Below, one piece after another: positions 1-64,000 of a stretch of 64,000 nt of DNA. A program made the translations under genes and the position numbers. Origin of the DNA: Kovacikia minuta CCNUW1. Lineage in GTDB: Bacteria > Cyanobacteriota > Cyanobacteriia > Leptolyngbyales > Leptolyngbyaceae. The stretch is taken from the NCBI RefSeq assembly GCF_020091585.1, contig NZ_CP083582.1:1798001-1862000 (forward strand). The letters run 5' to 3'. Under the pieces are notes generated by a model that saw only the letters and a list, made by a program, of their open reading frames with translations, ran no database searches and had not been told where the DNA came from. Position 1 is the stretch's first letter. Each line of letters begins with the position of its first letter.

Positions 1-33
1 CTCCTTTTCCTGCCTTCATCCCTGACCCACGCC

Positions 34-1497
34 CTATTGCCGAACCAAAATGCACCCAGAACGAGCGGGCAGTTTCAGTTCCAACTGAGCCGTCCCTTCG
101 TCATTCATCCATTGAAAGTCTGCATTACCAAACAGGAGTTGATTCGGTTGGGACTTGAGTATCTCTGCTTGAAACTGCACATGGGCGGGTACGGTTCCAA
201 TATTAACGGCAACCAATAGTTCTTCCTCTCCCAAAATACGAGCAAAGACATAAACCGTGGTTTCAGCAAATAGCATTTGATATTTCCCAACTCGCAGTGC
301 GGGGTAAGCGTGGCGGCAGGCGATGAGTTTGCGATGGTAGGAAAAGATTTCCCGATCCCATTCAGCCTCTGGGGGAAACCCGCGCCGGGAATCTGGATCG
401 AGCGCCCCTGCTAAGCCCACTTCATCTCCATAGTAAATGCTGGGTGCGCCAGGGAAGGTCAGCAGGAGTAGGGTTGCCAATTCGACGCTGGCTCGATCGC
501 CCCCTGCGATTGTCAGCAATCGGGCGGTGTCATGGCTTGCCAGCAGGTTTAACTGGGTCAGCTGAATTTCCCAAGGATAAAGGTTTAAGAGCTGCTGAAT
601 TTGCTCACCGTACTCCTTGGCAAACAACGGTGGATAGGGGTGGTAGGACCGATCCTGCACCTGCTCCATGTCCACCCGATCGCCTGCGGTGAAGGCAATG
701 GTTGGTGCCGCAAACAGATAATTCATGACACCATCGAACTGCGTGCCATCCAGCCATTCCCGCGAATCCTCCCATACCTCGCCGACAATGTAAGCTTCCG
801 GGTTGAGGGCTTTAACGCGATCGCGAAATTCTTGCCAGAAGCCAGGAGTTCTGACTTCAAACGGTACATCCAACCGCCAACCATCAATGCCGAACTTAAT
901 CCAGTATTCGGCAATCTCCATGATGTATTCCCGCACTTCCGGGTTGTCATGGTTGAACACAGGTAATGCCCGATTCCCAGCCCACCCCTCATAGTTTGCC
1001 GGAAACTCTCCGTTGTAGGGAGACAGGGGCCAACCCTGCAACTTAAACCAATCTACCCAGGGGGAATAGGGACCATTTTCCAGTACATCATGGAAAAAGA
1101 AAAAGCCCCGACTGGAATGGTTAAACACCCCATCCAAAACCACCTTAATATCCCGTCGATGCGCCTCATCCAATAGTTCCTTAAACGCCGAATTTCCCCC
1201 CAACATCGGGTCAACCTGATAATAGTCGTGGGTATGGTAACGGTGATTACTGGCTGACTGAAAAATCGGCGTGAAATAAACGGCATTGATTCCCAAATCT
1301 TGCAGATAATCCAGCTTTTCAATCACGCCCCACAAATCCCCACCTTTGTAGCCCTGGAGCGTGGGCATCGCAGACCATTCTTCCCAGGTCGCATTTTTCA
1401 ATAGCCGCTTGCGGGGTTGCTGGCTACGGGCGAAACGGTCTGGAAAAATCTGATAGAAAACCGCATGCTTAACCCAATCCGGCGTTTGAATCTCCAT
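34..1497 (-). CDS. GH13 alpha-amylase family glycosidase
   Basis: A 487-residue cytoplasmic enzyme of the GH13 (alpha-amylase/neopullulanase/cyclomaltodextrinase) type, predicted to hydrolyse or rearrange alpha-1,4-glucans such as glycogen-derived maltodextrins. It opens directly with the catalytic (beta/alpha)8 barrel and has no N-terminal starch-binding domain and no signal peptide. Visible motifs are the substrate-site DGVFNHSS, the nucleophile region GWRLDVPFE, the acid/base region VGEVWED and the transition-state Asp in ASHDTARLL, so all three catalytic carboxylates are present. A beta-sandwich domain C fills the last 80 residues. The ATG at 1497 is the natural start; just upstream (minus strand) lies an AGGAGG-like motif. 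Exact specificity (amylase, neopullulanase or maltogenic) cannot be decided from sequence. It is transcribed alone, and glgA and a GH57 gene lie elsewhere in the window. Confidence 0.9.
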   Translation of the reverse strand: MEIQTPDWVKHAVFYQIFPDRFARSQQPRKRLLKNATWEEWSAMPTLQGYKGGDLWGVIEKLDYLQDLGINAVYFTPIFQSASNHRYHTHDYYQVDPMLGGNSAFKELLDEAHRRDIKVVLDGVFNHSSRGFFFFHDVLENGPYSPWVDWFKLQGWPLSPYNGEFPANYEGWAGNRALPVFNHDNPEVREYIMEIAEYWIKFGIDGWRLDVPFEVRTPGFWQEFRDRVKALNPEAYIVGEVWEDSREWLDGTQFDGVMNYLFAAPTIAFTAGDRVDMEQVQDRSYHPYPPLFAKEYGEQIQQLLNLYPWEIQLTQLNLLASHDTARLLTIAGGDRASVELATLLLLTFPGAPSIYYGDEVGLAGALDPDSRRGFPPEAEWDREIFSYHRKLIACRHAYPALRVGKYQMLFAETTVYVFARILGEEELLVAVNIGTVPAHVQFQAEILKSQPNQLLFGNADFQWMNDEGTAQLELKLPARSGCILVRQ

Positions 1498-1576
1498 TGT
1501 GATTTATCCTCCTACTCCAGGGATTAGGTTACAAATATTTACGAATTCTGAACTCTACTTTCCGGTAGAGACTTTG

Positions 1577-2009
1577 CTGAGGAATGGGAATTAAATAAGT
1601 TCGAGAATTGGGTAGGGGCGGGTTTACCGATATCTTCATACAAATGATGGTTTGACTGTAAAACCCGCCCGTACAATTCGCGGTATTTGTTTAATCCGTG
1701 ATCTTTAATTGATGGATTTATACCAATTTGAGTGACGTTAAAGGCAGATGATTTCCTGGAAAGCTTATCTCTAAAGGCTTCTACAATCTACAATCTGCAA
1801 TCTAAAACGGTATTACATATCAAAATTCCCCCAGGGAAGTTTTACCAGAAACTTCCCTGGGGGTGGTAGAACCGTCCTTTTAAGATGATGAATTTAACAA
1901 ATCCGCAAACTGTACGGGCGGGTTTAGCAGACTACCGTTACCCTGCAATAGTTTGGCGGCAAAACCCGCCCCTACCCACTGGCGAACTTATCTAATTCCC
2001 ATTCCTTAG
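1577..2009. repeat. Composite inverted repeat, GGGGCGGGTTT family
   Basis: Two copies of a repeat of about 98 bp lie here head to head, at 1577-1675 and 1911-2009. Each copy has an internal inverted repeat (GTAGGGGCGGGTTT near one end, AAACCCGCCC near the other) and an outer arm reading GGAATGGGAATTAAATAAGTT or its complement. A third full copy is at 59421-59520, and a core-only relative is at 30799-30869. The two outer arms at 1577 and 2009 are inverted relative to each other, so the whole 430 bp has MITE-like geometry. No coding potential is seen inside it. Confidence 0.75.
1828..1863 (-). terminator. Strong hairpin, possible terminator
   Basis: A perfect stem of 15 bp (arm CCCCCAGGGAAGTTT) closes a 6-nt loop. 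Read on the minus strand it is followed by AATTTTG. It sits about 160 nt beyond the stop of the small exported protein gene at 2023-2385. It could terminate that transcript, or be the centre of the surrounding composite repeat. Confidence 0.5.
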
Positions 2010-2022
2010 TTAAGAAATGCCA

Positions 2023-2385
2023 TTATTTGCTATTGGTTGTCTTCTCTAACAAATTCTTAGCACCTTCGACTAAGCCGCCCTCTCCCCGATGCTCCTGTTT
2101 GTAAGCTTTGAGATCTTGCTCGTACTCTTCATCCAGCTCCTGGGGATTGTTTACTGCGTCTTTTGCATCTTTTGCCATTTCTTCATAGGAGCGTTCTCGT
2201 TGCTGGGCAGATTTGTTATTACCGATCGTCCTTTCCTGGTTTGTTTGGTGGCTTGAAACCGTAGCCGCGGCAGCAGGTTGCTGCACCCCAAAAAAGACAC
2301 TCGACAGACTCAGTAAGCCGACCAGACCAAGAACCAACAGATTTTTACCCAGGATTTGTCCTAAGAATGAAATAAACCGTTGCAT
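2023..2385 (-). CDS. Small exported protein, function unknown
   Basis: A 120-residue protein with an N-terminal hydrophobic segment at about residues 12-36 that ends in QQPAAAA, which reads as a Sec signal peptide with an Ala-X-Ala-like cleavage site. The mature part is highly charged (Glu, Lys, Arg), helical in character and free of cysteine. It resembles the many small stress-related exported proteins of cyanobacteria, but I do not recognise a named family. The ATG at 2385 is preceded by a clear GGAGGAA ribosome-binding site about 7 nt upstream, which supports both the start and the reality of the gene. It appears monocistronic, with a hairpin downstream. Confidence 0.7.
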   Translation of the reverse strand: MQRFISFLGQILGKNLLVLGLVGLLSLSSVFFGVQQPAAAATVSSHQTNQERTIGNNKSAQQRERSYEEMAKDAKDAVNNPQELDEEYEQDLKAYKQEHRGEGGLVEGAKNLLEKTTNSK

Positions 2386-3313
2386 ATTAATTCCTCCAAT
2401 TATTTTTGTGTGTTTTCAGCATTGAATGTCTCTCAGAGCTGGTCTGAAGAGATGCAATTCGATTTGTTTAAAAGCAAGGCTTTCAGAGGAATCCTACGAG
2501 TTCAACGGGGGCTACGCCTTCTACCTACGGATACATTAGGATGACCCACGCCTATTTCTTTCGTCAGGCTGCATGCGTTTCTCTGGAAGGGCTGCATGAA
2601 GGGCTGTGCCATCTGTGCCATCCAGAGCACAGGCAATCATCATCCTTACAGCCGATTCCATTTGGATTCCCCACACCCCACACCCCATCGAAATGCACCA
2701 TTCTTACCGCTATTTTCCTGCGCTCTGTTCTACTCCGGCAATCCGTGGGAATGCTACAGGTAATGATAATTTTCTAAGCAAACATCTCACCTATTTTACT
2801 GGTGTGGGATCGCTCTTGAAGGCATCAAGGTGATCCTGGATTTGCTTTTTTCATGACTCTGACAACAGCCCGCAATTAATTTTGGGCACATTTTGGCTAT
2901 CCCGTAGTTAGCAGAATGCTAATCGTTATTTCCTGTTATCAGAACTGGTTCCTCCAACCCAGATAAGACTGTTACAACAATTCCAAAATGTCTGTTAAAT
3001 CAAGGTTCTGGTTCATGGCACCAATGTGTTGTTACTTCAATTGGCTCTGTTACCTGACTTAAAAATAGCCTCCTTTATCACCTTTAAAAAACCTCTTTCA
3101 ACTGCATGATGTTTGGCTTTTAGATGTTTGGCTTTCAAGTGGGAGGGTGCAATTAAATATAAGACCTGTGTAGGTTAGTTTGAGGCACGAAACCCAATGC
3201 CCGCATGGGTTACGCTATCGCTACCCATCCTACTTTTATTGAAACTACCTACTTAATGATAAAAAACAATTCACTGTTTAGAAATCAGGTGTTATCCGAA
3301 GGCAAGAAGAATC
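2386..3313. other. Intergenic region without recognisable gene
   Basis: A stretch of 928 bp between divergently transcribed genes: the small exported protein (minus) and the Pix operon (plus). The open frames at 2541-2833 lack family similarity, good start signals and plausible composition. The region must hold the promoter of the Pix operon, but no motif could be assigned by eye. A repeat lies at 3171-3232. Confidence 0.5.
3171..3232. repeat. Dispersed imperfect palindrome, GTAGG...CCTAC
   Basis: The segment starts GTAGGTTAGTTTGAGGCACG and ends CTACCCATCCTAC, with GAAACCCAAT and ATGGGTTAC in the middle. It has the look of the GTAGGTTGGGTTGAGG-type repeats common between cyanobacterial genes. 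A fragment (GGGTTTCGTGCCTCAA) recurs at about 25976. It lies upstream of pixG. Confidence 0.45.
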
Positions 3314-4624
3314 ATGGTGAATGATGGAAGAAGCGTCTCCAAACCCGTAAAAGGTATTTCTGCCGATCTGCTGGCAGTCCAATTTCAAGTTGCTGCCAAA
3401 TCCCATTTCAGCGGCAAGTTCGATTTTTCAGCGGACGATGGAAGACAGTGGAGCCTTTACTTTCGGTTAGGTCGCTTAATCTGGGCTGCCAGCAGTGAGC
3501 ATCGCTTTCGCCGTTGGTATCGCTTGCTCAAGCAATTTTGTCCCACGATTCACCCCCAATCCATTAAAATCCGCGAAAAAGATTTTCCTTTCTACTGGGA
3601 GTATCTGGTGCTATCGGTTCTATTTAAGCGCCAGCATATTAGTCGGGAACAGGCGATCGCGCTGATTCAAACCGTTGCCATTGAAGTTTTATTTGACTTG
3701 CTTTACACCGGCGAGCAAATTACCGCGAGTGGCTATGTTTATGACAAGCAAGAAGAGTTTAGCGATCCACTGGCTCCATTTAATGCGGAACAGCTACTTG
3801 GGCAGGTGCAGCAAGATTTGAACAATTGGTATAACGCTGGATTGATTCATTATTCGCCGCATGCTGTACCCGTCATCAAGCGCCCGGATGACTTGCAGCG
3901 CTCTATTTCTGCCAAAACCTATCAGACCCTCAAAACGCTTATTGATGGCAATTCAACCTTACGAGACTTAGCCAGAGCCACAGGGCAGAATTTGCTCAGT
4001 CTGACGCGGGCGTTGTCTCCCCATTTTCAGCGAGATTTAATTGGACTCAACAAGGTGCCAGACTTTCCAGTTCCCAGCGATGTTGGCACCCCAACGGCAC
4101 CTGTCACGATCGCAGATCCGAATGCGCCTCTGATTGTTTGTATTGACGATAGCCCCCAGGTTTGTAAGTCAATGGAGCGCATTATTCAATCCGCTGGTTA
4201 TCGCTATCTCAGTATCGAAGATTCGGTGCATGCGCTGCCGTTACTGCTGGAGAAGAAGCCTAACTTGATTTTTTTAGATCTGGTGATGCCGATCGCCAGT
4301 GGCTACGAGATCTGTGCTCAAATTCGGCGAATTTCTGTATTTAAGACTATTCCAATTGTCATTTTGACGGGTAAGGACGGGATTGTGGATCGGGTGCGTG
4401 CCAAAGTTGTTGGGGCTTCCGGCTTCCTGGCGAAACCGGTAGACCCGCCAAAAGTACTGGCGATCGCCCAACAATATTTGCCGATCACCCCACCTGCGAC
4501 TGTTTCTGTTCCTACAGACAACTTGGTTAGCCAACCAGAGTCGTCAGCAGAGCGCTACGACATGGGTGAAACAACAGCCTTGTTAATTCAACAAAGCCTG
4601 AATAACATTTCGACCTCCCTGTAG
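3314..4624 (+). CDS. pixG: PatA/PixG-type response regulator
   Basis: A 436-residue response regulator with the cyanobacterial PatA architecture. Residues 1-200 form an N-terminal PATAN (DUF4388-type) domain, recognisable from HFSGKFDF and the FRLGRLIWA stretch; a linker region follows; a CheY-like receiver spans about 270-395, with CIDDS, the phosphoacceptor Asp in IFLDLVMP, the Thr in ILTGKDG and the Lys in LAKPVD. A polar tail follows. In Synechocystis, pixG is the first gene of the positive phototaxis operon and acts with type IV pili; the same gene order here supports that role. The ATG at 3314 is preceded by AAGAAG, a weak ribosome site. PixH follows after 45 nt, so the genes are probably co-transcribed. 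Confidence 0.85.
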   Translation: MVNDGRSVSKPVKGISADLLAVQFQVAAKSHFSGKFDFSADDGRQWSLYFRLGRLIWAASSEHRFRRWYRLLKQFCPTIHPQSIKIREKDFPFYWEYLVLSVLFKRQHISREQAIALIQTVAIEVLFDLLYTGEQITASGYVYDKQEEFSDPLAPFNAEQLLGQVQQDLNNWYNAGLIHYSPHAVPVIKRPDDLQRSISAKTYQTLKTLIDGNSTLRDLARATGQNLLSLTRALSPHFQRDLIGLNKVPDFPVPSDVGTPTAPVTIADPNAPLIVCIDDSPQVCKSMERIIQSAGYRYLSIEDSVHALPLLLEKKPNLIFLDLVMPIASGYEICAQIRRISVFKTIPIVILTGKDGIVDRVRAKVVGASGFLAKPVDPPKVLAIAQQYLPITPPATVSVPTDNLVSQPESSAERYDMGETTALLIQQSLNNISTSL

Positions 4625-4669
4625 CTTGCCTCCATTCAATGTTCTCAATCCTTTAATGAGCATCACACC

Positions 4670-5041
4670 ATGAGTACGGTTTTACTGATCGAAGATAGTT
4701 TGACAGAATCTGAAATCTTGACCCGCTATCTCCAACAAGCAGGGCTTCGGGTCATCAGTGCCAAGAGTAGTGAAGAAGCTCAAGATCGGTTGACGCTGCA
4801 AAAGCCGGATCTGATTGTGCTGGATGTAATTTTACCGGGGCAAAGCGGGTTTGAACTCTGCCGCGAATTGAAAGCGAATCAGGATACAAAAGGCATTCCG
4901 ATCGTCATGTGTTCGACCAAAAATACCGATGTAGACAAGATGTGGGGCAATATGTTGGGGGCAGATGCCTATATTCCCAAGCCCGTCAATCAGCAGGAAT
5001 TTCTGCAAACCGTCTGCCGTTTGATGGGGAAAGCGGCATGA
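4670..5041 (+). CDS. pixH: CheY-like single-domain receiver PixH
   Basis: A 123-residue stand-alone receiver. All functional residues are present: the acidic pair in IEDS (residues 8-9), phosphoacceptor Asp52 in VLDVILP, Ser82 in MCSTKN and Lys104 in IPKPV. It is predicted to take phosphate from the PixL kinase and signal to the motility machinery or act as a phosphate sink. Its TGA stop overlaps the ATG of the next gene (ATGA at 5038-5041), which indicates translational coupling with pixI. The order receiver, CheW, MCP, CheA matches the Synechocystis pix and Nostoc ptx operons. Confidence 0.88.
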   Translation: MSTVLLIEDSLTESEILTRYLQQAGLRVISAKSSEEAQDRLTLQKPDLIVLDVILPGQSGFELCRELKANQDTKGIPIVMCSTKNTDVDKMWGNMLGADAYIPKPVNQQEFLQTVCRLMGKAA

Positions 5042-6021
5042 CTCAGCGGTCATCCTTTGGCGACCACCAGAGCCAAAACCATGCTCGCCTGCTGCAGCTA
5101 GCCTACCAGGGAGATGTGACGGCGATCGCAACGTTGATGAATCGCCACTTGCTGCGTCAACAGATCACCTGCCAGGTGGCGTGGGAGGGAAATGGGCTTC
5201 AGATTCGCCTGGAAGCAGCCCGCGTACCTGCCCCAGAGCCGCTGTTCTCGGTGATTCACCGCACCATTCTAAAGCTCCAGGTCCACACGCTCAAAACCCT
5301 GAAAGTCAGTTGTTATCAGGCGGGTAGCGACCAGGTAGCCTGGAGCCAGGAACGGGCGATCGTGCCAACCAGTGCGGTTAAGGCAGAAGTGGGCAGGCGG
5401 CAGGCAAATCGGGTTCAACCAGCAACGGCTGCGCCAATTTCCCTGCAAGATTGGCTGCGTCAGAAGGCACAGGCATCCCTCGTCGAACTCATCCAGCCCA
5501 CCCCGACAGCCAGTGAACCGGAAGCGGAATTACGGTTTCTCCGGTTTTCCTTTAGTGCCGCTGAAACGGCGCTACTTCCCTTGAGCAGCATTCGCCAGGT
5601 GATGAAGCTGCAACCACAGACCGTAATGGCTGTTCCCGATCTGCCAGCGTTTGTGATTGGAGTCGGCAATTTTCATGGCGAAATGCTGTGGATGGTGGAT
5701 CTGGGTCTCCAGCTTGGGTTTCAAGGCACCCCGGCAGGGTGGGATAACCTGCGGCAATCTACCCCCACTGGGGCAAGTCTAGCGCCAGGAAATTGGATGG
5801 CGATCGTGGTTCAAGCCCAGGGTAAATCGTTGGGACTCGTCGTCCCCCAGGTGATCGACATTGAAAGCCACACCCCTAACCAGCTACAGCCGCCAACGGT
5901 GGATTTGTTCCCACCGACCCTGTTGCCCTTTATCCAGGGCTATTTAGTTCGTTCGAGCAGCCCCGTTCTGGATGTGAATACGCTGATTGCCGATCGCCGT
6001 TTACAGGTTCATGCTGCTTAG
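5038..6021 (+). CDS. pixI: CheW-like coupling protein PixI with extra N-terminal domain
   Basis: A 327-residue protein. The C-terminal half (about 165-325) is a CheW domain: FSAAETALLPLSSIRQVM, the FVIGVGNFHGEMLWMVDL core and LGLVVPQV are typical. Residues 10-115 form a separate domain (LLQLAYQGDVTAIATLMNR... with LKTLKVSCYQAG and AWSQ) that I recognise as a recurrent cyanobacterial module found in many proteins of unknown role; it is not part of classical CheW. The start was chosen at 5038 because it overlaps the pixH stop and gives a sensible N-terminus; the frame stays open upstream to 4909, but that would overlap pixH by 130 bp. It should couple PixJ to PixL at the membrane-proximal or soluble array. 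Confidence 0.82.
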   Translation: MTQRSSFGDHQSQNHARLLQLAYQGDVTAIATLMNRHLLRQQITCQVAWEGNGLQIRLEAARVPAPEPLFSVIHRTILKLQVHTLKTLKVSCYQAGSDQVAWSQERAIVPTSAVKAEVGRRQANRVQPATAAPISLQDWLRQKAQASLVELIQPTPTASEPEAELRFLRFSFSAAETALLPLSSIRQVMKLQPQTVMAVPDLPAFVIGVGNFHGEMLWMVDLGLQLGFQGTPAGWDNLRQSTPTGASLAPGNWMAIVVQAQGKSLGLVVPQVIDIESHTPNQLQPPTVDLFPPTLLPFIQGYLVRSSSPVLDVNTLIADRRLQVHAA

Positions 6022-6072
6022 TCCACCGTCCTTTCCAGTGCCCACTCTACCTGCATTCAGAGGTTAATAGCC

Positions 6073-9000
6073 GTGACCAATTCTCATTCAAACCAGGATT
6101 TATTTGCCCTCTTTGAGGAGGTGCAAAAAGAATCAACCTTACTAGACAGTCCCTACGCTGCGCCAAACGTTCCTCCTCCAAACCCGGTTACTCCCATGCA
6201 GAACTACGACAGCAATTGGAATCCTGACCTGACCGCAGGGGTGAGTCAGGGAGGGATGGCAACCGGGAACGGTAATGGCTACCGGACAAACGGCAATGGC
6301 AATGGTTCGAGTTATGCCAACGGTCAGGCGGCTTCCAGTCAGCCTGAAACAGCTGTACAAAAGGCTGTTGTGGCGATTCAGGCACTCCGCAAAGAGGTAG
6401 AGAAGTCGCAGAACGCGATCAAAACGGAGATGACCAGAGCGGGAACAGCGAGCAACCCGGTCATTGCAGAAAACCTCAGTCAACTCGACAAACTGCCACC
6501 ACTTTTAGAGCAGCTGGGACAGTTTGTGCAGCAGCAGTTCCAGGGGCAATTGCCAGTGGCAATGCAGCAGCAAATTGCTGCCAACCGGGAGTGGTTAGGG
6601 GAGATCGCCCAACAGATGCAGCAGGCAGAAACCCAGGACGATCTATTCAGCCTGATTGTCAGCGAAGTTCGCAATCAACTTCAGGTCGATCGGGTCATCA
6701 TTTTCAACTTTGATACAGGAAAACAAGGGCACGGTGCTGGCGGAATCCCTTGCTTCCGATTGGACTCCCATGTTGGGTGAAGCCTTACCCGCGATTCTAT
6801 TTGGGGCTGAAAATACCCGTGAGTACAAACGTAAACAGATTGTGAGCCTGCACTCGCAAAACTCCGATCGTGTGTTTGCCTATCGTCGCCAATTGATCGA
6901 TCGCTTTCAACTTCTAGCCAGTCTGGCAATTCCGCTGGTCATCAACGATCAAGTTCAGGGTTTGCTCGTAGTGCAGCAATGTCAGCAGCCCCGGATCTGG
7001 CAGGAGCCAGAAATTTATCTGTTAGCCGACATCGGCGCTAAGCTGTCTCTCGTTTTGCAATTCATTCAGTTCAAACTGCAACTGAAACAGATTGCCGCCC
7101 GGGAACAGGCAGCCGACAAAGTAATCCAAAAAATTCGCAGCACGGTTGATATGGAGGCGATTTTTCGGGTCACAACGCAGGAGGTCAGCCGCCTGCTCGA
7201 TGTCGAACGTGTCACCATTTACAAATTCCGTCCCGATTTCTTTGGCGACTTTATTGAAGAAACCGTTGCAGGCAATTACCCCCGGTTGGTTGGTAGTGGC
7301 TGGGAAGACCCGTATCTTAACGAACATCGCGGGGGGCGCTTTCGCAACAACGAACCGTTAATCGTCGAAGACATCCAGGTGGGCGAACTATTGTGGGAAG
7401 GTGGACAGTTGAATCTGCAAGCACCGCCCAAACCGCTCACTGATTGCCACATTGAGGCCCTGGAATACTACCAGGTCAAAGCCTGTGCCGTGGTTGCCAT
7501 CTTCCAGGGGCAAAAGCTGTGGGGCTTGCTCTCTACGTTCCAGAACCGGGATTCGCGCCACTGGGAAGAAGCCGATATTCACCTGCTGATGAAAATCGCC
7601 AACCAGCTTGGAATTGCCTTGCAACAAGCCGAATTTATGGCACAGGTAGAAGCCAAGGAAGTGCAACTGGAAAAATTAGCGGCGCGGGAACGGGCAACCG
7701 ATCGGGTCATTCAAAAAATTCGCAGCACAACTGATTTGCAAGCCATCTTTAAGCTGACGACGCAGGAAGTCGGTCGGTTGCTGAATGTCGAGCGCGTCAC
7801 CATTTACAAATTCCGTCCCGATTTCTTTGGCGACTTTATTGAGGAAAGCGTTGCAGGTAACTATCCTCGACTGGTGGGCAGCGGTTGGGAAGATCCCTAT
7901 ATCAGTGAACATCGCGGGGGGCGTTTCCGCAACAACGAACCGTTAATTGTGGAGGATATTCAGGTTGGTGAAACCCACTGGTCCGGGGGACGGATGCATC
8001 CCCAAATTCCCCGTAAGCCTCTCACAGACTGTCATATTGAAGCGTTACAGTACTACCAGGTAGAAGCCTGCGCCATCGTTGCCATCTTTCAGGGACAACA
8101 ACTCTGGGGCTTGCTTTCTGCCTTCCAAAACACGGGTCCGCGCCAATGGGAAGAGGCAGAAGTCCAACTGCTGATGCAAATTGCCAATCAGTTGGGCATT
8201 GCTCTACAGCAGGCAGCATCGGTTACAGAAGCGCAACAAAAAGCGCAGCAACTGCAAAAAGGAATTGAACGCGAGCAGGCGCTTGCCCGCGTCGTCAACC
8301 GCATCCGTAACACGCTGGACATCGACACCATCTTTAAAGCAGCGACGCAAGAAATTCGGAGTCTGCTGAATGTGGAGCGGGTCACTATTTATAAATTCCG
8401 TCCTGACTTCTTTGGTGACTTTATTGCTGAATCGGTGACGGGCGGCTACCCCAACCTTGCGGGCAGTGGCTGGGAAGACCCCTACATTGGCGAACATCAG
8501 GGCGGTCGATTTCGCCACAACATTCCATTGATTGTGGATGACATTCATATCGGTGAAACCCTCTGGGAAGCGGGTCGGCTGAATACCCAGGCTGCCCGAA
8601 AACCGATGACAGATTGCCATGTGGAAGCCCTGGAATACTACCAGGTGCAAGCCTGTGCCGTCGTCTCGATTTTTCAGGGTAGCAAGCTCTGGGGGTTGCT
8701 CTCAGCGTTTCAAAACAGTGCCACGCGGGTCTGGGAGGAGGGTGAAGTTAACTTGCTGATGCAGGTTGCTAACCAGATTGGCATTGGCATTCAACAGGCG
8801 GAATATGCCAGTCAGTTGCAGGCACAGTCCCAACAATTGGCAGAAGCCGTTGCCCGTGAGAAAGCCTCAAAAGAATTGTTGCAACAACGGGCTGTACAAC
8901 TTTTGATGGCAGTCCGACCAGCACTGGAAGGCGATTTAACCGTGCGGGCACCGCTGACGGAAGATGAAATGGGTACGATCGCCGATGCCTACAACAACAC

Positions 9001-9862
9001 CCTGCAAGCTCTGCGAAAAATTGTTGTCCAGGTACAGGATGCTGCCACGCGGGTCAGTGCCACGTCTCAAGGCAACAGCAGTGAGATGATCAAACTGGCT
9101 CAAGGTGCTCAAAAAGAGTCGCAGCAGATGACGGCGGCACTGGCACAAATTCAGGCAATGATTGAGGGTACGCAGGCGGTTGCCAGTAGCGCCCAAAAGG
9201 TAGAAGTAGCGGTGCAACAAGCGAATCAAACCGTGCAACAGGGTGATGCTGCCATGAACCGCACTGTAGAAGGAATTCAAACCATTCGCCAAACGGTGTC
9301 GGAAACCAGCAAGAAAATTAAGCAACTGAGTGAATCGTCCCAGAAGATCTCGAAAGTGGTGAATCTGATTTCCGGCTTCACAACCCAGACCCAACTGCTG
9401 GCGTTGAATGCGGCGATCGAAGCAACCCGTGCGGGTGAAGCAGGACGGGGCTTTGCTGTGGTGGCAGATGAAGTGCGATCGCTGGCGCGCCAGTCGGCGG
9501 AAGCAACAACTGAAATTGAAAAACTGGTGCAGGAAATTCAAGCTGAAACCAGTATGGTGTCTCAGGCAATGGATACGGGCATTCAACAGGTGGTCAACGG
9601 TACCGCCCTGGTCAACGAAACCCGCCAGAGTTTGACGGCGATCATTGGGGCAACGGCGCAGATCAGCAGCCTGGTGCAGCATATTACCCATGCCACTCAG
9701 GCACAGACGCAGGATTCTCAACTGGTGAGGCAAACCATGGCAGACGTGGTCGCGATCGCCAACGAAACCTCGGCGGCAACCAAACAGATCGCCACGTCCT
9801 TCGAGCAACTCCTGGCAACTGCCAGCGAACTGCAAACCACCGTTGGACGGTTCAAATTATAA
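6073..9862 (+). CDS. pixJ: PixJ-type chemoreceptor with GAF photosensor domains (frameshifted)
   Basis: A methyl-accepting receptor of about 1262 residues once one base is removed. The reading frame from the GTG at 6073 breaks at the AAAA run 6720-6723; dropping one A joins VIIFNFDTG to [10 protein letters not shown], an intact GAF domain. Order: low-complexity Gly/Asn linker (40-110), coiled coil, GAF1 (about 195-340, no bilin motif), GAF2, GAF3 and GAF4 (about 345-885), a HAMP-like segment ([15 protein letters not shown]), then an MCP signalling domain with the hallmark hairpin [22 protein letters not shown] shown in part. GAF2-4 each hold a Cys-His pair (codons 7445, 8030 and 8615) at the position where cyanobacteriochromes attach bilin, and read DPYL or DPYI where DXCF types have DPCF. 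No transmembrane helix is evident. Role: light sensing in phototaxis, upstream of PixL. Confidence 0.82.
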
Positions 9863-9901
9863 GTTGCAAACCTATCAGATCCCACTCTAGAACGTCATCT
9901 T

Positions 9902-12900
9902 ATGCCTGTCTCTGCTACTGTCCATCCGGAAGACTACGCCAACTTCCGCTCCGAAGCCAGTGACTTGCTCCAAACGATCGAGCAGGAATTGTTCAACCTG
10001 AAAGCCGATCGCACTGCGGCGCGGGTACATGCTTTGATGCGATCGGCGCATACCCTCAAGGGCAGCGCTGCCAGCATTCAACTGGAAACCGTGAAGTCAG
10101 TTGCCCACGCTTTAGAGGATGTCTTCCGGGCACTCTATAACCCTGAGATTGTGATTGACGCTGAACTGGAAGCGTTACTCTTTCAGGCATACGAGTGCTT
10201 GCGGCTACCGCTGATCGCCGAGTTTACGGGTAGCAGCGTGGATGAGGCAGACGTTTTAGGGCGAACCACCGCCGTTCTTTCGCAACTGCAAACAAAGTTG
10301 GGCGACCTGTTTGATCAGGAAACTCCCATTCCCACGTCTGCTGAGTTGGGGTTTGATATGGTGCAGTCGATGTTTGAGGGTGGTGTGGAACAGCGTTTGC
10401 AAGCGCTGGAACAGGCTCTGGCTCAGCTCCAATCAACCCTGGCAGCGCAACTCCAAACCGAAGCTGAGGTGTTTCTGGGTTTAGCAGAATCGGTGCAGTT
10501 GGTTGGCTTTGCCGCGATCGCCCAAACCACCCTAGCAGCGCTGGCGGCTCATCCCGATCAGGTCAGTGCGATCGCGGCGCTGGCAATTGCTGATTTTCGG
10601 CAGGGGCAAGCCGCCATTTTGGCGGGCGATCGCACCCAGGGCGGCACACCTTCCCCTGCCCTCAAGCAATTTACCCAGGTGGGAAACCCCCGCCCCAACC
10701 CGATCAGAACGAATGGGGACAAAGTTCAGTTCTCCCCGAACGGGCAGTCGCAACAACTGTCGGACGGCAACCCCAGGGAGTCGCTGCTGCCACCCCCAAC
10801 TTCCGGCAATAAGCTGAGATCGGTTCTGCAATGGCTCAAAGACTTTTTTACCCTGGAGCCTACGGGTCAGACCGATCGGGTGGCTTCTCCCCCTACTGCT
10901 AGCCCTGCCGCTGAGCCGCGGCCGTCCGATCCCTTCGAGTTCAGCCTGGATGCCCTCTTTGATGCCAGCCAACCGGAAACCAGTCCAACGCCCACGCCTC
11001 CCCAGGACGATGGGTTTCCATCCGTTTCCCTACTGCCCTTAGACCTCGACCTTGAGCCGATCGCGCCTGTTGCCCCAGCCGCTTCCTTGCCCACCCCGAC
11101 ACCTGATTTTACCCCTGCCGCTATTGCTTCCCCGCTGCCAGATCTCAGTGTCAGTGAGGTCTCTTCGACTGCCGACTCCCCTGCCCCAGTGCCTGTTGTG
11201 CGCGTGAAACTAGGGCAACTGGAACGGCTCGATTATCTGGCAGGAGAACTGTTGATTAACCAGAACCAGCAAACGACGCAGGACGATCGGCTGCGACTGG
11301 CAACCCAAGAACTGTTAGCTTATCTGCAAAAGCACAAACGCACGCTCAGCAATTTGCAGAGCTGGTCTGATCTAACTTTGGCAACCGATCGGCCTCCAGC
11401 GTCGGTAAGCCCTGGCGTAATGGCGGATTTTGATGCCCTCGAACTGGATCGATACACCGATTTTCATGTCCTGGTGCAGTCAGTGCTCAACGATCTGGTG
11501 CAACTGGAGCTGATTGGGGAAAGTCTGGAAACCCAAATTCGGCAGGTGCGCCAGGTTCGTGAAACCCAGAAACGATTGCTCACAAGCCTCCAGGATGACC
11601 TGACAACTGCCCGCATGCAGCCCTTAGGCGAAACCCTCAATCGTCTGCCGCGGGTCTTGCAGCAGCTCGCGAGTGCCCATGCTAAACCCGTCGAATTGAC
11701 CTTAACTGGCACCTTTGTCCTGGTTGATAAGGCGATCGCCGAGAAACTCTACAATCCATTGCTTCATCTGGTCCGAAATGCGTTTGACCACGGCATCGAA
11801 CCACCCGACCTGCGGCGAGCCAAGGGGAAACCCGAAACCGGGCAGATTCAGATTCATGCTTACCATCAAGGCAACCGCACGTTAATTGAGATTCGCGATG
11901 ATGGGCAGGGCATTGATTGGCAGCGGGTTGCTGCAACGGCGATCGACAACGGATTGGTCAGCCCAGAGGATGCAGCAAATCTGTCTCCTTCGCAGCTTGC
12001 AGAGTTTCTCTTTCAAGCGGGTTTTTCTACTGCGACTCAGGTCAGTGATTTATCGGGTCGGGGGGTTGGGTTAGATATGGTGCGATCGGAAACGCAGGCA
12101 TTGCAAGGAACCATCAGCGTCAGTTCCGTCGCTGGACAGGGATCGACCTTCACCCTCTCATTGCCCATGTCCTTCTCCATCACCCGACTCATGGTTTGTC
12201 AGGCGCAGGGCATCCCCTATGCATTACCCATCAACACGATTCAGCAAGTCGTTTTGCCCCGCCCTGACCAGCTCGTGCAAACCAGTGGGCAACAGAGGGT
12301 TTTGCGCTGGCATTCCGAACAGGGGGAACAGATGGTACCTGTTCGCGCCCTATCCCAATTGCTCCACTACCCCGACGCAGGCTCTCTCCAGCAAGATGCT
12401 TCGAGTCAAACACCGATCATTCTGCTACGGGCTGGCAAGGAACTCTGGGGACTTCGGGTTGATCAGGTCGTGGGAGAACAGGAACTGGTGATTCGCCCTC
12501 TGGGAACGGCGATCGCTCCCCCACCTTACGTGTATGGCTGTAGTATGCTCACCGATCGTCAAATGGCGCTGGTCGTTGACCCAATTCTCCTCCAGCAATC
12601 ATGGCTGACTTCGCTCAACCTCGCCAACCCCGATCGAGCCGCGTCAATACCCTCTGCTGTGCCTCCAACGCCCCCCGCCCGCGCCCAGATCCTGCTGATC
12701 GAAGATTCCCTGACCGTTCGCCATAGCCTTGCCAGAACCCTACAGGAACAAGGATATCGGGTGGCTCAAGCGGGAGATGGCTTAGAAGCGTTTGCTTTTT
12801 TACAGCAAGATCCGGACGTGCATCTGATTATTTCCGATATTGAAATGCCGCGGATGAATGGATTTGAATTTCTCAGCCAGTTGCGAAAAACCCCTGCCTG

Positions 12901-13072
12901 GCAGACAATTCCTGTCGTTTTGTTGACTTCTCGCAGTGGTAGTAAGTATCGCCAACTTGCCACCGAGTTGGGAGCCAATGCCTTTATCAACAAGCCCTAT
13001 ACCGCTGAAGTGCTTCTGCCGCTGCTGTCTGCTTTAATCAAACCTGCCGCATTGGTAAGCAACTCACTTTAA
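9902..13072 (+). CDS. pixL: CheA-CheY hybrid histidine kinase PixL
   Basis: A 1056-residue kinase. Residues 5-110 are an HPt domain with phosphorylatable His50 in RSAHTLKGSAAS. A long Pro-rich, low-complexity linker covers about 250-425. A dimerisation region follows, then the HATPase with LVRNAFDHGIE (N box), DDGQGID (G1) and GRGVGLDMVR (G2). A CheW-like P5 domain lies at about 790-930 and a C-terminal receiver at about 940-1050 with IEDS, IISDIEMP, LLTSRSG and INKPY. The order HPt-kinase-CheW-REC is that of cyanobacterial PixL/PilL-type CheA. It starts 40 nt after pixJ and ends 25 nt before a second CheW-like gene, so all are likely one transcript. Confidence 0.9.
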   Translation: MPVSATVHPEDYANFRSEASDLLQTIEQELFNLKADRTAARVHALMRSAHTLKGSAASIQLETVKSVAHALEDVFRALYNPEIVIDAELEALLFQAYECLRLPLIAEFTGSSVDEADVLGRTTAVLSQLQTKLGDLFDQETPIPTSAELGFDMVQSMFEGGVEQRLQALEQALAQLQSTLAAQLQTEAEVFLGLAESVQLVGFAAIAQTTLAALAAHPDQVSAIAALAIADFRQGQAAILAGDRTQGGTPSPALKQFTQVGNPRPNPIRTNGDKVQFSPNGQSQQLSDGNPRESLLPPPTSGNKLRSVLQWLKDFFTLEPTGQTDRVASPPTASPAAEPRPSDPFEFSLDALFDASQPETSPTPTPPQDDGFPSVSLLPLDLDLEPIAPVAPAASLPTPTPDFTPAAIASPLPDLSVSEVSSTADSPAPVPVVRVKLGQLERLDYLAGELLINQNQQTTQDDRLRLATQELLAYLQKHKRTLSNLQSWSDLTLATDRPPASVSPGVMADFDALELDRYTDFHVLVQSVLNDLVQLELIGESLETQIRQVRQVRETQKRLLTSLQDDLTTARMQPLGETLNRLPRVLQQLASAHAKPVELTLTGTFVLVDKAIAEKLYNPLLHLVRNAFDHGIEPPDLRRAKGKPETGQIQIHAYHQGNRTLIEIRDDGQGIDWQRVAATAIDNGLVSPEDAANLSPSQLAEFLFQAGFSTATQVSDLSGRGVGLDMVRSETQALQGTISVSSVAGQGSTFTLSLPMSFSITRLMVCQAQGIPYALPINTIQQVVLPRPDQLVQTSGQQRVLRWHSEQGEQMVPVRALSQLLHYPDAGSLQQDASSQTPIILLRAGKELWGLRVDQVVGEQELVIRPLGTAIAPPPYVYGCSMLTDRQMALVVDPILLQQSWLTSLNLANPDRAASIPSAVPPTPPARAQILLIEDSLTVRHSLARTLQEQGYRVAQAGDGLEAFAFLQQDPDVHLIISDIEMPRMNGFEFLSQLRKTPAWQTIPVVLLTSRSGSKYRQLATELGANAFINKPYTAEVLLPLLSALIKPAALVSNSL

Positions 13073-13096
13073 ACCGCTCCCTATAATTTCAAGCTT

Positions 13097-13585
13097 ATGT
13101 CAACGATTAAACCGCCCCAATTGCCACAACAGCAAACTGAACCGCCATCCTGTCAGGCGATCGTTTTTCAAATTGCGGGACGGTGGTTGGCTCTCCCCCA
13201 TACAGCGTTGTTGCGCGTTGTTCATCAACCCACACTAAACCGAACGGGGCATACGGATCAGTTGGTCTATTTAGGGAAGCAACCGCTTTCAATCGTCGAT
13301 TTACGTCCGCTACTGACAGCCGGTTCCAGGGGTAAATTGGGCGCTCAGCCTCAATCTATCGTTACCGAACCCCCCTTTCTGATCATTGCCGCGGTTGAAA
13401 CAACACCGATCGGGATTCCAGTCGATCAGCCTCCTGTTTTGCTTGAACTTCCCTTAGCAGCAGCCAAAGCACTGCCTCCAGCTTATTACAACGCGATAGG
13501 TGGAATCTCCAGTCACGTTGTTGCGGTTCCTCAGTTAGGAGCGGTACTCCTACTGAATCTATCCATCGTGATTCAAGGAAACTAA
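13097..13585 (+). CDS. Second CheW-like protein at the end of the pix operon
   Basis: A 162-residue protein with a CheW-like fold pattern: IVFQIAGRWLALPHTALLRVV at the start of the domain, LVYLGKQPLSIVDLRPLL in the middle and a C-terminal VVAVPQLGAVLLLNL strand. Conservation to CheW is weaker than in PixI, and it has a short polar N-terminus (residues 1-20, Gln/Pro rich). It begins 25 nt after pixL in the same direction, so it is likely the last gene of the operon. It may be an alternative coupler or a modulator of PixL. The function is inferred only from domain and position. Confidence 0.7.
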   Translation: MSTIKPPQLPQQQTEPPSCQAIVFQIAGRWLALPHTALLRVVHQPTLNRTGHTDQLVYLGKQPLSIVDLRPLLTAGSRGKLGAQPQSIVTEPPFLIIAAVETTPIGIPVDQPPVLLELPLAAAKALPPAYYNAIGGISSHVVAVPQLGAVLLLNLSIVIQGN

Positions 13586-13602
13586 CGGGATAAAATTCTG
13601 GT

Positions 13603-13878
13603 TTACTCCTCGTTTATCGTATAAGAAATAGAATTTGCCTCCAGCCAATCGATCGCGATTTCCTCTAACGCATTTTGTCGATAACGATACCAATCCTCAG
13701 CAAGATTGTAGCGATGGATCGCGTGCTTAAAGCGTTGAAATGCACCTGAACCCTTAATTTGAAATAGCAGCTCGTTGCCTAATTCAGTATCTTCGATCGC
13801 ATCACAAAACCGTTCCATAATTGAGTATTCGTGAATATCAAATTTGCTGGGAAGCCGCAAATAGTCATCGCTATTCAA
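13603..13878 (-). CDS. UPF0158 family protein, possibly N-terminally truncated
   Basis: A 91-residue product with clear UPF0158 features: LPSKFDIHEYSIMERFCD, GSGAFQRFKHAIHR and LAEDWYRYRQNALEEIAIDWLE. The function of the family is unknown. The only start inside the open frame is a TTG at 13878. Upstream in the same frame an ATG at 13947 begins a short run (MTINLYSVAGLNAEG) that ends in a TAA, then continues through AQQAQDI into this frame. That stop may be a real nonsense mutation or a base error; without it the protein would have 114 residues. It is convergent with the pix operon, whose last stop is 18 nt away. Confidence 0.6.
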   Translation of the reverse strand: MNSDDYLRLPSKFDIHEYSIMERFCDAIEDTELGNELLFQIKGSGAFQRFKHAIHRYNLAEDWYRYRQNALEEIAIDWLEANSISYTINEE

Positions 13879-14025
13879 AATATCCTGTGCTTGTTGAGCT
13901 TAGCCCTCGGCATTCAGTCCTGCCACTGAGTAAAGATTTATTGTCATCTACGGGAATTCCCTCAGTCTGGGATGTAGGAATGAAGTCAGAGTTAGGTGGG
14001 CGTTACTGACGCTGAGGAGAAAGTT

Positions 14026-17000
14026 ATGCAGGTTTGGGGGAGAGTCGGTTATGTTGCATTGTTTCTGGTCGCGATCGTTGTCACCCTCAAGTTATCTAGC
14101 TGTAGTACCGCCAACCTTACCTCCAATACTGCGCCCCTGGCAGCCGTTTCGCCGTTGGAAAATCCCAAATTGCCGGATTGGATTGAGCAGATTAGCCCAC
14201 TGGGCGAGGCAAAACCTACGGCTCAAATTCGGGTTCGGTTTAAGGAACCGCTGATTCCGGTTGAGCAACTGGAGAGCAAAGACCAGCAAGCGTTGCTGGA
14301 AAAATTTACCCTGACGCCACCCCTACCCGGACAATTCCGGTTTCTGACGCCCCGCATGGTTGGGTTCCAGGCAGACCAGGCAACCCCCAAAGCAACTCGC
14401 GTCCAGGTCACCTTGAAAGCGGGACTGGCAGATTTGAAAAACCACCGACTCGACCAGGATCTTGCCTGGACTTTTAACACCGAACCGATCAAATTATCCA
14501 ATCTGCCGGGTTCTCCCCCAGCGGGGGCTGCTACTGGCGAAGCAAGCGAACCATTTGACATCAAGCCCGTTCTCAAAATCACCTCCAATACGGAACTGGA
14601 TCTGGCATCTCTGAAGGAGAACCTGCAACTGACACCCTCCGGCGAACAAAACCGCGTGCCGTTGAACGTGAATTTGCAGAAAGAAGATGCAAAACCGGAA
14701 GACATTTCCCCAGCAGAACAGTTTGACGCCAGCGATCGCCCCTTTATTTACACCGTAGAACCCCAGCAGAACCTGGCCAAGGCGACGCGCTATCAACTTA
14801 AAGTTTCGCCTGGAGTGCGTCCGGCAAAGGGCAATCTGCCAAGTGAAAGCGTCTTTGCTAGCCAGATTGAAACCTACTCACCCCTGGCATTTCAGAAGCT
14901 CGGATACTATGGGCAACCGGATGCAGGTGGAGCCTATGGGCGGTTTGTCAAAGGAACCGGGCAGTTACAGTTTAACAACGGACTAGATGCGGAGTCGGCG
15001 ATCGCCCAGATCTCAATTAAGCCCGACCCCAAAAAAGAGCTGCCCCTGGTGCAGGTTTACCAGGGAGACCCACAGGTGAACCTGAATCCCTGGGCGCTGG
15101 AACCCGCTACCAACTACACCATTACCATTGGTGCCGACCTGAAGGACAAATTTGGGCAAACATTAGGCAAACCCATCACTGTTAATTACGCGACGGGAGA
15201 CGTATCCCCTGACATTTGGGCACCCAGTGGGTTGAATATTTTCCCGACTGGGAAAGACCTACAACTGAATATTTCCACGATCAACCTGCCGACCTACAAA
15301 TCGGCATTCAAAGTTGTGCAGCCAACCGATCTGGTTTATGCCGACTCTGCCTACCCCAGAGACGGGGGCGGCAGTTTGTTACCCGATCCCTCCGCCTGGA
15401 AAAGCAATCCGGTACGCCCCCAAAAGAACCAGACTGCTGAGGTTACAGTACCCCTGCAACAACAGCTAGGGGGAGCGACCGGGATGTTGGCCTATGGTGT
15501 GCAGGCGCGAGCCAATCCCTACCAGGAAGGGAATGAGAAGAAATGGCGCGAACCGACCCTGTATGGCTTGGTGCAGTTGACGAATTTGGGCGTATTTGCC
15601 CAGTGGTTTCCAGAATCCGGCCTAGTGCGCGTCAGTCACCTGTCGGACGGTGCCGCCGTGGGGAATGCCACGGTGCAAATTTACCCATCCAAACTGGAGG
15701 CAAAATCCCTACCGCAACCCTCCCCCTGCGCAACGGGCAAAACCGATAAAACCGGATTGCTGCAACTCAACCGTCAGAGCTTGCAGGGCTGTATGGGCAG
15801 CGACAGGTTTGCGGAACCACCCAAGCTGCTCGTCATTGCCCAGGAAGGGAAGGATTGGGCATTTACCCGCACTACAGAATACAGCGGTGCCTACGATTAT
15901 GGGATTGATGCAGGCTGGCAGGGCAGCAAACCGGAATCACGGGGCACGATTTTTAGCGATCGCAAACTCTACCAACCGGGAGAAACTGCCCAACTTACAG
16001 GAGCGGCATACTACCTACAAAATGGTACTCTGCAACAGGACAAAAAAGCCAGCTATACCCTGACTCTGGAAGGTCCAGGGGGGCAGAAGCAAGACCTTGG
16101 CAGCCAAACTACGAATGAGTTTGGCACCTTTTCAAAGGAACTGGCGATCTCCAAAACCTTACCCCTTGGCTATTACACCATCAAAGCCAAGGGCAAAAAT
16201 GGGGTCGAGCTGCTGGGAGATTTTCGGGTAGCGGAGTTTAAGCCACCGAATTTTAAGGTGGAACTGTCTTTAAAGGCAGAGGGCAAAGGACAGGAGGCAG
16301 AAGGCAAAGGGCAGGAGCTAGGAGAAGGGTCAGAGCAACTGATTACGACAACGGGGCAGACGATCGAGGCGACGACCCAGAGTAATTATCTGTTTGGCTC
16401 TCCGGTGCAGGGGGGGAAGGCGAATTACTATGTCACCCGTCAGCAAACGGAGTTTACACCCAAGGGACGGGAGGAGTTTTCGTTTGGGCGACGCTGGTTC
16501 TGGCCGGAGGAATCGCCCACGGTTTCCAGCGATGTGTTGCAATCCAGCCAGGTACTCAATGCCAGCGGTCAAAGTAGCCAGCAGGTGACCGTCGATAAGG
16601 ATTTGCCCTACCCAATGACCTATCGGGTCGATGCCCAGGTTAGCGATGTGTCGAATCTGTCAGTGGCAGATTCCAAAAGCTTTGTCGCACTGCCAACCGA
16701 CAAGCTGATCGGCTTGCAGAGTGAGTTTGTTGCCAATGCGGGCAAGGACTTTCCCGTCCAGGTGATTGTCACCGATCCATCCGGGAAACTGATTCCCAAC
16801 CAGACGGTGCGGCTGGAACTGCAACAGATGACCTTTAGCCGCGTAATGAAACTGGTGGAAGGCAGCCGCACAGAGCAGAACCAGGTGGAATATAAGACTG
16901 TGGCGACGCAAGAGGTGCGATCGGATGGGGCAAATCCCCAAACTGCCAATCTCAAACCCACCGACTCAGGCTCCTACCGAATTCGGGCGACGCTGGGCGG

Positions 17001-19819
17001 CAATGAATCCACGGCAACGGACATGCAAATCTGGGCAACCGGAGATTCTCCCGTGGGTTGGGGCAGTCGCTACCGCAACAATCGGCTGGAAATCAAGCTG
17101 GACAAACAGAACTACCAGATTGGTGAAACGGCAACTGCTTTAATTCAATCCCCCTATCCAGAGGGAGAATTGTATTTCAGCGTCCTGCGCCACAACACCT
17201 TCTTTCAATCGCTGACTCAGGTGAAGGGTGGCGCACCTCAAATTCAATTTAAGGTGACTGCGGATATGATGCCTAACGCTGCTGTGGAAGCGGTTCTGGT
17301 GCGTCAGGGTAAACCGCTGTCAGAAGTGGAACCTGGTAGCCTGGATCAACTGGTGCGGATTGGTTTTGCGCCCTTCTCGACCAATTTAGACAGCAACTAT
17401 CTCCGGGTTGCCGCCGAGGTCAAACCGACCTTGCAACCGGGAGAGGAACAAACCGTGCAGTTGTCGCTCAAAGACAATCGGGATCAGCCCGTCAAAGGAC
17501 AATTCACGATCGTTGTGGCAAATGAGGCAGTCCTGCAATTGACCGGCTACCGCCTGCCGGATCTAGTCAAAACGGTCTATGCCGACCAGTCCATTTCCAC
17601 CCGTCTAAGCGATAACCGTCCTGATGTGGTGCTGGAACCGCAGGCGTCCCCGCTCGAAAAGGGTTGGGGTTACGGGGGAGGCGCTTCCGATGGAGCCGGA
17701 AATACGCGGGTGCGGACGGACTTTAGGGCACTGGCATACTACAATGCTTCCGTCCTGGCTGACGATCGAGGTCAGGCTTCGGTTCGCTTCAAGGTACCTG
17801 ATGACCTGACCACCTGGCGGGTGATGCTGGTGGCAACGGATGGGAACTTCCACTTTGGCAATGGCGATACCACCTTTGTCACGACGAAGCCTCTGATTGC
17901 CAGTCCATTGCTGCCCCAATTTGTGCGTCCAGGCGATCGTCTAAATCTGGGTGTCTCCGTCACCAACAACACGGGACAGGGGGGCAATCTCGCGGTCAAC
18001 GGTACGGTCACAGACCCCCTGAAGCTGGATAACTCTGGCACTCTTCAGTCCCAGGTGGGTGACTCCGGCACCAGCGCCTACCGTTTCCCGGTTGTGGTGC
18101 AGGGAACGGGTGAGGCAAAGGTTCAATTCAAAACCCAGCTGAACCAGGCAACCGACGGCTTTGAACTGCCCCTGGAGGTACGATCGCAAAACGTGACGGA
18201 ACAGGTGGTGGAAACGGGGACAACTACCAGCGAAGCAAAAATTCCGATCAGGATGAACAAAGACGTGGCAACCGATGTCGGCGGGCTGGACATTTCCCTC
18301 GCCAGCAGCCTGATTCCCACCCTTACGGCTCCTGCCCAGCAGGTTCTGGATGAGACCACCCTGCCCTTCCTGGAACCTGCTGCCAGCCAACTGGCGATCG
18401 CCGCCAACCTGCAAACCCTTTCCCAGACCTACGGGCAGTCCTTTGCCAGCTTTAACCCCACCCAGCAGGCAAATCAGGCGATCGATCGGCTGCAAAAACT
18501 GCAAAAACCAGACGGGGGATTTGCCGCCTATCCTGGTGCGGAGCGTTCCGATCCGTTTATTACCCCCTATGCGGCGCAGGCGATCTCGCAGGCAACCCGC
18601 GCAGGTGTAGAGTCGCGATTAATCGCGACTCTACAGAATCCTTTGGTGGGTTATCTCAAGAAGCTCCTCGCCGACCCGGGGCAGTACGATTTCTGCAAGC
18701 AGGCGTTGTGCAAGCAACAGGTGCGGTTGCAAACGCTGATTGCACTGGCGGAGTTGGGTGAGCAACGGAATGATTTTCTGGCAGATCTGTACGCCCAACG
18801 GAATCAGTTCGATCTGGTGGATCAGATCAGGCTGGCGCGTTACCTGTTCCGCTTCCCAGATTGGCAGCAGGAAGCAAAGACAATGGCAACCCAGATTCAG
18901 GAAACCGTGAATGGAAACGGGACGATCTGCAACGGTTAACCTACCGCAGGGATGGCGCTGGCTCAACTCGCCAACCACAGCCCAGGCAGAGGCATTGCAG
19001 TTGTTCATTGCCCAGAAGGCAAAACCGGACGTGATCGATCGTCTGCTCCAGGGACTTCTAGCACAGCGGCGGAATGGCACGTGGCAGACTACCCACGACA
19101 ATGCTGAGGCATTAACTGCCCTGGTGGAATACAGCAAACTCCAGGCAACACCACCCAACTTTGAAGCGATCGCCCAACTGGCAGGTAAGGAATTGCTCAC
19201 CGCTAAATTCCAGGGCTACCAGAAGCCCAGTAGCGAGGTCAACATTCCGATTAAAGACATGCCGCTGAGCAACAATGACCTGATCCTGAAAAAATCTGGT
19301 CAGGGCATGCTGCATTATCTGGTGGCATTCCGATATCGATTACAGGGCAACCAACCCGGACGGCTAAATGGATTGCGGGTGACCCGCAGCCTCCGTCCTG
19401 CCAACGAGGAGAAAGTTCTCTATCGAACTGGATTGTTCGCCACCGAACCGCTTAAGGTTTCTCCCGGACAGGTCTATGACGTGGGTTTGGAAATTATCAC
19501 TGACTATGCCGTGAACCATGTCGTCATTACCGATCCCCTGCCTGCCGGGTTTGAAGCCGTAGACAATAGCTTCCAGACCTCCACGCCTTACTTCCAGGCA
19601 AAGGGTGATAGCTGGCAGTTGGCATATCAGACGATTTACAAAGACCGGGTCGTCGCCTACGGCGATCGACTCGAACCGGGGGTTTATACCCTGCATTATC
19701 TGGTGCGCTCCGTCACTCCGGGTACTTTTCTTTACCCTGGGGCAGAAGCCCGTTTACAATATGCACCGGAAGAGTTTGGGCGATCGGCATCCTCAACCCT
19801 GGAAATCTCGGAGAAATAG
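14026..19819 (+). CDS. Alpha-2-macroglobulin family lipoprotein (frameshifted)
   Basis: A bacterial alpha-2-macroglobulin of about 1930 residues after correcting one base. The first frame ends at 18939 and the second runs to 19819; removing one G of GG at 18913-18914 joins ETVN to ETGRSATVNLPQGWRWLNS, typical family sequence. The start was set to the ATG at 14026, with GAGGAG 6 nt upstream, rather than the GTG at 13996. The N-terminus is a lipoprotein signal with lipobox LSSC at about residue 25, so it should be anchored in a membrane facing the periplasm. MG domains and an A2M core follow, with SDRKLYQPGETAQLTG and the ALAYYNASVLADDRGQA region. The thioester CxEQ is not seen; the matching place reads TTLPFLEPAASQ, so it resembles thioester-less types such as YfaS. 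Two insertions of repeat-like DNA lie within the gene (16272-16340 and 18606-18635). Confidence 0.85.
18606..18635. repeat. Perfect 30-bp palindrome inside the coding sequence
   Basis: Arm TGTAGAGTCGCGATT is followed directly by its exact reverse complement. It lies in frame in the alpha-2-macroglobulin gene and encodes part of GVESRLIATLQN. The same kind of TGTAGAG...CTCTACA palindrome is found between genes at 26025-26055 and, degenerate, at 38122-38150, so it is a mobile or spreading small repeat that has entered a gene. Confidence 0.8.
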
Positions 19820-19823
19820 TGAA

Positions 19824-19925
19824 CAGTCACCAGTCACCAGTCACCAGTGGACAGTGGACAGTGAAAAACTGACACCTACCACCTACCACCTACCACCTTT
19901 TATCCTTTATCCTTCAGCCTTTATC
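19824..19925. repeat. Short tandem heptamer repeats
   Basis: Runs of CAGTCAC, ACAGTGG, CACCTAC and CCTTTAT units fill the gap between the alpha-2-macroglobulin gene and livH. Such heptamer runs (STRR type) are typical of cyanobacterial intergenic DNA and recur throughout the window. Confidence 0.7.
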
Positions 19926-19945
19926 CTTTCCCCGCCCCCTACTCC

Positions 19946-20896
19946 ATGAATCTCACCCTGTTCTTTCAGAACTTTCTCAATGGTTTGTCGATCGGTAGTG
20001 TTTACGCCATCTTTGCCCTGGGGTACACGCTGGTCTTTTCCATTCTGGGAATTATCAATTTTGCACATGGGGCGGTGTTTACTCTGGGAGCCTATTTCAC
20101 CTATGCGCTCATGGGAGGTGCGTTTGGCTTTAACGGGTTGCTGGCAAATGCAAAATTGCCGCTCAATCTACCATTCTGGTTGGCAACCATTCTTAGCGGG
20201 GTTTTGGCAGGGTTTGTCGGGGTGGCGATCGAACGGTTTGCCTTTCGTCCGTTGCGCGATCGAGGGGCAGATCCTTTGCTGACTGTGGTTTCTAGCCTGG
20301 GGGTCGCCCTGGTAATCGTGAATGTGATCCAATACCTGGTCGGGGCTGAAAACTACACCTTTCCAGCGGATACCTTTGGGCGGCTGCCGCCCGCAGTTAA
20401 CTTTGGCACGGTCGATAATCCCATTCCCATCCGTACCGTGCAGATTGTCATATTCCTGGTTTCAGTGCTGATCCTGGGAGTGCTCACCTATTTGATTAAC
20501 ACCACCAAATACGGCAAAGCGATGCGGGCAGTGGCAGAAAACCCGACCACTGCCAGTTTGTTGGGCATCAATACCGATCGCTTCATCGTCCTTACCTTCT
20601 TTGTCAGCAGTTTTCTGGCAGCCCTGGCAGGAACGTTGGTTGGCTCCAGTGTTAGCATTGCTGGCCCCTACTTTGGGATTGGCTTTGGGCTGAAAGGATT
20701 GGCGGTTATCGTGCTGGGTGGATTAGGCAGTATCCCCGGTGCGGTGGTTGGAGGGTTGGTGATTGGACTTGTGGAAGCGTTTGTTCCAGGGGACTACTCA
20801 GCATTCAAAGATGCTGTGGCTTTTGGGATTTTGTTTATCGTGCTATTGGTTAAACCGCAGGGGTTGCTGGGCAGAACCTTTAGCCAGAAAGTTTGA
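19946..20896 (+). CDS. livH: Branched-chain/neutral amino acid ABC transporter permease (LivH type)
   Basis: A 316-residue inner-membrane permease of the LivH/NatD family with about eight hydrophobic helices. Recognisable family stretches are NGLSIGSVYAIFALGYTLVF at the N-terminus, ILGIINFAHGAVF, RPLRDRGADPLLTVVSSLG, the cytoplasmic EAA-like loop YGKAMRAVAENPTTASLLGI and VLGGLGSIPGAVVGG. It would form the channel with a LivM partner, LivG/LivF ATPases and a periplasmic binding protein; none of these is encoded in this window, so the transporter genes are scattered, as they often are in cyanobacteria. In cyanobacteria the closest described system is the N-II/N-I neutral amino acid (Nat) transporter. 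The ATG at 19946 fits the family start. Confidence 0.88.
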   Translation: MNLTLFFQNFLNGLSIGSVYAIFALGYTLVFSILGIINFAHGAVFTLGAYFTYALMGGAFGFNGLLANAKLPLNLPFWLATILSGVLAGFVGVAIERFAFRPLRDRGADPLLTVVSSLGVALVIVNVIQYLVGAENYTFPADTFGRLPPAVNFGTVDNPIPIRTVQIVIFLVSVLILGVLTYLINTTKYGKAMRAVAENPTTASLLGINTDRFIVLTFFVSSFLAALAGTLVGSSVSIAGPYFGIGFGLKGLAVIVLGGLGSIPGAVVGGLVIGLVEAFVPGDYSAFKDAVAFGILFIVLLVKPQGLLGRTFSQKV

Positions 20897-21097
20897 GTTA
20901 TAGCAGGTGTCACGTGTCAGGGAAGAAATAGCCAGGGATAAAGGGTTTCAGTGAGATAAGCGGTTCTAATCCTCCTGGCTATGGTTATACCAATGATTGA
21001 AAAAGCAGCCAGGGTCAGGAGCCAGAATGGTTGGCTAGAAAATAGAATCCAGAATGGCTGCCCTCTCCTGACACCTGACTCCTGACACCTAGAGCAT

Positions 21098-21180
21098 CGG
21101 TACAGTATTTCGAGAAACCGGGTTTCTGGTGAGGATATTCAACTTGAGCATCTCAGAGAAGAAACCCGGTTTCTGTACCG
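21098..21180. repeat. Inverted repeat of the AGAAACCGGGTTTCT family
   Basis: Outer arms CGGTACAG and CTGTACCG enclose AGAAACCGGGTTTCT on the left and AGAAACCCGGTTTCT on the right, giving a nested inverted repeat of 83 bp. A second member lies at 23968-24034. It is surrounded by TCCTGACTCC/ACACCTGA heptamer-like repeats. Confidence 0.7.
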
Positions 21181-21204
21181 GCGTTCTAGCTCCTGACTCC
21201 TGGC

Positions 21205-21318
21205 TTAAAAAATGCCAATTAAGATAAACGCAGTCAAAGCGGTAAAGAGAAGAAAGGAGATAATCAGCATCATTGCAACGCTTGCATCATGGGGTGTGGC
21301 GTCCGTTGGATGATTCAT
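21205..21318 (-). CDS. 37-residue single-helix membrane protein
   Basis: A very short gene with a good AGGAGG ribosome site at 21325-21330, 6 nt before the ATG at 21318. The product has a polar 14-residue N-terminus (MNHPTDATPHDASV) and one hydrophobic helix (AMMLIISFLLFTALTAF) running to the C-terminus (ILIGIF). This is the form of the small one-helix subunits of photosynthetic and respiratory complexes in cyanobacteria, but I do not recognise it as PetN, PetM, PsaX, NdhP or NdhQ. It is likely monocistronic, since the nearest gene on the same strand starts well upstream. Function unknown; evidence rests on the ribosome site and composition. Confidence 0.55.
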   Translation of the reverse strand: MNHPTDATPHDASVAMMLIISFLLFTALTAFILIGIF

Positions 21319-21526
21319 CGGAATCCTCCTAAACATTTTTATTAAACGATGCTTCGATCGTAGATAAATTGGATGAATCATTCCACACTTTGCTTCGCGC
21401 TCTACACCAATCTTGAGAAACGTTCATTAAGTAAGATATAGGGCATCACTCACCTTTTCAATTGCAAGCAGGACGGACTAAATGCCCGAACGATTTCTGC
21501 AAATTGGCGTAGGAATTTGAGATACT

Positions 21527-22273
21527 TCAGGTTTTGGTCAGTGGAACGCTCTGCATCACAATCGCTCCGCTGGGATAACGGCTCGTTTCAGACGATTCCA
21601 ATGTTACGAATAAACTGGAAATACCTGTGTCATAAAAGTCAGCGGGCATCCAAAATTTGTTTAGCACCTTGCCCTGGGAATTTATTTTTAGCGTGCCGCA
21701 GGGAATTTTTTCGCCATCTGCGATCGCCCATAGACGATAGACCTTACCTGTGGGTGGCTCTGTCAGATTTTGGACAACCAAAATTCCCTGGCGTTGCTCC
21801 AGGTTGACCATAAAGCTACCGCTAGCTGTGTCGGCTGCATTCACAGCCTTGAGAGAGAAAAGTTGTGTTTGGGAGTTCTGCAATAAAGCATTGATATCCT
21901 GGGCAAAGCGGTAGTCCCGGCGCAACCGATAGTTATCGACTCCCAGAACCAAAATCAGGAGTGCTGCCACACTACCGATCACAGCGCGCCAGGGGAGTCG
22001 CGACTGCCTGCGTCGGGAGGACTGGAAAGGTGTAGTGGCAGAAGCCAGAATCGCAGATTGGAGATGGGGAGGCGGTTCGGTGCTATTTAAGTGATAAACA
22101 ACCTGGTCTAAGGTGGTCTGAAGTCGCCGCACTTCTGCTAGTAAGGCGGGGTTTTCTGCCAGCAGTTGTTCGAAGACTTCTAACTCGGCGTGATCGAGGT
22201 CGCCCACAACGTAGCCCGCTGCCAGGGATTCAATTGCTTCGGGGGTGAGGGGTTCAGTCATAGCCTTAGTCAA
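21527..22273 (-). CDS. Anti-sigma factor, RskA-like
   Basis: A 248-residue membrane protein. Residues 8-90 form a helical cytoplasmic anti-sigma domain (IESLAAGYVVGDLDHAELEVFEQLLAENP), one transmembrane helix sits at about 98-116 (AVIGSVAALLILVLGV), and the C-terminal 130 residues form a beta-rich extracytoplasmic RskA domain (GSFMVNLEQRQGILVVQNL, GKVYRLWAI). It should hold the ECF sigma factor of the preceding gene at the membrane. The frame starts at a TTG (22273) overlapping the sigma gene stop; an ATG at 22261 (MTEPLTPEAIE) is an equally plausible start. Co-transcription with the sigma gene is evident from the overlap. Confidence 0.8.
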   Translation of the reverse strand: MTKAMTEPLTPEAIESLAAGYVVGDLDHAELEVFEQLLAENPALLAEVRRLQTTLDQVVYHLNSTEPPPHLQSAILASATTPFQSSRRRQSRLPWRAVIGSVAALLILVLGVDNYRLRRDYRFAQDINALLQNSQTQLFSLKAVNAADTASGSFMVNLEQRQGILVVQNLTEPPTGKVYRLWAIADGEKIPCGTLKINSQGKVLNKFWMPADFYDTGISSLFVTLESSETSRYPSGAIVMQSVPLTKT

Positions 22274-22940
22274 TGGTGTCTTGTAGAAGTTGCTTTAATT
22301 TCAAGAGTCCCTGGCGAGTCCAGCTTTTCACCGTTCCCAGGGGTTGATTCAGTTGTTGGGCAATTTCTGATTGGCTCAGCCCGGCATCATATGCCAGTTC
22401 TATTACTTGCCGTTGCGGGGCTGAAAGCTGGGTCAAAGCCTGCCGCACTTGCTGCGATCGCTCATTTACAACTGCCTGTTCAACGGGAGTGGGAGTGGGA
22501 GTTTCCGCCGTAGCGTTGTGCCCCCAGCGTTGAACCAGATGAAGGCGACGACTGCGCGATCGCAGCTTGTCGATCGCCCGCGATCGGGTCATGGCAATCA
22601 GGTAATGAAGTAAGTGATCCTGTTTAGCAGGGGCAACCGGACGCTGCCAGATTGATAGAAAAATTTCTTGGGTCAAGTCTTCGGCTTCCGGTTGGCTCTG
22701 TAATACTTTTAGCGCTACTCCGTACACCACACTGCCATAGCGTTCGTAGAGGCATGCTAATGCTGCTGGTTGTTTTGCCGCCAAACAATTCAATAATGTG
22801 GCATCACTGGAGGACGACAGTTCTGATGAATCACGATTGGATGAACTTTGCTCCATAGATTCAGGTAAGTAGGTCGGGGTTAACGCCTCTGCAACAATAC
22901 CCAATGTATCTTGCAGTATAAATACTAATCCTGATGCCAT
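22266..22940 (-). CDS. ECF-type RNA polymerase sigma factor
   Basis: A sigma-70 family factor of the ECF group. Region 2 includes LYERYGSVVYGVALKVL, EAEDLTQEIFLSIWQ and the basic AMTRSRAIDKLRSRSRR; region 4 includes LSAPQRQVIELAYDAGLSQ, SEIAQQLNQPLGTVKSW and TRQGLLKLKQLL (helix-turn-helix). A linker rich in Thr/Pro separates them. The frame allows a start at 22940, but the first 28 residues are not family-like, and the ATG at 22856 (MEQSSSNRDSS) is an alternative start. Neither has a clear ribosome site. It pairs with the RskA-like anti-sigma gene overlapping its 3' end. The divergent genes from 23584 are candidate targets by position only. Confidence 0.82.
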   Translation of the reverse strand: MASGLVFILQDTLGIVAEALTPTYLPESMEQSSSNRDSSELSSSSDATLLNCLAAKQPAALACLYERYGSVVYGVALKVLQSQPEAEDLTQEIFLSIWQRPVAPAKQDHLLHYLIAMTRSRAIDKLRSRSRRLHLVQRWGHNATAETPTPTPVEQAVVNERSQQVRQALTQLSAPQRQVIELAYDAGLSQSEIAQQLNQPLGTVKSWTRQGLLKLKQLLQDTID

Positions 22941-23583
22941 AACTTTTGAGCATAGAACAAACTTCCGCTTATTTCTAAAACGATTGATGAAGCAAATTGG
23001 ATGAGTCTTGTGAGTGTATTTCTAGATCTTTTGCTCTCCATCGATCGAATGCGCCCATCCTGTAATCGATTTGTCAGAGTTTCTGTGTCAGACCAATTTG
23101 TTTGGAGAATGCGACAGATTTGAATGGGTAAAAGGGGAATGAGTACTCCCTTTCCCTTTTTTCCTTCACTTCTGCCCCCGATGAATCTGCCAATTTTTCA
23201 AATTAAATTGCTATCAGATCTTCAAGGAAATCAAGAAATCAAGGGATTTAAGGGAGATTTAGGCACGGGTTTCTGAACAAACCGCTTGGAATCACCAGTC
23301 TCAGGGGTATTTGAAGTGTTTAAATCCAAAATTTACTCTCAGTCGTCTTTACGATAGAGACGAACAAGTAACTCAGTTGGCATTCTTTCCAGGCATGGGT
23401 TGAAACTCAATTCCTGTAATCACACTAACAGTTGCCCTGTTCCCTCCTACAGTTTTTCCAACACCACAATATTTTGCATCTTTAGCAATCTGAGCTGGCT
23501 CGATCTGCAAGCTTGTGCTGCATGCAAATGTGGGGCGTTTGTGAAATGGCTGTAACCAAACAACTTATCTGAGAGGTATTCCC
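22941..23583. other. Intergenic region between divergent genes
   Basis: 643 bp with no supported gene. It separates the sigma factor gene (minus) from the secreted protein gene (plus) and so holds both promoters. No clear promoter motif or structured RNA was recognised. A GAGAGG ribosome site for the next gene is at the right edge. Confidence 0.45.
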
Positions 23584-23943
23584 ATGCAACGATCGATTTC
23601 TACGCTATTAACAATGCTGCTCGCTTCTACTGTTATTTTGCCTGCGGCGTATGCCCAATCCCCTGGAACCACACAAAGCCTCAACCCTTACGTTACAAAC
23701 TCATCCGTAGTAGACCAATCCAGTCCATTTAATCTGGCGTATCTCGCCTATCAGGGCTATCTGAAAGACGAGGGTATTCCCAGCAATGGTGCATTGATTG
23801 ATGCGATCGCCGATGGCACCATTACGGCTCAGGACATTATGCAAGCTGCGGTCAAAGCAAATCGGCTCTCTGAACAAACGTTGAATAATTCAGGGTATCG
23901 TTCCAGCCTCGAAGATCAATTGAAAGGATTGACAGAAGATTAA
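23584..23943 (+). CDS. Small secreted protein, function unknown
   Basis: A 119-residue protein with a clear Sec signal peptide (MQRSISTLLTMLLASTVILP, cleavage after AAYAQ). The mature part is about 94 residues, without cysteine, and ends in a helical region (TITAQDIMQAAVKANRLSEQ). It looks like the small exported proteins conserved in cyanobacteria but I cannot name a family. GAGAGG lies 8 nt before the ATG at 23584. It begins a run of three further genes for membrane or exported proteins in the same direction. Confidence 0.72.
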   Translation: MQRSISTLLTMLLASTVILPAAYAQSPGTTQSLNPYVTNSSVVDQSSPFNLAYLAYQGYLKDEGIPSNGALIDAIADGTITAQDIMQAAVKANRLSEQTLNNSGYRSSLEDQLKGLTED

Positions 23944-23967
23944 CCACAAGTGCTGCTAAATCAAGTT

Positions 23968-24034
23968 AGAAACCGGGTTTCTTGCCATTGACTCAACCTG
24001 AAAATCTGATTTCCCTCAGAAACCTGGTTTCTTA
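23968..24034. repeat. Inverted repeat of the AGAAACCGGGTTTCT family
   Basis: Left arm AGAAACCGGGTTTCTT and right arm AGAAACCTGGTTTCTT, about 35 bp apart. Second member of the family seen at 21098-21180, here without the outer GGTACAG arms. Confidence 0.6.
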
Positions 24035-24135
24035 AGCTCTGGCATTCCCTGCATCACCGAATCACCACATGTTTTGGCTCTACTCCTCAAACTTTGATTG
24101 ATGCCCTCCAATTAACCTCCTACAAGACTCCTGAA

Positions 24136-24411
24136 ATGATGAAAAATAAATTGCGTAAATACCATCGGCTCATTGCCACTTTCTTTTGTTTGCCGTTACT
24201 CTTCACGGCTCTGACTGGGATTAGCATTGCCATTGCTGACACATGGCTACATCAAGAAGAACTGGCTGCCTTTTTAATGACTGTTCACACCCTCCAGATC
24301 TTAAAACTGGATGCGTTTCTGCCTGTTTTGAACGGGCTAGGTCTGATGGGTTTAGTCGTAACTGGACTGAGCATGACTGGACTATTTGCAAAACGCCGTC
24401 AATTAAGGTAA
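24136..24411 (+). CDS. Small PepSY-helix-like membrane protein
   Basis: About 91 residues (start chosen at the ATG pair 24136/24139; the frame is open from a TTG at 24094). It begins with a basic stretch KNKLRKYHRLIATFF, then a first hydrophobic helix (LPLLFTALTGISIAIA), a short loop and a second helix (LNGLGLMGLVVTGLSMTGLF) before a basic tail. The pattern of a basic start, a helix with TGI and a His is like the PepSY-associated transmembrane proteins often found near copper or iron genes. It lies 15 nt before the cupredoxin gene, which suggests one operon. Confidence 0.6.
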   Translation: MMKNKLRKYHRLIATFFCLPLLFTALTGISIAIADTWLHQEELAAFLMTVHTLQILKLDAFLPVLNGLGLMGLVVTGLSMTGLFAKRRQLR

Positions 24412-24425
24412 ACAGGAGCACGATC

Positions 24426-24875
24426 GTGAAATACATTTCTTATTTTTTCATGGCGATCGCCAGTACCTTCGTGGTTGTTCTGCTGTCGTTATCGTCCTGT
24501 AGTCCTACGCCACAGACAACAACGACGCAACCCATGAATATGGATCATTCACCCGCCATGCAACCACAGGCAGCGACCCATCCAGATCAAGCACAACCGA
24601 CAAGTTCTCAGCCTGCCAACGCCACCGTCAAAATTCATAATTTCAAGTTTGAACCGGCAAATGTGGCGATCGCGGTCGGAGAAACCGTGCAATTTGTCAA
24701 CCTTGATGAGGAACCTCACACAGCAACCTCCACAGATGGCGTTTTCAACTCCAAAGGACTCGACACCAATCAAACCTGGAACTATACGGCAACGAAACCG
24801 GGCACCTTTCCTTACATTTGTTCAATTCACCCGTTTATGAAAGGGACGTTGACGGTAACACCGAAGAAGAAATAG
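24426..24875 (+). CDS. Plastocyanin-like cupredoxin lipoprotein
   Basis: A 149-residue blue-copper-type protein. The start was set at the GTG 24426, which has AGGAG 8 nt upstream; the frame is open further back to 24243 but overlaps the previous gene. The N-terminus is a lipoprotein signal with lipobox LSSC, followed by a Thr/Gln/Pro-rich linker containing a Met/His-rich NMDHSPAMQPQAATH motif that could bind copper. The C-terminal cupredoxin domain has VKIHNFKFEPANVAI, the first ligand His in EEPHTAT and the Cys-His-Met ligand set in FPYICSIHPFMKG. It is expected to be a periplasmic electron carrier or copper-handling protein. Neighbours are a PepSY-like helix protein and a metallophosphoesterase. 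Confidence 0.85.
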   Translation: MKYISYFFMAIASTFVVVLLSLSSCSPTPQTTTTQPMNMDHSPAMQPQAATHPDQAQPTSSQPANATVKIHNFKFEPANVAIAVGETVQFVNLDEEPHTATSTDGVFNSKGLDTNQTWNYTATKPGTFPYICSIHPFMKGTLTVTPKKK

Positions 24876-25011
24876 TGCCGGGAGTTAAGGGGAAGGGAAG
24901 GCAGAGGGCAGAAAGCAATTCTATTACCTATTACCCATTGCCCAACTCAAAACGAATAACTTCTCCACCTCCCATTTTTTAAGTAAATCAAAACAAACAA
25001 AGGACTGCACA

Positions 25012-25939
25012 ATGAAACGTAGAAAATTTATTGAACATGTGAGTTGGACAGGGTTAGGCATCGTCTGGGCAATGGGTGGAAATGGGTTACTCACTGCCTG
25101 CCAGGTGGGACAATCGACGACTCAAAAAGCATCGAATCAACCATCATTATTGACGACACCCTTTTCCTTCGTTCAGATCAGTGACACGCATATTGGCTTC
25201 AACAAACCTGCCAATGAACATGTCACTGACACACTTCAAAAAACGATCGCTGCCATCAATGCATTACCTGTTCAACCTGCATTTGTGGTTCATACGGGAG
25301 ATATTTCGCATCTGTCAAAACCAGCAGAATTTGATCAGGCGAAGCAACTCCTGTCTCAATTGAAAGCACCCCTGTTTACCTTGCCGGGGGAACACGACAC
25401 AATCGGCGATCGTGGCAAGGCTTACGAAGAAGCCTTTCCCAACAAAGATGTCAAAGAAGGCTTGCAGGTTTGGGATCAGGCAGGTATCCATTTTGTCTCC
25501 CTGACCAATGTGCTGGACTTTGGTGCCAACTGGCAAAGGTGAATTGGGGCAGGCTCAGTTAGATTTGCTAGCAAAAGATTTGGCAGCGCAGAACCAGGAT
25601 ACGCCGATCGTCGTATTCAGCCATATTCCCCTCTATGACCTGTATCCCAAATGGGGATGGGCAACTGCCGATTCTGCCAAATTGCTTTCCCTCCTCTCTC
25701 GGTTTGCATCAGTTACAGTCTTGACCGGGCATATCCATCAAGTAATTGAACACAGCGAGGGCAATATTCGCTTCCATACCGCTGCGGCAACTGCCTATCC
25801 TCTCCCTGCTCCGGGGCATGGTGAGCAACCAACCCCCGTCAAACTCCCCGAAAATAATTTGTTGGCAGTACTCGGATTCCGCACCGTTGAGGTCATATCG
25901 GGCAAAAATACCAGAGTTGACCAACATGCCCTAAGCTAG
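25012..25939 (+). CDS. Exported metallophosphoesterase (frameshifted)
   Basis: A calcineurin-like phosphoesterase of about 308 residues once one base is removed near 25529-25532, where the frame ending in FGANWQR meets a second frame starting at GKGELGQAQLDLLA. All metal-binding motifs are then present: DTHIG, GDISH, the GEHD variant of GNHD, SHIPLYD and GHIHQVI. The N-terminus KRRKFIEHVSW looks like a twin-arginine (Tat) signal, and LLTAC may be a lipobox, so it is probably exported or membrane-anchored. Substrate unknown; the family cleaves phosphomonoesters or diesters. It follows the cupredoxin gene by 136 nt in the same direction. Confidence 0.8.
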
Positions 25940-26024
25940 CTCTGGGGGGTCAACAGCTGAGAAAATTTCCAGTCGGGTTTCGTGCCTCAATCTAGCGATC
26001 GTGTTTCAGCTTTCTGGGTATCTC

Positions 26025-26055
26025 TGTAGAGACGTTCTGGCGCAACGTCTCTACA
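26025..26055. repeat. Palindromic repeat, TGTAGAGACGTT family
   Basis: Arms TGTAGAGACGTT and AACGTCTCTACA enclose the 7-nt loop CTGGCGC. It lies between convergent genes (metallophosphoesterase and the minus-strand hydrolase-like gene), where it might also help termination. Related copies are at 18606-18635 (inside a gene) and 38122-38150. Confidence 0.7.
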
Positions 26056-26090
26056 GTGTAAGAATAAGAACAAGATACTAGAACACCACT

Positions 26091-27113
26091 TTAGAATGTT
26101 CGGTGGGAACTTAAATCCAGAGACCAGACTGGTAATTGATTAACGGCTTGGAGGGTTAACTCGACGTAGGTTTGATTGGGTCTCGCGATCGCCAATCCAA
26201 AGTAACCTTCGTTCCCATCATGGGTATGAGGACCACTACTGACAACCGTGTAACGTCCCTGCTGACGTGCTCGATTGAACGGAGAACCCACTATCCAATA
26301 CCAGCGTGAGGGAAACACAATCCGGCTCACATCATCAACCCAATCTCGCTGACCCTGAAGATGATACATGGCATCCACCTGATCAAACCCCTCCTCCCCG
26401 CTAAATGCTCCTCCCGCTGAAATAACTGTAATTTGTGGGTTATGAAGCCACTGGTGCAGGTAAGGAACAGCGCTGAGCGCCACCTGAACTCCCCCACTGG
26501 TGCCAATCAGAATTACCCTGAGCGGTTGTTGATGTAATGCAACTGGGTGTACCGCATTCATCTGCTTAACAATAGCATCCGCAATTCCCTGGCTATAAAT
26601 TGGTCCATAGCGATCGTCCGCTGAAATGGCAAACCGCCATAGATTGCGAATTTTAATGAGAATATCCGCATTTTTGAGCCAACCGTCTGCGTTTTCGGCA
26701 GCTTCCCAGAGGGGTGTTAGAAACCGTTCCCCCGCCAGATCTTGGTTCGCTGCTGAGTAGGGAAAGACATTTCGGACGGTAACGCAGCCTGGATGGAGTT
26801 GGGCGAGCCGAGCCAGAAAAAACTCTTCTCCAGCAGTTAATTGATTAGCAGAGAAATCTCCCACCCCAGGTAAAAAAATAATGTAACAGTTGATTGTTGA
26901 AGCAGGGGCATCTGGGTCAGATGCCCTAAATTCAGGAAGTTTCTCAGACGAATTCCGCTTGAATCCCAAACTCTCAGCGCTTTGACCAAGCCACCAAACC
27001 AGCGTTCCTACAGGTGCAAAGATACCCCAACTCAAAAGCAACACACCCGCCAGAACAAGTAGTTTGAGGGTACTGCCTTGTAACCACCGTAGGATGAGTT
27101 GAAGCTGGAACAT
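26091..27113 (-). CDS. Membrane-anchored protein with a serine-hydrolase-like elbow
   Basis: A 340-residue conserved protein of unknown function. An N-terminal helix (LLVLAGVLLLSWGIFAPVGTL, about residues 18-40) anchors it; the rest appears soluble. The stretch VILIGTSGGVQVALSAVPYL fits the GxSxG nucleophile elbow of alpha/beta hydrolases, following a beta strand, and IIFLPGVGDFS could be the oxyanion strand; a C-terminal His (HTHDGNEGYFG) may complete a triad. The substrate cannot be predicted. It is divergent from the Yip1-like gene at 27248 and convergent with the metallophosphoesterase. Confidence 0.6.
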   Translation of the reverse strand: MFQLQLILRWLQGSTLKLLVLAGVLLLSWGIFAPVGTLVWWLGQSAESLGFKRNSSEKLPEFRASDPDAPASTINCYIIFLPGVGDFSANQLTAGEEFFLARLAQLHPGCVTVRNVFPYSAANQDLAGERFLTPLWEAAENADGWLKNADILIKIRNLWRFAISADDRYGPIYSQGIADAIVKQMNAVHPVALHQQPLRVILIGTSGGVQVALSAVPYLHQWLHNPQITVISAGGAFSGEEGFDQVDAMYHLQGQRDWVDDVSRIVFPSRWYWIVGSPFNRARQQGRYTVVSSGPHTHDGNEGYFGLAIARPNQTYVELTLQAVNQLPVWSLDLSSHRTF

Positions 27114-27247
27114 TGATATCGATTTTGAATTGAAGAAAGATAGCAGTGGTACGGATGAGGTTGTTTAATGGGATAGTTATCGGTCTGACATCCAACACCT
27201 GACACCTGATATACCCGAATTGGGTTATCCATGTCACCTCTCCTTAG

Positions 27248-27820
27248 TTGCAGAAAAGTGTGAATTCCAATGATTCAAAGTCAGGGCTACGCAAAACCCT
27301 TTGGAATGCGTTGTTGCTGAATGCCAACTTTTATGAGCATGCCCGCAATACACCCAGGAACCGCCGGATTGCCCTTACTATCGTTGTCTTGGCAGCATTC
27401 TCCCACCTCCTGGGAAGTGCGATCATTCTATTAATTAATCGAGCGCCCATTTCAGTCTTGCTGCCTGCCCTCATCCTGGATGGGCTGAGCGTGGTTGGAG
27501 GTTACTACCTGTGGACGTTTATGGTGTTCAAAACGGGGCAGTGGTTGAAGCCGATCGATCCCACCTATGGTGATTTGCTCAGTCCAATCGGCTTTGCCTA
27601 TGCACCCCAGATTCTAAACTTTCTGACCCTGATTCCACTGTTAGGGCAAACGATCGAATTAGTTCTAGCAGTCTGGAGTTTGTTGGCAGTGATTGTAGCA
27701 GTCCGACAGGGATTAGACATCAGCACTCGCCAATCCACATTGATTGGTTTAGTAGGTTGGATTCCAATTCAGATTGCGATCGGCTTTGTCCAGGTTTTAG
27801 AACAGGAAATGGTTAAATGA
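27248..27820 (+). CDS. Yip1-like integral membrane protein
   Basis: A 190-residue protein with five hydrophobic helices, beginning ALTIVVLAAFSHLLGSAIIL and ending near IQIAIGFVQVL. The arrangement, with Pro-containing helix starts and LSPIGFAYAPQILNFL in the middle, matches the bacterial Yip1/YIP domain family, whose role in bacteria is not well defined. The start is uncertain: TTG at 27248 or GTG at 27260. Its stop overlaps the ATG of the GT2 gene by 4 nt (27817-27820), indicating translational coupling. Confidence 0.6.
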   Translation: MQKSVNSNDSKSGLRKTLWNALLLNANFYEHARNTPRNRRIALTIVVLAAFSHLLGSAIILLINRAPISVLLPALILDGLSVVGGYYLWTFMVFKTGQWLKPIDPTYGDLLSPIGFAYAPQILNFLTLIPLLGQTIELVLAVWSLLAVIVAVRQGLDISTRQSTLIGLVGWIPIQIAIGFVQVLEQEMVK

Positions 27821-29013
27821 ACAATGCTTTTTTCCTGGTGCTGCTGCTATTTCAAGTTCCAGCCACCGCTATTTTGCTTGCCCGCTTGCTGCGGGGGCCA
27901 TTTCGCCATCCACCGCTTCAGCCCCGATCGCCCAAACCAGAGCAATTGGGAGCCGTCAGCATCGTGGTGCCAACCTTAAATGAGGCAGAGCGAATTACGC
28001 CCTGTCTCGCAGGGCTGAGCCGCCAGAGCTATGAAGTAAGAGAGATTATCGTTGTCGATAGCCATTCTCAAGATGGCACCCCTGAACTGGTCAAAGCAGC
28101 CCAACAGAACGATCCTCGCTTCCGGTTGATCAATGACGATCCACTCCCGGCGGGTTGGGTCGGTCGCCCCTGGGCACTCCACACGGGATTTCTCCAGAGT
28201 TCCGAAAAAAGTGAGTGGATTTTGGGAATTGATGCGGATACCCAACCGGCTCCAGGGCTGGTCGCCAGTTTGTTGGAAACGGCTGTGAACGAACAGTACG
28301 ACCTGATTTCCCTTTCGCCAAAATTTATCCTTAAACACCCTGGCGAACTGTGGTTGCAACCCGCTCTCCTGATGACGCTGATCTATCGGTTTGGGGCGGC
28401 AGGGGAATGGGCTAATGCGCCCGATCGGGTCATGGCAAACGGACAGTGCTTTTTCTGTCGGCGATCGCAGCTTTCCCAGGTGGGAGGCTACACCAGCGCC
28501 CGTCGCTCTTTTTGTGATGATGTCACCCTGGCACGGGAAATTGCAACCCAGGGCGGTCGGGTGGGGTTTCTAGATGGGGCAAAGGTGCTCAAAGTACGGA
28601 TGTATGAAGGTGCCGCAGAAACCTGGCGCGAATGGGGCAGATCCTTAGACCTGAAGGATGCTGCGTCTTCATCTCAGGTTTGGGGAGACTGGTTTCTTCT
28701 ACTGGCAGTTCAGGGGTTGCCCCTTCCCATGACCCTGCTGCTCGTCGGCGAAGTTGCCAGCGGAAACTCCACCCTGACTGCCCTTAGCACCCTGGGTCTC
28801 AATCTTCTGCTCGTTCTGATTCGAGTTGGGCTAAGTTGGGCGATCGCCCCTTCCTACGACTTCAGCCAATCAAAAGCCCGCTGGGTATTCTGGCTTTCCC
28901 CGATCGCCGACCCACTTGCCGTTATGCGTATCTTCCTCTCCTCTATCCAAACCCCCACTCAATGGCGAGGCAGAAATTATGGGGAGGGGGAAGGGGGAAG
29001 GGGGAAAGGATGA
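27817..29013 (+). CDS. Membrane-bound family 2 glycosyltransferase (CruG-like)
   Basis: A 398-residue GT2 enzyme. An N-terminal helix is followed by the catalytic GT-A domain: VSIVVPTLNEAERI, IIVVDSHSQDGTPEL, the metal-binding DAD in GIDADTQP, and CDDVTLAREIATQG as the acceptor-site ED-like motif. Two or three C-terminal hydrophobic segments follow. Overall form and length resemble CruG, the 2'-O-glycosyltransferase acting on carotenoids such as myxol, but other lipid acceptors are possible. The C-terminal tail (NYGEGEGGRGKG) is translated from purine-rich repeat DNA, and the stop lies in a GGATGAA heptamer array. It is coupled to the Yip1-like gene. Confidence 0.7.
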   Translation: MNNAFFLVLLLFQVPATAILLARLLRGPFRHPPLQPRSPKPEQLGAVSIVVPTLNEAERITPCLAGLSRQSYEVREIIVVDSHSQDGTPELVKAAQQNDPRFRLINDDPLPAGWVGRPWALHTGFLQSSEKSEWILGIDADTQPAPGLVASLLETAVNEQYDLISLSPKFILKHPGELWLQPALLMTLIYRFGAAGEWANAPDRVMANGQCFFCRRSQLSQVGGYTSARRSFCDDVTLAREIATQGGRVGFLDGAKVLKVRMYEGAAETWREWGRSLDLKDAASSSQVWGDWFLLLAVQGLPLPMTLLLVGEVASGNSTLTALSTLGLNLLLVLIRVGLSWAIAPSYDFSQSKARWVFWLSPIADPLAVMRIFLSSIQTPTQWRGRNYGEGEGGRGKG

Positions 29014-29056
29014 AGGATGAAGGATGAAGGATGAAGGATGAAGGACGAAGGATGAA
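29008..29056. repeat. GGATGAA heptamer array, seven copies
   Basis: Seven head-to-tail copies of GGATGAA (one reads GGACGAA). The first copy supplies the TGA stop codon of the GT2 gene. Intergenic DNA up to psaE continues with purine-rich repeats and TTTATCCTTTAGCC units. Confidence 0.85.
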
Positions 29057-29323
29057 GAGATAGGGAAGATGGGGGAGGGGAGGAGGGGAGAGTTTTAAGT
29101 TGGGGCGTACAAACATTGGTCGTCAGTCGTTAGAAACGACTCTCTAACCTCCACCCCTTTTATCCTTTAGCCTTCATCCTTTAGCCTTATCGCTACCCCT
29201 GACCCCTATTTGTTTCAGATTGTTTCGACTCCCTCACTCCAACCGTAAATGGTTCTCTCATCGTAGTAAAGTGTAGAGCGATAAAGCTCTATGAGTCGAA
29301 GCTTAAGAACAAAAGGAAAAAAC

Positions 29324-29587
29324 ATGGCAATTCAGCGTGGTTCTAAAGTTCGAGTTCTGCGAAAAGAATCTTTTTGGTTCGGAGATATCGGTACAGTTGC
29401 TTCCATTGATCAGAGTGGGATTAAGTATCCTGTGATTGTTCGCTTTGACCGGGTTAACTACAACGGTTTCAGCGGCAACTCCTCTGGTGTCAATACCAAT
29501 AACTTCGCTGAGAACGAATTGGCTGAAGTGGAAGCACCCCCCGCATCCAAGAAAAAGCCTGCTGCGGCTGCGGCTGCGGAAGGTTAA
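29324..29587 (+). CDS. psaE: Photosystem I subunit IV, PsaE
   Basis: An 87-residue stromal/cytoplasmic-side subunit of photosystem I that helps dock ferredoxin and supports cyclic flow. The SH3-like fold sequence is clear: [49 protein letters not shown] and [12 protein letters not shown]. The C-terminal tail (about residues 70-87) is an Ala/Lys/Pro extension ([12 protein letters not shown]) as seen in several cyanobacteria. The start at 29324 matches the family N-terminus and is preceded by AAAGGA; the frame is open 11 codons further back but this is not coding. It is monocistronic. Confidence 0.97.
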
Positions 29588-29757
29588 TCGCTGAAATAGG
29601 AGGGCGATCGCTCCTTTTAGCCGATTCAGCCCTACATTCAAGGGTGGAAGTGTGTTTTCTCAAACCAACTTCCACCCTATTCTTTTGCCACCGACCCCCA
29701 TCACCAACCACCGACTCCACCCGCTATCCTGGTACTGGGTGTTTATCCTTTCCGCGT

Positions 29758-30729
29758 GTGCCCGAACTGCCTGAAGTTGAAACAGTCCGCCGGGGTTTGA
29801 ATCTGGTAACCCTGCATCAAGAAATTCAGGGTGGGGATGTATTGCTCAGCCGTACCATCGCCTATCCTGCTTCTGGTATGGAATTTTTGTCCGGTCTGAA
29901 AGGCTCCACGATCGCCCAATGGCATCGACGGGGAAAATACTTGCTGGCAGAATTGATCAAGCAGAAGGCAGAAGGTGGCACTCAGTCCTCAGTCCCCAGT
30001 CCTCAGTTCCCAGTTTCAACTCAAAAGTTAGAACTTAAAACTCATAACTCTTACCCCCCACCCCCCACCCCACACCCCACGCCTGCTGGCTTCCTTGGTG
30101 TCCACCTCCGCATGACGGGACAACTTCTCTGGCTTAATCAGTCCGAACCCTTACAAAAACACACCCGAGTCCGGCTATTTTTTGCCAACGGTCAGGAATT
30201 GCGCTTTGTTGACCAACGAACCTTTGGGCAAATGTGGTGGGTGCCACCGGATCACTCCCCTGAATTAATCATGACGGGCTTGCAACACCTGGGACCAGAG
30301 CCGTTTTCGGAGGATTTTTCCCTTCCCTATTTCATGCACCAGTTAAAGCACCGTCGCCGCCCGATCAAAAATGCATTGTTGGATCAGGCGATCGTTGCTG
30401 GAATTGGCAACATCTACGCAGATGAAGCCTTGTTTCTCAGCGGAATTCATCCCAACACCCTCTGTGTCGATCTGAACCGCAAGAAGCTCGATCGCCTGCG
30501 CACCAATATTCTCCAGGTTCTCCAAACCAGTATTGACGCCAAAGGAACCAGCTTCAGTACCTTTCGTAATGTGGAAGGGGTAAATGGAAACTATGGCGGT
30601 GTTGCCTGGGTTTATGCCCGCGATGGGGAGACGTGCCGAACCTGTGGTACGGTGATTGAGCGCATCAGGATGGCGGGGCGATCGGCTCATTTTTGTCCCA
30701 AGTGCCAGAGGGGAAAGGATAAAGGATGA
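29758..30729 (+). CDS. mutM: Formamidopyrimidine-DNA glycosylase MutM (Fpg) with repeat-derived insert
   Basis: A base-excision repair enzyme removing oxidised purines and nicking the site. The GTG at 29758 is the start because it places the catalytic Pro directly after Met (PELPEVETVRRGL); the frame stays open to 29644 but that is not family sequence. Also visible are the Lys in KYLLAEL, HLRMTGQL, the helix-two-turn-helix IKNALLDQAIVAGIGNIYADE and a C-terminal zinc finger (ETCRTCGTVIER... FCPKCQRG). The length of 323 is about 45 more than usual. The excess is a Pro/Ser/Gln-rich insert at about residues 68-111 (nt 29959-30090), which reads like translated intergenic repeat DNA. The stop lies in a GGATAAAGGATGA heptamer run. 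Confidence 0.93.
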   Translation: MPELPEVETVRRGLNLVTLHQEIQGGDVLLSRTIAYPASGMEFLSGLKGSTIAQWHRRGKYLLAELIKQKAEGGTQSSVPSPQFPVSTQKLELKTHNSYPPPPTPHPTPAGFLGVHLRMTGQLLWLNQSEPLQKHTRVRLFFANGQELRFVDQRTFGQMWWVPPDHSPELIMTGLQHLGPEPFSEDFSLPYFMHQLKHRRRPIKNALLDQAIVAGIGNIYADEALFLSGIHPNTLCVDLNRKKLDRLRTNILQVLQTSIDAKGTSFSTFRNVEGVNGNYGGVAWVYARDGETCRTCGTVIERIRMAGRSAHFCPKCQRGKDKG

Positions 30730-30798
30730 AGGCTAAAGGATAAAAGGGGTAAGAGCGTTTTGCCTTTTTAAGGCGATTTCTATGAAAGAGGATACCCA

Positions 30799-30869
30799 CT
30801 GGTAGGGGCAGGTTTAGCCAGAATCGAATGGTAGAACCCACAAGCTATCTACAAAACCTGCCCGTCCAG
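30799..30869. repeat. Inverted repeat, relative of the GGGGCGGGTTT family
   Basis: Arms CTGGTAGGGGCAGGTTT and AAAACCTGCCCGTCCAG enclose about 37 bp. It is a diverged core copy of the repeats at 1577-2009 and 59421-59520. The rest of the 399-bp gap between mutM and the TPR gene holds only heptamer-like repeats. Confidence 0.6.
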
Positions 30870-31128
30870 GTAATCTATTTTCTAGCAACCTCTCATGTTC
30901 TAAATTTTGAATTATCGCCATCTCCATAAATGTGCGGACATTGAATATCGTCAAAACCCCCGGTCGCTGACTATTTCTTCCTAACACTGTCACCTAACAC
31001 CTATCACCTGCCATAAATTCCCCGTATCTCCGCGTCCCGATGTCCTCTTTTGCTTTCTGCCTTTTGTTGGTTAACTTCCGCCTTCTGGCTCCTGGCTCCG
31101 CTTCCCCCTACTCCCTTAATTCATTGAG

Positions 31129-31827
31129 ATGAAGCATACCTTGATTCCTAAAGTTCTAATTTCAGGATTAATGGTTGCGAGTAGCTTGCTGGTTGCTGGC
31201 TCAGTGAGGGCGGCGTCGGCTCAGGAATATCGCCAGATGGGTTTGAGCTATCGGGAGCAGGAACGTTACCCGGAAGCGATCGCAGCGCTTCAGCAGGCAG
31301 TTGAGCTTGATCCCGAAAATCTCTCTGGAAGAGTATTATTGGGTTGGACTCAGCACCGGGCAGGACAGGACACAGCCGCCGCTGATACCTTATTGCAAAC
31401 CCTGCGTCTGAATCCTTTTGATGTGCCTACCCTCAATGCGTTGGGAATTGTCTACCTGGTCAGTGGGCAATTGGGCGAGGCGGTTTCTTCCCATGCCTGG
31501 GCAGCGGTTCTTAAACCAGATAATGAAATTGCCTATTACAATCTGAGCCTTGCCTTTGAACGATTGCAACAGTACGACTGGGCAGTTGCAACCGCAAAGG
31601 AGGCAGCGAAATTGGAACCAAATAATCCCCACCCACCTGTGGCAGAGGCGATCGCCCACTGGGGAAACGGCGATCGTGCCCTAGCGCAACAAGCTTACCA
31701 ACAAGCACTGAACCTTGACCCTCGCTACAATGAGCCGGAATTTCTGAACTACCTTAATGAAGCCGGTTTTAGCGGTGATCAGATCCAACGCTCCAGGCAG
31801 GTGTTGCAACAAACTGCCCGCAAGTAG
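31129..31827 (+). CDS. Exported TPR-repeat protein
   Basis: A 232-residue protein with an N-terminal signal peptide (VLISGLMVASSLLVAGSVRA, cleavage near AASAQ) followed by about five tetratricopeptide repeats, for example YREQERYPEAIAALQQAVEL and DPENLSGRVLLGWTQHRAG. TPR arrays bind partner proteins; the partner is not known. It lies 149 nt upstream of the trypsin-FHA gene, whose own sequence also contains a TPR-like segment, so the two may work together in the periplasm. ATG at 31129 gives a proper signal peptide. Confidence 0.8.
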   Translation: MKHTLIPKVLISGLMVASSLLVAGSVRAASAQEYRQMGLSYREQERYPEAIAALQQAVELDPENLSGRVLLGWTQHRAGQDTAAADTLLQTLRLNPFDVPTLNALGIVYLVSGQLGEAVSSHAWAAVLKPDNEIAYYNLSLAFERLQQYDWAVATAKEAAKLEPNNPHPPVAEAIAHWGNGDRALAQQAYQQALNLDPRYNEPEFLNYLNEAGFSGDQIQRSRQVLQQTARK

Positions 31828-31975
31828 ATGGAAAAACAACCACACTTGTCATTTAGTCTTTAACTAGCTTAACTAGAATAGGTACGATGTTTTTAACCAA
31901 ACCCATTGCTTTCCCCAAAGAATCGGTTTACGGCTAGATTTCCTGTCAATCGCCAGCTTATAGGAGGATGTCAAA

Positions 31976-33757
31976 TTGCTCGGTTCACTCGTAGCAGTAC
32001 TCGTTACTCCAACCCTACTCCCAGCTCAATTGCCTCCTTCTGCGAGCTTTCAAGCTAATCTCAAGCAGCAGATTAGTACAGACTCTAAGCCTGCCCTGGT
32101 ACGCATTGTGGCAGGGTGCTCCGGAACCTATTCCTATTCTAGGAATGAATTCTCTACGAACGAAGTATCCGTGGCTACAGGTGAAATTGGGTCAGGGTTT
32201 TTTGTCGATCCCAATGGTTATATTGTGACGAATTCCCATGTGGTGAGTCCGTCTACTGAATCCGGTTGCAGGGAGTTGCTTTTTAGGCGGTTGGTTCAAG
32301 TCGTAACCGGGCGAGATGATGTTAGCAAGGTTTCTGAAGACACCAAACGGGATCTCAGAAATCGGAGTCAAATCAAGGGAGAAATTGACTACGTTAATCG
32401 AGTCGTTTTGCCAACAGGAGCTTCCCTGCCTTTTGAAACTAGACGGTCTGGCGCTTTTGAAGGCGGCAAGAGCGATGATGTGGCAGTCATCAAGATAAAT
32501 GTGAGCAATGCGCCAACGCTCAAATTAGGAGCGTCCAGCAAGGTAGAGTCCCAAACCCCTGTCCTTGCTCTCGGCTATGTAATTGATCAATCCTTTAAAT
32601 CCCTTTCGACATCTACTCCTTCAGAAGACCTCTCGTCTCCGTCCTACTTGCAGGAGTTGGCAACTGGAAAGTCCTTGGGTGGAGTCACTTCGCTGGATGG
32701 GTATGCCTTAAAACCCGATCCAAAATCAGGTAATAATCTTCTTGTTCTCCAGTTTAACAACCCTCTTCCCCTGGGAATTTCGGGCAGTCCAGTGTTAAAT
32801 GACAAGGGCGAAGTGATTGGCATTATTACCACTGGCGAAAAGGCTTTTCAGGAAGAAAGCACGTCTGCATTTGTTATTCCTACTCAGACTGTTTTAGAGT
32901 TTGTCGAGCAGGCTGGGGGTAAAAATCAGCCCAGTCAAACCAATCGCCTGTATCGCGAGGGCTATGATCTTTTCTTGAAGGGAAACTTTGAGGGCGCATT
33001 GAAGAAACTCAATGAGGTTCAAAAACTTTTCCCTTACCATGCCGAAGCAAAGAACCTGATGGGGGACACCGAACAAAAAATTGCTGAAGAAAAGCAAAAA
33101 AGGAATGGTTTGCTATGGCTCTTAGGGGCGGGCGCAGCGGCAGGGGTTGTTGCAGGCATCTACGTTCTATCACGGGCTGGTCGCCGTCGGAAGCAATCGT
33201 TCCGCCCGCTGTTTAAGGAGAAACCAGTTCCCCAGAAATTGGCACCTGATTCGGCAAAAAGCTTATCTGGCACGGATAGAACCCCGATCGCTCAACCTGA
33301 AACGCGCAGACCGGCAGCTGTCACCCAGATTGGTGGAGGGGGTGCATTCAGCCCACCCACCGTAATTGGAACCCAACCGTTTATTGATTTGAGAAATCAG
33401 GATGGGCAGGTGCGTCGGTTTTATCTGCGGCGGCAACGCCACCAGCTGGGACGCGATCGCGACTGGGCAGACCTGTATATTCCAGATAGCGGTTGGGAAG
33501 TGACTTCCAGACACCATGCAACCTTAGAACGGGAAGGAAGCGATTACCGGATTTATGATGGCGATCGACAAAACCCCAGCACCAATGGCATCTTTGTGAA
33601 TGGAACGCCCATCAGCACCCAGGAAGGATACCTGCTCCAGGATGGGGATCAAATCATCACAGGGGACGACCCCCGTAATCAAATGATTTTGACCTATTCC
33701 AATCCAGGGGGTAACCGATTGACCCCCTCCGGTTCCCAAACCGATGTGACAGGTTAA
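31976..33757 (+). CDS. Trypsin-like protease with TPR, transmembrane helix and FHA domain
   Basis: A 593-residue protein. The TTG at 31976 is the start: AGGAGG lies 7 nt upstream and the only nearby ATG is out of frame and closes at once. After a signal-like N-terminus comes a chymotrypsin-fold protease (about 35-315) with His88 in TNSHVV, an Asp in KSDDVAVIKI (166/167) and Ser268 in GISGSP, so the triad is intact. A TPR-like helical pair follows (YREGYDLFLKGNFEGALKKL), then one transmembrane helix (about 380-402), a basic stretch and a C-terminal FHA domain with LGRDRDW, SRHHA and TNGIFVNG. The protease therefore faces the periplasm and the phosphothreonine-binding FHA the cytoplasm. Role unknown; it looks like a membrane-spanning signalling or quality-control device. 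Confidence 0.8.
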   Translation: MLGSLVAVLVTPTLLPAQLPPSASFQANLKQQISTDSKPALVRIVAGCSGTYSYSRNEFSTNEVSVATGEIGSGFFVDPNGYIVTNSHVVSPSTESGCRELLFRRLVQVVTGRDDVSKVSEDTKRDLRNRSQIKGEIDYVNRVVLPTGASLPFETRRSGAFEGGKSDDVAVIKINVSNAPTLKLGASSKVESQTPVLALGYVIDQSFKSLSTSTPSEDLSSPSYLQELATGKSLGGVTSLDGYALKPDPKSGNNLLVLQFNNPLPLGISGSPVLNDKGEVIGIITTGEKAFQEESTSAFVIPTQTVLEFVEQAGGKNQPSQTNRLYREGYDLFLKGNFEGALKKLNEVQKLFPYHAEAKNLMGDTEQKIAEEKQKRNGLLWLLGAGAAAGVVAGIYVLSRAGRRRKQSFRPLFKEKPVPQKLAPDSAKSLSGTDRTPIAQPETRRPAAVTQIGGGGAFSPPTVIGTQPFIDLRNQDGQVRRFYLRRQRHQLGRDRDWADLYIPDSGWEVTSRHHATLEREGSDYRIYDGDRQNPSTNGIFVNGTPISTQEGYLLQDGDQIITGDDPRNQMILTYSNPGGNRLTPSGSQTDVTG

Positions 33758-33785
33758 AAATCAGGTTCTAGAGGTAAACAGGTTT

Positions 33786-34238
33786 TTATTGCGTCTGGGC
33801 AACAGCGATAGTAACCGCTCCTGGGTGTTCTCTGAGGCGGAAGATTTGCTTGCCAATCAGGAGCCTTTCCCCACGCCCCATACTCCATATCCTACATCCC
33901 AAAATTGCTGCGGCTTCCGCTACACTTGGAGTTCCAACTCTGGATTCCACATTGCCTGAGGGGTTAGGCACCGAAACCGACCCCAACATCTCTGCCGAAA
34001 AGTACCGCAGGGGAAGGTGGCGATCGCGACAAAACCCCACCAATCCAGCCACATTCGCCTTTGAATCGATCGTCGCGATGCCCGCGATCGCCCCTTCCGT
34101 CAGGTGGTAACGCCGAAACACCTCCCGAATTGCAACCTCAATCAGTCCGCGTGAGGTTGCCTGCTGGCAGCCCAACCCAACCCACAGGATGGGGGCAGGG
34201 GGTAGGGGGTGGGGAGCAGGGGGACGCATGCTCATCAA
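33786..34238 (-). CDS. CbiG C-terminal/CobE-like cobalamin biosynthesis protein
   Basis: A 150-residue protein matching the C-terminal domain of CbiG and the small protein CobE: LWVGLGCQQATSRGLIEVAI at the start, IAGIATIDSKANVAGLVGF and the TPSVAEAAAILGC motif. These proteins act in corrin ring formation (cobalt-precorrin-5A hydrolase domain partner). No other cobalamin gene is nearby, so the link to a pathway is by family only. The first 15 residues (Met/Pro/His rich) are repeat-derived and the real start may be further in. It is convergent with the protease-FHA gene. Confidence 0.7.
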   Translation of the reverse strand: MMSMRPPAPHPLPPAPILWVGLGCQQATSRGLIEVAIREVFRRYHLTEGAIAGIATIDSKANVAGLVGFCRDRHLPLRYFSAEMLGSVSVPNPSGNVESRVGTPSVAEAAAILGCRIWSMGRGERLLIGKQIFRLREHPGAVTIAVAQTQ

Positions 34239-34419
34239 GCAGGAAGGATGGGGATGAAGTTAAGGGCAGTCGCATCAAGGGTGCTGAATCAGATGCCTAA
34301 CCTTTAGGTCTATCGCTATATCAAGCATTTCAACTTTCAACCTAAAATCTTCAATCTAAAATCTTCAATCTAAAATCTAAAAATCCTCCATCAAAAATCT
34401 CCAATCTTCATTCCCCATC

Positions 34420-35520
34420 ATGGTTTCTTCTCCTACTCACTCTCCCACGATCGGCGTTGCAATTGTGGGCACTGGTTTTGGTCAGAAAGTCCACATTCCA
34501 GCGTTTCAGGCGCATCATCGCACCCAGATTACGGCAGTGTACCATCGAGATCTGGCGAAGGCGAAGGCGATCGCTCAAACCCACCATATTCCCCACGCCT
34601 GTCAAACAGTGGAGGAAATTGTGGCTCTACCACAGGTTCAGGGCGTTAGCATTTCCACTCCCCCTTTTTTGCATTATGAAATGGCAAAAAAGGTTTTGGG
34701 TGCAGGCAAACATTTGCTTTTAGAAAAACCCACAACCCTATCTGCTCAGGAAGCGGAGGAATTGGTCCAACTGGCAAATGCCCAGGGGGTAGTGGCAAAC
34801 ATGAACTTTGAGTTTCGTTGCATTCCCGTCTGGCTGCGGTTGGCAGAGTTGTTAGCCGAAGGGTATGTCGGAAAATTCAGACTGATCAAAATTGATTGGT
34901 TAGTGCAGGGGCGGGCGGATGCTTCCCGTCCCTGGAACTGGTATGCCCGCAGAGATCAGGGTGGGGGCGCGTTGGGGGCGATCGGGTCCCACACCTTTGA
35001 CTACATTGACTGGCTGTTTGGTCCGGTGAAACAACTCTGCGCCCGCTTAAGTGTCTCGATTCCACAACGTCCCGATCCCGAAAGTGGTCAACCCAAACCC
35101 GTTGATGCGGATGATACATGCATGATTCTGCTGGAACTGGCAGATGGCACGCCCTGCCAGGTTTGCCTCAGTGCTGCCAGCTACCAGGGACGCGGGCATT
35201 GGGTGGAGGTGTATGGCGATCGGGGGACCCTCATCCTGGGTAGCAGCAACCAGAAGGATTATGTGCATGGCTTCCAACTCTGGGGCAGCCAGAAGGGGGA
35301 ACCCCTAGTCGAGTTAGAAATCCCTCAGCAACTAGAATTTCCCAAAGTCTACGAAGATGGACGGATTGCCCCCTTGATCCGAATTGTGGATCGCTGGGTG
35401 CAGGGGATCGATCGGGGCAAAGCCCTGGTTCCCTCCTTGCAGGAGGGACTGTATTCCCAACAATTGATGGATCTGACCCATCAATCCAGCCAAACAGCAA
35501 GCTGGATTAGTTTGAGATAA
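34420..35520 (+). CDS. Gfo/Idh/MocA family oxidoreductase
   Basis: A 366-residue NAD(P)-dependent dehydrogenase. The Rossmann half has GVAIVGTGFGQKVHIPAF (dinucleotide loop), and the diagnostic EKP motif is in HLLLEKPTTLSAQEAEEL. The C-terminal alpha/beta half has GGGALGAIGSHTFDYIDWLF, holding the catalytic-site His. Members act on sugars, inositols or other polyols, and some on biliverdin; the substrate is not apparent here. It is flanked by intergenic repeat runs on both sides and appears monocistronic. Confidence 0.87.
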   Translation: MVSSPTHSPTIGVAIVGTGFGQKVHIPAFQAHHRTQITAVYHRDLAKAKAIAQTHHIPHACQTVEEIVALPQVQGVSISTPPFLHYEMAKKVLGAGKHLLLEKPTTLSAQEAEELVQLANAQGVVANMNFEFRCIPVWLRLAELLAEGYVGKFRLIKIDWLVQGRADASRPWNWYARRDQGGGALGAIGSHTFDYIDWLFGPVKQLCARLSVSIPQRPDPESGQPKPVDADDTCMILLELADGTPCQVCLSAASYQGRGHWVEVYGDRGTLILGSSNQKDYVHGFQLWGSQKGEPLVELEIPQQLEFPKVYEDGRIAPLIRIVDRWVQGIDRGKALVPSLQEGLYSQQLMDLTHQSSQTASWISLR

Positions 35521-35641
35521 AACAAGGCACCTTTCCCCAGCGCGCCTAAGAAACGACATTTCAAAGATTCCCCATTCCCCATCTCTTAAGTCTCAATTCT
35601 CAATTCATAATTCTCTCTCTACTCCCCACGCCCTACTTCCT

Positions 35642-36298
35642 ATGGTTACTCTCCAACTCAGACAACTCACCATTCCACCAGGGCAACGGCTTCTGATTCA
35701 GAATGTAAGCTGGCAGGAATTTGAAAACATTTTGGCAGAGTTAGGAGACCATCGAGGGCTGCGAGTCGCTTATTACAAGGGAGAACTGGAACTGCGGATG
35801 CCGCTACCCAAGCACGAAAAAGCTAAGGTGATGATCAGCTACTTGTTGACGGCTTTACTGGAAGAACTTGATATGGATTGGGAATCCCTTGGTTCATCCA
35901 CCTTCAAGAGCAAGGAAATGGCAGCAGGGATTGAGCCAGATGATTGTTTCTATATTCAAAATCATGCTTTGATGATCGGCAAGGAACGGTTAGATTTGAC
36001 TGTTGACCCACCGCCTGATCTGGCAATTGAAGTGGATGTTACCTCCACAACTCAGGTTAATGCCTATGAAGCATTGAAAGTTTCGGAAATTTGGCGCTAT
36101 AGCCAGGGAAGATTACAGATCTTTGTCCTGCAAGACGGGAAGTATGAAGCGTCTCAAATCAGTCCTTCATTTCCAAATTTCCCTGTCATTGAAGGTATTT
36201 CCCGGTTCGTAGAAATGAGCCGCACTGCTGGAACCCGTCCTGCTCTAAAGGAATTTCGCAATTGGGTGAAGGATATTATGGCAGGTGACAGGTGTTAG
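35642..36298 (+). CDS. Uma2 (DUF820) family putative endonuclease
   Basis: A 218-residue protein of the Uma2 family, very expanded in cyanobacteria and built on a restriction-endonuclease-like PD-(D/E)XK fold. Seen here are the opening MVTLQLRQLTIPPGQRLLI, the acidic ELRMPLPKHEK, GIEPDDCFYIQN and the core PPDLAIEVDVTS, where Asp and Glu fit the catalytic pair. Biological role unknown; many members lie near repeats or mobile DNA. A broken relative (N-terminal part only) lies at 38564-38698. Confidence 0.87.
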   Translation: MVTLQLRQLTIPPGQRLLIQNVSWQEFENILAELGDHRGLRVAYYKGELELRMPLPKHEKAKVMISYLLTALLEELDMDWESLGSSTFKSKEMAAGIEPDDCFYIQNHALMIGKERLDLTVDPPPDLAIEVDVTSTTQVNAYEALKVSEIWRYSQGRLQIFVLQDGKYEASQISPSFPNFPVIEGISRFVEMSRTAGTRPALKEFRNWVKDIMAGDRC

Positions 36299-36441
36299 GG
36301 AAGAAATAGCCAGCAGCCAGGAGTTTAGGCAATATTTTCCTAACTTTTATGGCGATGGCTATATTTCATCAAATAATGAGTAATGAATCTACCAATGTTC
36401 TTCCAACCCTACCACCTGCCACCTACCACTTATCACCTACT

Positions 36442-38055
36442 CTAATTCCCTTTTGATAGCAGTTTTCCGATCGTGCGATTTTGGGGTACGAACGTTGCCT
36501 GGGCAACCCGTTGAATGTCCTGAGCGGTAACGGCTTCGATCTGATCGAGGACAGTGAATAAATTGCGCCAGCTTCCAGTTTTGACTTCGTATTCCAGGAG
36601 TGCCTGTGCCATCCCCATATTGGAGGTAAGGGCGCGGAGCAATGCTGCCCGCGATTGGGTTTTGACCCGATCTAGTTCCTCCGGGGAAACGGGTTCAGTT
36701 TTGAGGCGATCGATCTCTGTTCGCAGGGCTTTTGCCACTTCATCAACGGTGTGTCCTGGGGCGGTCATGGCATAGAACAGCATCAGGTTGGGAAATTTGT
36801 TTCCTGGAAACCCACTCGACCCCTGGGCAGTGAGGGCAAGCTGTTGCTTTTCTACCAGGGATTTGTAAAGCCGCGATGTGCGTCCATCACTCAAAATGTC
36901 GCCAATCATGCCATAGATCACGTAGTTGGGATCGTTGATTGCCGGAGCATGGTAGCCCTCCAGATACCAGGGTTGACTTTTCAAACTGAGGGAAACTTCC
37001 CTGGTTTTGGTTTGGGGCGGTTCTGCGGCAAGCACCTCTGGAGGGGCAGGCTTGGCAGTAAATCGCCCAAAATAAGTGGTTGCCAGCCGTTTAACTTCCG
37101 TTGGGTTGACATCACCCACAATCGCGATCGTTAAATTATTGGGTGCATAGTGCGTCTCAAAAAACGTCTGCACGTCCTGGCGGGTGAGTGCCCGAATATC
37201 CCTGTCGTAACCAATCACGGGACGGCGGTAGGGATGCACCTGAAAAGCCGTATCCAGAAACACCTCGATCATTTGCCCGATCGGGGAATTCTCCGTCCGC
37301 AGGCGACGCTCTTCCAGAATCACTTCCTTTTCTTTGTAAAATTCGCGGAATACGGGGTCCAGGAATCGTTCCGACTCCAGAGACATCCACAGTTCCAATT
37401 TGTTGGAAGGGAAACTGTAAAAATAGCGGGTGGCTTCACTGGAGGTATTGGCGTTAAGCCCTACCCCACCTGCCTGCTGCACAATCCGCCCCATCTCATT
37501 TTGCTTCACCAATCGTCCTGCTTCAGTTTCCACCCTGAGAAATTCTGCCTGGAGGCGATTGGCTTCGGCGTTTTGTCCTTTTGCCCTGGCAGCCTGAATT
37601 TGTCCGGCTAGCTGATCCAGGCGATCGAGCAATGGCTTTTCAGCCATGTAATCCGTCGTACCGATCTGGCTTGTGCCCTTAAATGCCAGATGTTCCAGGA
37701 AGTGGGCAACTCCCGTTTTGCCATCGGGTTCATCGGCACCCCCCACATCGGCATAGGTCAGAAAGGAAACCACCGGAGCCTGATGCCGTTCCAGCACAAT
37801 GAACTTCATGCCATTGTCCAGGCGAAATTCGGTGACCCGCTGCATCACCCGATCGAGATAGGGCTGAATGGATTGGGAGCGATCGGGTTGAGCCGTTGCA
37901 GGGGGTTTCGTTTGCGCCAGGACGGGTTGCGCCAGCAGGCTCCAAACCAGAAAAAAGGAAATGACCAGGAGCCGAATCCGCGTGATGACTCTCCCCTGGC
38001 GGAATCGGTAGAGAGGGGGGTGATGTAATGAGCTTGAGGGGCGTGACTGAAACAT
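36442..38055 (-). CDS. Periplasmic M16 family zinc peptidase
   Basis: A 537-residue insulinase/processing-protease-like enzyme. An N-terminal basic region and hydrophobic helix (LLVISFFLVWSLLAQPVLAQ) act as signal peptide. The inverted zinc-binding motif HxxEH is in GVAHFLEHLAFKGT, with the third ligand Glu further on in the NANTSSEATRYFY-EL region. Two M16 halves follow, with an internal coiled segment (LDQLAGQIQAARAKGQ). The catalytic motif is in the N-terminal half, as usual. It would degrade small proteins or transit-type peptides in the periplasm. Single gene; upstream region holds the minisatellite. Confidence 0.88.
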   Translation of the reverse strand: MFQSRPSSSLHHPPLYRFRQGRVITRIRLLVISFFLVWSLLAQPVLAQTKPPATAQPDRSQSIQPYLDRVMQRVTEFRLDNGMKFIVLERHQAPVVSFLTYADVGGADEPDGKTGVAHFLEHLAFKGTSQIGTTDYMAEKPLLDRLDQLAGQIQAARAKGQNAEANRLQAEFLRVETEAGRLVKQNEMGRIVQQAGGVGLNANTSSEATRYFYSFPSNKLELWMSLESERFLDPVFREFYKEKEVILEERRLRTENSPIGQMIEVFLDTAFQVHPYRRPVIGYDRDIRALTRQDVQTFFETHYAPNNLTIAIVGDVNPTEVKRLATTYFGRFTAKPAPPEVLAAEPPQTKTREVSLSLKSQPWYLEGYHAPAINDPNYVIYGMIGDILSDGRTSRLYKSLVEKQQLALTAQGSSGFPGNKFPNLMLFYAMTAPGHTVDEVAKALRTEIDRLKTEPVSPEELDRVKTQSRAALLRALTSNMGMAQALLEYEVKTGSWRNLFTVLDQIEAVTAQDIQRVAQATFVPQNRTIGKLLSKGN

Positions 38056-38121
38056 GGAATCGAGGCAGCAAACAACTGTTACCAGGATAATCCCATGTTC
38101 AGCTACAGTTGTTCCTATTCC

Positions 38122-38150
38122 GTAGAGACATTCCGCCAGAACATCTCTAC
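38122..38150. repeat. Degenerate GTAGAGAC palindrome
   Basis: Arms GTAGAGACAT and ACATCTCTAC around a short TCCGCCAGA centre. Imperfect relative of the repeats at 18606 and 26025. Confidence 0.5.
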
Positions 38151-38157
38151 AAGGACG

Positions 38158-38451
38158 GCTTGAAACCGAAACGATGCAGTTCTGAACGTGAACGTTGGAG
38201 TTCCGAACTCAAATGGTGCCGTCTCGAACTCGACAATTACACCTCCGAACTCAATATTTGGAGTTCCAAACTCAAATGGTACGGTTTTGAGCCTGACGTT
38301 TGCAGTTCCGAACTCGAATGATGCACTTCAAAGCTCGAAAGTTGGAGTTCTGAAGTCGAATGATGCAGTTCTGAACTCGACCATTACACCTCTGAACTCG
38401 AAAGTTGGAGATTGGAACGCGAAACGGGCTAGTTGAAATGCGAAACGGGCT
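38158..38451. repeat. 21-bp minisatellite, about 14 diverged units
   Basis: Units start exactly every 21 bp (38179, 38200, 38221, 38242, 38263, 38284, 38305, 38326, 38347, 38368, 38389, 38410, 38431). A consensus is GTTCCGAACTCGAANNTGNA, with strong variation in the last third. As 21 is 7 codons, each frame reads as a heptapeptide repeat; the plus frames give VPNSNGA-like and SSELKWC-like heptads and the minus strand VEFRTAS-like ones, but none has a convincing start and all are closed by stops. Lies between the M16 gene and a Uma2 fragment. Confidence 0.85.
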
Positions 38452-38563
38452 TCTCCTTCAAAGCCCTTTGTTCTATGGGGCTGAATGGGTGAACTGGAGC
38501 GATCGACTCTAAATTGAATTAGGCTTGAGGTTGCCACAGAAAGTCTCCAGGTTGATGCAAACG

Positions 38564-38698
38564 ATGAAAACACCCGTCATTCAACCGAATCTTTCTCTGG
38601 AAGAGTTTCTTGACCTTCCGGAGACAAAGCCTGCCTCAGAGTTTATTCAAGGGAAAATTGTTCAGAAACCCACGCCAGAGAGAGAACACAGTGGGTAG
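38564..38698 (+). pseudogene. Truncated Uma2 family gene (N-terminal fragment)
   Basis: Encodes 44 residues (MKTPVIQPNLSLEEFLDLPE followed by TKPASEFIQGKIVQK) that match the first part of Uma2/DUF820 proteins, then stops at TAG. Nothing resembling the catalytic core follows, so this is a remnant. An alternative ATG is at 38555. Confidence 0.65.
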
Positions 38699-38815
38699 AG
38701 TTGTTCACAGGTTCTACTCCGTTGCCGATTTTGACCGGAATTGCCTGAAATTAAAGGCTGAACAGATATTTTATTGGCTCACTTTTCGCTAAAAGATATT
38801 CAAACTTCGCCGTTT

Positions 38816-38880
38816 AGATCCCCGGCTTCTGGTAGAAACTCAGCATGTCCAGCTTACTTTGCTACAGAAGCCGGGGATCT
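38816..38880. repeat. Inverted repeat AGATCCCCGGCTTCTG
   Basis: A perfect 16-bp arm (AGATCCCCGGCTTCTG) and its complement lie 33 bp apart, just upstream of the flavoprotein gene. A separate family of intergenic repeat from the others listed. Confidence 0.65.
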
Positions 38881-38941
38881 TTGCGAAAATCCTAGATATT
38901 TGAAAAGTCACCCCTCACCTCTTTTCTGTGGAGCATCGCCT

Positions 38942-40492
38942 ATGTCGTCCTCAACTGATAGCAAACCATTGATTCAACCGCTGGATGAATCGAATCAGAA
39001 GTTGCTTGCCGCTGTGCATCCGCTGGACTGGGTGAATCCTACACCCGCCGATCGCTACGATCTGGTTGTGATTGGTGCCGGGACTGCGGGGCTGGTGGTG
39101 GCTGCTGGAGCCGCTGGACTGGGGTTGGGCTTGAAAGTTGCCCTGATTGAAAAACACCTGATGGGTGGGGATTGCCTGAATGTGGGTTGTGTTCCTTCCA
39201 AATGCATGATTCGCTCCTCACGGGTAGTTGGCGAGATGCGCCAGGCCGAAAAGTTTGGGATTCGAGTGCCTGAAGCGACGATCGACATCGACTTTCCAGC
39301 CGTCATGGCACGCCTCCGCCAGGTGCGGGCAGACATCAGCCATAACGATTCGGCTCAACGGTTTCAGAAGTTGGGGGTGGATGTTTTTCTGGGACAGGGG
39401 CAGTTTGTTAGTGGAGACAGCATCAGGGTAGAAGACCAAACCCTGCGCTTCAAAAAAGCCGTGATTGCCACCGGTGCCCGTGCCTCCCGCCCCCCTGTTG
39501 AGGGCTTGGCAGAGGCAGGATTTCTCACCAATGAAACCGTTTTCTGGCTGACAGAACGTCCCCAGCGGTTAGCAGTCATCGGTGGGGGGCCGATCGGGTG
39601 TGAACTGGCTCAGACTTTCCATCGCCTGGGTTGCGAGGTGACGTTGTTTCACAACCACGGGCAGATTCTAGATCGGGAGGATGCGGATGCGGCTGAAGTT
39701 GTCCAGCAGGTGTTTTTGCGCGAAGGAATCCAGTTATTGCTCAACAGTGAATTGCACCGGGTTGAAAAGATCCCAGAAGGGAAAGTGATTCATTTCACCC
39801 ATCAGGGGCAAACCCACACGATTACCGTAGACGAAATTCTGGTGGGTGCGGGACGATCGCCAAATGTGGAAGGATTAAACCTGGAAGCGGTGGGCGTTCA
39901 GTTTGATCAGCACAAGGGGGTTTTAGTCAACAACTACCTTCAGACGACCAATCCCCGAATTTACGCGGCTGGAGATATTTGCATGGGTTGGAAATTTACC
40001 CACGCTGCCGATGCTGCTGCCCGAATTGTGATCAAAAATACCCTGTTTTCTCCCTTCGGTTTGGGACGTGCCAAACTGAGCAGCCTAGTCATGCCCTGGG
40101 CAACCTATACGGCTCCCGAAGTTGCCCATGTAGGACTCTATGAGAAGGACGCTGAGGCACAGGGAATTGAGGTGGAAACCATCAAAATTCCCTTCGATAG
40201 CGTCGATCGGGCGATCGCCGATGGGGAAACCGAAGGCTTCCTCAAAATCCACCACAAAAAAGGCAGTGATCAAATTCTGGGAGCAACCATTGTTGCTGAC
40301 CACGCCGGAGAAATGATCAGCGAAGTGACCACGGCGATCGTCAACAAAATTGGCTTAAGTAAACTGTCAGGTGTAATCCATCCCTACCCAACCCAGGCAG
40401 AGGCAATCAAAAAAGCTGCCGATGCCTACCGCCGCACCTTGCTCACCCCCAGGACAAAAGCATTGCTGGGGATTCTGACCAGGATTTCGTGA
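38942..40492 (+). CDS. MerA-like FAD-dependent disulfide oxidoreductase
   Basis: A 516-residue member of the pyridine nucleotide-disulfide oxidoreductase family, cyanobacterial MerA-like branch. It has the FAD-binding VVIGAGTAGLVVAAGAAGLG, the redox-active pair Cys78/Cys83 in GGDCLNVGCVPSK, the NAD(P)H-binding LAVIGGGPIGCELAQTF, the second FAD motif YAAGDICMGW and the C-terminal HPYPTQAE with the active-site His/Glu. The N-terminal MerA metal-binding domain and the C-terminal vicinal Cys pair of true mercuric reductases are both absent, so mercury reduction is unlikely; the substrate is unknown. ATG at 38942 was chosen since the frame upstream covers a repeat. Confidence 0.88.
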   Translation: MSSSTDSKPLIQPLDESNQKLLAAVHPLDWVNPTPADRYDLVVIGAGTAGLVVAAGAAGLGLGLKVALIEKHLMGGDCLNVGCVPSKCMIRSSRVVGEMRQAEKFGIRVPEATIDIDFPAVMARLRQVRADISHNDSAQRFQKLGVDVFLGQGQFVSGDSIRVEDQTLRFKKAVIATGARASRPPVEGLAEAGFLTNETVFWLTERPQRLAVIGGGPIGCELAQTFHRLGCEVTLFHNHGQILDREDADAAEVVQQVFLREGIQLLLNSELHRVEKIPEGKVIHFTHQGQTHTITVDEILVGAGRSPNVEGLNLEAVGVQFDQHKGVLVNNYLQTTNPRIYAAGDICMGWKFTHAADAAARIVIKNTLFSPFGLGRAKLSSLVMPWATYTAPEVAHVGLYEKDAEAQGIEVETIKIPFDSVDRAIADGETEGFLKIHHKKGSDQILGATIVADHAGEMISEVTTAIVNKIGLSKLSGVIHPYPTQAEAIKKAADAYRRTLLTPRTKALLGILTRIS

Positions 40493-40543
40493 AAGGTGGC
40501 AGGTGGTAGGTGGTAGGGAAAGGATGAAGGATAAAGGATAAAA

Positions 40544-40595
40544 ATTTGTCATTTGTCATTTGTTATTTGTTATTTGTCATTTGTCATTTGTCATT
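40544..40595. repeat. ATTTGTC heptamer array
   Basis: Seven copies of TTTGTCA/TTTGTTA in tandem. Followed by C-rich CACCCCACACCCC repeats up to the glgA stop at 40677. Confidence 0.8.
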
Positions 40596-40676
40596 CCCTG
40601 CCCCACCCCCTCACCTTCCTCATCTCCCTTATCTTCCCCATCTTTCCGAAATCCCACACCCCACACCCCACACCCC

Positions 40677-42156
40677 CTACTTATGCCGAATCCTCTCATA
40701 GAGTTCGACATAGGCTGCACCAGGGTGATTCCAGGAATAGTCATACTCCATTCCTTGAATGGCGAGTTGTTCAAACGCTTCCGAATCGTATCTCCACAAG
40801 CCGATCGCCCGATCCATCGCAGACTCTAGCGCCTGGTTGTCGGTCTGGTAAAACACGTAGCCATTGCGTTTCTCTGGCGGATGGGTTTCGTCGTAGTCCC
40901 GATCGAACACCGTGTCGATGAGTCCCCCCACACCCCGAACGATCGGTACGGTGCCATACTTCAACCCAATCATTTGAGTTAATCCACAGGGTTCAAAGTT
41001 GCTGGGAACAATGATCATGTCTGCCCCAGCATAGATGAGATGGGAAAGTTCCTCATTGAAGCCCAACTCCAAATGCACATCTGGATTTTCGCTCAAGAAA
41101 TTCTTTTCATGCCAGAACCAGGAGTTGATTTTGGACTCGGTTGCCGAACCCAACAGAACGAACTGGGCATCCCGGTAGAGGGCGTGGTAGATTGCGTGGT
41201 GAACCAGATGCACCCCTTTTTGCTCGTCTAACCGGCCGATAAAGCAGATCAGCGGTTTTTCAGGATCATCGCGCAGCAAGAGGCGTTCGCGCAGGGCTTT
41301 TTTGTTTTTGGCTTTTCCAGTCAGGTCGTCTTTGGTGTAGGAGTGGGGAATGTAGCGATCGACCTCTGGGTTCCAAATGGTGTAATCGATCCCGTTCAGG
41401 ATACCGCTAAATTTGTCCTGATGCAGGTGCAGCGTATGCCCCAAACCATACCCCTCATTGCCGTGATGGGCTTCCCAGGCATGGTGGGGCGAAACCGTAG
41501 TGACGTAGTTGGCATACACAATCCCCCCCTTCATCAGGTTAAGGGCAAAGGGATTGAAGTTGTCTTGCAGGCGATCGTAGTCAAAGTAATAGGATTCATT
41601 ATTGAGCCCCGATCCCTGTAGGGCACTCCCCCCCGCAATGCCTTGATGCTTAAAGTTGTGAATGGTATACATGACCCGCTGGTTTGCCATCCCATTCCAC
41701 TTGTAAATTTCAAACAAGAGAACGGGAATTAAACCCGTTTGCCAGTCATGGCAATGGATCACATCTGGGCGCTTATTACTGACGTTGAGAAATTCCAGCG
41801 CGGCTTTGCTGAAGAAAACAAACCGCATGTCATCATCATCTGCCCCATAGTAATATCCCCGATTAAAGAAATTATCGCGAGAATGGGGTTGAATAAAAAA
41901 GCACAGGCGTCCATGCACCCAGCCACAAAGTACTGAACAGTGGATGGCTGACCCATACCAGGGCACCCACAGGTCACGATAAGCATCGTGCAGCCCCCAA
42001 ATGTGGTCATAGCGCATACAGTCGTACATCGGCAGAATCAGCTCGACGGTGTGACCCCGATTTTCCAATTCTCGACTGGAGACCGTAAACAACGTCACCT
42101 AAACCGCCAGCTTTAATCACAGGGGCACATTCGGAGGCTATCTGGACGATGTACAT
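40677..42156 (-). CDS. glgA: Glycogen (starch) synthase GlgA (frameshifted)
   Basis: A GT5 enzyme of about 492 residues transferring glucose from ADP-glucose to glycogen. The open frame from 42098 lacks the N-terminus, but a second frame from the ATG at 42156 reads MYIVQIASECAPVIKAGGLG and then DVVYGL, with the ADP-glucose-binding KAGGL motif; the two join if one base of GG at 42078-42079 (plus strand) is removed, giving GL-SRELENRGHTVELILPMY. Further motifs: GRLDEQKGVHLVHHAI, YAGADMIIVPSNFEPCGL and LKYGTVPIVRGVGGLIDTV. The length then equals cyanobacterial GlgA. A GH57 gene follows on the other side, so this is a small glycogen-related area. Confidence 0.92.
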
Positions 42157-42340
42157 TATTATTCCTCAGCAAATAATAAGCGTTGTCTTAACTTCACAAA
42201 AGTATATATAGCAGGTGTCAGGTATCCGGTGTCAGGTATCAGGGAAGGAAAGGGCATAGGCTGGCTTTTCGGATGCGATCGCCTTCATCTTGACGCGATC
42301 GCTCCTTTGGTAAACAAGCAACTCGACCCATCCTCTCGTC

Positions 42341-42784
42341 CTAAACCTCGACTGTTAAGAGTTTCGAGACTTCTGCATGCATTAATGCAATCCCAGGATC
42401 GCGTTGAATCGCTTGATAATAACGCACCTCGGCAGGGGTGCCCACCTCCGCAGGGCGCAGGAGCAGGCGTGCCTGTTGCCAAAGATCATGAGCTTGATCA
42501 TACTGAATGGGTTCTTTGGCACTCAGTAACTCGTCAATCTGAACGATGAATTGAGAGATGGGGTGCAACCAGTTAAACCATTCATGCCCAATCACCAGTT
42601 GCAAAAGCTCGCCATTGGAGCGAATTGGCCCATAGAACTGCTCGTAACCAGCCCGCTCAGAGTCCAGCAATGCCTTGTGCAGACGCAGCAGCAGTAGGCG
42701 TAACTCACGCAACCGCTGCAACACAAAATCGAGCGATGGATTGGTTGAAGACATCAAACAAACGATCGTAAACATCTTCCCCAT
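42341..42784 (-). CDS. Conserved helical protein, function unknown
   Basis: Up to 147 residues; the likely start is the ATG at 42754 (MSSTNPSLDFVLQRLRE), which gives 137. The product is all-helical in appearance, with LRELRLLLLRLHKALLDSE and LLQLVIGHEWFNWLHPISQ as notable conserved-looking stretches and no signal peptide or membrane helix. I do not recognise a named family. It lies upstream of glgA, same strand, separated by about 185 bp with repeats. Confidence 0.6.
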   Translation of the reverse strand: MGKMFTIVCLMSSTNPSLDFVLQRLRELRLLLLRLHKALLDSERAGYEQFYGPIRSNGELLQLVIGHEWFNWLHPISQFIVQIDELLSAKEPIQYDQAHDLWQQARLLLRPAEVGTPAEVRYYQAIQRDPGIALMHAEVSKLLTVEV

Positions 42785-43025
42785 CTTGGCATAAGAGGGG
42801 TGTGGGGTGTGGGGTGTGGGGTGTAGGAGAGTTTTGAGTTTTTAAGTTTTAAGTTTTGAATTGGGTGATGGGTGGGGTGATGGGGTAATGGGAATGAGGA
42901 AATAATTCTTATCCTTTATCCTTCAGCCTTTATCCTTTCTCTGACCCCTAACACCTGAACACTTACCCCTTTAGATCCAGTATGGTTAAGCATGCCTGCA
43001 AACCTGTGAAGCGCGAGGAAATCCC

Positions 43026-44529
43026 ATGCTTGCAACAGCCCCTTCTCCTGATTTACCTGAATTAGCCGAGCTACGGTCTGGACTGCCCAACATCTGCGGT
43101 TGGGAGGCAGAAATTAGGGCGGTGGTGAATCACAATGAGCCAGTATTCTTGCCTGAAACCAATCTTCGTTCGGAGAATATTACGGCAGGGTTTGCCTGTG
43201 CCTTGCACATGCACCAGCCAACCATTCCAGCAGGTGCTAATGGGGCGTTGATTTGTAACTTGCAGTACATGTTTGAGCATCCGGGGGAAGGGGACAACCA
43301 CAATGCAGATGGGTTTACCTGGTGTTATTCCCGCATGGGAGATTTTATTCCCGACCTGGTGGGGAATGGTTGTAATCCCCGGATCATGCTCGACTATTCG
43401 GGTAATTTGTTGTGGGGATTGCGCCAGATGGGACGCGATGATGTGCTAGACCGGCTCAAACGGATTACCTGCGATCGCCACTACCAGCCCTACGTGGAAT
43501 GGTTGGGGACAATGTGGAGTCATGCGGTTGTTCCCTCAACCCCAATTCCTGACCTCAAACTCCATATCCAGGCGTGGCAGCACCATTTTGCTGCCATCTT
43601 TGGGTACGATGCCCTCCGCCGGGTTAAGGGCTTTTCCCCACCAGAAATGCACCTGCCCAACCACCCAGATACGCTGTATGAGTACATCAAAGCGCTGAAA
43701 GAGTGTGGCTACCGCTGGCTGCTGGTGCAGGAACACTCGGTGGAGTGTGTCGATGGTTCCAGTCTGCCCCACGACCAGAAATATATTCCCAATCGCCTGA
43801 TTGCCCATAATTCTAGGGGCGAAACCATCAGCATTACTGCCCTAATCAAAACCCAGGGATCGGATACAAAATTGGTGGCACAGATGCAGCCCTACCATGA
43901 GGCAAAAGGGCGAAGCAAACAACCATTGGGCGATCGCCTGGTGCCTGCCTGTGTGACTCAAATTGCCGATGGAGAAAATGGCGGTGTCATGATGAACGAG
44001 TTCCCCCGCGATTTTCCGCCTGTCTGGTATGGCATTCAAGCCAACGGTCGGGGAACTACAGGCGTTGTTGGGGTGAATGGTACCGAGTACATCGAACTTT
44101 TAGAAGCAACGGGAGTTAGCCCAAACGACTATCCTCCGATTCAGGCGGTTCATCCAGCATAGAATCTGGCAGGTGGTAAACCCAGAACAGCCGACCCCAG
44201 AGGCAGTTGAAGCAGCGATCGCCCAGCTTAAAACAACCGACCCCCACTTTAGTATGGAGGGTGCCTCCTGGACGAATGATCTCAGTTGGGTGCGGGGCTA
44301 TGAGAATGTCTTGGAACCCATGAATCAACTCAGTGCCGCTTTCCACCAGAAATACGATCCCCTGGTTCAACAAGATCCCGCCGTTACCCAACACTCCGTC
44401 TATCAGGAAGCTCTGTTATATAACCTGCTCCTTCAAACCAGTTGTTTCCGATACTGGGGCCAGGGAGCCTGGACTGATTATGCCCGCGAAATTTATCGGA
44501 GGGGGGAAGCGGCGATCGGTAAAGGATAG
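43026..44529 (+). CDS. GH57 family glycoside hydrolase (frameshifted)
   Basis: A GH57-like alpha-glucan-active enzyme of about 500 residues after removing one C of CC at 44154-44155. The first frame ends in IQAVHPA at 44162 and the second continues HRIWQVVNPEQPTPEAVEAA to 44529. GH57 features seen: FACALHMHQPTIPAGANGAL (the HMHQP motif is diagnostic), GFSPPEMHLPNHPD with the Glu in the place of the nucleophile, and MMNEFPRDFPP. GH57 enzymes include amylopullulanases, branching enzymes and 4-alpha-glucanotransferases; the exact activity is unknown. The stop codon lies in a GGTAAAGGATAG heptamer unit. Close to glgA in opposite direction. Confidence 0.85.
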
Positions 44530-44948
44530 GGGAAAGGCGACAAGGGAAAACAAGAAGATAAACAGGGAATGAACTGTTATCCATCTACCCTTTCCCCAAC
44601 TTAAAACTCAAAACTTAACACTTAAACTTACTATCGCGAGTGTGCTGTTTTTGCTCTGGCTCTCTTTTCACTGCCTGTCAAGCGCTTTTCGGTATGATGG
44701 GTCTAGTAAACGTTGCTGCACTGTATTCACAAGTGCTAAGAATAAGTTCGAAAAAGCACGTTGTTTTGATTGCTTGCAATGGTAGCTTTGGCTTTTTCTG
44801 AAGGTGCTGAAGTTTAATCAAATCCTTTATTTGTAAAATTTCCGCAAACTTTTCGGATCTATCCGTAGCTTCGTTGCATATCAGTACAATAGTCTGACTA
44901 ATGCAAGTCTGACTAATGCAACCGTGCATTTAGCCTGAGCTAAAGCCT
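44530..44948. other. Intergenic region upstream of a conserved protein gene
   Basis: 419 bp without a supported gene. It contains TTTTAAGT-type heptamers near 44600 and a tandem duplication of 15 bp (AGTCTGACTAATGCA twice, 44890-44920) about 30 bp before the next ATG. The duplication could affect the promoter or leader but no function is visible. Confidence 0.45.
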
Positions 44949-46133
44949 ATGAGTCCCTCGCCTGATCGGTCACCCAAGTCCCCCAGATCTCCATTGACAA
45001 ATCAACCTTCCCCGGATGAACAGCCTCCTGTAGCATCTGACCCAACTCCAGAAGTTTCCACTCCAGACGACCCTCTGGACTATTCTGCTGCGTCTGCACC
45101 GGAAAGTGACTCCTCAGAGAAATCAGGAGAAAGTCCAGCAGAACCAACTCCTTTGGTGCCTAAGCGTCCTTTGATGCGTCCAGTCAGCCGCCCTGAGCCA
45201 CCTCCTGCGACCCAACCCGTTGCACCTCAAAAACCTGCTGCCCTGTCTACTCCAGTTCAGCCAACTGCGCCAACGCAAGAAGGAGGGACAGGAACCGATG
45301 ATGCAACGGATGAGCCAGACTTGTCGGGGCAAGCGGTTTCTCGGCAGCAACCGATTCCACCCCCCAGCGAACCGAAGCAGTACCGAGCGATCGGGCTGGT
45401 GCGTGGGCGCTATGCTCCTTCTGAGGAGCAATTTACCCGTGGCACAATGGTGACTGCGGATGGCGCGGAGATCGAGGCAGTGCTGCTGGGACGGGTCATG
45501 AGTCTGGTGCGCAACCATCTGGATTTGCAGCAGGATCATCTTTGGGTCGTGTACCCTCGCACCCGTGAGGCTCAGGAGAACTTACATGTCCAGATTGTAG
45601 GAGTCTGGGAACCAGAAAAGCTGCAAAAGAACGCGGATGACGATGCTGAAGATTCCGCTGAGGAGTTGGTTGAGACGCCATCCAGTGAGGAATCCCTTTC
45701 TCCAGGCTTTGATGACGACTATTTTTCAATTCGGGGTGAAGTTGTCTTTTATTCACCCGATGATAAAAATGTCGTGGTCAAAATTCAGCAGGCAGCTCGC
45801 AAGAGTTCTGACAAGGCAAAGGCGTTTAAGCTGAAGCTGGATGGAACCCTGACCAGCTCTAAGACAGTAGGATATTTTTGGGATTTGCAAGTCAAGCGAT
45901 CGGCAACCGCATTGGTGATTACAGAGGGGACGGCGATCGGATTAGTTCCACCCAAGAAAAAAACCAAGACAGACTTCAGGCAGGATCGGCGACCCCAAAA
46001 AGGTTTTCGGGGTCCTCGTCCAACCGGGGGGGGGCGGGGTGCGCCAAAGCCTTCGGGCAGCGGAACGGGGGCACCGCGTCGAGAGCCACCGCCTAAACCC
46101 GTAAAACGGAGCGAGCAAAGTAAGGAAGATTAA
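44949..46133 (+). CDS. Conserved protein with disordered ends, function unknown
   Basis: A 394-residue protein in three parts. Residues 1-140 are Pro/Ser/Glu-rich and probably unfolded. Residues 140-335 form a folded core, beginning KQYRAIGLVRGRYAPSEEQ and continuing with an OB- or beta-barrel-like strand pattern (LWVVYPRTREAQENLHVQIV, YFSIRGEVVFYSPDDKNVVV). Residues 335-394 are a basic Arg/Gly/Pro-rich tail (RGPRPTGGGRGAPKPSG) typical of RNA-binding tails. This arrangement is found in cyanobacterial proteins of unknown role; an RNA- or ribosome-related function is only a guess. It is convergent with ycf66, with a hairpin between them. Confidence 0.7.
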   Translation: MSPSPDRSPKSPRSPLTNQPSPDEQPPVASDPTPEVSTPDDPLDYSAASAPESDSSEKSGESPAEPTPLVPKRPLMRPVSRPEPPPATQPVAPQKPAALSTPVQPTAPTQEGGTGTDDATDEPDLSGQAVSRQQPIPPPSEPKQYRAIGLVRGRYAPSEEQFTRGTMVTADGAEIEAVLLGRVMSLVRNHLDLQQDHLWVVYPRTREAQENLHVQIVGVWEPEKLQKNADDDAEDSAEELVETPSSEESLSPGFDDDYFSIRGEVVFYSPDDKNVVVKIQQAARKSSDKAKAFKLKLDGTLTSSKTVGYFWDLQVKRSATALVITEGTAIGLVPPKKKTKTDFRQDRRPQKGFRGPRPTGGGRGAPKPSGSGTGAPRREPPPKPVKRSEQSKED

Positions 46134-46148
46134 AATCAAACAACCAGA

Positions 46149-46176
46149 TCCCCAAACTCTCAAAGAATTTGGGGAT
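46149..46176. terminator. Hairpin between convergent genes
   Basis: Arms ATCCCCAAA and TTTGGGGAT around CTCTCAAAGAA. It lies 16 nt after the stop of the plus-strand gene and about 80 nt from the stop of the minus-strand ycf66, so it may terminate one or both. Confidence 0.5.
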
Positions 46177-46254
46177 GTTCAGGTTTACTCATTTATTGCG
46201 GGACAACTTGGGGAGTCAGGGGTCGAGTTTTCTGGCTCCTGACTTTTTAAGGCA

Positions 46255-49200
46255 TTAATCATCCAAATTTGGAAAATTGGTAGGGGGAGGCGGAGGAGGC
46301 TGGGAACGGGTTGAGGAGGTTGGGTGAACTTCCTCATAACCATCTAGATCATCCGCTTTGCTCAGTTGTTCCAGGATCGCTTTTTCCTGCTCCGTAATCT
46401 CAAACGGAACCTCGGAATCTGCCCCTGCTTCACTAAACAAATCATTCAAGTCTTCATTGAAAGGGGTAATTTCCGCGTGTGTTTGATCAAATACGCTGCT
46501 TAAGTCGAAATCTGTGGAATTAGCTGGGTCTAACTCAGGAGTAATTTCCTCCACAATCAGGATTTCTTCAATACTTTTGGTTTCTCCAAAAGCATCTAAA
46601 TTGAAGTCCATTGCATCCGTTGGTTCGTCCTGAAACAATGCTTCGACCTCCGGTGCAATTTCCCCGGAGAATTCCTGGTCTAGAATTGCCGCCCATTTCG
46701 TTTCGGCGGAATGGGTAGAGTCTGGTTCAAAGAGGGCACTGGTATCTAGGGCAGCAGTTTCAAACGTGGTTCCATCCCCGCCGGAATCGAGTTTAACTTC
46801 AGTTAACGGAGTCTCTGGTTCTGCATCAAATAGAACATTGATGTCCAGAGAAGAAGCTTCAGCTTCAGTTTCTTGGGATACAGGATCAAATTTGACCTCA
46901 GGCAGCGGAGACGCTTGCTCTAGCTCAGACAGAACATTGGTATCGAGGGAAGCAGCCTCAGAATCGATTGCATTAGCGGTAGGGTCAGCTTGAGCTTCGT
47001 CCAGCAAAAATTCAGGTTCTTGCTCAAAGAGGTCATTGGTGTCCAAGGAAAAGACTTCGAACGGAATTTCCTCCCCTTCAGACCCAAATTTGACCTCAGC
47101 CAGCGGAGTCTCTGGTTCTGTCCCAAACAGCTCATCGATCTCCAGGGAAGTGGCTTCCAGGGTAGCCTCACCAACTTCAGACTCAAGGTTGACCTCAGCC
47201 AACGAAGTTTCTGGTTCTGCTTCAAACAAACCTGTGGTATCCAGGGAAGTGGCTTCGGAATCAGTTTCATTGCTGCCCAAATCCAATTCGGCGTCAGTCA
47301 ATGAAAGTTCGGGTTCTTGCTCAAAGAGGTCATTGGTGTCCAGAGAAAAGACTTCGAACGGGATTTCCTCCCCTTCAGACTCAAATTTGACCTCAGCCAG
47401 AGGAGTCTCTGGTTCTGCCTCAAACAGCTCATCGATCTCCAGGGAAGTGGCTTCCAGGGTAGCCTCACCAACTTCAGACTCAAGGTTGACCTCAGCCAAC
47501 GAAGTTTCTGGTTCTGCTTCAAACAAACCTGTGGTATCCAGGGAAGCGACTTCGGAATCAGTTTCATTGCTGCCCAAATCCAATTCGGATTCAGTCAATG
47601 AAAGTTCGGGTTCTTGCTCAAAGAGGTCATTGGTGTCCAGAGAAGAGACTTCGAATGGGATTTCCTCCCCTTCAGACTCAAATTTGACCTCAGCCAGTGG
47701 AGTCTCTGGTTCTGCCTCAAACAGCTCATCGATCTCCAGGGAAGTGGCTTCCAGGGTAGCCTCACCAACTTCAGACTCAAGGTTGACCTCAGCCAACGAA
47801 GTTTCTGGTTCTGCTTCAAACAAAGCGTTGGCATCCAGGGAAGTGGCTTCAGAATCAGTTTCATTGCTGCCCAAATCCAATTCGGATTCAGTCAATGAAA
47901 GTTCGGGTTCTTGCTCAAAGAGGTCGTTGGTGTCCAGAGAAAAGACTTCGAACGGGATTTCCTCCCCTTCAGACTCAAATTTGACCTCAGGCCAGTGGAG
48001 TTTCTGGTTCTGCCTCAAACAGCTCATCGATCTCCAGGGAAGTGGCTTCCAGGGTAGCCTCACCAACTTCAGACTCAAGGTTGACCTCAGCCAACGAAGT
48101 TTCTGGTTCTGCTTCAAACAAACCTGTGGTATCCAGGGAAGCGACTTCGGAATCAGTTTCATTGCTGCCCAAATCCAATTCGGCGTCAGTCAATGAAAGT
48201 TCGGGTTCTTGCTCAAAGAGGTCGTTGGTGTCCAGAGAAGAGACTTCGAACGGGATTTCCTCCCCTTCAGACTCAAATTTGACCTCAGCCAGCGGAGTCT
48301 CTGGTTCTGCCTCAAACAGCTCATCGATTTCCAGGGAAGTGGCTTCAGAATCAGTTTCATTGCTGCCCGAATCAAATTCGGCTTCAGCTTCAGTCAATGA
48401 AAGTTCGGGTTCTTGCTCGAAGAGTTCTTGCTCAAAGAGGTCATTGGTGTCTAAGGAGGAGACTTCAAAGGTGCTATCTCCAGGCACATCTTCAAATCCA
48501 AAATCGGCTGGAATTTCTGGTTCGTCTGGAAAGTTAAGTGTTTGGGAAGCGCTTTCAGGTGACGGGGACAATTCTTCGCTACCGGGTACTGTGAGTTCAG
48601 TGAGCGCATCCTCTACTTCCATCAGGTCAGTCAATTCGCTATCTGTAACCGAATTGCCAGCAGTGTTACTGTCGATCGCTTCAGTTTCGTCAATTTGTTC
48701 TGAAAACAACTCCTCAGGCACGAGGAGGGGAACGTCCACAATAATCTCCTCGGTCATTTCTGCAAATAGACCCTCAGGGCTTTCTGCCGCAGACACTTCT
48801 ACTGAGGAAATTTCTGTGATCAGGGATGCTTCGCTGAAAAGTATGGTTTCCGCAGAAGGTCCGCCATCGCTTACTTCAGGAACCGCTTCAAATAAGGTTT
48901 CAGGTTCCTCTGCCAAAGGAGTGTTGTCATCGCCAACAAAACTGCTATTAAGTTCCGCTAATGGCAGGTCTGTAAATAGCAGCTCAGGTTCCACTGGGGA
49001 ACTGGCCTCATGAGAAAATAAGGCTTCAGAGAGTGGCTCTGAACTGGGGGCTGCGATCGTTTCAGCCGTGGGAACCTCAGACGTATCTACAAATGGGATC
49101 GCCTCATCCGGCACCGAATCGGTTGGGATTAACCACCCATCGGTTGGTTCTGCAATCACTTCTACCACCTTCTCTGCGCCAAAAGCAGGCGAAGCATGCG

Positions 49201-50200
49201 GGGGAAGAGTAATCTCACCCATGTCCGCCAATGTTTCTGGAGGGTCAACTATTTTAGATTTGATGGATTCGGGTTGGCGGATCGGTTCACTACTTCGAAA
49301 CTGTTTTCTGACATAGGTTGGTTTGGGTTCGGGTGGTTTGAACAATCCTTTCCAGGCATTCGTGATGCCAGAAAAAATCCCGCCTGTCTTTCCTGTCAAA
49401 TTTGCGATCGCATCATTTGATGCTCCCTGCTTCACCTCGGAAACCGTTTGTTTCACTTCGGTTTCGGCTTGCGGAATTGCTGCTTCAACAGTCTCTACAA
49501 CTGCTTCCGTCAGATCCGGAGCCTTTTCAGCGATGACCTCAAAAGATTTTGACTTATTTTCAAATACGGCAGTTTCAGCCAACCGCTCTTGAGGAGGGTT
49601 GTCCTCTGGCAATGAAATTTCCTCAACGACAGGGATAGTCTCCTCAACCCCCGTCTCCTCAAACTCCGTCTCAACGGCTGTGTCCAATAGTGCTTCCCGG
49701 CGAGCTGAGGCAAAATCAGCAGGAGTCAACGGGACATAGGGTTCATCCACAGGAACCCCGGCAGGCTTTTCTTGAGATTTAGTGACTGTTGTTGCCAACC
49801 CCTGGGCCTGGGTTTTTAGCTTTTCAAACAAAGGAGCAGCTTGTTCCGTTAGCCTGGTAAACGTTTCAGGTTTGGATAAATTTGCAAATGTTTCTCTCAG
49901 TTCTTCAAAATTGGGGATCGCTGTTTGTTGATCAGCAGGAGCCGTCTGACGGCGCAGAAAAAAGGTCTGCCAACCTAACCATCCCAGAAGCGCAACGCTT
50001 GCTGTTTGCCCCAGCAACACCCCTCCAGTAATCCGTCCAGCGCAAACCCACAAAACCAATGCGTAGAACAGCCCAATTCCGCTCCAGATAAAATCATTTT
50101 TACGATGAACTTCTGGGAAGAAAAAGGCAGCTACATAAAGGGCAAAACTGCCCAAACCAACCACCAGTGCCAGGATGTATGCCAGCATGTGCCGCTCCAT
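46255..50200 (-). CDS. ycf66: Giant Ycf66 family protein with acidic repeat tail (frameshifted)
   Basis: About 1314 residues after removing one G of GG at 47990-47991, where every other repeat copy reads CTCAGCCAG and this one CTCAGGCCAG. The first 85 residues are the Ycf66 domain: MLAYILALVVGLGSFALYVA, FFFPEVHRKNDFIWSGIG and three hydrophobic helices. Ycf66 is found in cyanobacteria and some plastids; its function is unclear. Ordinary members are far shorter (about 100 to 300 residues). Here a 600-residue acidic, Ser/Pro/Glu-rich region follows, then about 17 units of a 33-residue repeat (46720-48460). The tail ends in Pro-rich residues. Start at 50200 or 50188 (MLAYILA). The tail is very acidic and probably cytoplasmic. 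Confidence 0.8.
46720..48460 (-). repeat. Hierarchical 33/99-residue repeat array in ycf66
   Basis: At DNA level nearly identical 297-bp blocks follow each other (the CAGAACCAGAGACTCC site recurs at about 47100, 47396, 47694, 47992 and 48288). Each block codes for three related 33-residue units beginning SLDTNDLFEQEPE, SLDTTGLFEAEPE and SLEIDELFEAEPE. Copies in the middle are almost identical, those at the 3' end are diverged, as expected from recent unequal exchange inside an older array. Confidence 0.9.
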
Positions 50201-50550
50201 GAATGCCTGAGAACTACCTATAACTCTACTCCGCCAGAGAACGATGAGTTTTAAGTTTTGAGTGGATATATTAAGAAACTCAAACCTCGTCTTTAACTCC
50301 TGGCTCTCTCTAATCTGCCCTCGATTTTCTATTTGCTATCAGGGGGAGGGGAAGGGGATTCTTTGCTCGTTCCCGTTGCTTTGACAGGTAACACCCACCA
50401 GCCCCAACGGCAAAACTTTAGGATATGATTCGGATTACCAGGTCACATACGCCACAGCTTAATCTTATTTTCCAGGCGAACTTAAGGAGATCGGGCTACC
50501 CTGAAGGGAAAGAAGACAGCCCGGCACTTGCAGAGTTCTCAGGAAATCCT
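50201..50550. other. Intergenic region between ycf66 and gnd
   Basis: 350 bp between divergent genes, with a TTTTAAGTTTTGAG heptamer pair near 50250. The frame of gnd is open through much of it (from 50425) but this part has no family similarity. Promoters of both genes must lie here; no motif was assigned. Confidence 0.45.
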
Positions 50551-51996
50551 ATGGCACAAAGCTTTGGTGTGATTGGTCTTGCTGTAATGGGGGAAAACCT
50601 GGCGCTTAACGTTGAGCGAAACGGGTTCCCTATTGCGGTCTACAACCGCAGTCGTGAGAAAACCGATACCTTTATGGCAACACGGGCAACCGGAAAAAAT
50701 GTCGTCGCCGCCTACACCCTGGAGGAATTTGTTGCGGCTTTGGAGCGTCCCCGTAAGATTTTGATTATGGTGAAAGCGGGTGCTCCGGTTGATGCGACAA
50801 TTCAGCAACTTAAACCCCTTCTGGATGAAGGGGATATTTTGATTGACGGTGGAAACTCCTTATTTAAGGACACCGCCCGTCGTGCAGAAGAACTGGAGTC
50901 TGCCAAGTTTACCTTCATTGGGATGGGGGTGAGCGGTGGAGAAGAAGGGGCGCTCAATGGTCCCAGTCTGATGCCCGGTGGAACCAAGCAGGCCTATGAC
51001 TTTCTGGAGCCGATTTTGACGAAGATTGCGGCTCAGGTAGATGATGGTCCCTGTGTTACGTATATTGGTCCGGGTGGCGCTGGGCACTACGTCAAGATGG
51101 TGCATAACGGCATTGAATACGGTGATATGCAATTGATTGCAGAAGCCTATGACCTGCTTAAGAACGTACTCGGGTTGAATGCGCAGCAGTTGCATGAGGT
51201 GTTTGCCGAGTGGAACACTACGGACGAACTCAATTCCTATTTGATCGAAATTACGGCAGATGTGTTCAAGGTGTCCGATCCCGATAGCGGGTTGCCGCTT
51301 GTGGATGTAATCAAAGATGCTGCTGGGCAGAAGGGCACTGGGCGCTGGACTGTGGACGATGCCCTGGAAATTGGGGTGGCAATTCCGACGATTATTGCAG
51401 CGGTGACTGCTCGCATCATGTCTTCTTATAAACAGGAGCGGGTGGAAGCGGCGAAACAGATAACCGGTCCCAGCGCAACTTTTGATGGGGATGTGAAAGC
51501 GTTTATCCCCAAGATTCGGGATGCTTTGTATTGCTCAAAAATGTGTTCCTACGCTCAAGGAATGGCATTGTTGAGTAAGGCATCGGAATTGTACGGCTAT
51601 GACCTTAACCTGGGTGAATGTGCCCGGATCTGGAAAGGGGGGTGTATCATCCGGGCAGGCTTCCTGAACAAAATTAAGCATGCGTTTGATGAAAATCCTG
51701 GTTTGCCAAATCTGCTGCTGGCACCAGAGTTTAAACAAACCATTCTGGATCGACAGGCAGCCTGGCGAGAGGTGGTGGCGACGGCAGCACAACTGGGGAT
51801 TCCGGTTCCAGCCTTTAGTGCATCGTTGGATTATTTTGACAGCTACCGCCGCGATCGGTTGCCTCAAAACCTGACCCAGGCACAGCGTGATTACTTCGGT
51901 GCCCATACCTACGAGCGCACGGATAAACCTGGTACTTTCCATACGGATTGGATTCATACCGTAGATCAGGAACCCGAAGCGGTTTTAGCAAAATGA
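50551..51996 (+). CDS. gnd: 6-phosphogluconate dehydrogenase (decarboxylating)
   Basis: A 481-residue enzyme of the oxidative pentose phosphate pathway converting 6-phosphogluconate and NADP+ to ribulose 5-phosphate, CO2 and NADPH; in cyanobacteria this is the main NADPH source in the dark. The N-terminal NADP domain begins [18 protein letters not shown]; the signature [21 protein letters not shown] and substrate-site [20 protein letters not shown] are intact, with Lys and His in the active site. The length is standard. The start at 50551 follows AGGA and matches the family; the frame is open upstream to 50425 without similarity. Single gene. Confidence 0.97.
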
Positions 51997-52206
51997 AGGA
52001 GCGAACCTTGGGGATTAGAATAGGGCAATAGGTAAGGGGAGTTATGAGTTATGAGTTTTAAGTTTTGAATGATGAATTAAATTCTGACTTCTGACTTCTG
52101 GCTCCTGCCTCCTCTTCCTAATGCCCATGACCTTTTCTGAGTTGCAGGAACTTTAGTCAGGAAGGGAGCGTCCAAGGAGGAAGAATGTTTTAGAGCAGTT
52201 TCCTCC

Positions 52207-52866
52207 ATGAATCATTCTCTTCCTGTATCCTGGTCAACGGTCAAGGCGATCGTTCCCCAAGTGCCAGTGCAAGCTGAAAAACTCTCAAATTACGATCTAG
52301 TGTTGCGGTGTCAGGTTGGGCATCGTCCAGAGAAAGCTGCTTTCACAGAGCTGCTCCGACGTTACCAGTCCCATGTTGAGAAGGTTCTTTACCATCTTGC
52401 GCCTGACTGGTCCGATCGGGCAGACCTGGTGCAGGAGGTCTGGATTCGAGTCTATCGAAACATCCGCCGCCTGAATGAACCTGAAAAGTTTCGGGGTTGG
52501 TTGAGCCGAATTGCTACGAACCTGTTTTACGATGAGTTGCGCAAGCGCAAGCGTAACTCCCAGCCACTTTCCCTGGATGCCCCCCTGGCGGTGGATGATG
52601 GTGAAATGGATTGGGAGATCGCAGCGGCGACTCCGGGACCTGATGAGAATTTAACCACACGGGAATTCTATGATCAGCTGCGGGAAGCCATTGCCGATCT
52701 GCCAGAGGCGTTTCGAACCACAATTGTTCTGCGCGAAATTCAGGGAATGGCTTACGAGGAAATTGCTGAGATCACGGGGGTTTCCCTGGGAACAGTGAAA
52801 TCCAGGATTGCCAGGGCAAGGCTTCGGCTCCAGTCTCAGTTACAGACCTATCTGGATGGGAACTGA
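52207..52866 (+). CDS. sigG: ECF sigma factor, SigG-like
   Basis: A 219-residue group 3 (ECF) sigma factor. Region 2: ELLRRYQSHVEKVLYHLAPD, ADLVQEVWIRVYRNIRRLNE and FRGWLSRIATNLFYDELRKR; region 4: LPEAFRTTIVLREIQGMAYE and EIAEITGVSLGTVKSRIARA. It is followed 73 nt downstream by an anti-sigma gene. This pair and the sequence pattern recall SigG and its anti-sigma partner in Synechocystis (slr1545/slr1546), essential for envelope homeostasis. ATG at 52207 is preceded by GAAGG-like sequence. Confidence 0.82.
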   Translation: MNHSLPVSWSTVKAIVPQVPVQAEKLSNYDLVLRCQVGHRPEKAAFTELLRRYQSHVEKVLYHLAPDWSDRADLVQEVWIRVYRNIRRLNEPEKFRGWLSRIATNLFYDELRKRKRNSQPLSLDAPLAVDDGEMDWEIAAATPGPDENLTTREFYDQLREAIADLPEAFRTTIVLREIQGMAYEEIAEITGVSLGTVKSRIARARLRLQSQLQTYLDGN

Positions 52867-52939
52867 GGTAGAGACTGCCAGCTAATTCTGGTTTAGAATT
52901 CAAGTTGACAGTTCCTTCCTGGAAGTTGCGATACGATGA

Positions 52940-53623
52940 ATGGCTGCTTTCCTGAATGGTTTTTTGTCACGAAATGATTCGCGTTTTCTAACTTCTGTCC
53001 CAGGTGCACTCCGTCTACACGAAAGTGATGCTGAAATGACTTACGACTTTGACTCCCACAACGATAATCTTGAACCTACTCCGGCAAACCAACCGTCGCC
53101 CTTGTCGGCATCTTTAGGTACGATTCAGCGCGATCGCTTTGAGTTGCTGAGTGCTTACCTGGACGGTGAGGTGACGGCAGCGGAACGCAAACAGGTAGAG
53201 GAATGGTTGGCGAACGATCCGACTGTTCAACAACTCCATACTCGCCTGCTCAAGCTGCGGCACGCTTTCCAAACGATTCCCACCCCCTCTCCCCAACAGT
53301 CTGCCCAGGAAACTGTGGATCAGGTATTTGCACGGGTAGAGCGGAAATCGAGACTGTCTTTGATTTGGGGCGGGGCGGCACTTGCGGCATTGTTTGTCGG
53401 TGTGCTGGCAACCCTGTCTATGGGCGATCGTTCCTTCGCTCCCCAAATTGCCAGCTCTCCTGAACAAATCGAGTCCCCTCAGACAGGCACCACTTCTGAA
53501 ACGCTTTTGGTCGCGCTCGATCGGCCTCTGGTTGCAATTCCAAAAGCTCCTGTGGCTCAACCGGCTGCATCTGATAGAAACTCCTCCGAATTTGCTCCTA
53601 ACGTGGAATCGACGGTTCGATAG
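52940..53623 (+). CDS. Membrane anti-sigma factor partner of SigG
   Basis: Up to 227 residues. A likely start is the ATG at 53036 (MTYDFDSHNDN), giving 195; the frame runs back to 52940. The cytoplasmic domain contains RFELLSAYLDGEVTAAERKQ and VEEWLANDP, typical of anti-sigma factors with a short helical bundle (zinc finger His/Cys residues are not seen). One transmembrane helix is at about residues 135-155 (GGAALAALFVGVLATLS); the C-terminus outside is short and Pro/Ser-rich. It should hold the sigma factor encoded just upstream at the membrane until released. Confidence 0.75.
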   Translation: MAAFLNGFLSRNDSRFLTSVPGALRLHESDAEMTYDFDSHNDNLEPTPANQPSPLSASLGTIQRDRFELLSAYLDGEVTAAERKQVEEWLANDPTVQQLHTRLLKLRHAFQTIPTPSPQQSAQETVDQVFARVERKSRLSLIWGGAALAALFVGVLATLSMGDRSFAPQIASSPEQIESPQTGTTSETLLVALDRPLVAIPKAPVAQPAASDRNSSEFAPNVESTVR

Positions 53624-53668
53624 AAACGCGCAGAGCGCCCCTCAATAGTTGCAAATAAGGCTTACCCG

Positions 53669-53719
53669 TTCAGCGGTTAGCTATCGGCTTTTTCTAACGC
53701 CTGATAGCTGACCGCTGAA
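53669..53719 (+). terminator. Long hairpin after the sigma/anti-sigma operon
   Basis: Arms TTCAGCGGTTAGCTATC and GATAGCTGACCGCTGAA (one mismatch) enclose GGCTTTTTCTAACGCCT. It starts 46 nt after the anti-sigma stop. It may terminate the operon, though it is also like dispersed repeats of this genome. Confidence 0.5.
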
Positions 53720-53821
53720 TGCTGTTAGCTAACTCTGACCAACCTGCCCTTAGAGGATGTTTGAAAGGTATGGACTGTAAGATGTAACACTCAGAGATCC
53801 CCCCTAACCCCCTTTAAAAAG

Positions 53822-55307
53822 GCTACCGTGTACACACAAATCGAGCCTAGACTAAGGTAGCTCCTCAAAACTCTCATTGATTATGGATAACCCCATTCTC
53901 ATTCATGCAGCACAAATCAAAGGAACTGCATTTGGTGACCCTCGTTTAGTCAAAAGGGGGCGGCACTGTATGAAGCAATGTTTCAGCACCAATCGGTAAA
54001 CATTCGCCAAATCAGCCAAAATCGAGCTGAACAGATTGGCTACTATCGTTTCTTGGAGAATGAAAACGTGACGATATCCGAGTTAGTGCGGAGTGTTGCT
54101 GACCAGTGCCAGGCGCAGGTGGAAGGATTGCATGTGTTATCGATTAGTGATAGCAGTGAGGTTAACTTGCAGTCCCATGCAGGGCGGTTAAAGCCGCAAG
54201 GACTTGGGGTCGTTGGCAACGACCGAGATGTTGGGTTTTTCATTCATCCAACCCTGGTGCTGAATGCCGAGACTGGCTTTCCATTAGGGTTAAGTACCAT
54301 TCATTTGTGGAGTCGTGACATCGACCATAGCGATAAACATCAACGCGACTATCAACACCTGCCGATTGAGGAAAAGGAATCCTACAAATGGCTGCGATCG
54401 GCTGAAGGCAGCAACCGATGTTTGAGGGCTGGAGGAGCGAGGTTAATCACTCATATCGGCGACCGTGAAAGCGACCTGTATGAAGAATGGGCGACGGTTC
54501 CAGACGCTCAAACCCATTTATTAATCAGGGTGTGTCAAAATCGTCGTCTGTGGCATCAGTCGTTATCGCTCTATGACTACCTGACGATTCAACCCGTTCA
54601 GGGAAGTTACACCGTGCAAGTGGTAGAAGATCCCCGTCGAGGGCAAACTGCACGAGAGGCATTGCTAGTTGTGCGTGTGGCGAAGGTTGAGATCCGGCGA
54701 CCCGACAACCTCAACGCTCACGACTATCCTCCCAGTGTGGGTCTCTACGCCGTAGAGGCACAGGAAGTCAACCCACCCCCTGGACAACAACCGATTCATT
54801 GGCGACTGTTGACCACTCATGAAGTCGTTTGCTTAGAACAGGCACTCCAAGTCATTCAGTGGTACTGCTGGCGCTGGCGGATTGAACAACTGTTTGCCAC
54901 CCTCAAACAGGCCGGACTCAATCTCGAAGCGACGCAACTGGAATCGGTAGATGCCATTCAACGCTTGACTGTGCTGGCGCTGTCGATTGCCGTGCGAGTC
55001 CTACAACTGGTGGAAGGGCGAGATAACCCTGAGTTATCTGCCTCTGTTGCCTTTAGCGATGAACAGCAGCAATGCCTCACTCAGCTAGAACCGACGTTGC
55101 AAGGACACACTCAAAAACAGCAGAATCCTCATCCTCCCAGTTCTTTAGCTTGGGCAACCTGGTTAATTGCTCGCTTAGGAGGATGGTCGGGTTATCGCTC
55201 CCAACGTCCCCCCGGAATGCCTACTCTAATTCATGGTTTGCGGCAGTTTGAGGCAATCTTCATCGGGTGGAAACTAGCTCAAGCCCCACTTGTGTGTACA
55301 CGGTAGC
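53822..55307 (+). mobile_element. IS4 family insertion sequence, 1486 bp
   Basis: Terminal inverted repeats are perfect over 18 bp (GCTACCGTGTACACACAA at the left, complement at the right). It is flanked by a 9-bp direct repeat TTTAAAAAG (53813-53821 and 55308-55316), the expected target duplication. It carries one transposase gene, whose stop codon lies inside the right terminal repeat. It has inserted in a MITE-like repeat. Confidence 0.9.
53883..55306 (+). CDS. IS4 family DDE transposase (frameshifted)
   Basis: About 474 residues if one G is added to the G-run 53956-53960; as written, the frame from the ATG at 53883 (MDNPILIHAAQIKGTAFGD) stops early and the main frame opens at about 53960. 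With the correction LVKRG runs on to AALYEAMFQHQSVNIRQ. The DDE residues are visible: Asp in LSISDSSEVN, Asp in HIGDRESDLYEEW and Glu within the YREK motif (YCWRWRIEQLFATLK), diagnostic of IS4. A real lesion would make the element non-autonomous. Five Gs in a row is also a typical sequencing problem. Confidence 0.85.
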
Positions 55308-55521
55308 TTTAAAAAGGGGGGAAACAGGCTTAATTAAGGGGGACTTAGGGGGATCGCATCTTTCCTACCGACAGTAGGACTTTTCAAACACCCTCTTACA
55401 GAATTTTGTCAATCAAGTGGGTCCCATTCCCAATTCAAATCGGTATCAAATCTTTCCTGACTGGTCTACCAGAACGCCGTAACAGTAGGTAGTGATTTGT
55501 GTATACCAGGAAATTTGAGCT

Positions 55522-56850
55522 TTGAGCCATCGTGTTTTGATTGTCAGTCCCAAATTTCCACCGATCAATGCGGCAGACCACCAGCGAATCAGGATGTCTC
55601 TGCCGTACTTTCAGGAGTTTGGTTGGGAACCGTGGATTTTGTCTGTACATCCCACCTATGTTGAGGCGGTTGATGATCCACTCTTGAGCAAGACGGTTCC
55701 CGCCCACATCCCCGTCACCCAAATTAAGGCATTGCCAGCGCAGCTAACCCGACGGTTTGGGTTGGGAGATCTGGGTTGGCGTTGCTTGCCCTATCTTCAG
55801 CGAACAGGGAACCAACTGCTGGCAACCGGAAAGTTTGATCTGGTTTATTTTTCAACCACTGTGTTTCTAACAATGGCGCTGGCTGCCCATTGGAGGCAGC
55901 GTTTTGGTGTTCCCTATGTCTTGGATTTCCAAGATCCGTGGGTGAGTGATTATTATGCCCGATCGCCTGGGGTTCGTCCTCCCGGTGGGCAATTCAAATA
56001 TCGGTTTGCCCAGTGGGCTGCCCGCACCCAGGAACCCCAGGCGATGCGGCGAGTTAGTCAGATTATTAGTGTTTCTCCGGAGTACCCCAAAATATTGGGC
56101 GATCGCTATCCCTGGCTCCGCGACGATCAGTTTACGGTTTTGCCGTTTGGTGCGCCAGTGAAAGATTTTGAACTGTTGCCCAGCCTGAATGTGCAGCAGA
56201 CCATTTTTAATCCTGACGATGGAAAGCGTCATTGGGTTTACGTGGGGCGGGGTGGCAAGGATATGGCGCTAGCACTGCGGGCATTATTTAGCGCGATTCA
56301 GGCAGCACGACAGCGCAATCCAGCCGAGTGGGATTGGGTGCGGCTTCATTTTGTAGGTACCAGTTATGCCCCCCAAGGTCAGTCTCTCAAAACCGTGGAG
56401 CCGATCGCTGAAGAACTGGGCATTGGCGATCTGGTTGCAGAACATACCCAGCGAATTCCTTATTTTGAAGCGTTACAAACCCTGGTAGACAGTGATGCGA
56501 TTCTGCTGATTGGCTCCGATGATCCTGCCTATACCGCATCCAAACTGTACCCCTGCGTGCTGGCACAAAAACCCATTTTTGCCATTTTCCATCAGCAAAG
56601 TTCAGTGGTAGAAATTCTCAAGCACTGTCAGGCAGGGCAGGTGGTAACGTTTTCTGCTCAAACCAAACCTGAAAACCTGGTGGCAGGAATCACAGCCCAG
56701 TTGAACTGGCTACGGTCACTTCCTAAAAAGTATCAGCCAGAAACCAATTGGAACGCTTTTCAGCCCTATACAGCACGGGAAATGACCCGTCAACAATGTG
56801 CTGTTTTCGATCGTTGCCTGACAACTGGCATCAGGGAGAAATTTGCATGA
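55522..56850 (+). CDS. GT4-like glycosyltransferase of the polysaccharide locus
   Basis: A 442-residue GT-B fold glycosyltransferase. The N-terminal domain begins RVLIVSPKFPPINAADHQR, typical of GT4 enzymes that add sugars to lipid-linked repeat units; FDLVYFSTTVFLTMAL and YVLDFQDPWVSDYY follow. The C-terminal donor domain has RHWVYVGRGGKDMALALRAL and, near the end, the weak region AILLIGSDDPAYTASKLYPC in place of the E-x7-E motif. The start is a TTG at 55522 preceded by AGGAAA; no ATG gives a better N-terminus. Its TGA overlaps the ATG of the polymerase gene (ATGA at 56847-56850). Confidence 0.78.
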   Translation: MSHRVLIVSPKFPPINAADHQRIRMSLPYFQEFGWEPWILSVHPTYVEAVDDPLLSKTVPAHIPVTQIKALPAQLTRRFGLGDLGWRCLPYLQRTGNQLLATGKFDLVYFSTTVFLTMALAAHWRQRFGVPYVLDFQDPWVSDYYARSPGVRPPGGQFKYRFAQWAARTQEPQAMRRVSQIISVSPEYPKILGDRYPWLRDDQFTVLPFGAPVKDFELLPSLNVQQTIFNPDDGKRHWVYVGRGGKDMALALRALFSAIQAARQRNPAEWDWVRLHFVGTSYAPQGQSLKTVEPIAEELGIGDLVAEHTQRIPYFEALQTLVDSDAILLIGSDDPAYTASKLYPCVLAQKPIFAIFHQQSSVVEILKHCQAGQVVTFSAQTKPENLVAGITAQLNWLRSLPKKYQPETNWNAFQPYTAREMTRQQCAVFDRCLTTGIREKFA

Positions 56851-58331
56851 CCCAATACACTTCCAGTTTTGTAGCAGGTTCTCAAAAGGGAGCCTTACCC
56901 CGAAATCAGAAACAGTTGCTCAAGGCATTCTGGATCTTCACCCCCTGTCTGGTGCTGTATGAAATTTATTTGACAAAAACGGATTCCTTACTGAGTAATT
57001 TTGGTGCGGTTTTAATCACGGTAGCTGCGCTCATTCCTTTCTATCTCTGGAGTGCAGGAAAGGCACTGGGAATGCCAATTTTTCCATTTTTTGCGATTAC
57101 CTTTATCTGGACCTATGCTTTACCCCTTGTGAGTAATCATCCAGTCGTGGAAACCTATCCTGCACACAGCCAATTTTTTGCCGCAGTCACCGTTGCTGGA
57201 TTTCTCTTGATTGGAACGTTTACCTGGTTTCAGTTTGTGCGAACAGTACCGCCGCCGCCCCAATATTATTGGTCCCTCGGCAAACATAAGGGCGATCGCT
57301 TTTTCTTTGCTGCCCTGATTGGTAGCACAATGTTCTACCTACTATCCACGAATGGCGTGCTGAGCAGCTTGCCTGTGGGAATTTATGCGGCTGTGAGAAG
57401 TGCTTTACTGGGTCTTTCTGCATTGTCTACGTTTATTCTTTCCTATCGGCTTGGCCGGGGAGAACTGACGAAAAAACAATCCTGGTTTTTCATTTTCATT
57501 CTGATTGACAACATGATTGTCAGTTCCATGAACTTTTTGTTAATTGGGGCTGCGTCTACATTTTTAGTTTCTACGGTTGCATTCATTATTGGACGTAGAA
57601 AGATACCGATTATTCCAATTGTGATTGCAGTGGTCATTCTGACTATTTTGCATGCAGGTAAAGCCGATATGCGGAATAAGTATTGGTTTAACCCAGATAC
57701 TCCTAAACTGGTGCAAGTTTGGAACTATCCGGAAATCTACGCGGAGTGGATCAACTTTTCGATGACCAATCTGTTTAACCAGAACAAAACCCAGGAAACA
57801 GAAAAGCGGGCATCTTTCTTTGAACGGGCAAGTGTTATTCACATGCTGCTATTAGCCCAAACCAAAAGTCCCGATCCGATTCCATTCTTGTATGGGAAAA
57901 CCTATGAAACCATTCCCCAGGTAATTATTCCCCGTCTGATTAACCCAAACCGGATTCGCAGTCAGGAAGGAACCCACATGTTAAGTGTTCACTATGGCTT
58001 GCAGACCGCTGAGGCAACCAAAATAACCAGTATTTCCTGGGGGCTTGTGGCAGAGTCCTATGCCAATTTTGGGATATTTGGTTGTGTTGGACTGGCAATC
58101 ATTATGGGTTCAGTTCATGGACAGTTTACTCGTTGGAGCATCAGCGCTCCCACACTTTCGCTCCAATCCCTTTTTACGGTATTGATGCTCACCTTTGCGC
58201 TCCAAACCGAATGGACCGCAGGTACTTTTATTGCAGCTTTTAGCCAATCCAGTACGGTGTTGTTTTTAATTGCAATACTTTTTATGAAAATGTACTGGTC
58301 GCATAGTTTTCCGGTGGTTAATCGGCAGTAA
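56847..58331 (+). CDS. Wzy-like oligosaccharide repeat-unit polymerase
   Basis: A 494-residue integral membrane protein with about ten or more hydrophobic helices, for example GAVLITVAALIPFYLWSAG, FFAAVTVAGFLLIGTF and IPIIPIVIAVVILTILHAG, and a large loop in the C-terminal half (about 300-400). This form fits the O-antigen/exopolysaccharide polymerases (Wzy), which join repeat units at the periplasmic face. Sequence identity in this group is very low, so the call rests on topology and context. The start at 56847 overlaps the stop of the preceding glycosyltransferase; the open frame reaches back to 56748 but overlaps it too far. Confidence 0.65.
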   Translation: MTQYTSSFVAGSQKGALPRNQKQLLKAFWIFTPCLVLYEIYLTKTDSLLSNFGAVLITVAALIPFYLWSAGKALGMPIFPFFAITFIWTYALPLVSNHPVVETYPAHSQFFAAVTVAGFLLIGTFTWFQFVRTVPPPPQYYWSLGKHKGDRFFFAALIGSTMFYLLSTNGVLSSLPVGIYAAVRSALLGLSALSTFILSYRLGRGELTKKQSWFFIFILIDNMIVSSMNFLLIGAASTFLVSTVAFIIGRRKIPIIPIVIAVVILTILHAGKADMRNKYWFNPDTPKLVQVWNYPEIYAEWINFSMTNLFNQNKTQETEKRASFFERASVIHMLLLAQTKSPDPIPFLYGKTYETIPQVIIPRLINPNRIRSQEGTHMLSVHYGLQTAEATKITSISWGLVAESYANFGIFGCVGLAIIMGSVHGQFTRWSISAPTLSLQSLFTVLMLTFALQTEWTAGTFIAAFSQSSTVLFLIAILFMKMYWSHSFPVVNRQ

Positions 58332-58381
58332 GGGAAAGGATAAAGGATGAAGGATAACAAGGTATAGCGATCCTATCTGGA

Positions 58382-58419
58382 TTGTGAAAGGACTTTCCCG
58401 GAGGGAAAGACTTTCACAA
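58382..58419 (+). terminator. Hairpin after the polymerase gene
   Basis: Arms TTGTGAAAGGACTTTCCC and GGGAAAGACTTTCACAA with one bulged base, followed by CTCTCCTTTTTCAC. It starts 50 nt after the polymerase stop and before the IS5 element, and probably terminates the glycosyltransferase-polymerase transcript. Confidence 0.6.
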
Positions 58420-58454
58420 CTCTCCTTTTTCACAAATGATTCAGGACTGCCATA

Positions 58455-59392
58455 TAGAACCCATTTGGGATCTATATAATGGTGAATGAAGGCATCTATA
58501 ATCCTCTAATTTAACGGCTATGGCATATTCGAGCAGTCTCACTGATGCAGAATGGGAAATTCTTGAACCGCTGTTGCCTCAGATATTACCCAAGAAGAAA
58601 CGGACCCGACCCTGCGATTGGACGAAGCGGGAGATCATTGATGGCATCCTTTATCAACTCAAGAACGGTTGCAATTGGGAAGACTTACCCAAAGACTTAC
58701 CTCCCTACTCGACGGTGTATTGGCACTACAAGCAGTGGCGGGAAGCTGGGGTGATCGAGAAACTGATGGGAGTATTGCATGGACAGGTGCGGGAACAGGT
58801 TAAAAAAAAGCCCAAATGGACGAGGTTAATCATCATTGACTCGCAAGCGGTGAAGAATACTTGCAATGCCAGTGTAGACTCAAAGGGCTTCTGTTTTTAC
58901 AAAGCGACCAATGGGATTAAAAGGCACCTGGCTGTTGATACGCTTGGGTTTCCCTTTTTCACTCATTGCACAAAAGCTGATGTTTCCGATGATCTGGGAT
59001 TGCTTGAGATGTTGACGCTCAACATTGACTATTTCAAGTCAAAACCTGTTAACATTCCCAAGATTACCATCTTGCTCGACCACGGCTATCACATTGATGC
59101 TTTGATTGAAGCATTGGAGCAGGTTTATCCTCAAATTATGACGAAAATCAGGTTTGAGCGTTCAACCAAACCCTCGAAACAAGAGAAAGCAGCGCAAGGA
59201 AAATCTGGATTTGTCCCAGCAGTCGCAAGATGGGTCATCGAACGATCCAATGCTTGGATGGAGCGGTGTAAAAGTTTGGTTAAAAACTTTGAGCGCACCC
59301 TATCTCATGCGGAAACTAAGATTAACCTCTGCTTTGTCAGGCTAATGCTGAAGCGGCTTGCAGCTACTTCCTGAGATCTCAAATGGGTTCTA
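58455..59392 (+). mobile_element. IS5 family insertion sequence, about 938 bp
   Basis: Terminal inverted repeats TAGAACCCATTTGGGATCT (left) and its complement with one mismatch (right), flanked by TA on both sides, which fits a short target duplication. It contains one intact transposase gene. It separates the first part of the polysaccharide locus from the glycosyltransferases downstream. Confidence 0.85.
58520..59374 (+). CDS. IS5 family DDE transposase
   Basis: A 284-residue complete transposase. An N-terminal DUF4096-like domain (SLTDAEWEILEPLLPQ, REIIDGILYQLKNGCNWEDL) is followed by the DDE catalytic core: the first Asp in IIIDSQAVKNTC, the second in ILLDHGYHIDALIEAL and the Glu in RWVIERSNAWMERCKSLVK. 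The frame is intact, so the element may be active. Start ATG 58520; the gene fills the element from 65 bp after the left end to the right terminal repeat. Confidence 0.93.
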   Translation: MAYSSSLTDAEWEILEPLLPQILPKKKRTRPCDWTKREIIDGILYQLKNGCNWEDLPKDLPPYSTVYWHYKQWREAGVIEKLMGVLHGQVREQVKKKPKWTRLIIIDSQAVKNTCNASVDSKGFCFYKATNGIKRHLAVDTLGFPFFTHCTKADVSDDLGLLEMLTLNIDYFKSKPVNIPKITILLDHGYHIDALIEALEQVYPQIMTKIRFERSTKPSKQEKAAQGKSGFVPAVARWVIERSNAWMERCKSLVKNFERTLSHAETKINLCFVRLMLKRLAATS

Positions 59393-59420
59393 TAAAGCAG
59401 AGCAGAAGGTAGGAGCAAAT

Positions 59421-59520
59421 TGTAGGGGCGGGTTTTACAAGCAAATCATCACCCGTGTGAAGGCATCGGTAAACCCGCCCCTACCCCATTCTCGAACTTA
59501 TTGAATTCCCATTCCTTAAT
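59421..59520. repeat. Full copy of the GGGGCGGGTTT repeat family
   Basis: Starts TGTAGGGGCGGGTTTTACA, has the inner complement AAACCCGCCCCTACC and ends with GAACTTATTGAATTCCCATT and CCTTA, the same order as the copy at 1911-2009. It touches the start of the next gene, whose ATG is at 59525, so it must lie in the leader or promoter of that gene. Confidence 0.8.
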
Positions 59521-59524
59521 CGCA

Positions 59525-60716
59525 ATGATCAATAAACTGGCGATCGTGACTTCCCATCCCATTCAATATTACGCGCCCTGGTTTCGGTTCATCAGCGATA
59601 CAACAGAGATTGAAACTAAGGTGTTTTATCTCTGGGATTTTGGGATTACGCAAAAGGTGGATGCGGGTTTTAAGCAGGCGTTGCAGTGGGATATTCCGCT
59701 GCTGGATGGGTATGATTATGAGTTTGTGCCAAATGTCAGCCAAGGATCCTGGAACGCATCACTTCTGGGGCTTGCGAAACCCGTCGCTGGTTTCCCAGGT
59801 TGAGGCTTTTTCACCGGATGCAGTGCTGTTAATGAACTATAACTATGCCAGTTTGTACAACTTTCTTTGGCAATGGAATTCCCATCGGGTTCCTCTCCTA
59901 TTTCGAGGTGATTCCCATCGTTTGGTGCCTCCAACGGGTTTTAAGGCACAGTTACGCCGACAAATCATCTCCTTAATCTACCAGCGTTTTGCAGCCTGCC
60001 TGTACGTTGGCAAAGCAAATTATGAGTATTTTCGATACCACGGCATTGCGCCAAACCAGCTATTTTTCTCGCCCCATGCGGTAGAGAACAATCGTTTTTT
60101 TGCCCAGGTAGAGCAGGCAAAACAGGCTGTGATCGCCTGGAAACAAGAACTGGGCATTCCTGCCCATCACCGAGTTATTTTATTTGCAGGCAAATTTGAA
60201 CCTAAAAAACGCCCCCTGGATTTGCTCCAGGCTTTTTTGCAGGCGCAATTACCGCAGGTCTCTTTGCTATTGGTTGGGGCAGGTGCCCTGGAGACAGAAT
60301 TGAAGGAGAAAGCAACCGCTCATCCCCACATCTATTTCGCCCCGTTTCAAAATCAAACGCTGATGCCACGTACCTATGCTGTCGCAGACATCGTGGTTTT
60401 ACCCAGCTATGGTGGTCAGGAAACCTGGGGACTGGCAATTAACGAGGCAATGTGCCTTGCCCGTCCAGTCATTGTCAGTACCCATGTTGGCTGTGCCCAG
60501 GATCTGGTGCATGCTTATCAGAACGGCTTAACTTTTCCGGCGGGGGATGTAACTGCCCTGGCAAACTGCCTTCGGGAAGCGTTCTCTAATCCACAACGAC
60601 TTCAAAAATGGGGCATGCAAAGCCATCAAATCATATCCAGCTACAGCTATAAGCAGGCAACGGAGGGGTTGAGGAAGGCATTGAAAACGATAAAGGAAAA
60701 GAGTTTTAAGTTTTGA
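59525..60716 (+). CDS. GT4 family glycosyltransferase (frameshifted)
   Basis: About 396 residues after removing one C of CC at 59739-59740; the first frame ends FVPNVSQGSWNASLL and the second reads KDPGTHHFWGLRNPSL. The N-terminus NKLAIVTSHPIQYYAPWFR is typical of a GT4 group seen in polysaccharide loci. The donor domain has ILFAGKFEPKKRPLDLLQAF, LLVGAGALETEL and GGQETWGLAINEAMCLARPV with the E-x7-E pattern. ATG at 59525 was chosen; the frame is open to 59501. The stop codon lies in the first TTTTAAGTTTTGAG repeat unit. Confidence 0.82.
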
Positions 60717-60862
60717 GTTTTAAGTTTTGAGTTTTAAGTTTTGAGTTTGGTCATTCGTCATCTGTGATTGGTCATTAATTACTAGTCACTGGCTATTAGT
60801 CATTAGTCGTCGGTCATTGTTTATTGAATTGACACCTGACACCTGACACCTGACACCTAATA
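60700..60862. repeat. Heptamer repeat arrays between glycosyltransferase genes
   Basis: AGTTTTAAGTTTTG units (three and a half copies, with the stop codon of the preceding gene in the first), then GTCATT/GTCATTAGTC units, then four ACACCTG copies. Non-coding. Confidence 0.8.
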
Positions 60863-60900
60863 CCTACCACCTACTCCCCACTCCCTACCACCCATCACCC

Positions 60901-62046
60901 ATGCACCCAAAACAACGCCATTTTCATCTCTGGATGCCTAATATGTTAGGGTTTAAAGGGGGGGTTCAAGTCTATTCGGCTTTTTTTCTAAGGGCAATTC
61001 AAAGCCTTTGTCCTCAGGGCTGCTTTGATGTTTTTTTGAAGCATGATAGTCAGACATCACCACAGATTGAGTATTTGCCTGATACCCGGTTTCACTTTGC
61101 AGGCAGGTTTCCGGACTCAGTTCGGACGCTTGCTTTTGTTGCACAATTGGTCGGACAGGGGATTTGGCAATGTCCCGATCTGATCATTACAACCCATCTC
61201 AATTTCACACCTGCGGCTTATCAGCTCAAGCGGTTAAGGGGAATTTCCTATTGGACGATCGCCCACGGAGTCGAAGCCTGGAATGTAACCCGTCCCGGTT
61301 TGCAAACTGCCCTGCACCACGCGGATCTGATCCTGGCAGTGAGCCACTATACCCGCGATCGCCTGCTCAAGGAACAGAATCTTGATCCAAGCCGAGTTTT
61401 ACTACTGCCCAATACCTTTGATGCCAGCCGATTTCAAATTGGGCGTAAACCCGATCGGCTACTTCAGCAATACCAACTCAAGCCTGAACAGCCCGTGATT
61501 CTAACTGTGAATCGGCTATCCAGCACAGAATCCTATAAGGGCTATGACAAGGTTCTGGCAGCATTACCCAAAATTCGCCAGCTCATTCCTGACGTGCATT
61601 ACATCATTGTTGGCAAAGGCGACGATCGCCCACGAATTGAACAGTTGATTGCCCAGCTTCAGCTACAGAATTGTGTGACCTTAGCGGGTTTTGTTCCAGA
61701 CAATGAACTGGGTGATTACTACAACCTGTGCGATGTCTTTGCCATGCCGAGTAAATGTGAAGGGTTTGGCATTGTTTATCTGGAAGCGCTTGCCTGTGGC
61801 AAACCCGCTCTGGGAGGAAACCAGGATGGCGCGATCGATGCCTTATTGGGAGGGGAATTGGGAGCTTTGGTGAACCCCGATGATGAGGCAGAAATTGCTC
61901 AAACTATCATCCAAATTCTGCAAGGTGATTATCCCCATCCAATCATCTATCAACCCGAAGCGTTACGACAACGAGTTGTAGATACCTATGGATTTGAGCA
62001 GTTCCAACGAACGCTTGCGAATCATCTAAGGAAAACTACGACATAA
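60901..62046 (+). CDS. GT4 family glycosyltransferase
   Basis: A 381-residue GT-B retaining glycosyltransferase. It begins with HFHLWMPNMLGFKGGVQVYS (GG motif of the acceptor domain). The donor domain shows ILTVNRLSSTESYKGYDKVL, YIIVGKGDDRPRIEQLI, LAGFVPDNELGDYYNLCDVF and PSKCEGFGIVYLEALACGKP, with the E-x7-E catalytic pattern intact. It most likely adds one sugar to a surface polysaccharide or lipid-linked unit. It has an intact frame, unlike the gene before it. It is preceded by heptamer repeats and has no clear ribosome site. Confidence 0.88.
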   Translation: MHPKQRHFHLWMPNMLGFKGGVQVYSAFFLRAIQSLCPQGCFDVFLKHDSQTSPQIEYLPDTRFHFAGRFPDSVRTLAFVAQLVGQGIWQCPDLIITTHLNFTPAAYQLKRLRGISYWTIAHGVEAWNVTRPGLQTALHHADLILAVSHYTRDRLLKEQNLDPSRVLLLPNTFDASRFQIGRKPDRLLQQYQLKPEQPVILTVNRLSSTESYKGYDKVLAALPKIRQLIPDVHYIIVGKGDDRPRIEQLIAQLQLQNCVTLAGFVPDNELGDYYNLCDVFAMPSKCEGFGIVYLEALACGKPALGGNQDGAIDALLGGELGALVNPDDEAEIAQTIIQILQGDYPHPIIYQPEALRQRVVDTYGFEQFQRTLANHLRKTTT

Positions 62047-62146
62047 CGGGAGGACTGTGGCAGAAATGGGGGGATGAAGGGGAGCGATCGCTGCAACCAT
62101 CAGAGTTCAATTTGTTACACTGAGGCGACAATTTTTCAGCGAACCC

Positions 62147-63038
62147 ATGACCGAGCAGCGTGACGAGTTTGATAGCCCCTGGAAAGACATTCTGGAAGCT
62201 TACTTCCAAGACTTTATGCAATTTTTCTTTCCCCAGATGCACGCTGATACTGACTGGAACCGAGGCTATGACTTTCTGGATCAAGAGCTACGGCAGGTCG
62301 TGCGGGATGCAGAACTGGGAAAGCGGTTGGTCGATAAACTGGTGAAGAGTCTGGAAACTCAGTGGTGAAGAAACTTGGGTATTAGCACACATCGAAATTC
62401 AAAGCCAGGAAGAGAGTCAATTCAGCGATCGCATGTTTGTGTATTACTATCGTCTGCGAGACAGGTACAAGCAACCGATTGCAAGTTTAGCCATCCTGGG
62501 AGACGAGCGGGCAACTTGGCGACCGCAGCCCTTCCAGGAGGAACTTTGGGGCTGTCGAGTCCTGTTTGAGTTTCCGATTATTAAGTTGCTGGACTATGAG
62601 CCGCGATGGACAGAGTTAGAATCCATTCGTAATCCCTTTGCCATTGCAGTCATGGCGCATCTGAAGACGAAGGAAACCCGGAACGATGCGGTCGCCCGTA
62701 AGGAATGGAAGTTTCGGCTGACGCGACAACTGTACGAGCAAGGCTATGAGCGGCAGGATATACTGAACTTATTCCGGTTTCTAGATTGGATGATGGAGTT
62801 GCCAGAGGGCTTGAAGCAGGCATTTTGGACTGAACTTGAGCAGTATGAGCAGGAGCGACAGATGCCTTACGTGACTTCGATTGAGCAAATGGGGATTGAG
62901 AAGGGGAGAGAGGAGGTGCGGCGATCGCTGGCTCTAAAAATGCTTCAGGAAAACCTTCCGCTGGAAACGATCGCCCGCATTACTGAATTTACAACTGCTG
63001 AACTCCAACAACTCCAAGCTAACCAGCAGCAGGAATAG
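62147..63038 (+). CDS. Rpn/PD-(D/E)XK nuclease family protein (frameshifted)
   Basis: About 296 residues after removing one base at 62347-62349. The first frame (MTEQRDEFDSPWKDILEAYF) stops at 62368, and the second runs VWKLSGEETWVLAHIEIQSQ and on to 63038. The pieces match the recombination-promoting nuclease (Rpn)/putative transposase family widely spread in cyanobacteria: DSPWKDILEAYFQDFMQFFF, the E-x-Q active-site strand HIEIQSQ, the YYYRLRDRY segment and the C-terminal EKGREEVRRSLALKML helix. These proteins cleave DNA in vitro but their role is not settled. The DNA after the stop looks like a decayed continuation. Confidence 0.78.
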
Positions 63039-63689
63039 CGATCGCCCCTCTAGTCGCGAGAACTGCGATCGCTCCTGCTACGAGTTTTTCCATTCAACAA
63101 ATCCAGCAGCAGGCGATCGCCCTCAAAATCCAACATATCTAGCGCGATCGCTCCTCCTACATCAATTAAACCGTTACTTGGAAGAATTACGTGAGCAGTA
63201 CGATGCAAATTGAACCTATGTCATTCAGCCAGTTGGAGGATTGATGTAGGATGGATTTTGGGCAATCGTAGCAGGTTCTTGTGAGAAGGTCAGCGATTGC
63301 GCTACGGCAAGAAATTGAATAGGTCATGCGCTCTAACATCCTGTAACCACCTGCTAAGCCCATACTGCGCTGCCAAAGCTCTATTAGAAGTCTTGTCCTG
63401 GAGTTTAGCTAAGGCGGATTGAACCAGTATTACAGTATCTGGAGGCCGGAAGTATTGTAAGGTTCCTAAACCTTGCAGTAAGGGTACTACCAAAGCTCCA
63501 TAGAGATATTTATGTAGTGATAATGGTTCAACATTCCTTGCGAGAGTGATGTGGCGGAAATGGGGGGGATTAGGGAGGAGGTTGCTGCCCGACTTCAGCG
63601 AAAGAATTGAGCACTTCATCCTGACGAGGGTGCCGACGCATGTATTTCTAAATAGCCGTCAGCGGCAACATGCAGTCACTTATCAGGCA
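63039..63689. other. Decayed region with HIP1 cluster and fragments
   Basis: 650 bp without a well supported gene. The first 110 bp hold four GCGATCGC octamers, as in CGATCGCTCCTGCTAC units. At 63170-63235 a frame reads RYLEELREQYDAN with broken continuation, like the C-terminus of Rpn/DUF4351 proteins, so a second Rpn gene or the 3' part of the preceding one has decayed here. A minus-strand open frame is at 63302-63619. Confidence 0.45.
63302..63619 (-). CDS. Hypothetical protein, doubtful
   Basis: 105 residues, open on the minus strand. The second half (LHKYLYGALVVPLLQGLGTL and RALAAQYGLSRWLQDVRAHD) has protein-like composition, and the first 25 residues do not. I do not recognise a family. 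It may be the end of a longer gene whose beginning was lost, given the decayed surroundings. No ribosome site is apparent. Confidence 0.25.
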   Translation of the reverse strand: MKCSILSLKSGSNLLPNPPHFRHITLARNVEPLSLHKYLYGALVVPLLQGLGTLQYFRPPDTVILVQSALAKLQDKTSNRALAAQYGLSRWLQDVRAHDLFNFLP

Positions 63690-64000
63690 ATGGATGTGAA
63701 AGTTCTCCATGTGATTCCCTCCATTTCTCCCCTGCGTGGTGGTCCCAGTCAGGCAGCCATCGAGATGGTGGGAGCGCTCCGCACTCATGGTGTTGAGGCT
63801 GAAATTGTCACAACTAATGATCACGGACCTGATTTGCTTGATGTTCCCCTCAACCAGCGAATTGAGTACCAGCACGTTCCCGTTCGATTTTTTTCCCGAT
63901 TTTCTCCTTCAATGCATGCTGCGCGGGAGTTTGCTTTCTCCCATCAGTTAACGACCTGGCTCTGGCATCAGGTGCGCAACTACGATTTATTGCATGTTCA
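63690..64000 (+). CDS. GT4 family glycosyltransferase, N-terminal part (runs off the window)
   Basis: At least 103 residues from the ATG at 63690, open to the end of the window. The start MDVKVLHVIPSISPLRGGPS is a classical GT4 acceptor-domain opening (first beta strand and Gly-Gly loop), followed by AAIEMVGALRTHGVEAEIVT and WHQVRNYDLLHV. It continues the surface-polysaccharide locus. Donor domain is beyond the window. Confidence 0.8.
   Translation, partial: MDVKVLHVIPSISPLRGGPSQAAIEMVGALRTHGVEAEIVTTNDHGPDLLDVPLNQRIEYQHVPVRFFSRFSPSMHAAREFAFSHQLTTWLWHQVRNYDLLHV

Follow-up and report, generated by a model that had tools for sequence, protein, structure and literature searches.

Ycf66 counts among the conserved proteins of unknown function (PMC3999925), and in ferns the plastid gene has been lost at least four times (PMC3098776), so some plastids can do without it. 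As judged by titles and the opening of abstracts, no functional study of Ycf66 was found in the literature searched. In Synechocystis, the gene is presumably slr0503. The proteins fall into two types. Ordinary type-A members from Leptolyngbyaceae and Nostocales feature a strongly conserved membrane domain (Ycf66_N), a length of 209–630 residues, and a tail without any array of LF motifs, and their genes mostly stand head-to-head with gnd. Most type-A proteins of Nostocales end in a stretch of the HPPSPELVEAA type, as read by eye. Type-B members also carry Ycf66_N, but their tails differ; for instance, the type-B protein of Kovacikia minuta CCNUW1 has 260 residues and an arginine-rich tail with a net charge of 0 and no array. 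The disordered C-terminal tail of RNase E presents short linear docking motifs for a multienzyme complex (PMC4435900, PMC11964227). The tail reported here resembles it by analogy only, and homology is not claimed.

The stretch of DNA analysed here (the window) comprises 64,000 nucleotides of Kovacikia minuta CCNUW1 and contains a type-A Ycf66 gene with a single frame break (46255..50200, minus strand, as are all parts of the gene below). Reading through the break yields 1314 residues in which the sole stop is the terminal one; homologue starts align to an ATG four codons downstream (MLAY), giving a length of 1310. The upstream open reading frame (50200-47987) supplies the first 737 codons and carries Ycf66_N (PF07444) at its residues 8-83 (E 4.2e-31), with 107.4 bits against a curated cut-off of 22.3 and the whole profile matched (1-76 of 76). 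This membrane domain lies at 49952..50179, corresponding to the whole-genome match at 1847952-1848179, and was also modelled with AlphaFold. It is followed by a linker motif, EPYVPLTPADFASARR (49697..49744), identified by pattern scan and alignment, whose Y/F-VPL pattern occurs in 10 of 41 proteins scanned, the window's included. A conserved basic motif, PTYVRKQFR, was located by pattern scan at 49295..49321; YVRK(Q/E/D)(F/Y) or a close form is present in 32 of 33 same-family proteins, again counting the window. The basic motif YVRKxxR is likewise multiplied in some lineages, occurring four times in one relative and twice in each of three others. Downstream, the tail consists of an acidic part without period but with scattered LF-x-E (48458..49210, motif counts against shuffles), the repeat array (46654..48457), and a C-terminal acidic part that is proline-rich at its end (46258..46653, from the translation). 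In a tree, the protein joins 39 type-A rows, apart from five type-B rows, with support of 100/100. A third, weaker Ycf66_N match in the same genome (C1:3978063-3978299) lies in an open frame of 97 residues. The window protein is an enlarged form within a known family, and an intact parallel exists in a named species.

The array begins with one irregular unit (residues 582-621), which holds a 15-bp duplication detected by TRF (LFEQELFEQE, 48409..48439), followed by 17 units of 33 residues (residues 622-1182, window ~48337 to 46654), of which 13 are regular and four diverged. The first 13 follow a clean order of three types, forming a triplet of 99 residues (297 bp). In DNA, units of the same type are 93–100% identical and units of different types 57–72%, whereas the last four are 38–73% identical to the remaining units; one of these lacks LF (LSELEQ) and the final one is degenerate. 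TRF delimits a higher-order core of 297 bp x 4.5 copies with 95% matches (47007..48346) and also gives a period of 99 bp, with 12.8 copies at 63% matches. In the autocorrelation of the tail, peaks fall at 99, 198, 66, and 33. Chance is excluded as the source of this periodic array, and the near-identical blocks support a recent block duplication. Hence the long acidic repeat tail on Ycf66_N, described in the initial annotation as about 17 units of 33 residues in blocks of three, is confirmed by Pfam, TRF, and unit alignment alike, and the array had been placed correctly to about 70 bases. Elsewhere in the window, 7-bp units form several short arrays (e.g. AAGGATG x 7.4), at 19824, 29006, 40544, 42797, 60702, and 60830; they are presumably the heptameric repeats known in cyanobacteria.

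Both the frame break and the size of the array call for a judgement on the assembly (GCF_020091585.1; 3 contigs, 8.56 Mb). The break is an extra base at 47990..47991 (GG on the plus strand, CC in the gene), revealed by comparison of unit copies: the affected copy reads CTGGCCTGAGG, whereas the other four regular units of its type read CTGGCTGAGG. The extra base creates the TGA that ends the upstream frame, beyond which the next frame is uninterrupted as far as 46255. Read by eye, the window has five further genes with an apparent change of frame mid-sequence, at ~6710 (GAF/MCP), 25535 (metallophosphatase), 42080 (glycogen synthase), 44160, and 59730 (glycosyltransferase). Pfam agrees in part for the split pieces (Metallophos 2-90 of 191; Glyco_transf_5 from position 27). 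The gene at 44160, presumably GH57-like, is the one that was compared with relatives; its C-terminal piece sits in a frame of 141 residues, against frames of 495-523 residues in seven of seven relatives searched, and neither piece matches a Pfam family at 1e-4. The assembly therefore looks indel-prone, which supports undoing the extra base and counsels distrust of other 'split' genes of this genome. Near 47990 an assembly error is the most likely explanation. A genuine break, whether from a pseudogene, phase variation or programmed +1 frameshifting at GCC-TGA, is very improbable: the TGA stands directly at the break, where a +1 shift would bring the frame back, but neither the four sister copies nor the two long relatives described below have a break, and the same 64 kb hold the other apparent frame changes. 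It is more improbable still that the size of the array is an assembly artefact. The assembly carries indels and the size rests on the assembled sequence; against this, the copies differ by point changes and a similar-size array occurs in a relative with a hybrid assembly. The array is probably real, since a protein of this design is found intact in a related cyanobacterium from a hot spring.

The two relatives are Leptothermofonsia sichuanensis E412 and its genus-mate HOT.MB2.61 (Leptolyngbyaceae cyanobacterium). The E412 chromosome (6,426,061 bp) was assembled from ONT and Illumina reads (PMC8997340), and Kovacikia minuta groups with E412 by 16S (PMC12497795). Their Ycf66 genes are single intact frames of 1396 and 913 codons, respectively, each with Ycf66_N and an acidic LF tail, so that domain and repeats belong to one gene; the possibility of two separate genes, raised in the initial annotation, is thereby answered, and its undoing of one inserted base, giving a protein of about 1314 residues, is supported as well. 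The E412 protein shares with the window Ycf66_N, the linker and YVRKQFR motifs, an acidic tail whose roughly 18 tandem LF/SF units follow a triplet order, and gnd head-to-head. It differs in having units of 29/30 residues instead of 33, a block of 88 residues (264 bp, TRF 93%) with units missing in places instead of 99, the core LFQESSE, and an intact frame. HOT.MB2.61 has the same domains, an acidic tail, and LFQE motifs, but its 913 residues carry them irregularly, without a strong period (best autocorrelation 0.14).

What the tails have in common is the core D-hydrophobic-x-x-L-F-E/Q. Across 16 window and 18 E412 units, respectively, position -4 is D in 11 and E in 5 versus D in 14 and N in 4; position -3 is T or I in 15 versus V, I or M in 15; position 0 is L in 16 versus L in 13 and S in 5; position +1 is F in 15 and 18; position +2 is E in 14 versus Q in 18; and position +6 is E in 15 and 18. 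Over 583 residues of HOT.MB2.61, the pattern [IVMLT]..[LF]F[EQ] occurs seven times against 0.29 expected in shuffles, a test that is not blind because the pattern was chosen after all three long proteins, this one included, had been seen. No enrichment is seen beyond the array of the window (1 observed against 0.16 in shuffles) or that of E412 (1 and 0 against 0.08 each). The looser LF.[ED] is enriched in the window flanks (48458..49210 and the C-terminal tail; 6 against 0.49) but not in the E412 flanks (1 against 0.61). Among 117 other family proteins (24,168 residues), [IVMLT]..[LF]F[EQ] occurs only four times; such near absence argues against a family-wide function of the motif. The proteins of the window and E412 are proposed as a tandem LF-motif Ycf66 variant, defined by three or more tandem units of D-hydrophobic-x-x-LF-E/Q; HOT.MB2.61 has the motif without a tandem period.

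The 117 proteins also bear out the view that the family is normally small: nearly all are type A and all measure 209-630 residues, with four of them being second readings of a counted record, one containing masked letters, and one running off its contig. They derive from 40 stretches out of 58 relatives, with one Ycf66, nearly always type A, read from each, and from 80 named loci, the best 80 of 169 relatives. Open frames above 700 among the best ~150 matches belong to E412 (1405), HOT.MB2.61 (923), and the window (782, broken), and the same three alone exceed 700 in the 58 relatives. The window unit was found in one of 388 genomes of the class, its own, with no match in the 387 others at E 0.001, and a search of that one genome at E values up to 10 turned up no second site; nor did the repeat match plasmids, PDB sequences (E 1), or NCBIfam (0.01). 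The E412 unit was found in two of 58 genomes, E412 itself and, weakly, HOT.MB2.61 (E 3.4e-4). Pfam weakly linked the tail to Sarcoglycan_1 (E 0.022; 14.5 bits, where the cut-off is 32.5), which was taken as chance. Of two regular expressions for an ancestral C-terminal motif, one gave zero matches and the other hit 10 of 41 and 63 of 80 proteins; no argument was built on a loss of this motif.

Three points go beyond the initial annotation: the E412 array, a conserved gnd neighbour, and the absence of the family from Gloeobacter. The gene gnd, encoding 6-phosphogluconate dehydrogenase (50425..51996, plus strand; Pfam 6PGD, E 9.3e-132), diverges from ycf66, and the same arrangement is seen at 93 of 115 distinct type-A loci, in 91 of them within 1 kb; the other 22 have no gnd within the stretch examined. 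These loci are mostly from Leptolyngbyaceae and Nostocales and were not drawn at random, 80 (before duplicate removal) having been chosen for likeness to the window. The intergenic region (window 50200-50425) may hold common regulation, and a literature search returned no paper combining ycf66 with 6-phosphogluconate dehydrogenase. Ycf66_N was found in 379 of the 388 genomes of the class. The nine without it are all six listed genomes of family f14, including Gloeobacter violaceus and G. kilaueensis (G047, G079), one genome of family f33 (G122, presumably a thylakoid-less Anthocerotibacter), and G239 (listed complete) and G298 (82% complete). Weak matches occur in G131, also of family f33 (E 3.5e-4), and in G092 (1.7e-5). 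Gloeobacter violaceus and G. kilaueensis are without thylakoids (PMC3806779); the pattern of absence fits a thylakoid role, as a single phylogenetic contrast.

The origin of the long tails was approached through trees and substitution patterns. HOT.MB2.61 and E412 are sisters in both the Ycf66 tree (99/94) and the gnd tree (99/95). Grouping the three long tails as one clade is rejected by neither (p-AU 0.393 and 0.167, respectively), but the gnd tree places the window outside, with the three genomes grouped in 2% of bootstrap trees, and thus leans against a single origin. The Ycf66 tree included five of six type-B rows and left out seven long-branched or doubtful ones (G006, G039, G042, G046, G051, G055, G057); a value of 75/74 for one group of long tails in a first tree was set aside, as two type-B rows had been wrongly translated. 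Since HOT.MB2.61 has no tandem period, the higher-order repeat of E412 would most simply have arisen after the split from HOT.MB2.61, separately from that of the window. Between adjacent units, pN/pS in the coding frame is 0.64 (window) and 0.54 (E412), the lowest of the three sense frames in both arrays, the other two giving 0.80-0.92 in the window and 0.93-1.02 in E412. For same-type copies of E412, compared in sets of 7, 3, and 3 (exact duplicates and one outlying copy excluded), the coding-frame values are 0.34, 0.43, and 0.25. In the window's own same-type blocks, where changes are few, the selection signal is weak (0.55, against 0.58 in one antisense frame).

With regard to physical properties, the tail from residue 331 has a net charge of -267 over 984 residues (D+E 28%, K+R 1%) and falls in the disordered region of the charge-hydropathy plot; about 27–28% acidic and 1% basic residues are found in all three long tails. 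The AlphaFold model of the membrane domain contains three helices at residues 2-23, 30-49, and 56-82 counted from MLAY, with ten-residue pLDDT means of 68-82 and an overall pTM of 0.32 (moderate confidence). A fold search with it found nothing at an E value of 0.001 or below. A single-sequence model of the array was not used as structure (mean pLDDT 45.5). The stretch FF(F/L)PE(V/I)HRKNDFIWSG is kept in all 24 aligned proteins, which were chosen for likeness; more distant members, such as G055, depart from it. Positively charged flanks of membrane helices lie on the cytoplasmic side (the positive-inside rule), which would put HRKND and LRR, and hence the tail, in the cytoplasm.

We consider that this type-A Ycf66 tail may be a membrane-tethered, disordered, multivalent docking array, with a probability of roughly 0.45. 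The gene, its domain, the array, and the motif shared with the relatives are observed; topology, disorder, thylakoid location, and docking are what we infer. Three membrane helices would anchor the protein, probably in the thylakoid, with the disordered acidic tail facing the cytoplasm. In this lineage, in-frame tandem duplication would have lengthened the tail, initially by the 33-residue unit and subsequently by the block of three. Each unit would offer D-hydrophobic-x-x-L-F-E/Q, followed by acidic residues and a second hydrophobic patch (e.g. V-N-L-E), and the tail could thereby concentrate a putative soluble partner at the membrane via many weak contacts. This proposal draws on the intact genes of the same design in E412 and HOT.MB2.61, the motif core common to two arrays of unlike unit length, its recurrence at irregular spacing in HOT.MB2.61 (7 against 0.29), the pN/pS of 0.25-0.43 among same-type E412 copies, a charge that places the tail on the disordered side, and the lack of a match to the unit elsewhere in its own genome. 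The initial annotation had likewise suggested a multivalent binding scaffold, arguing from regular LF spacing. The scaffold is plausible and better supported than the alternatives below, and that overall interpretation is partly supported: the LF motif is conserved, but the regularity of its spacing (33; 29/30; irregular) is not, which favours motif docking over a ruler.

Recombination alone could have amplified the array, and this counts against docking, as do the choice of pattern after the proteins had been seen, its lack of enrichment beyond the two arrays, its near absence from other tails, and the weak selection signal in the window's own blocks. A possible, though somewhat doubtful, alternative is a polyanionic brush in which bulk charge and length matter for membrane spacing, cation binding or repelling proteins and the motif is incidental. 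The common acidic and basic content of the three long tails would suit such a brush, as would the variation in unit length and spacing among them; however, bulk charge needs no L-F at a fixed place, and the LF core is retained amid differing surroundings and even where it is irregularly placed, in HOT.MB2.61. That a tolerated disordered tail simply expanded neutrally, through replication slippage or unequal recombination, and has no function of its own is rather unlikely. Near-identical blocks do indicate recent duplication and the other relatives read manage with shorter tails, but the frame has been kept over a tail of ~1000 residues in E412 and, bar one base, in the window, and the low pN/pS of E412 same-type copies also speaks against neutrality.

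The docking reading can be extended to a broader statement, namely that Leptolyngbyaceae made a near-universal cyanobacterial thylakoid protein into a membrane-anchored multivalent scaffold, with two lineages separately amplifying the same docking motif, each as a three-unit higher-order repeat. This is rather improbable. If true, the result would be a condensate or enzyme hub tethered to a bacterial membrane, with a possible link to the oxidative pentose phosphate pathway via the conserved gnd pair. A natural variant with ~17 motif copies would be a ready bait for a partner search. Moreover, the pairing with gnd and the absence from thylakoid-less Gloeobacter offer two further testable leads on the role of Ycf66.
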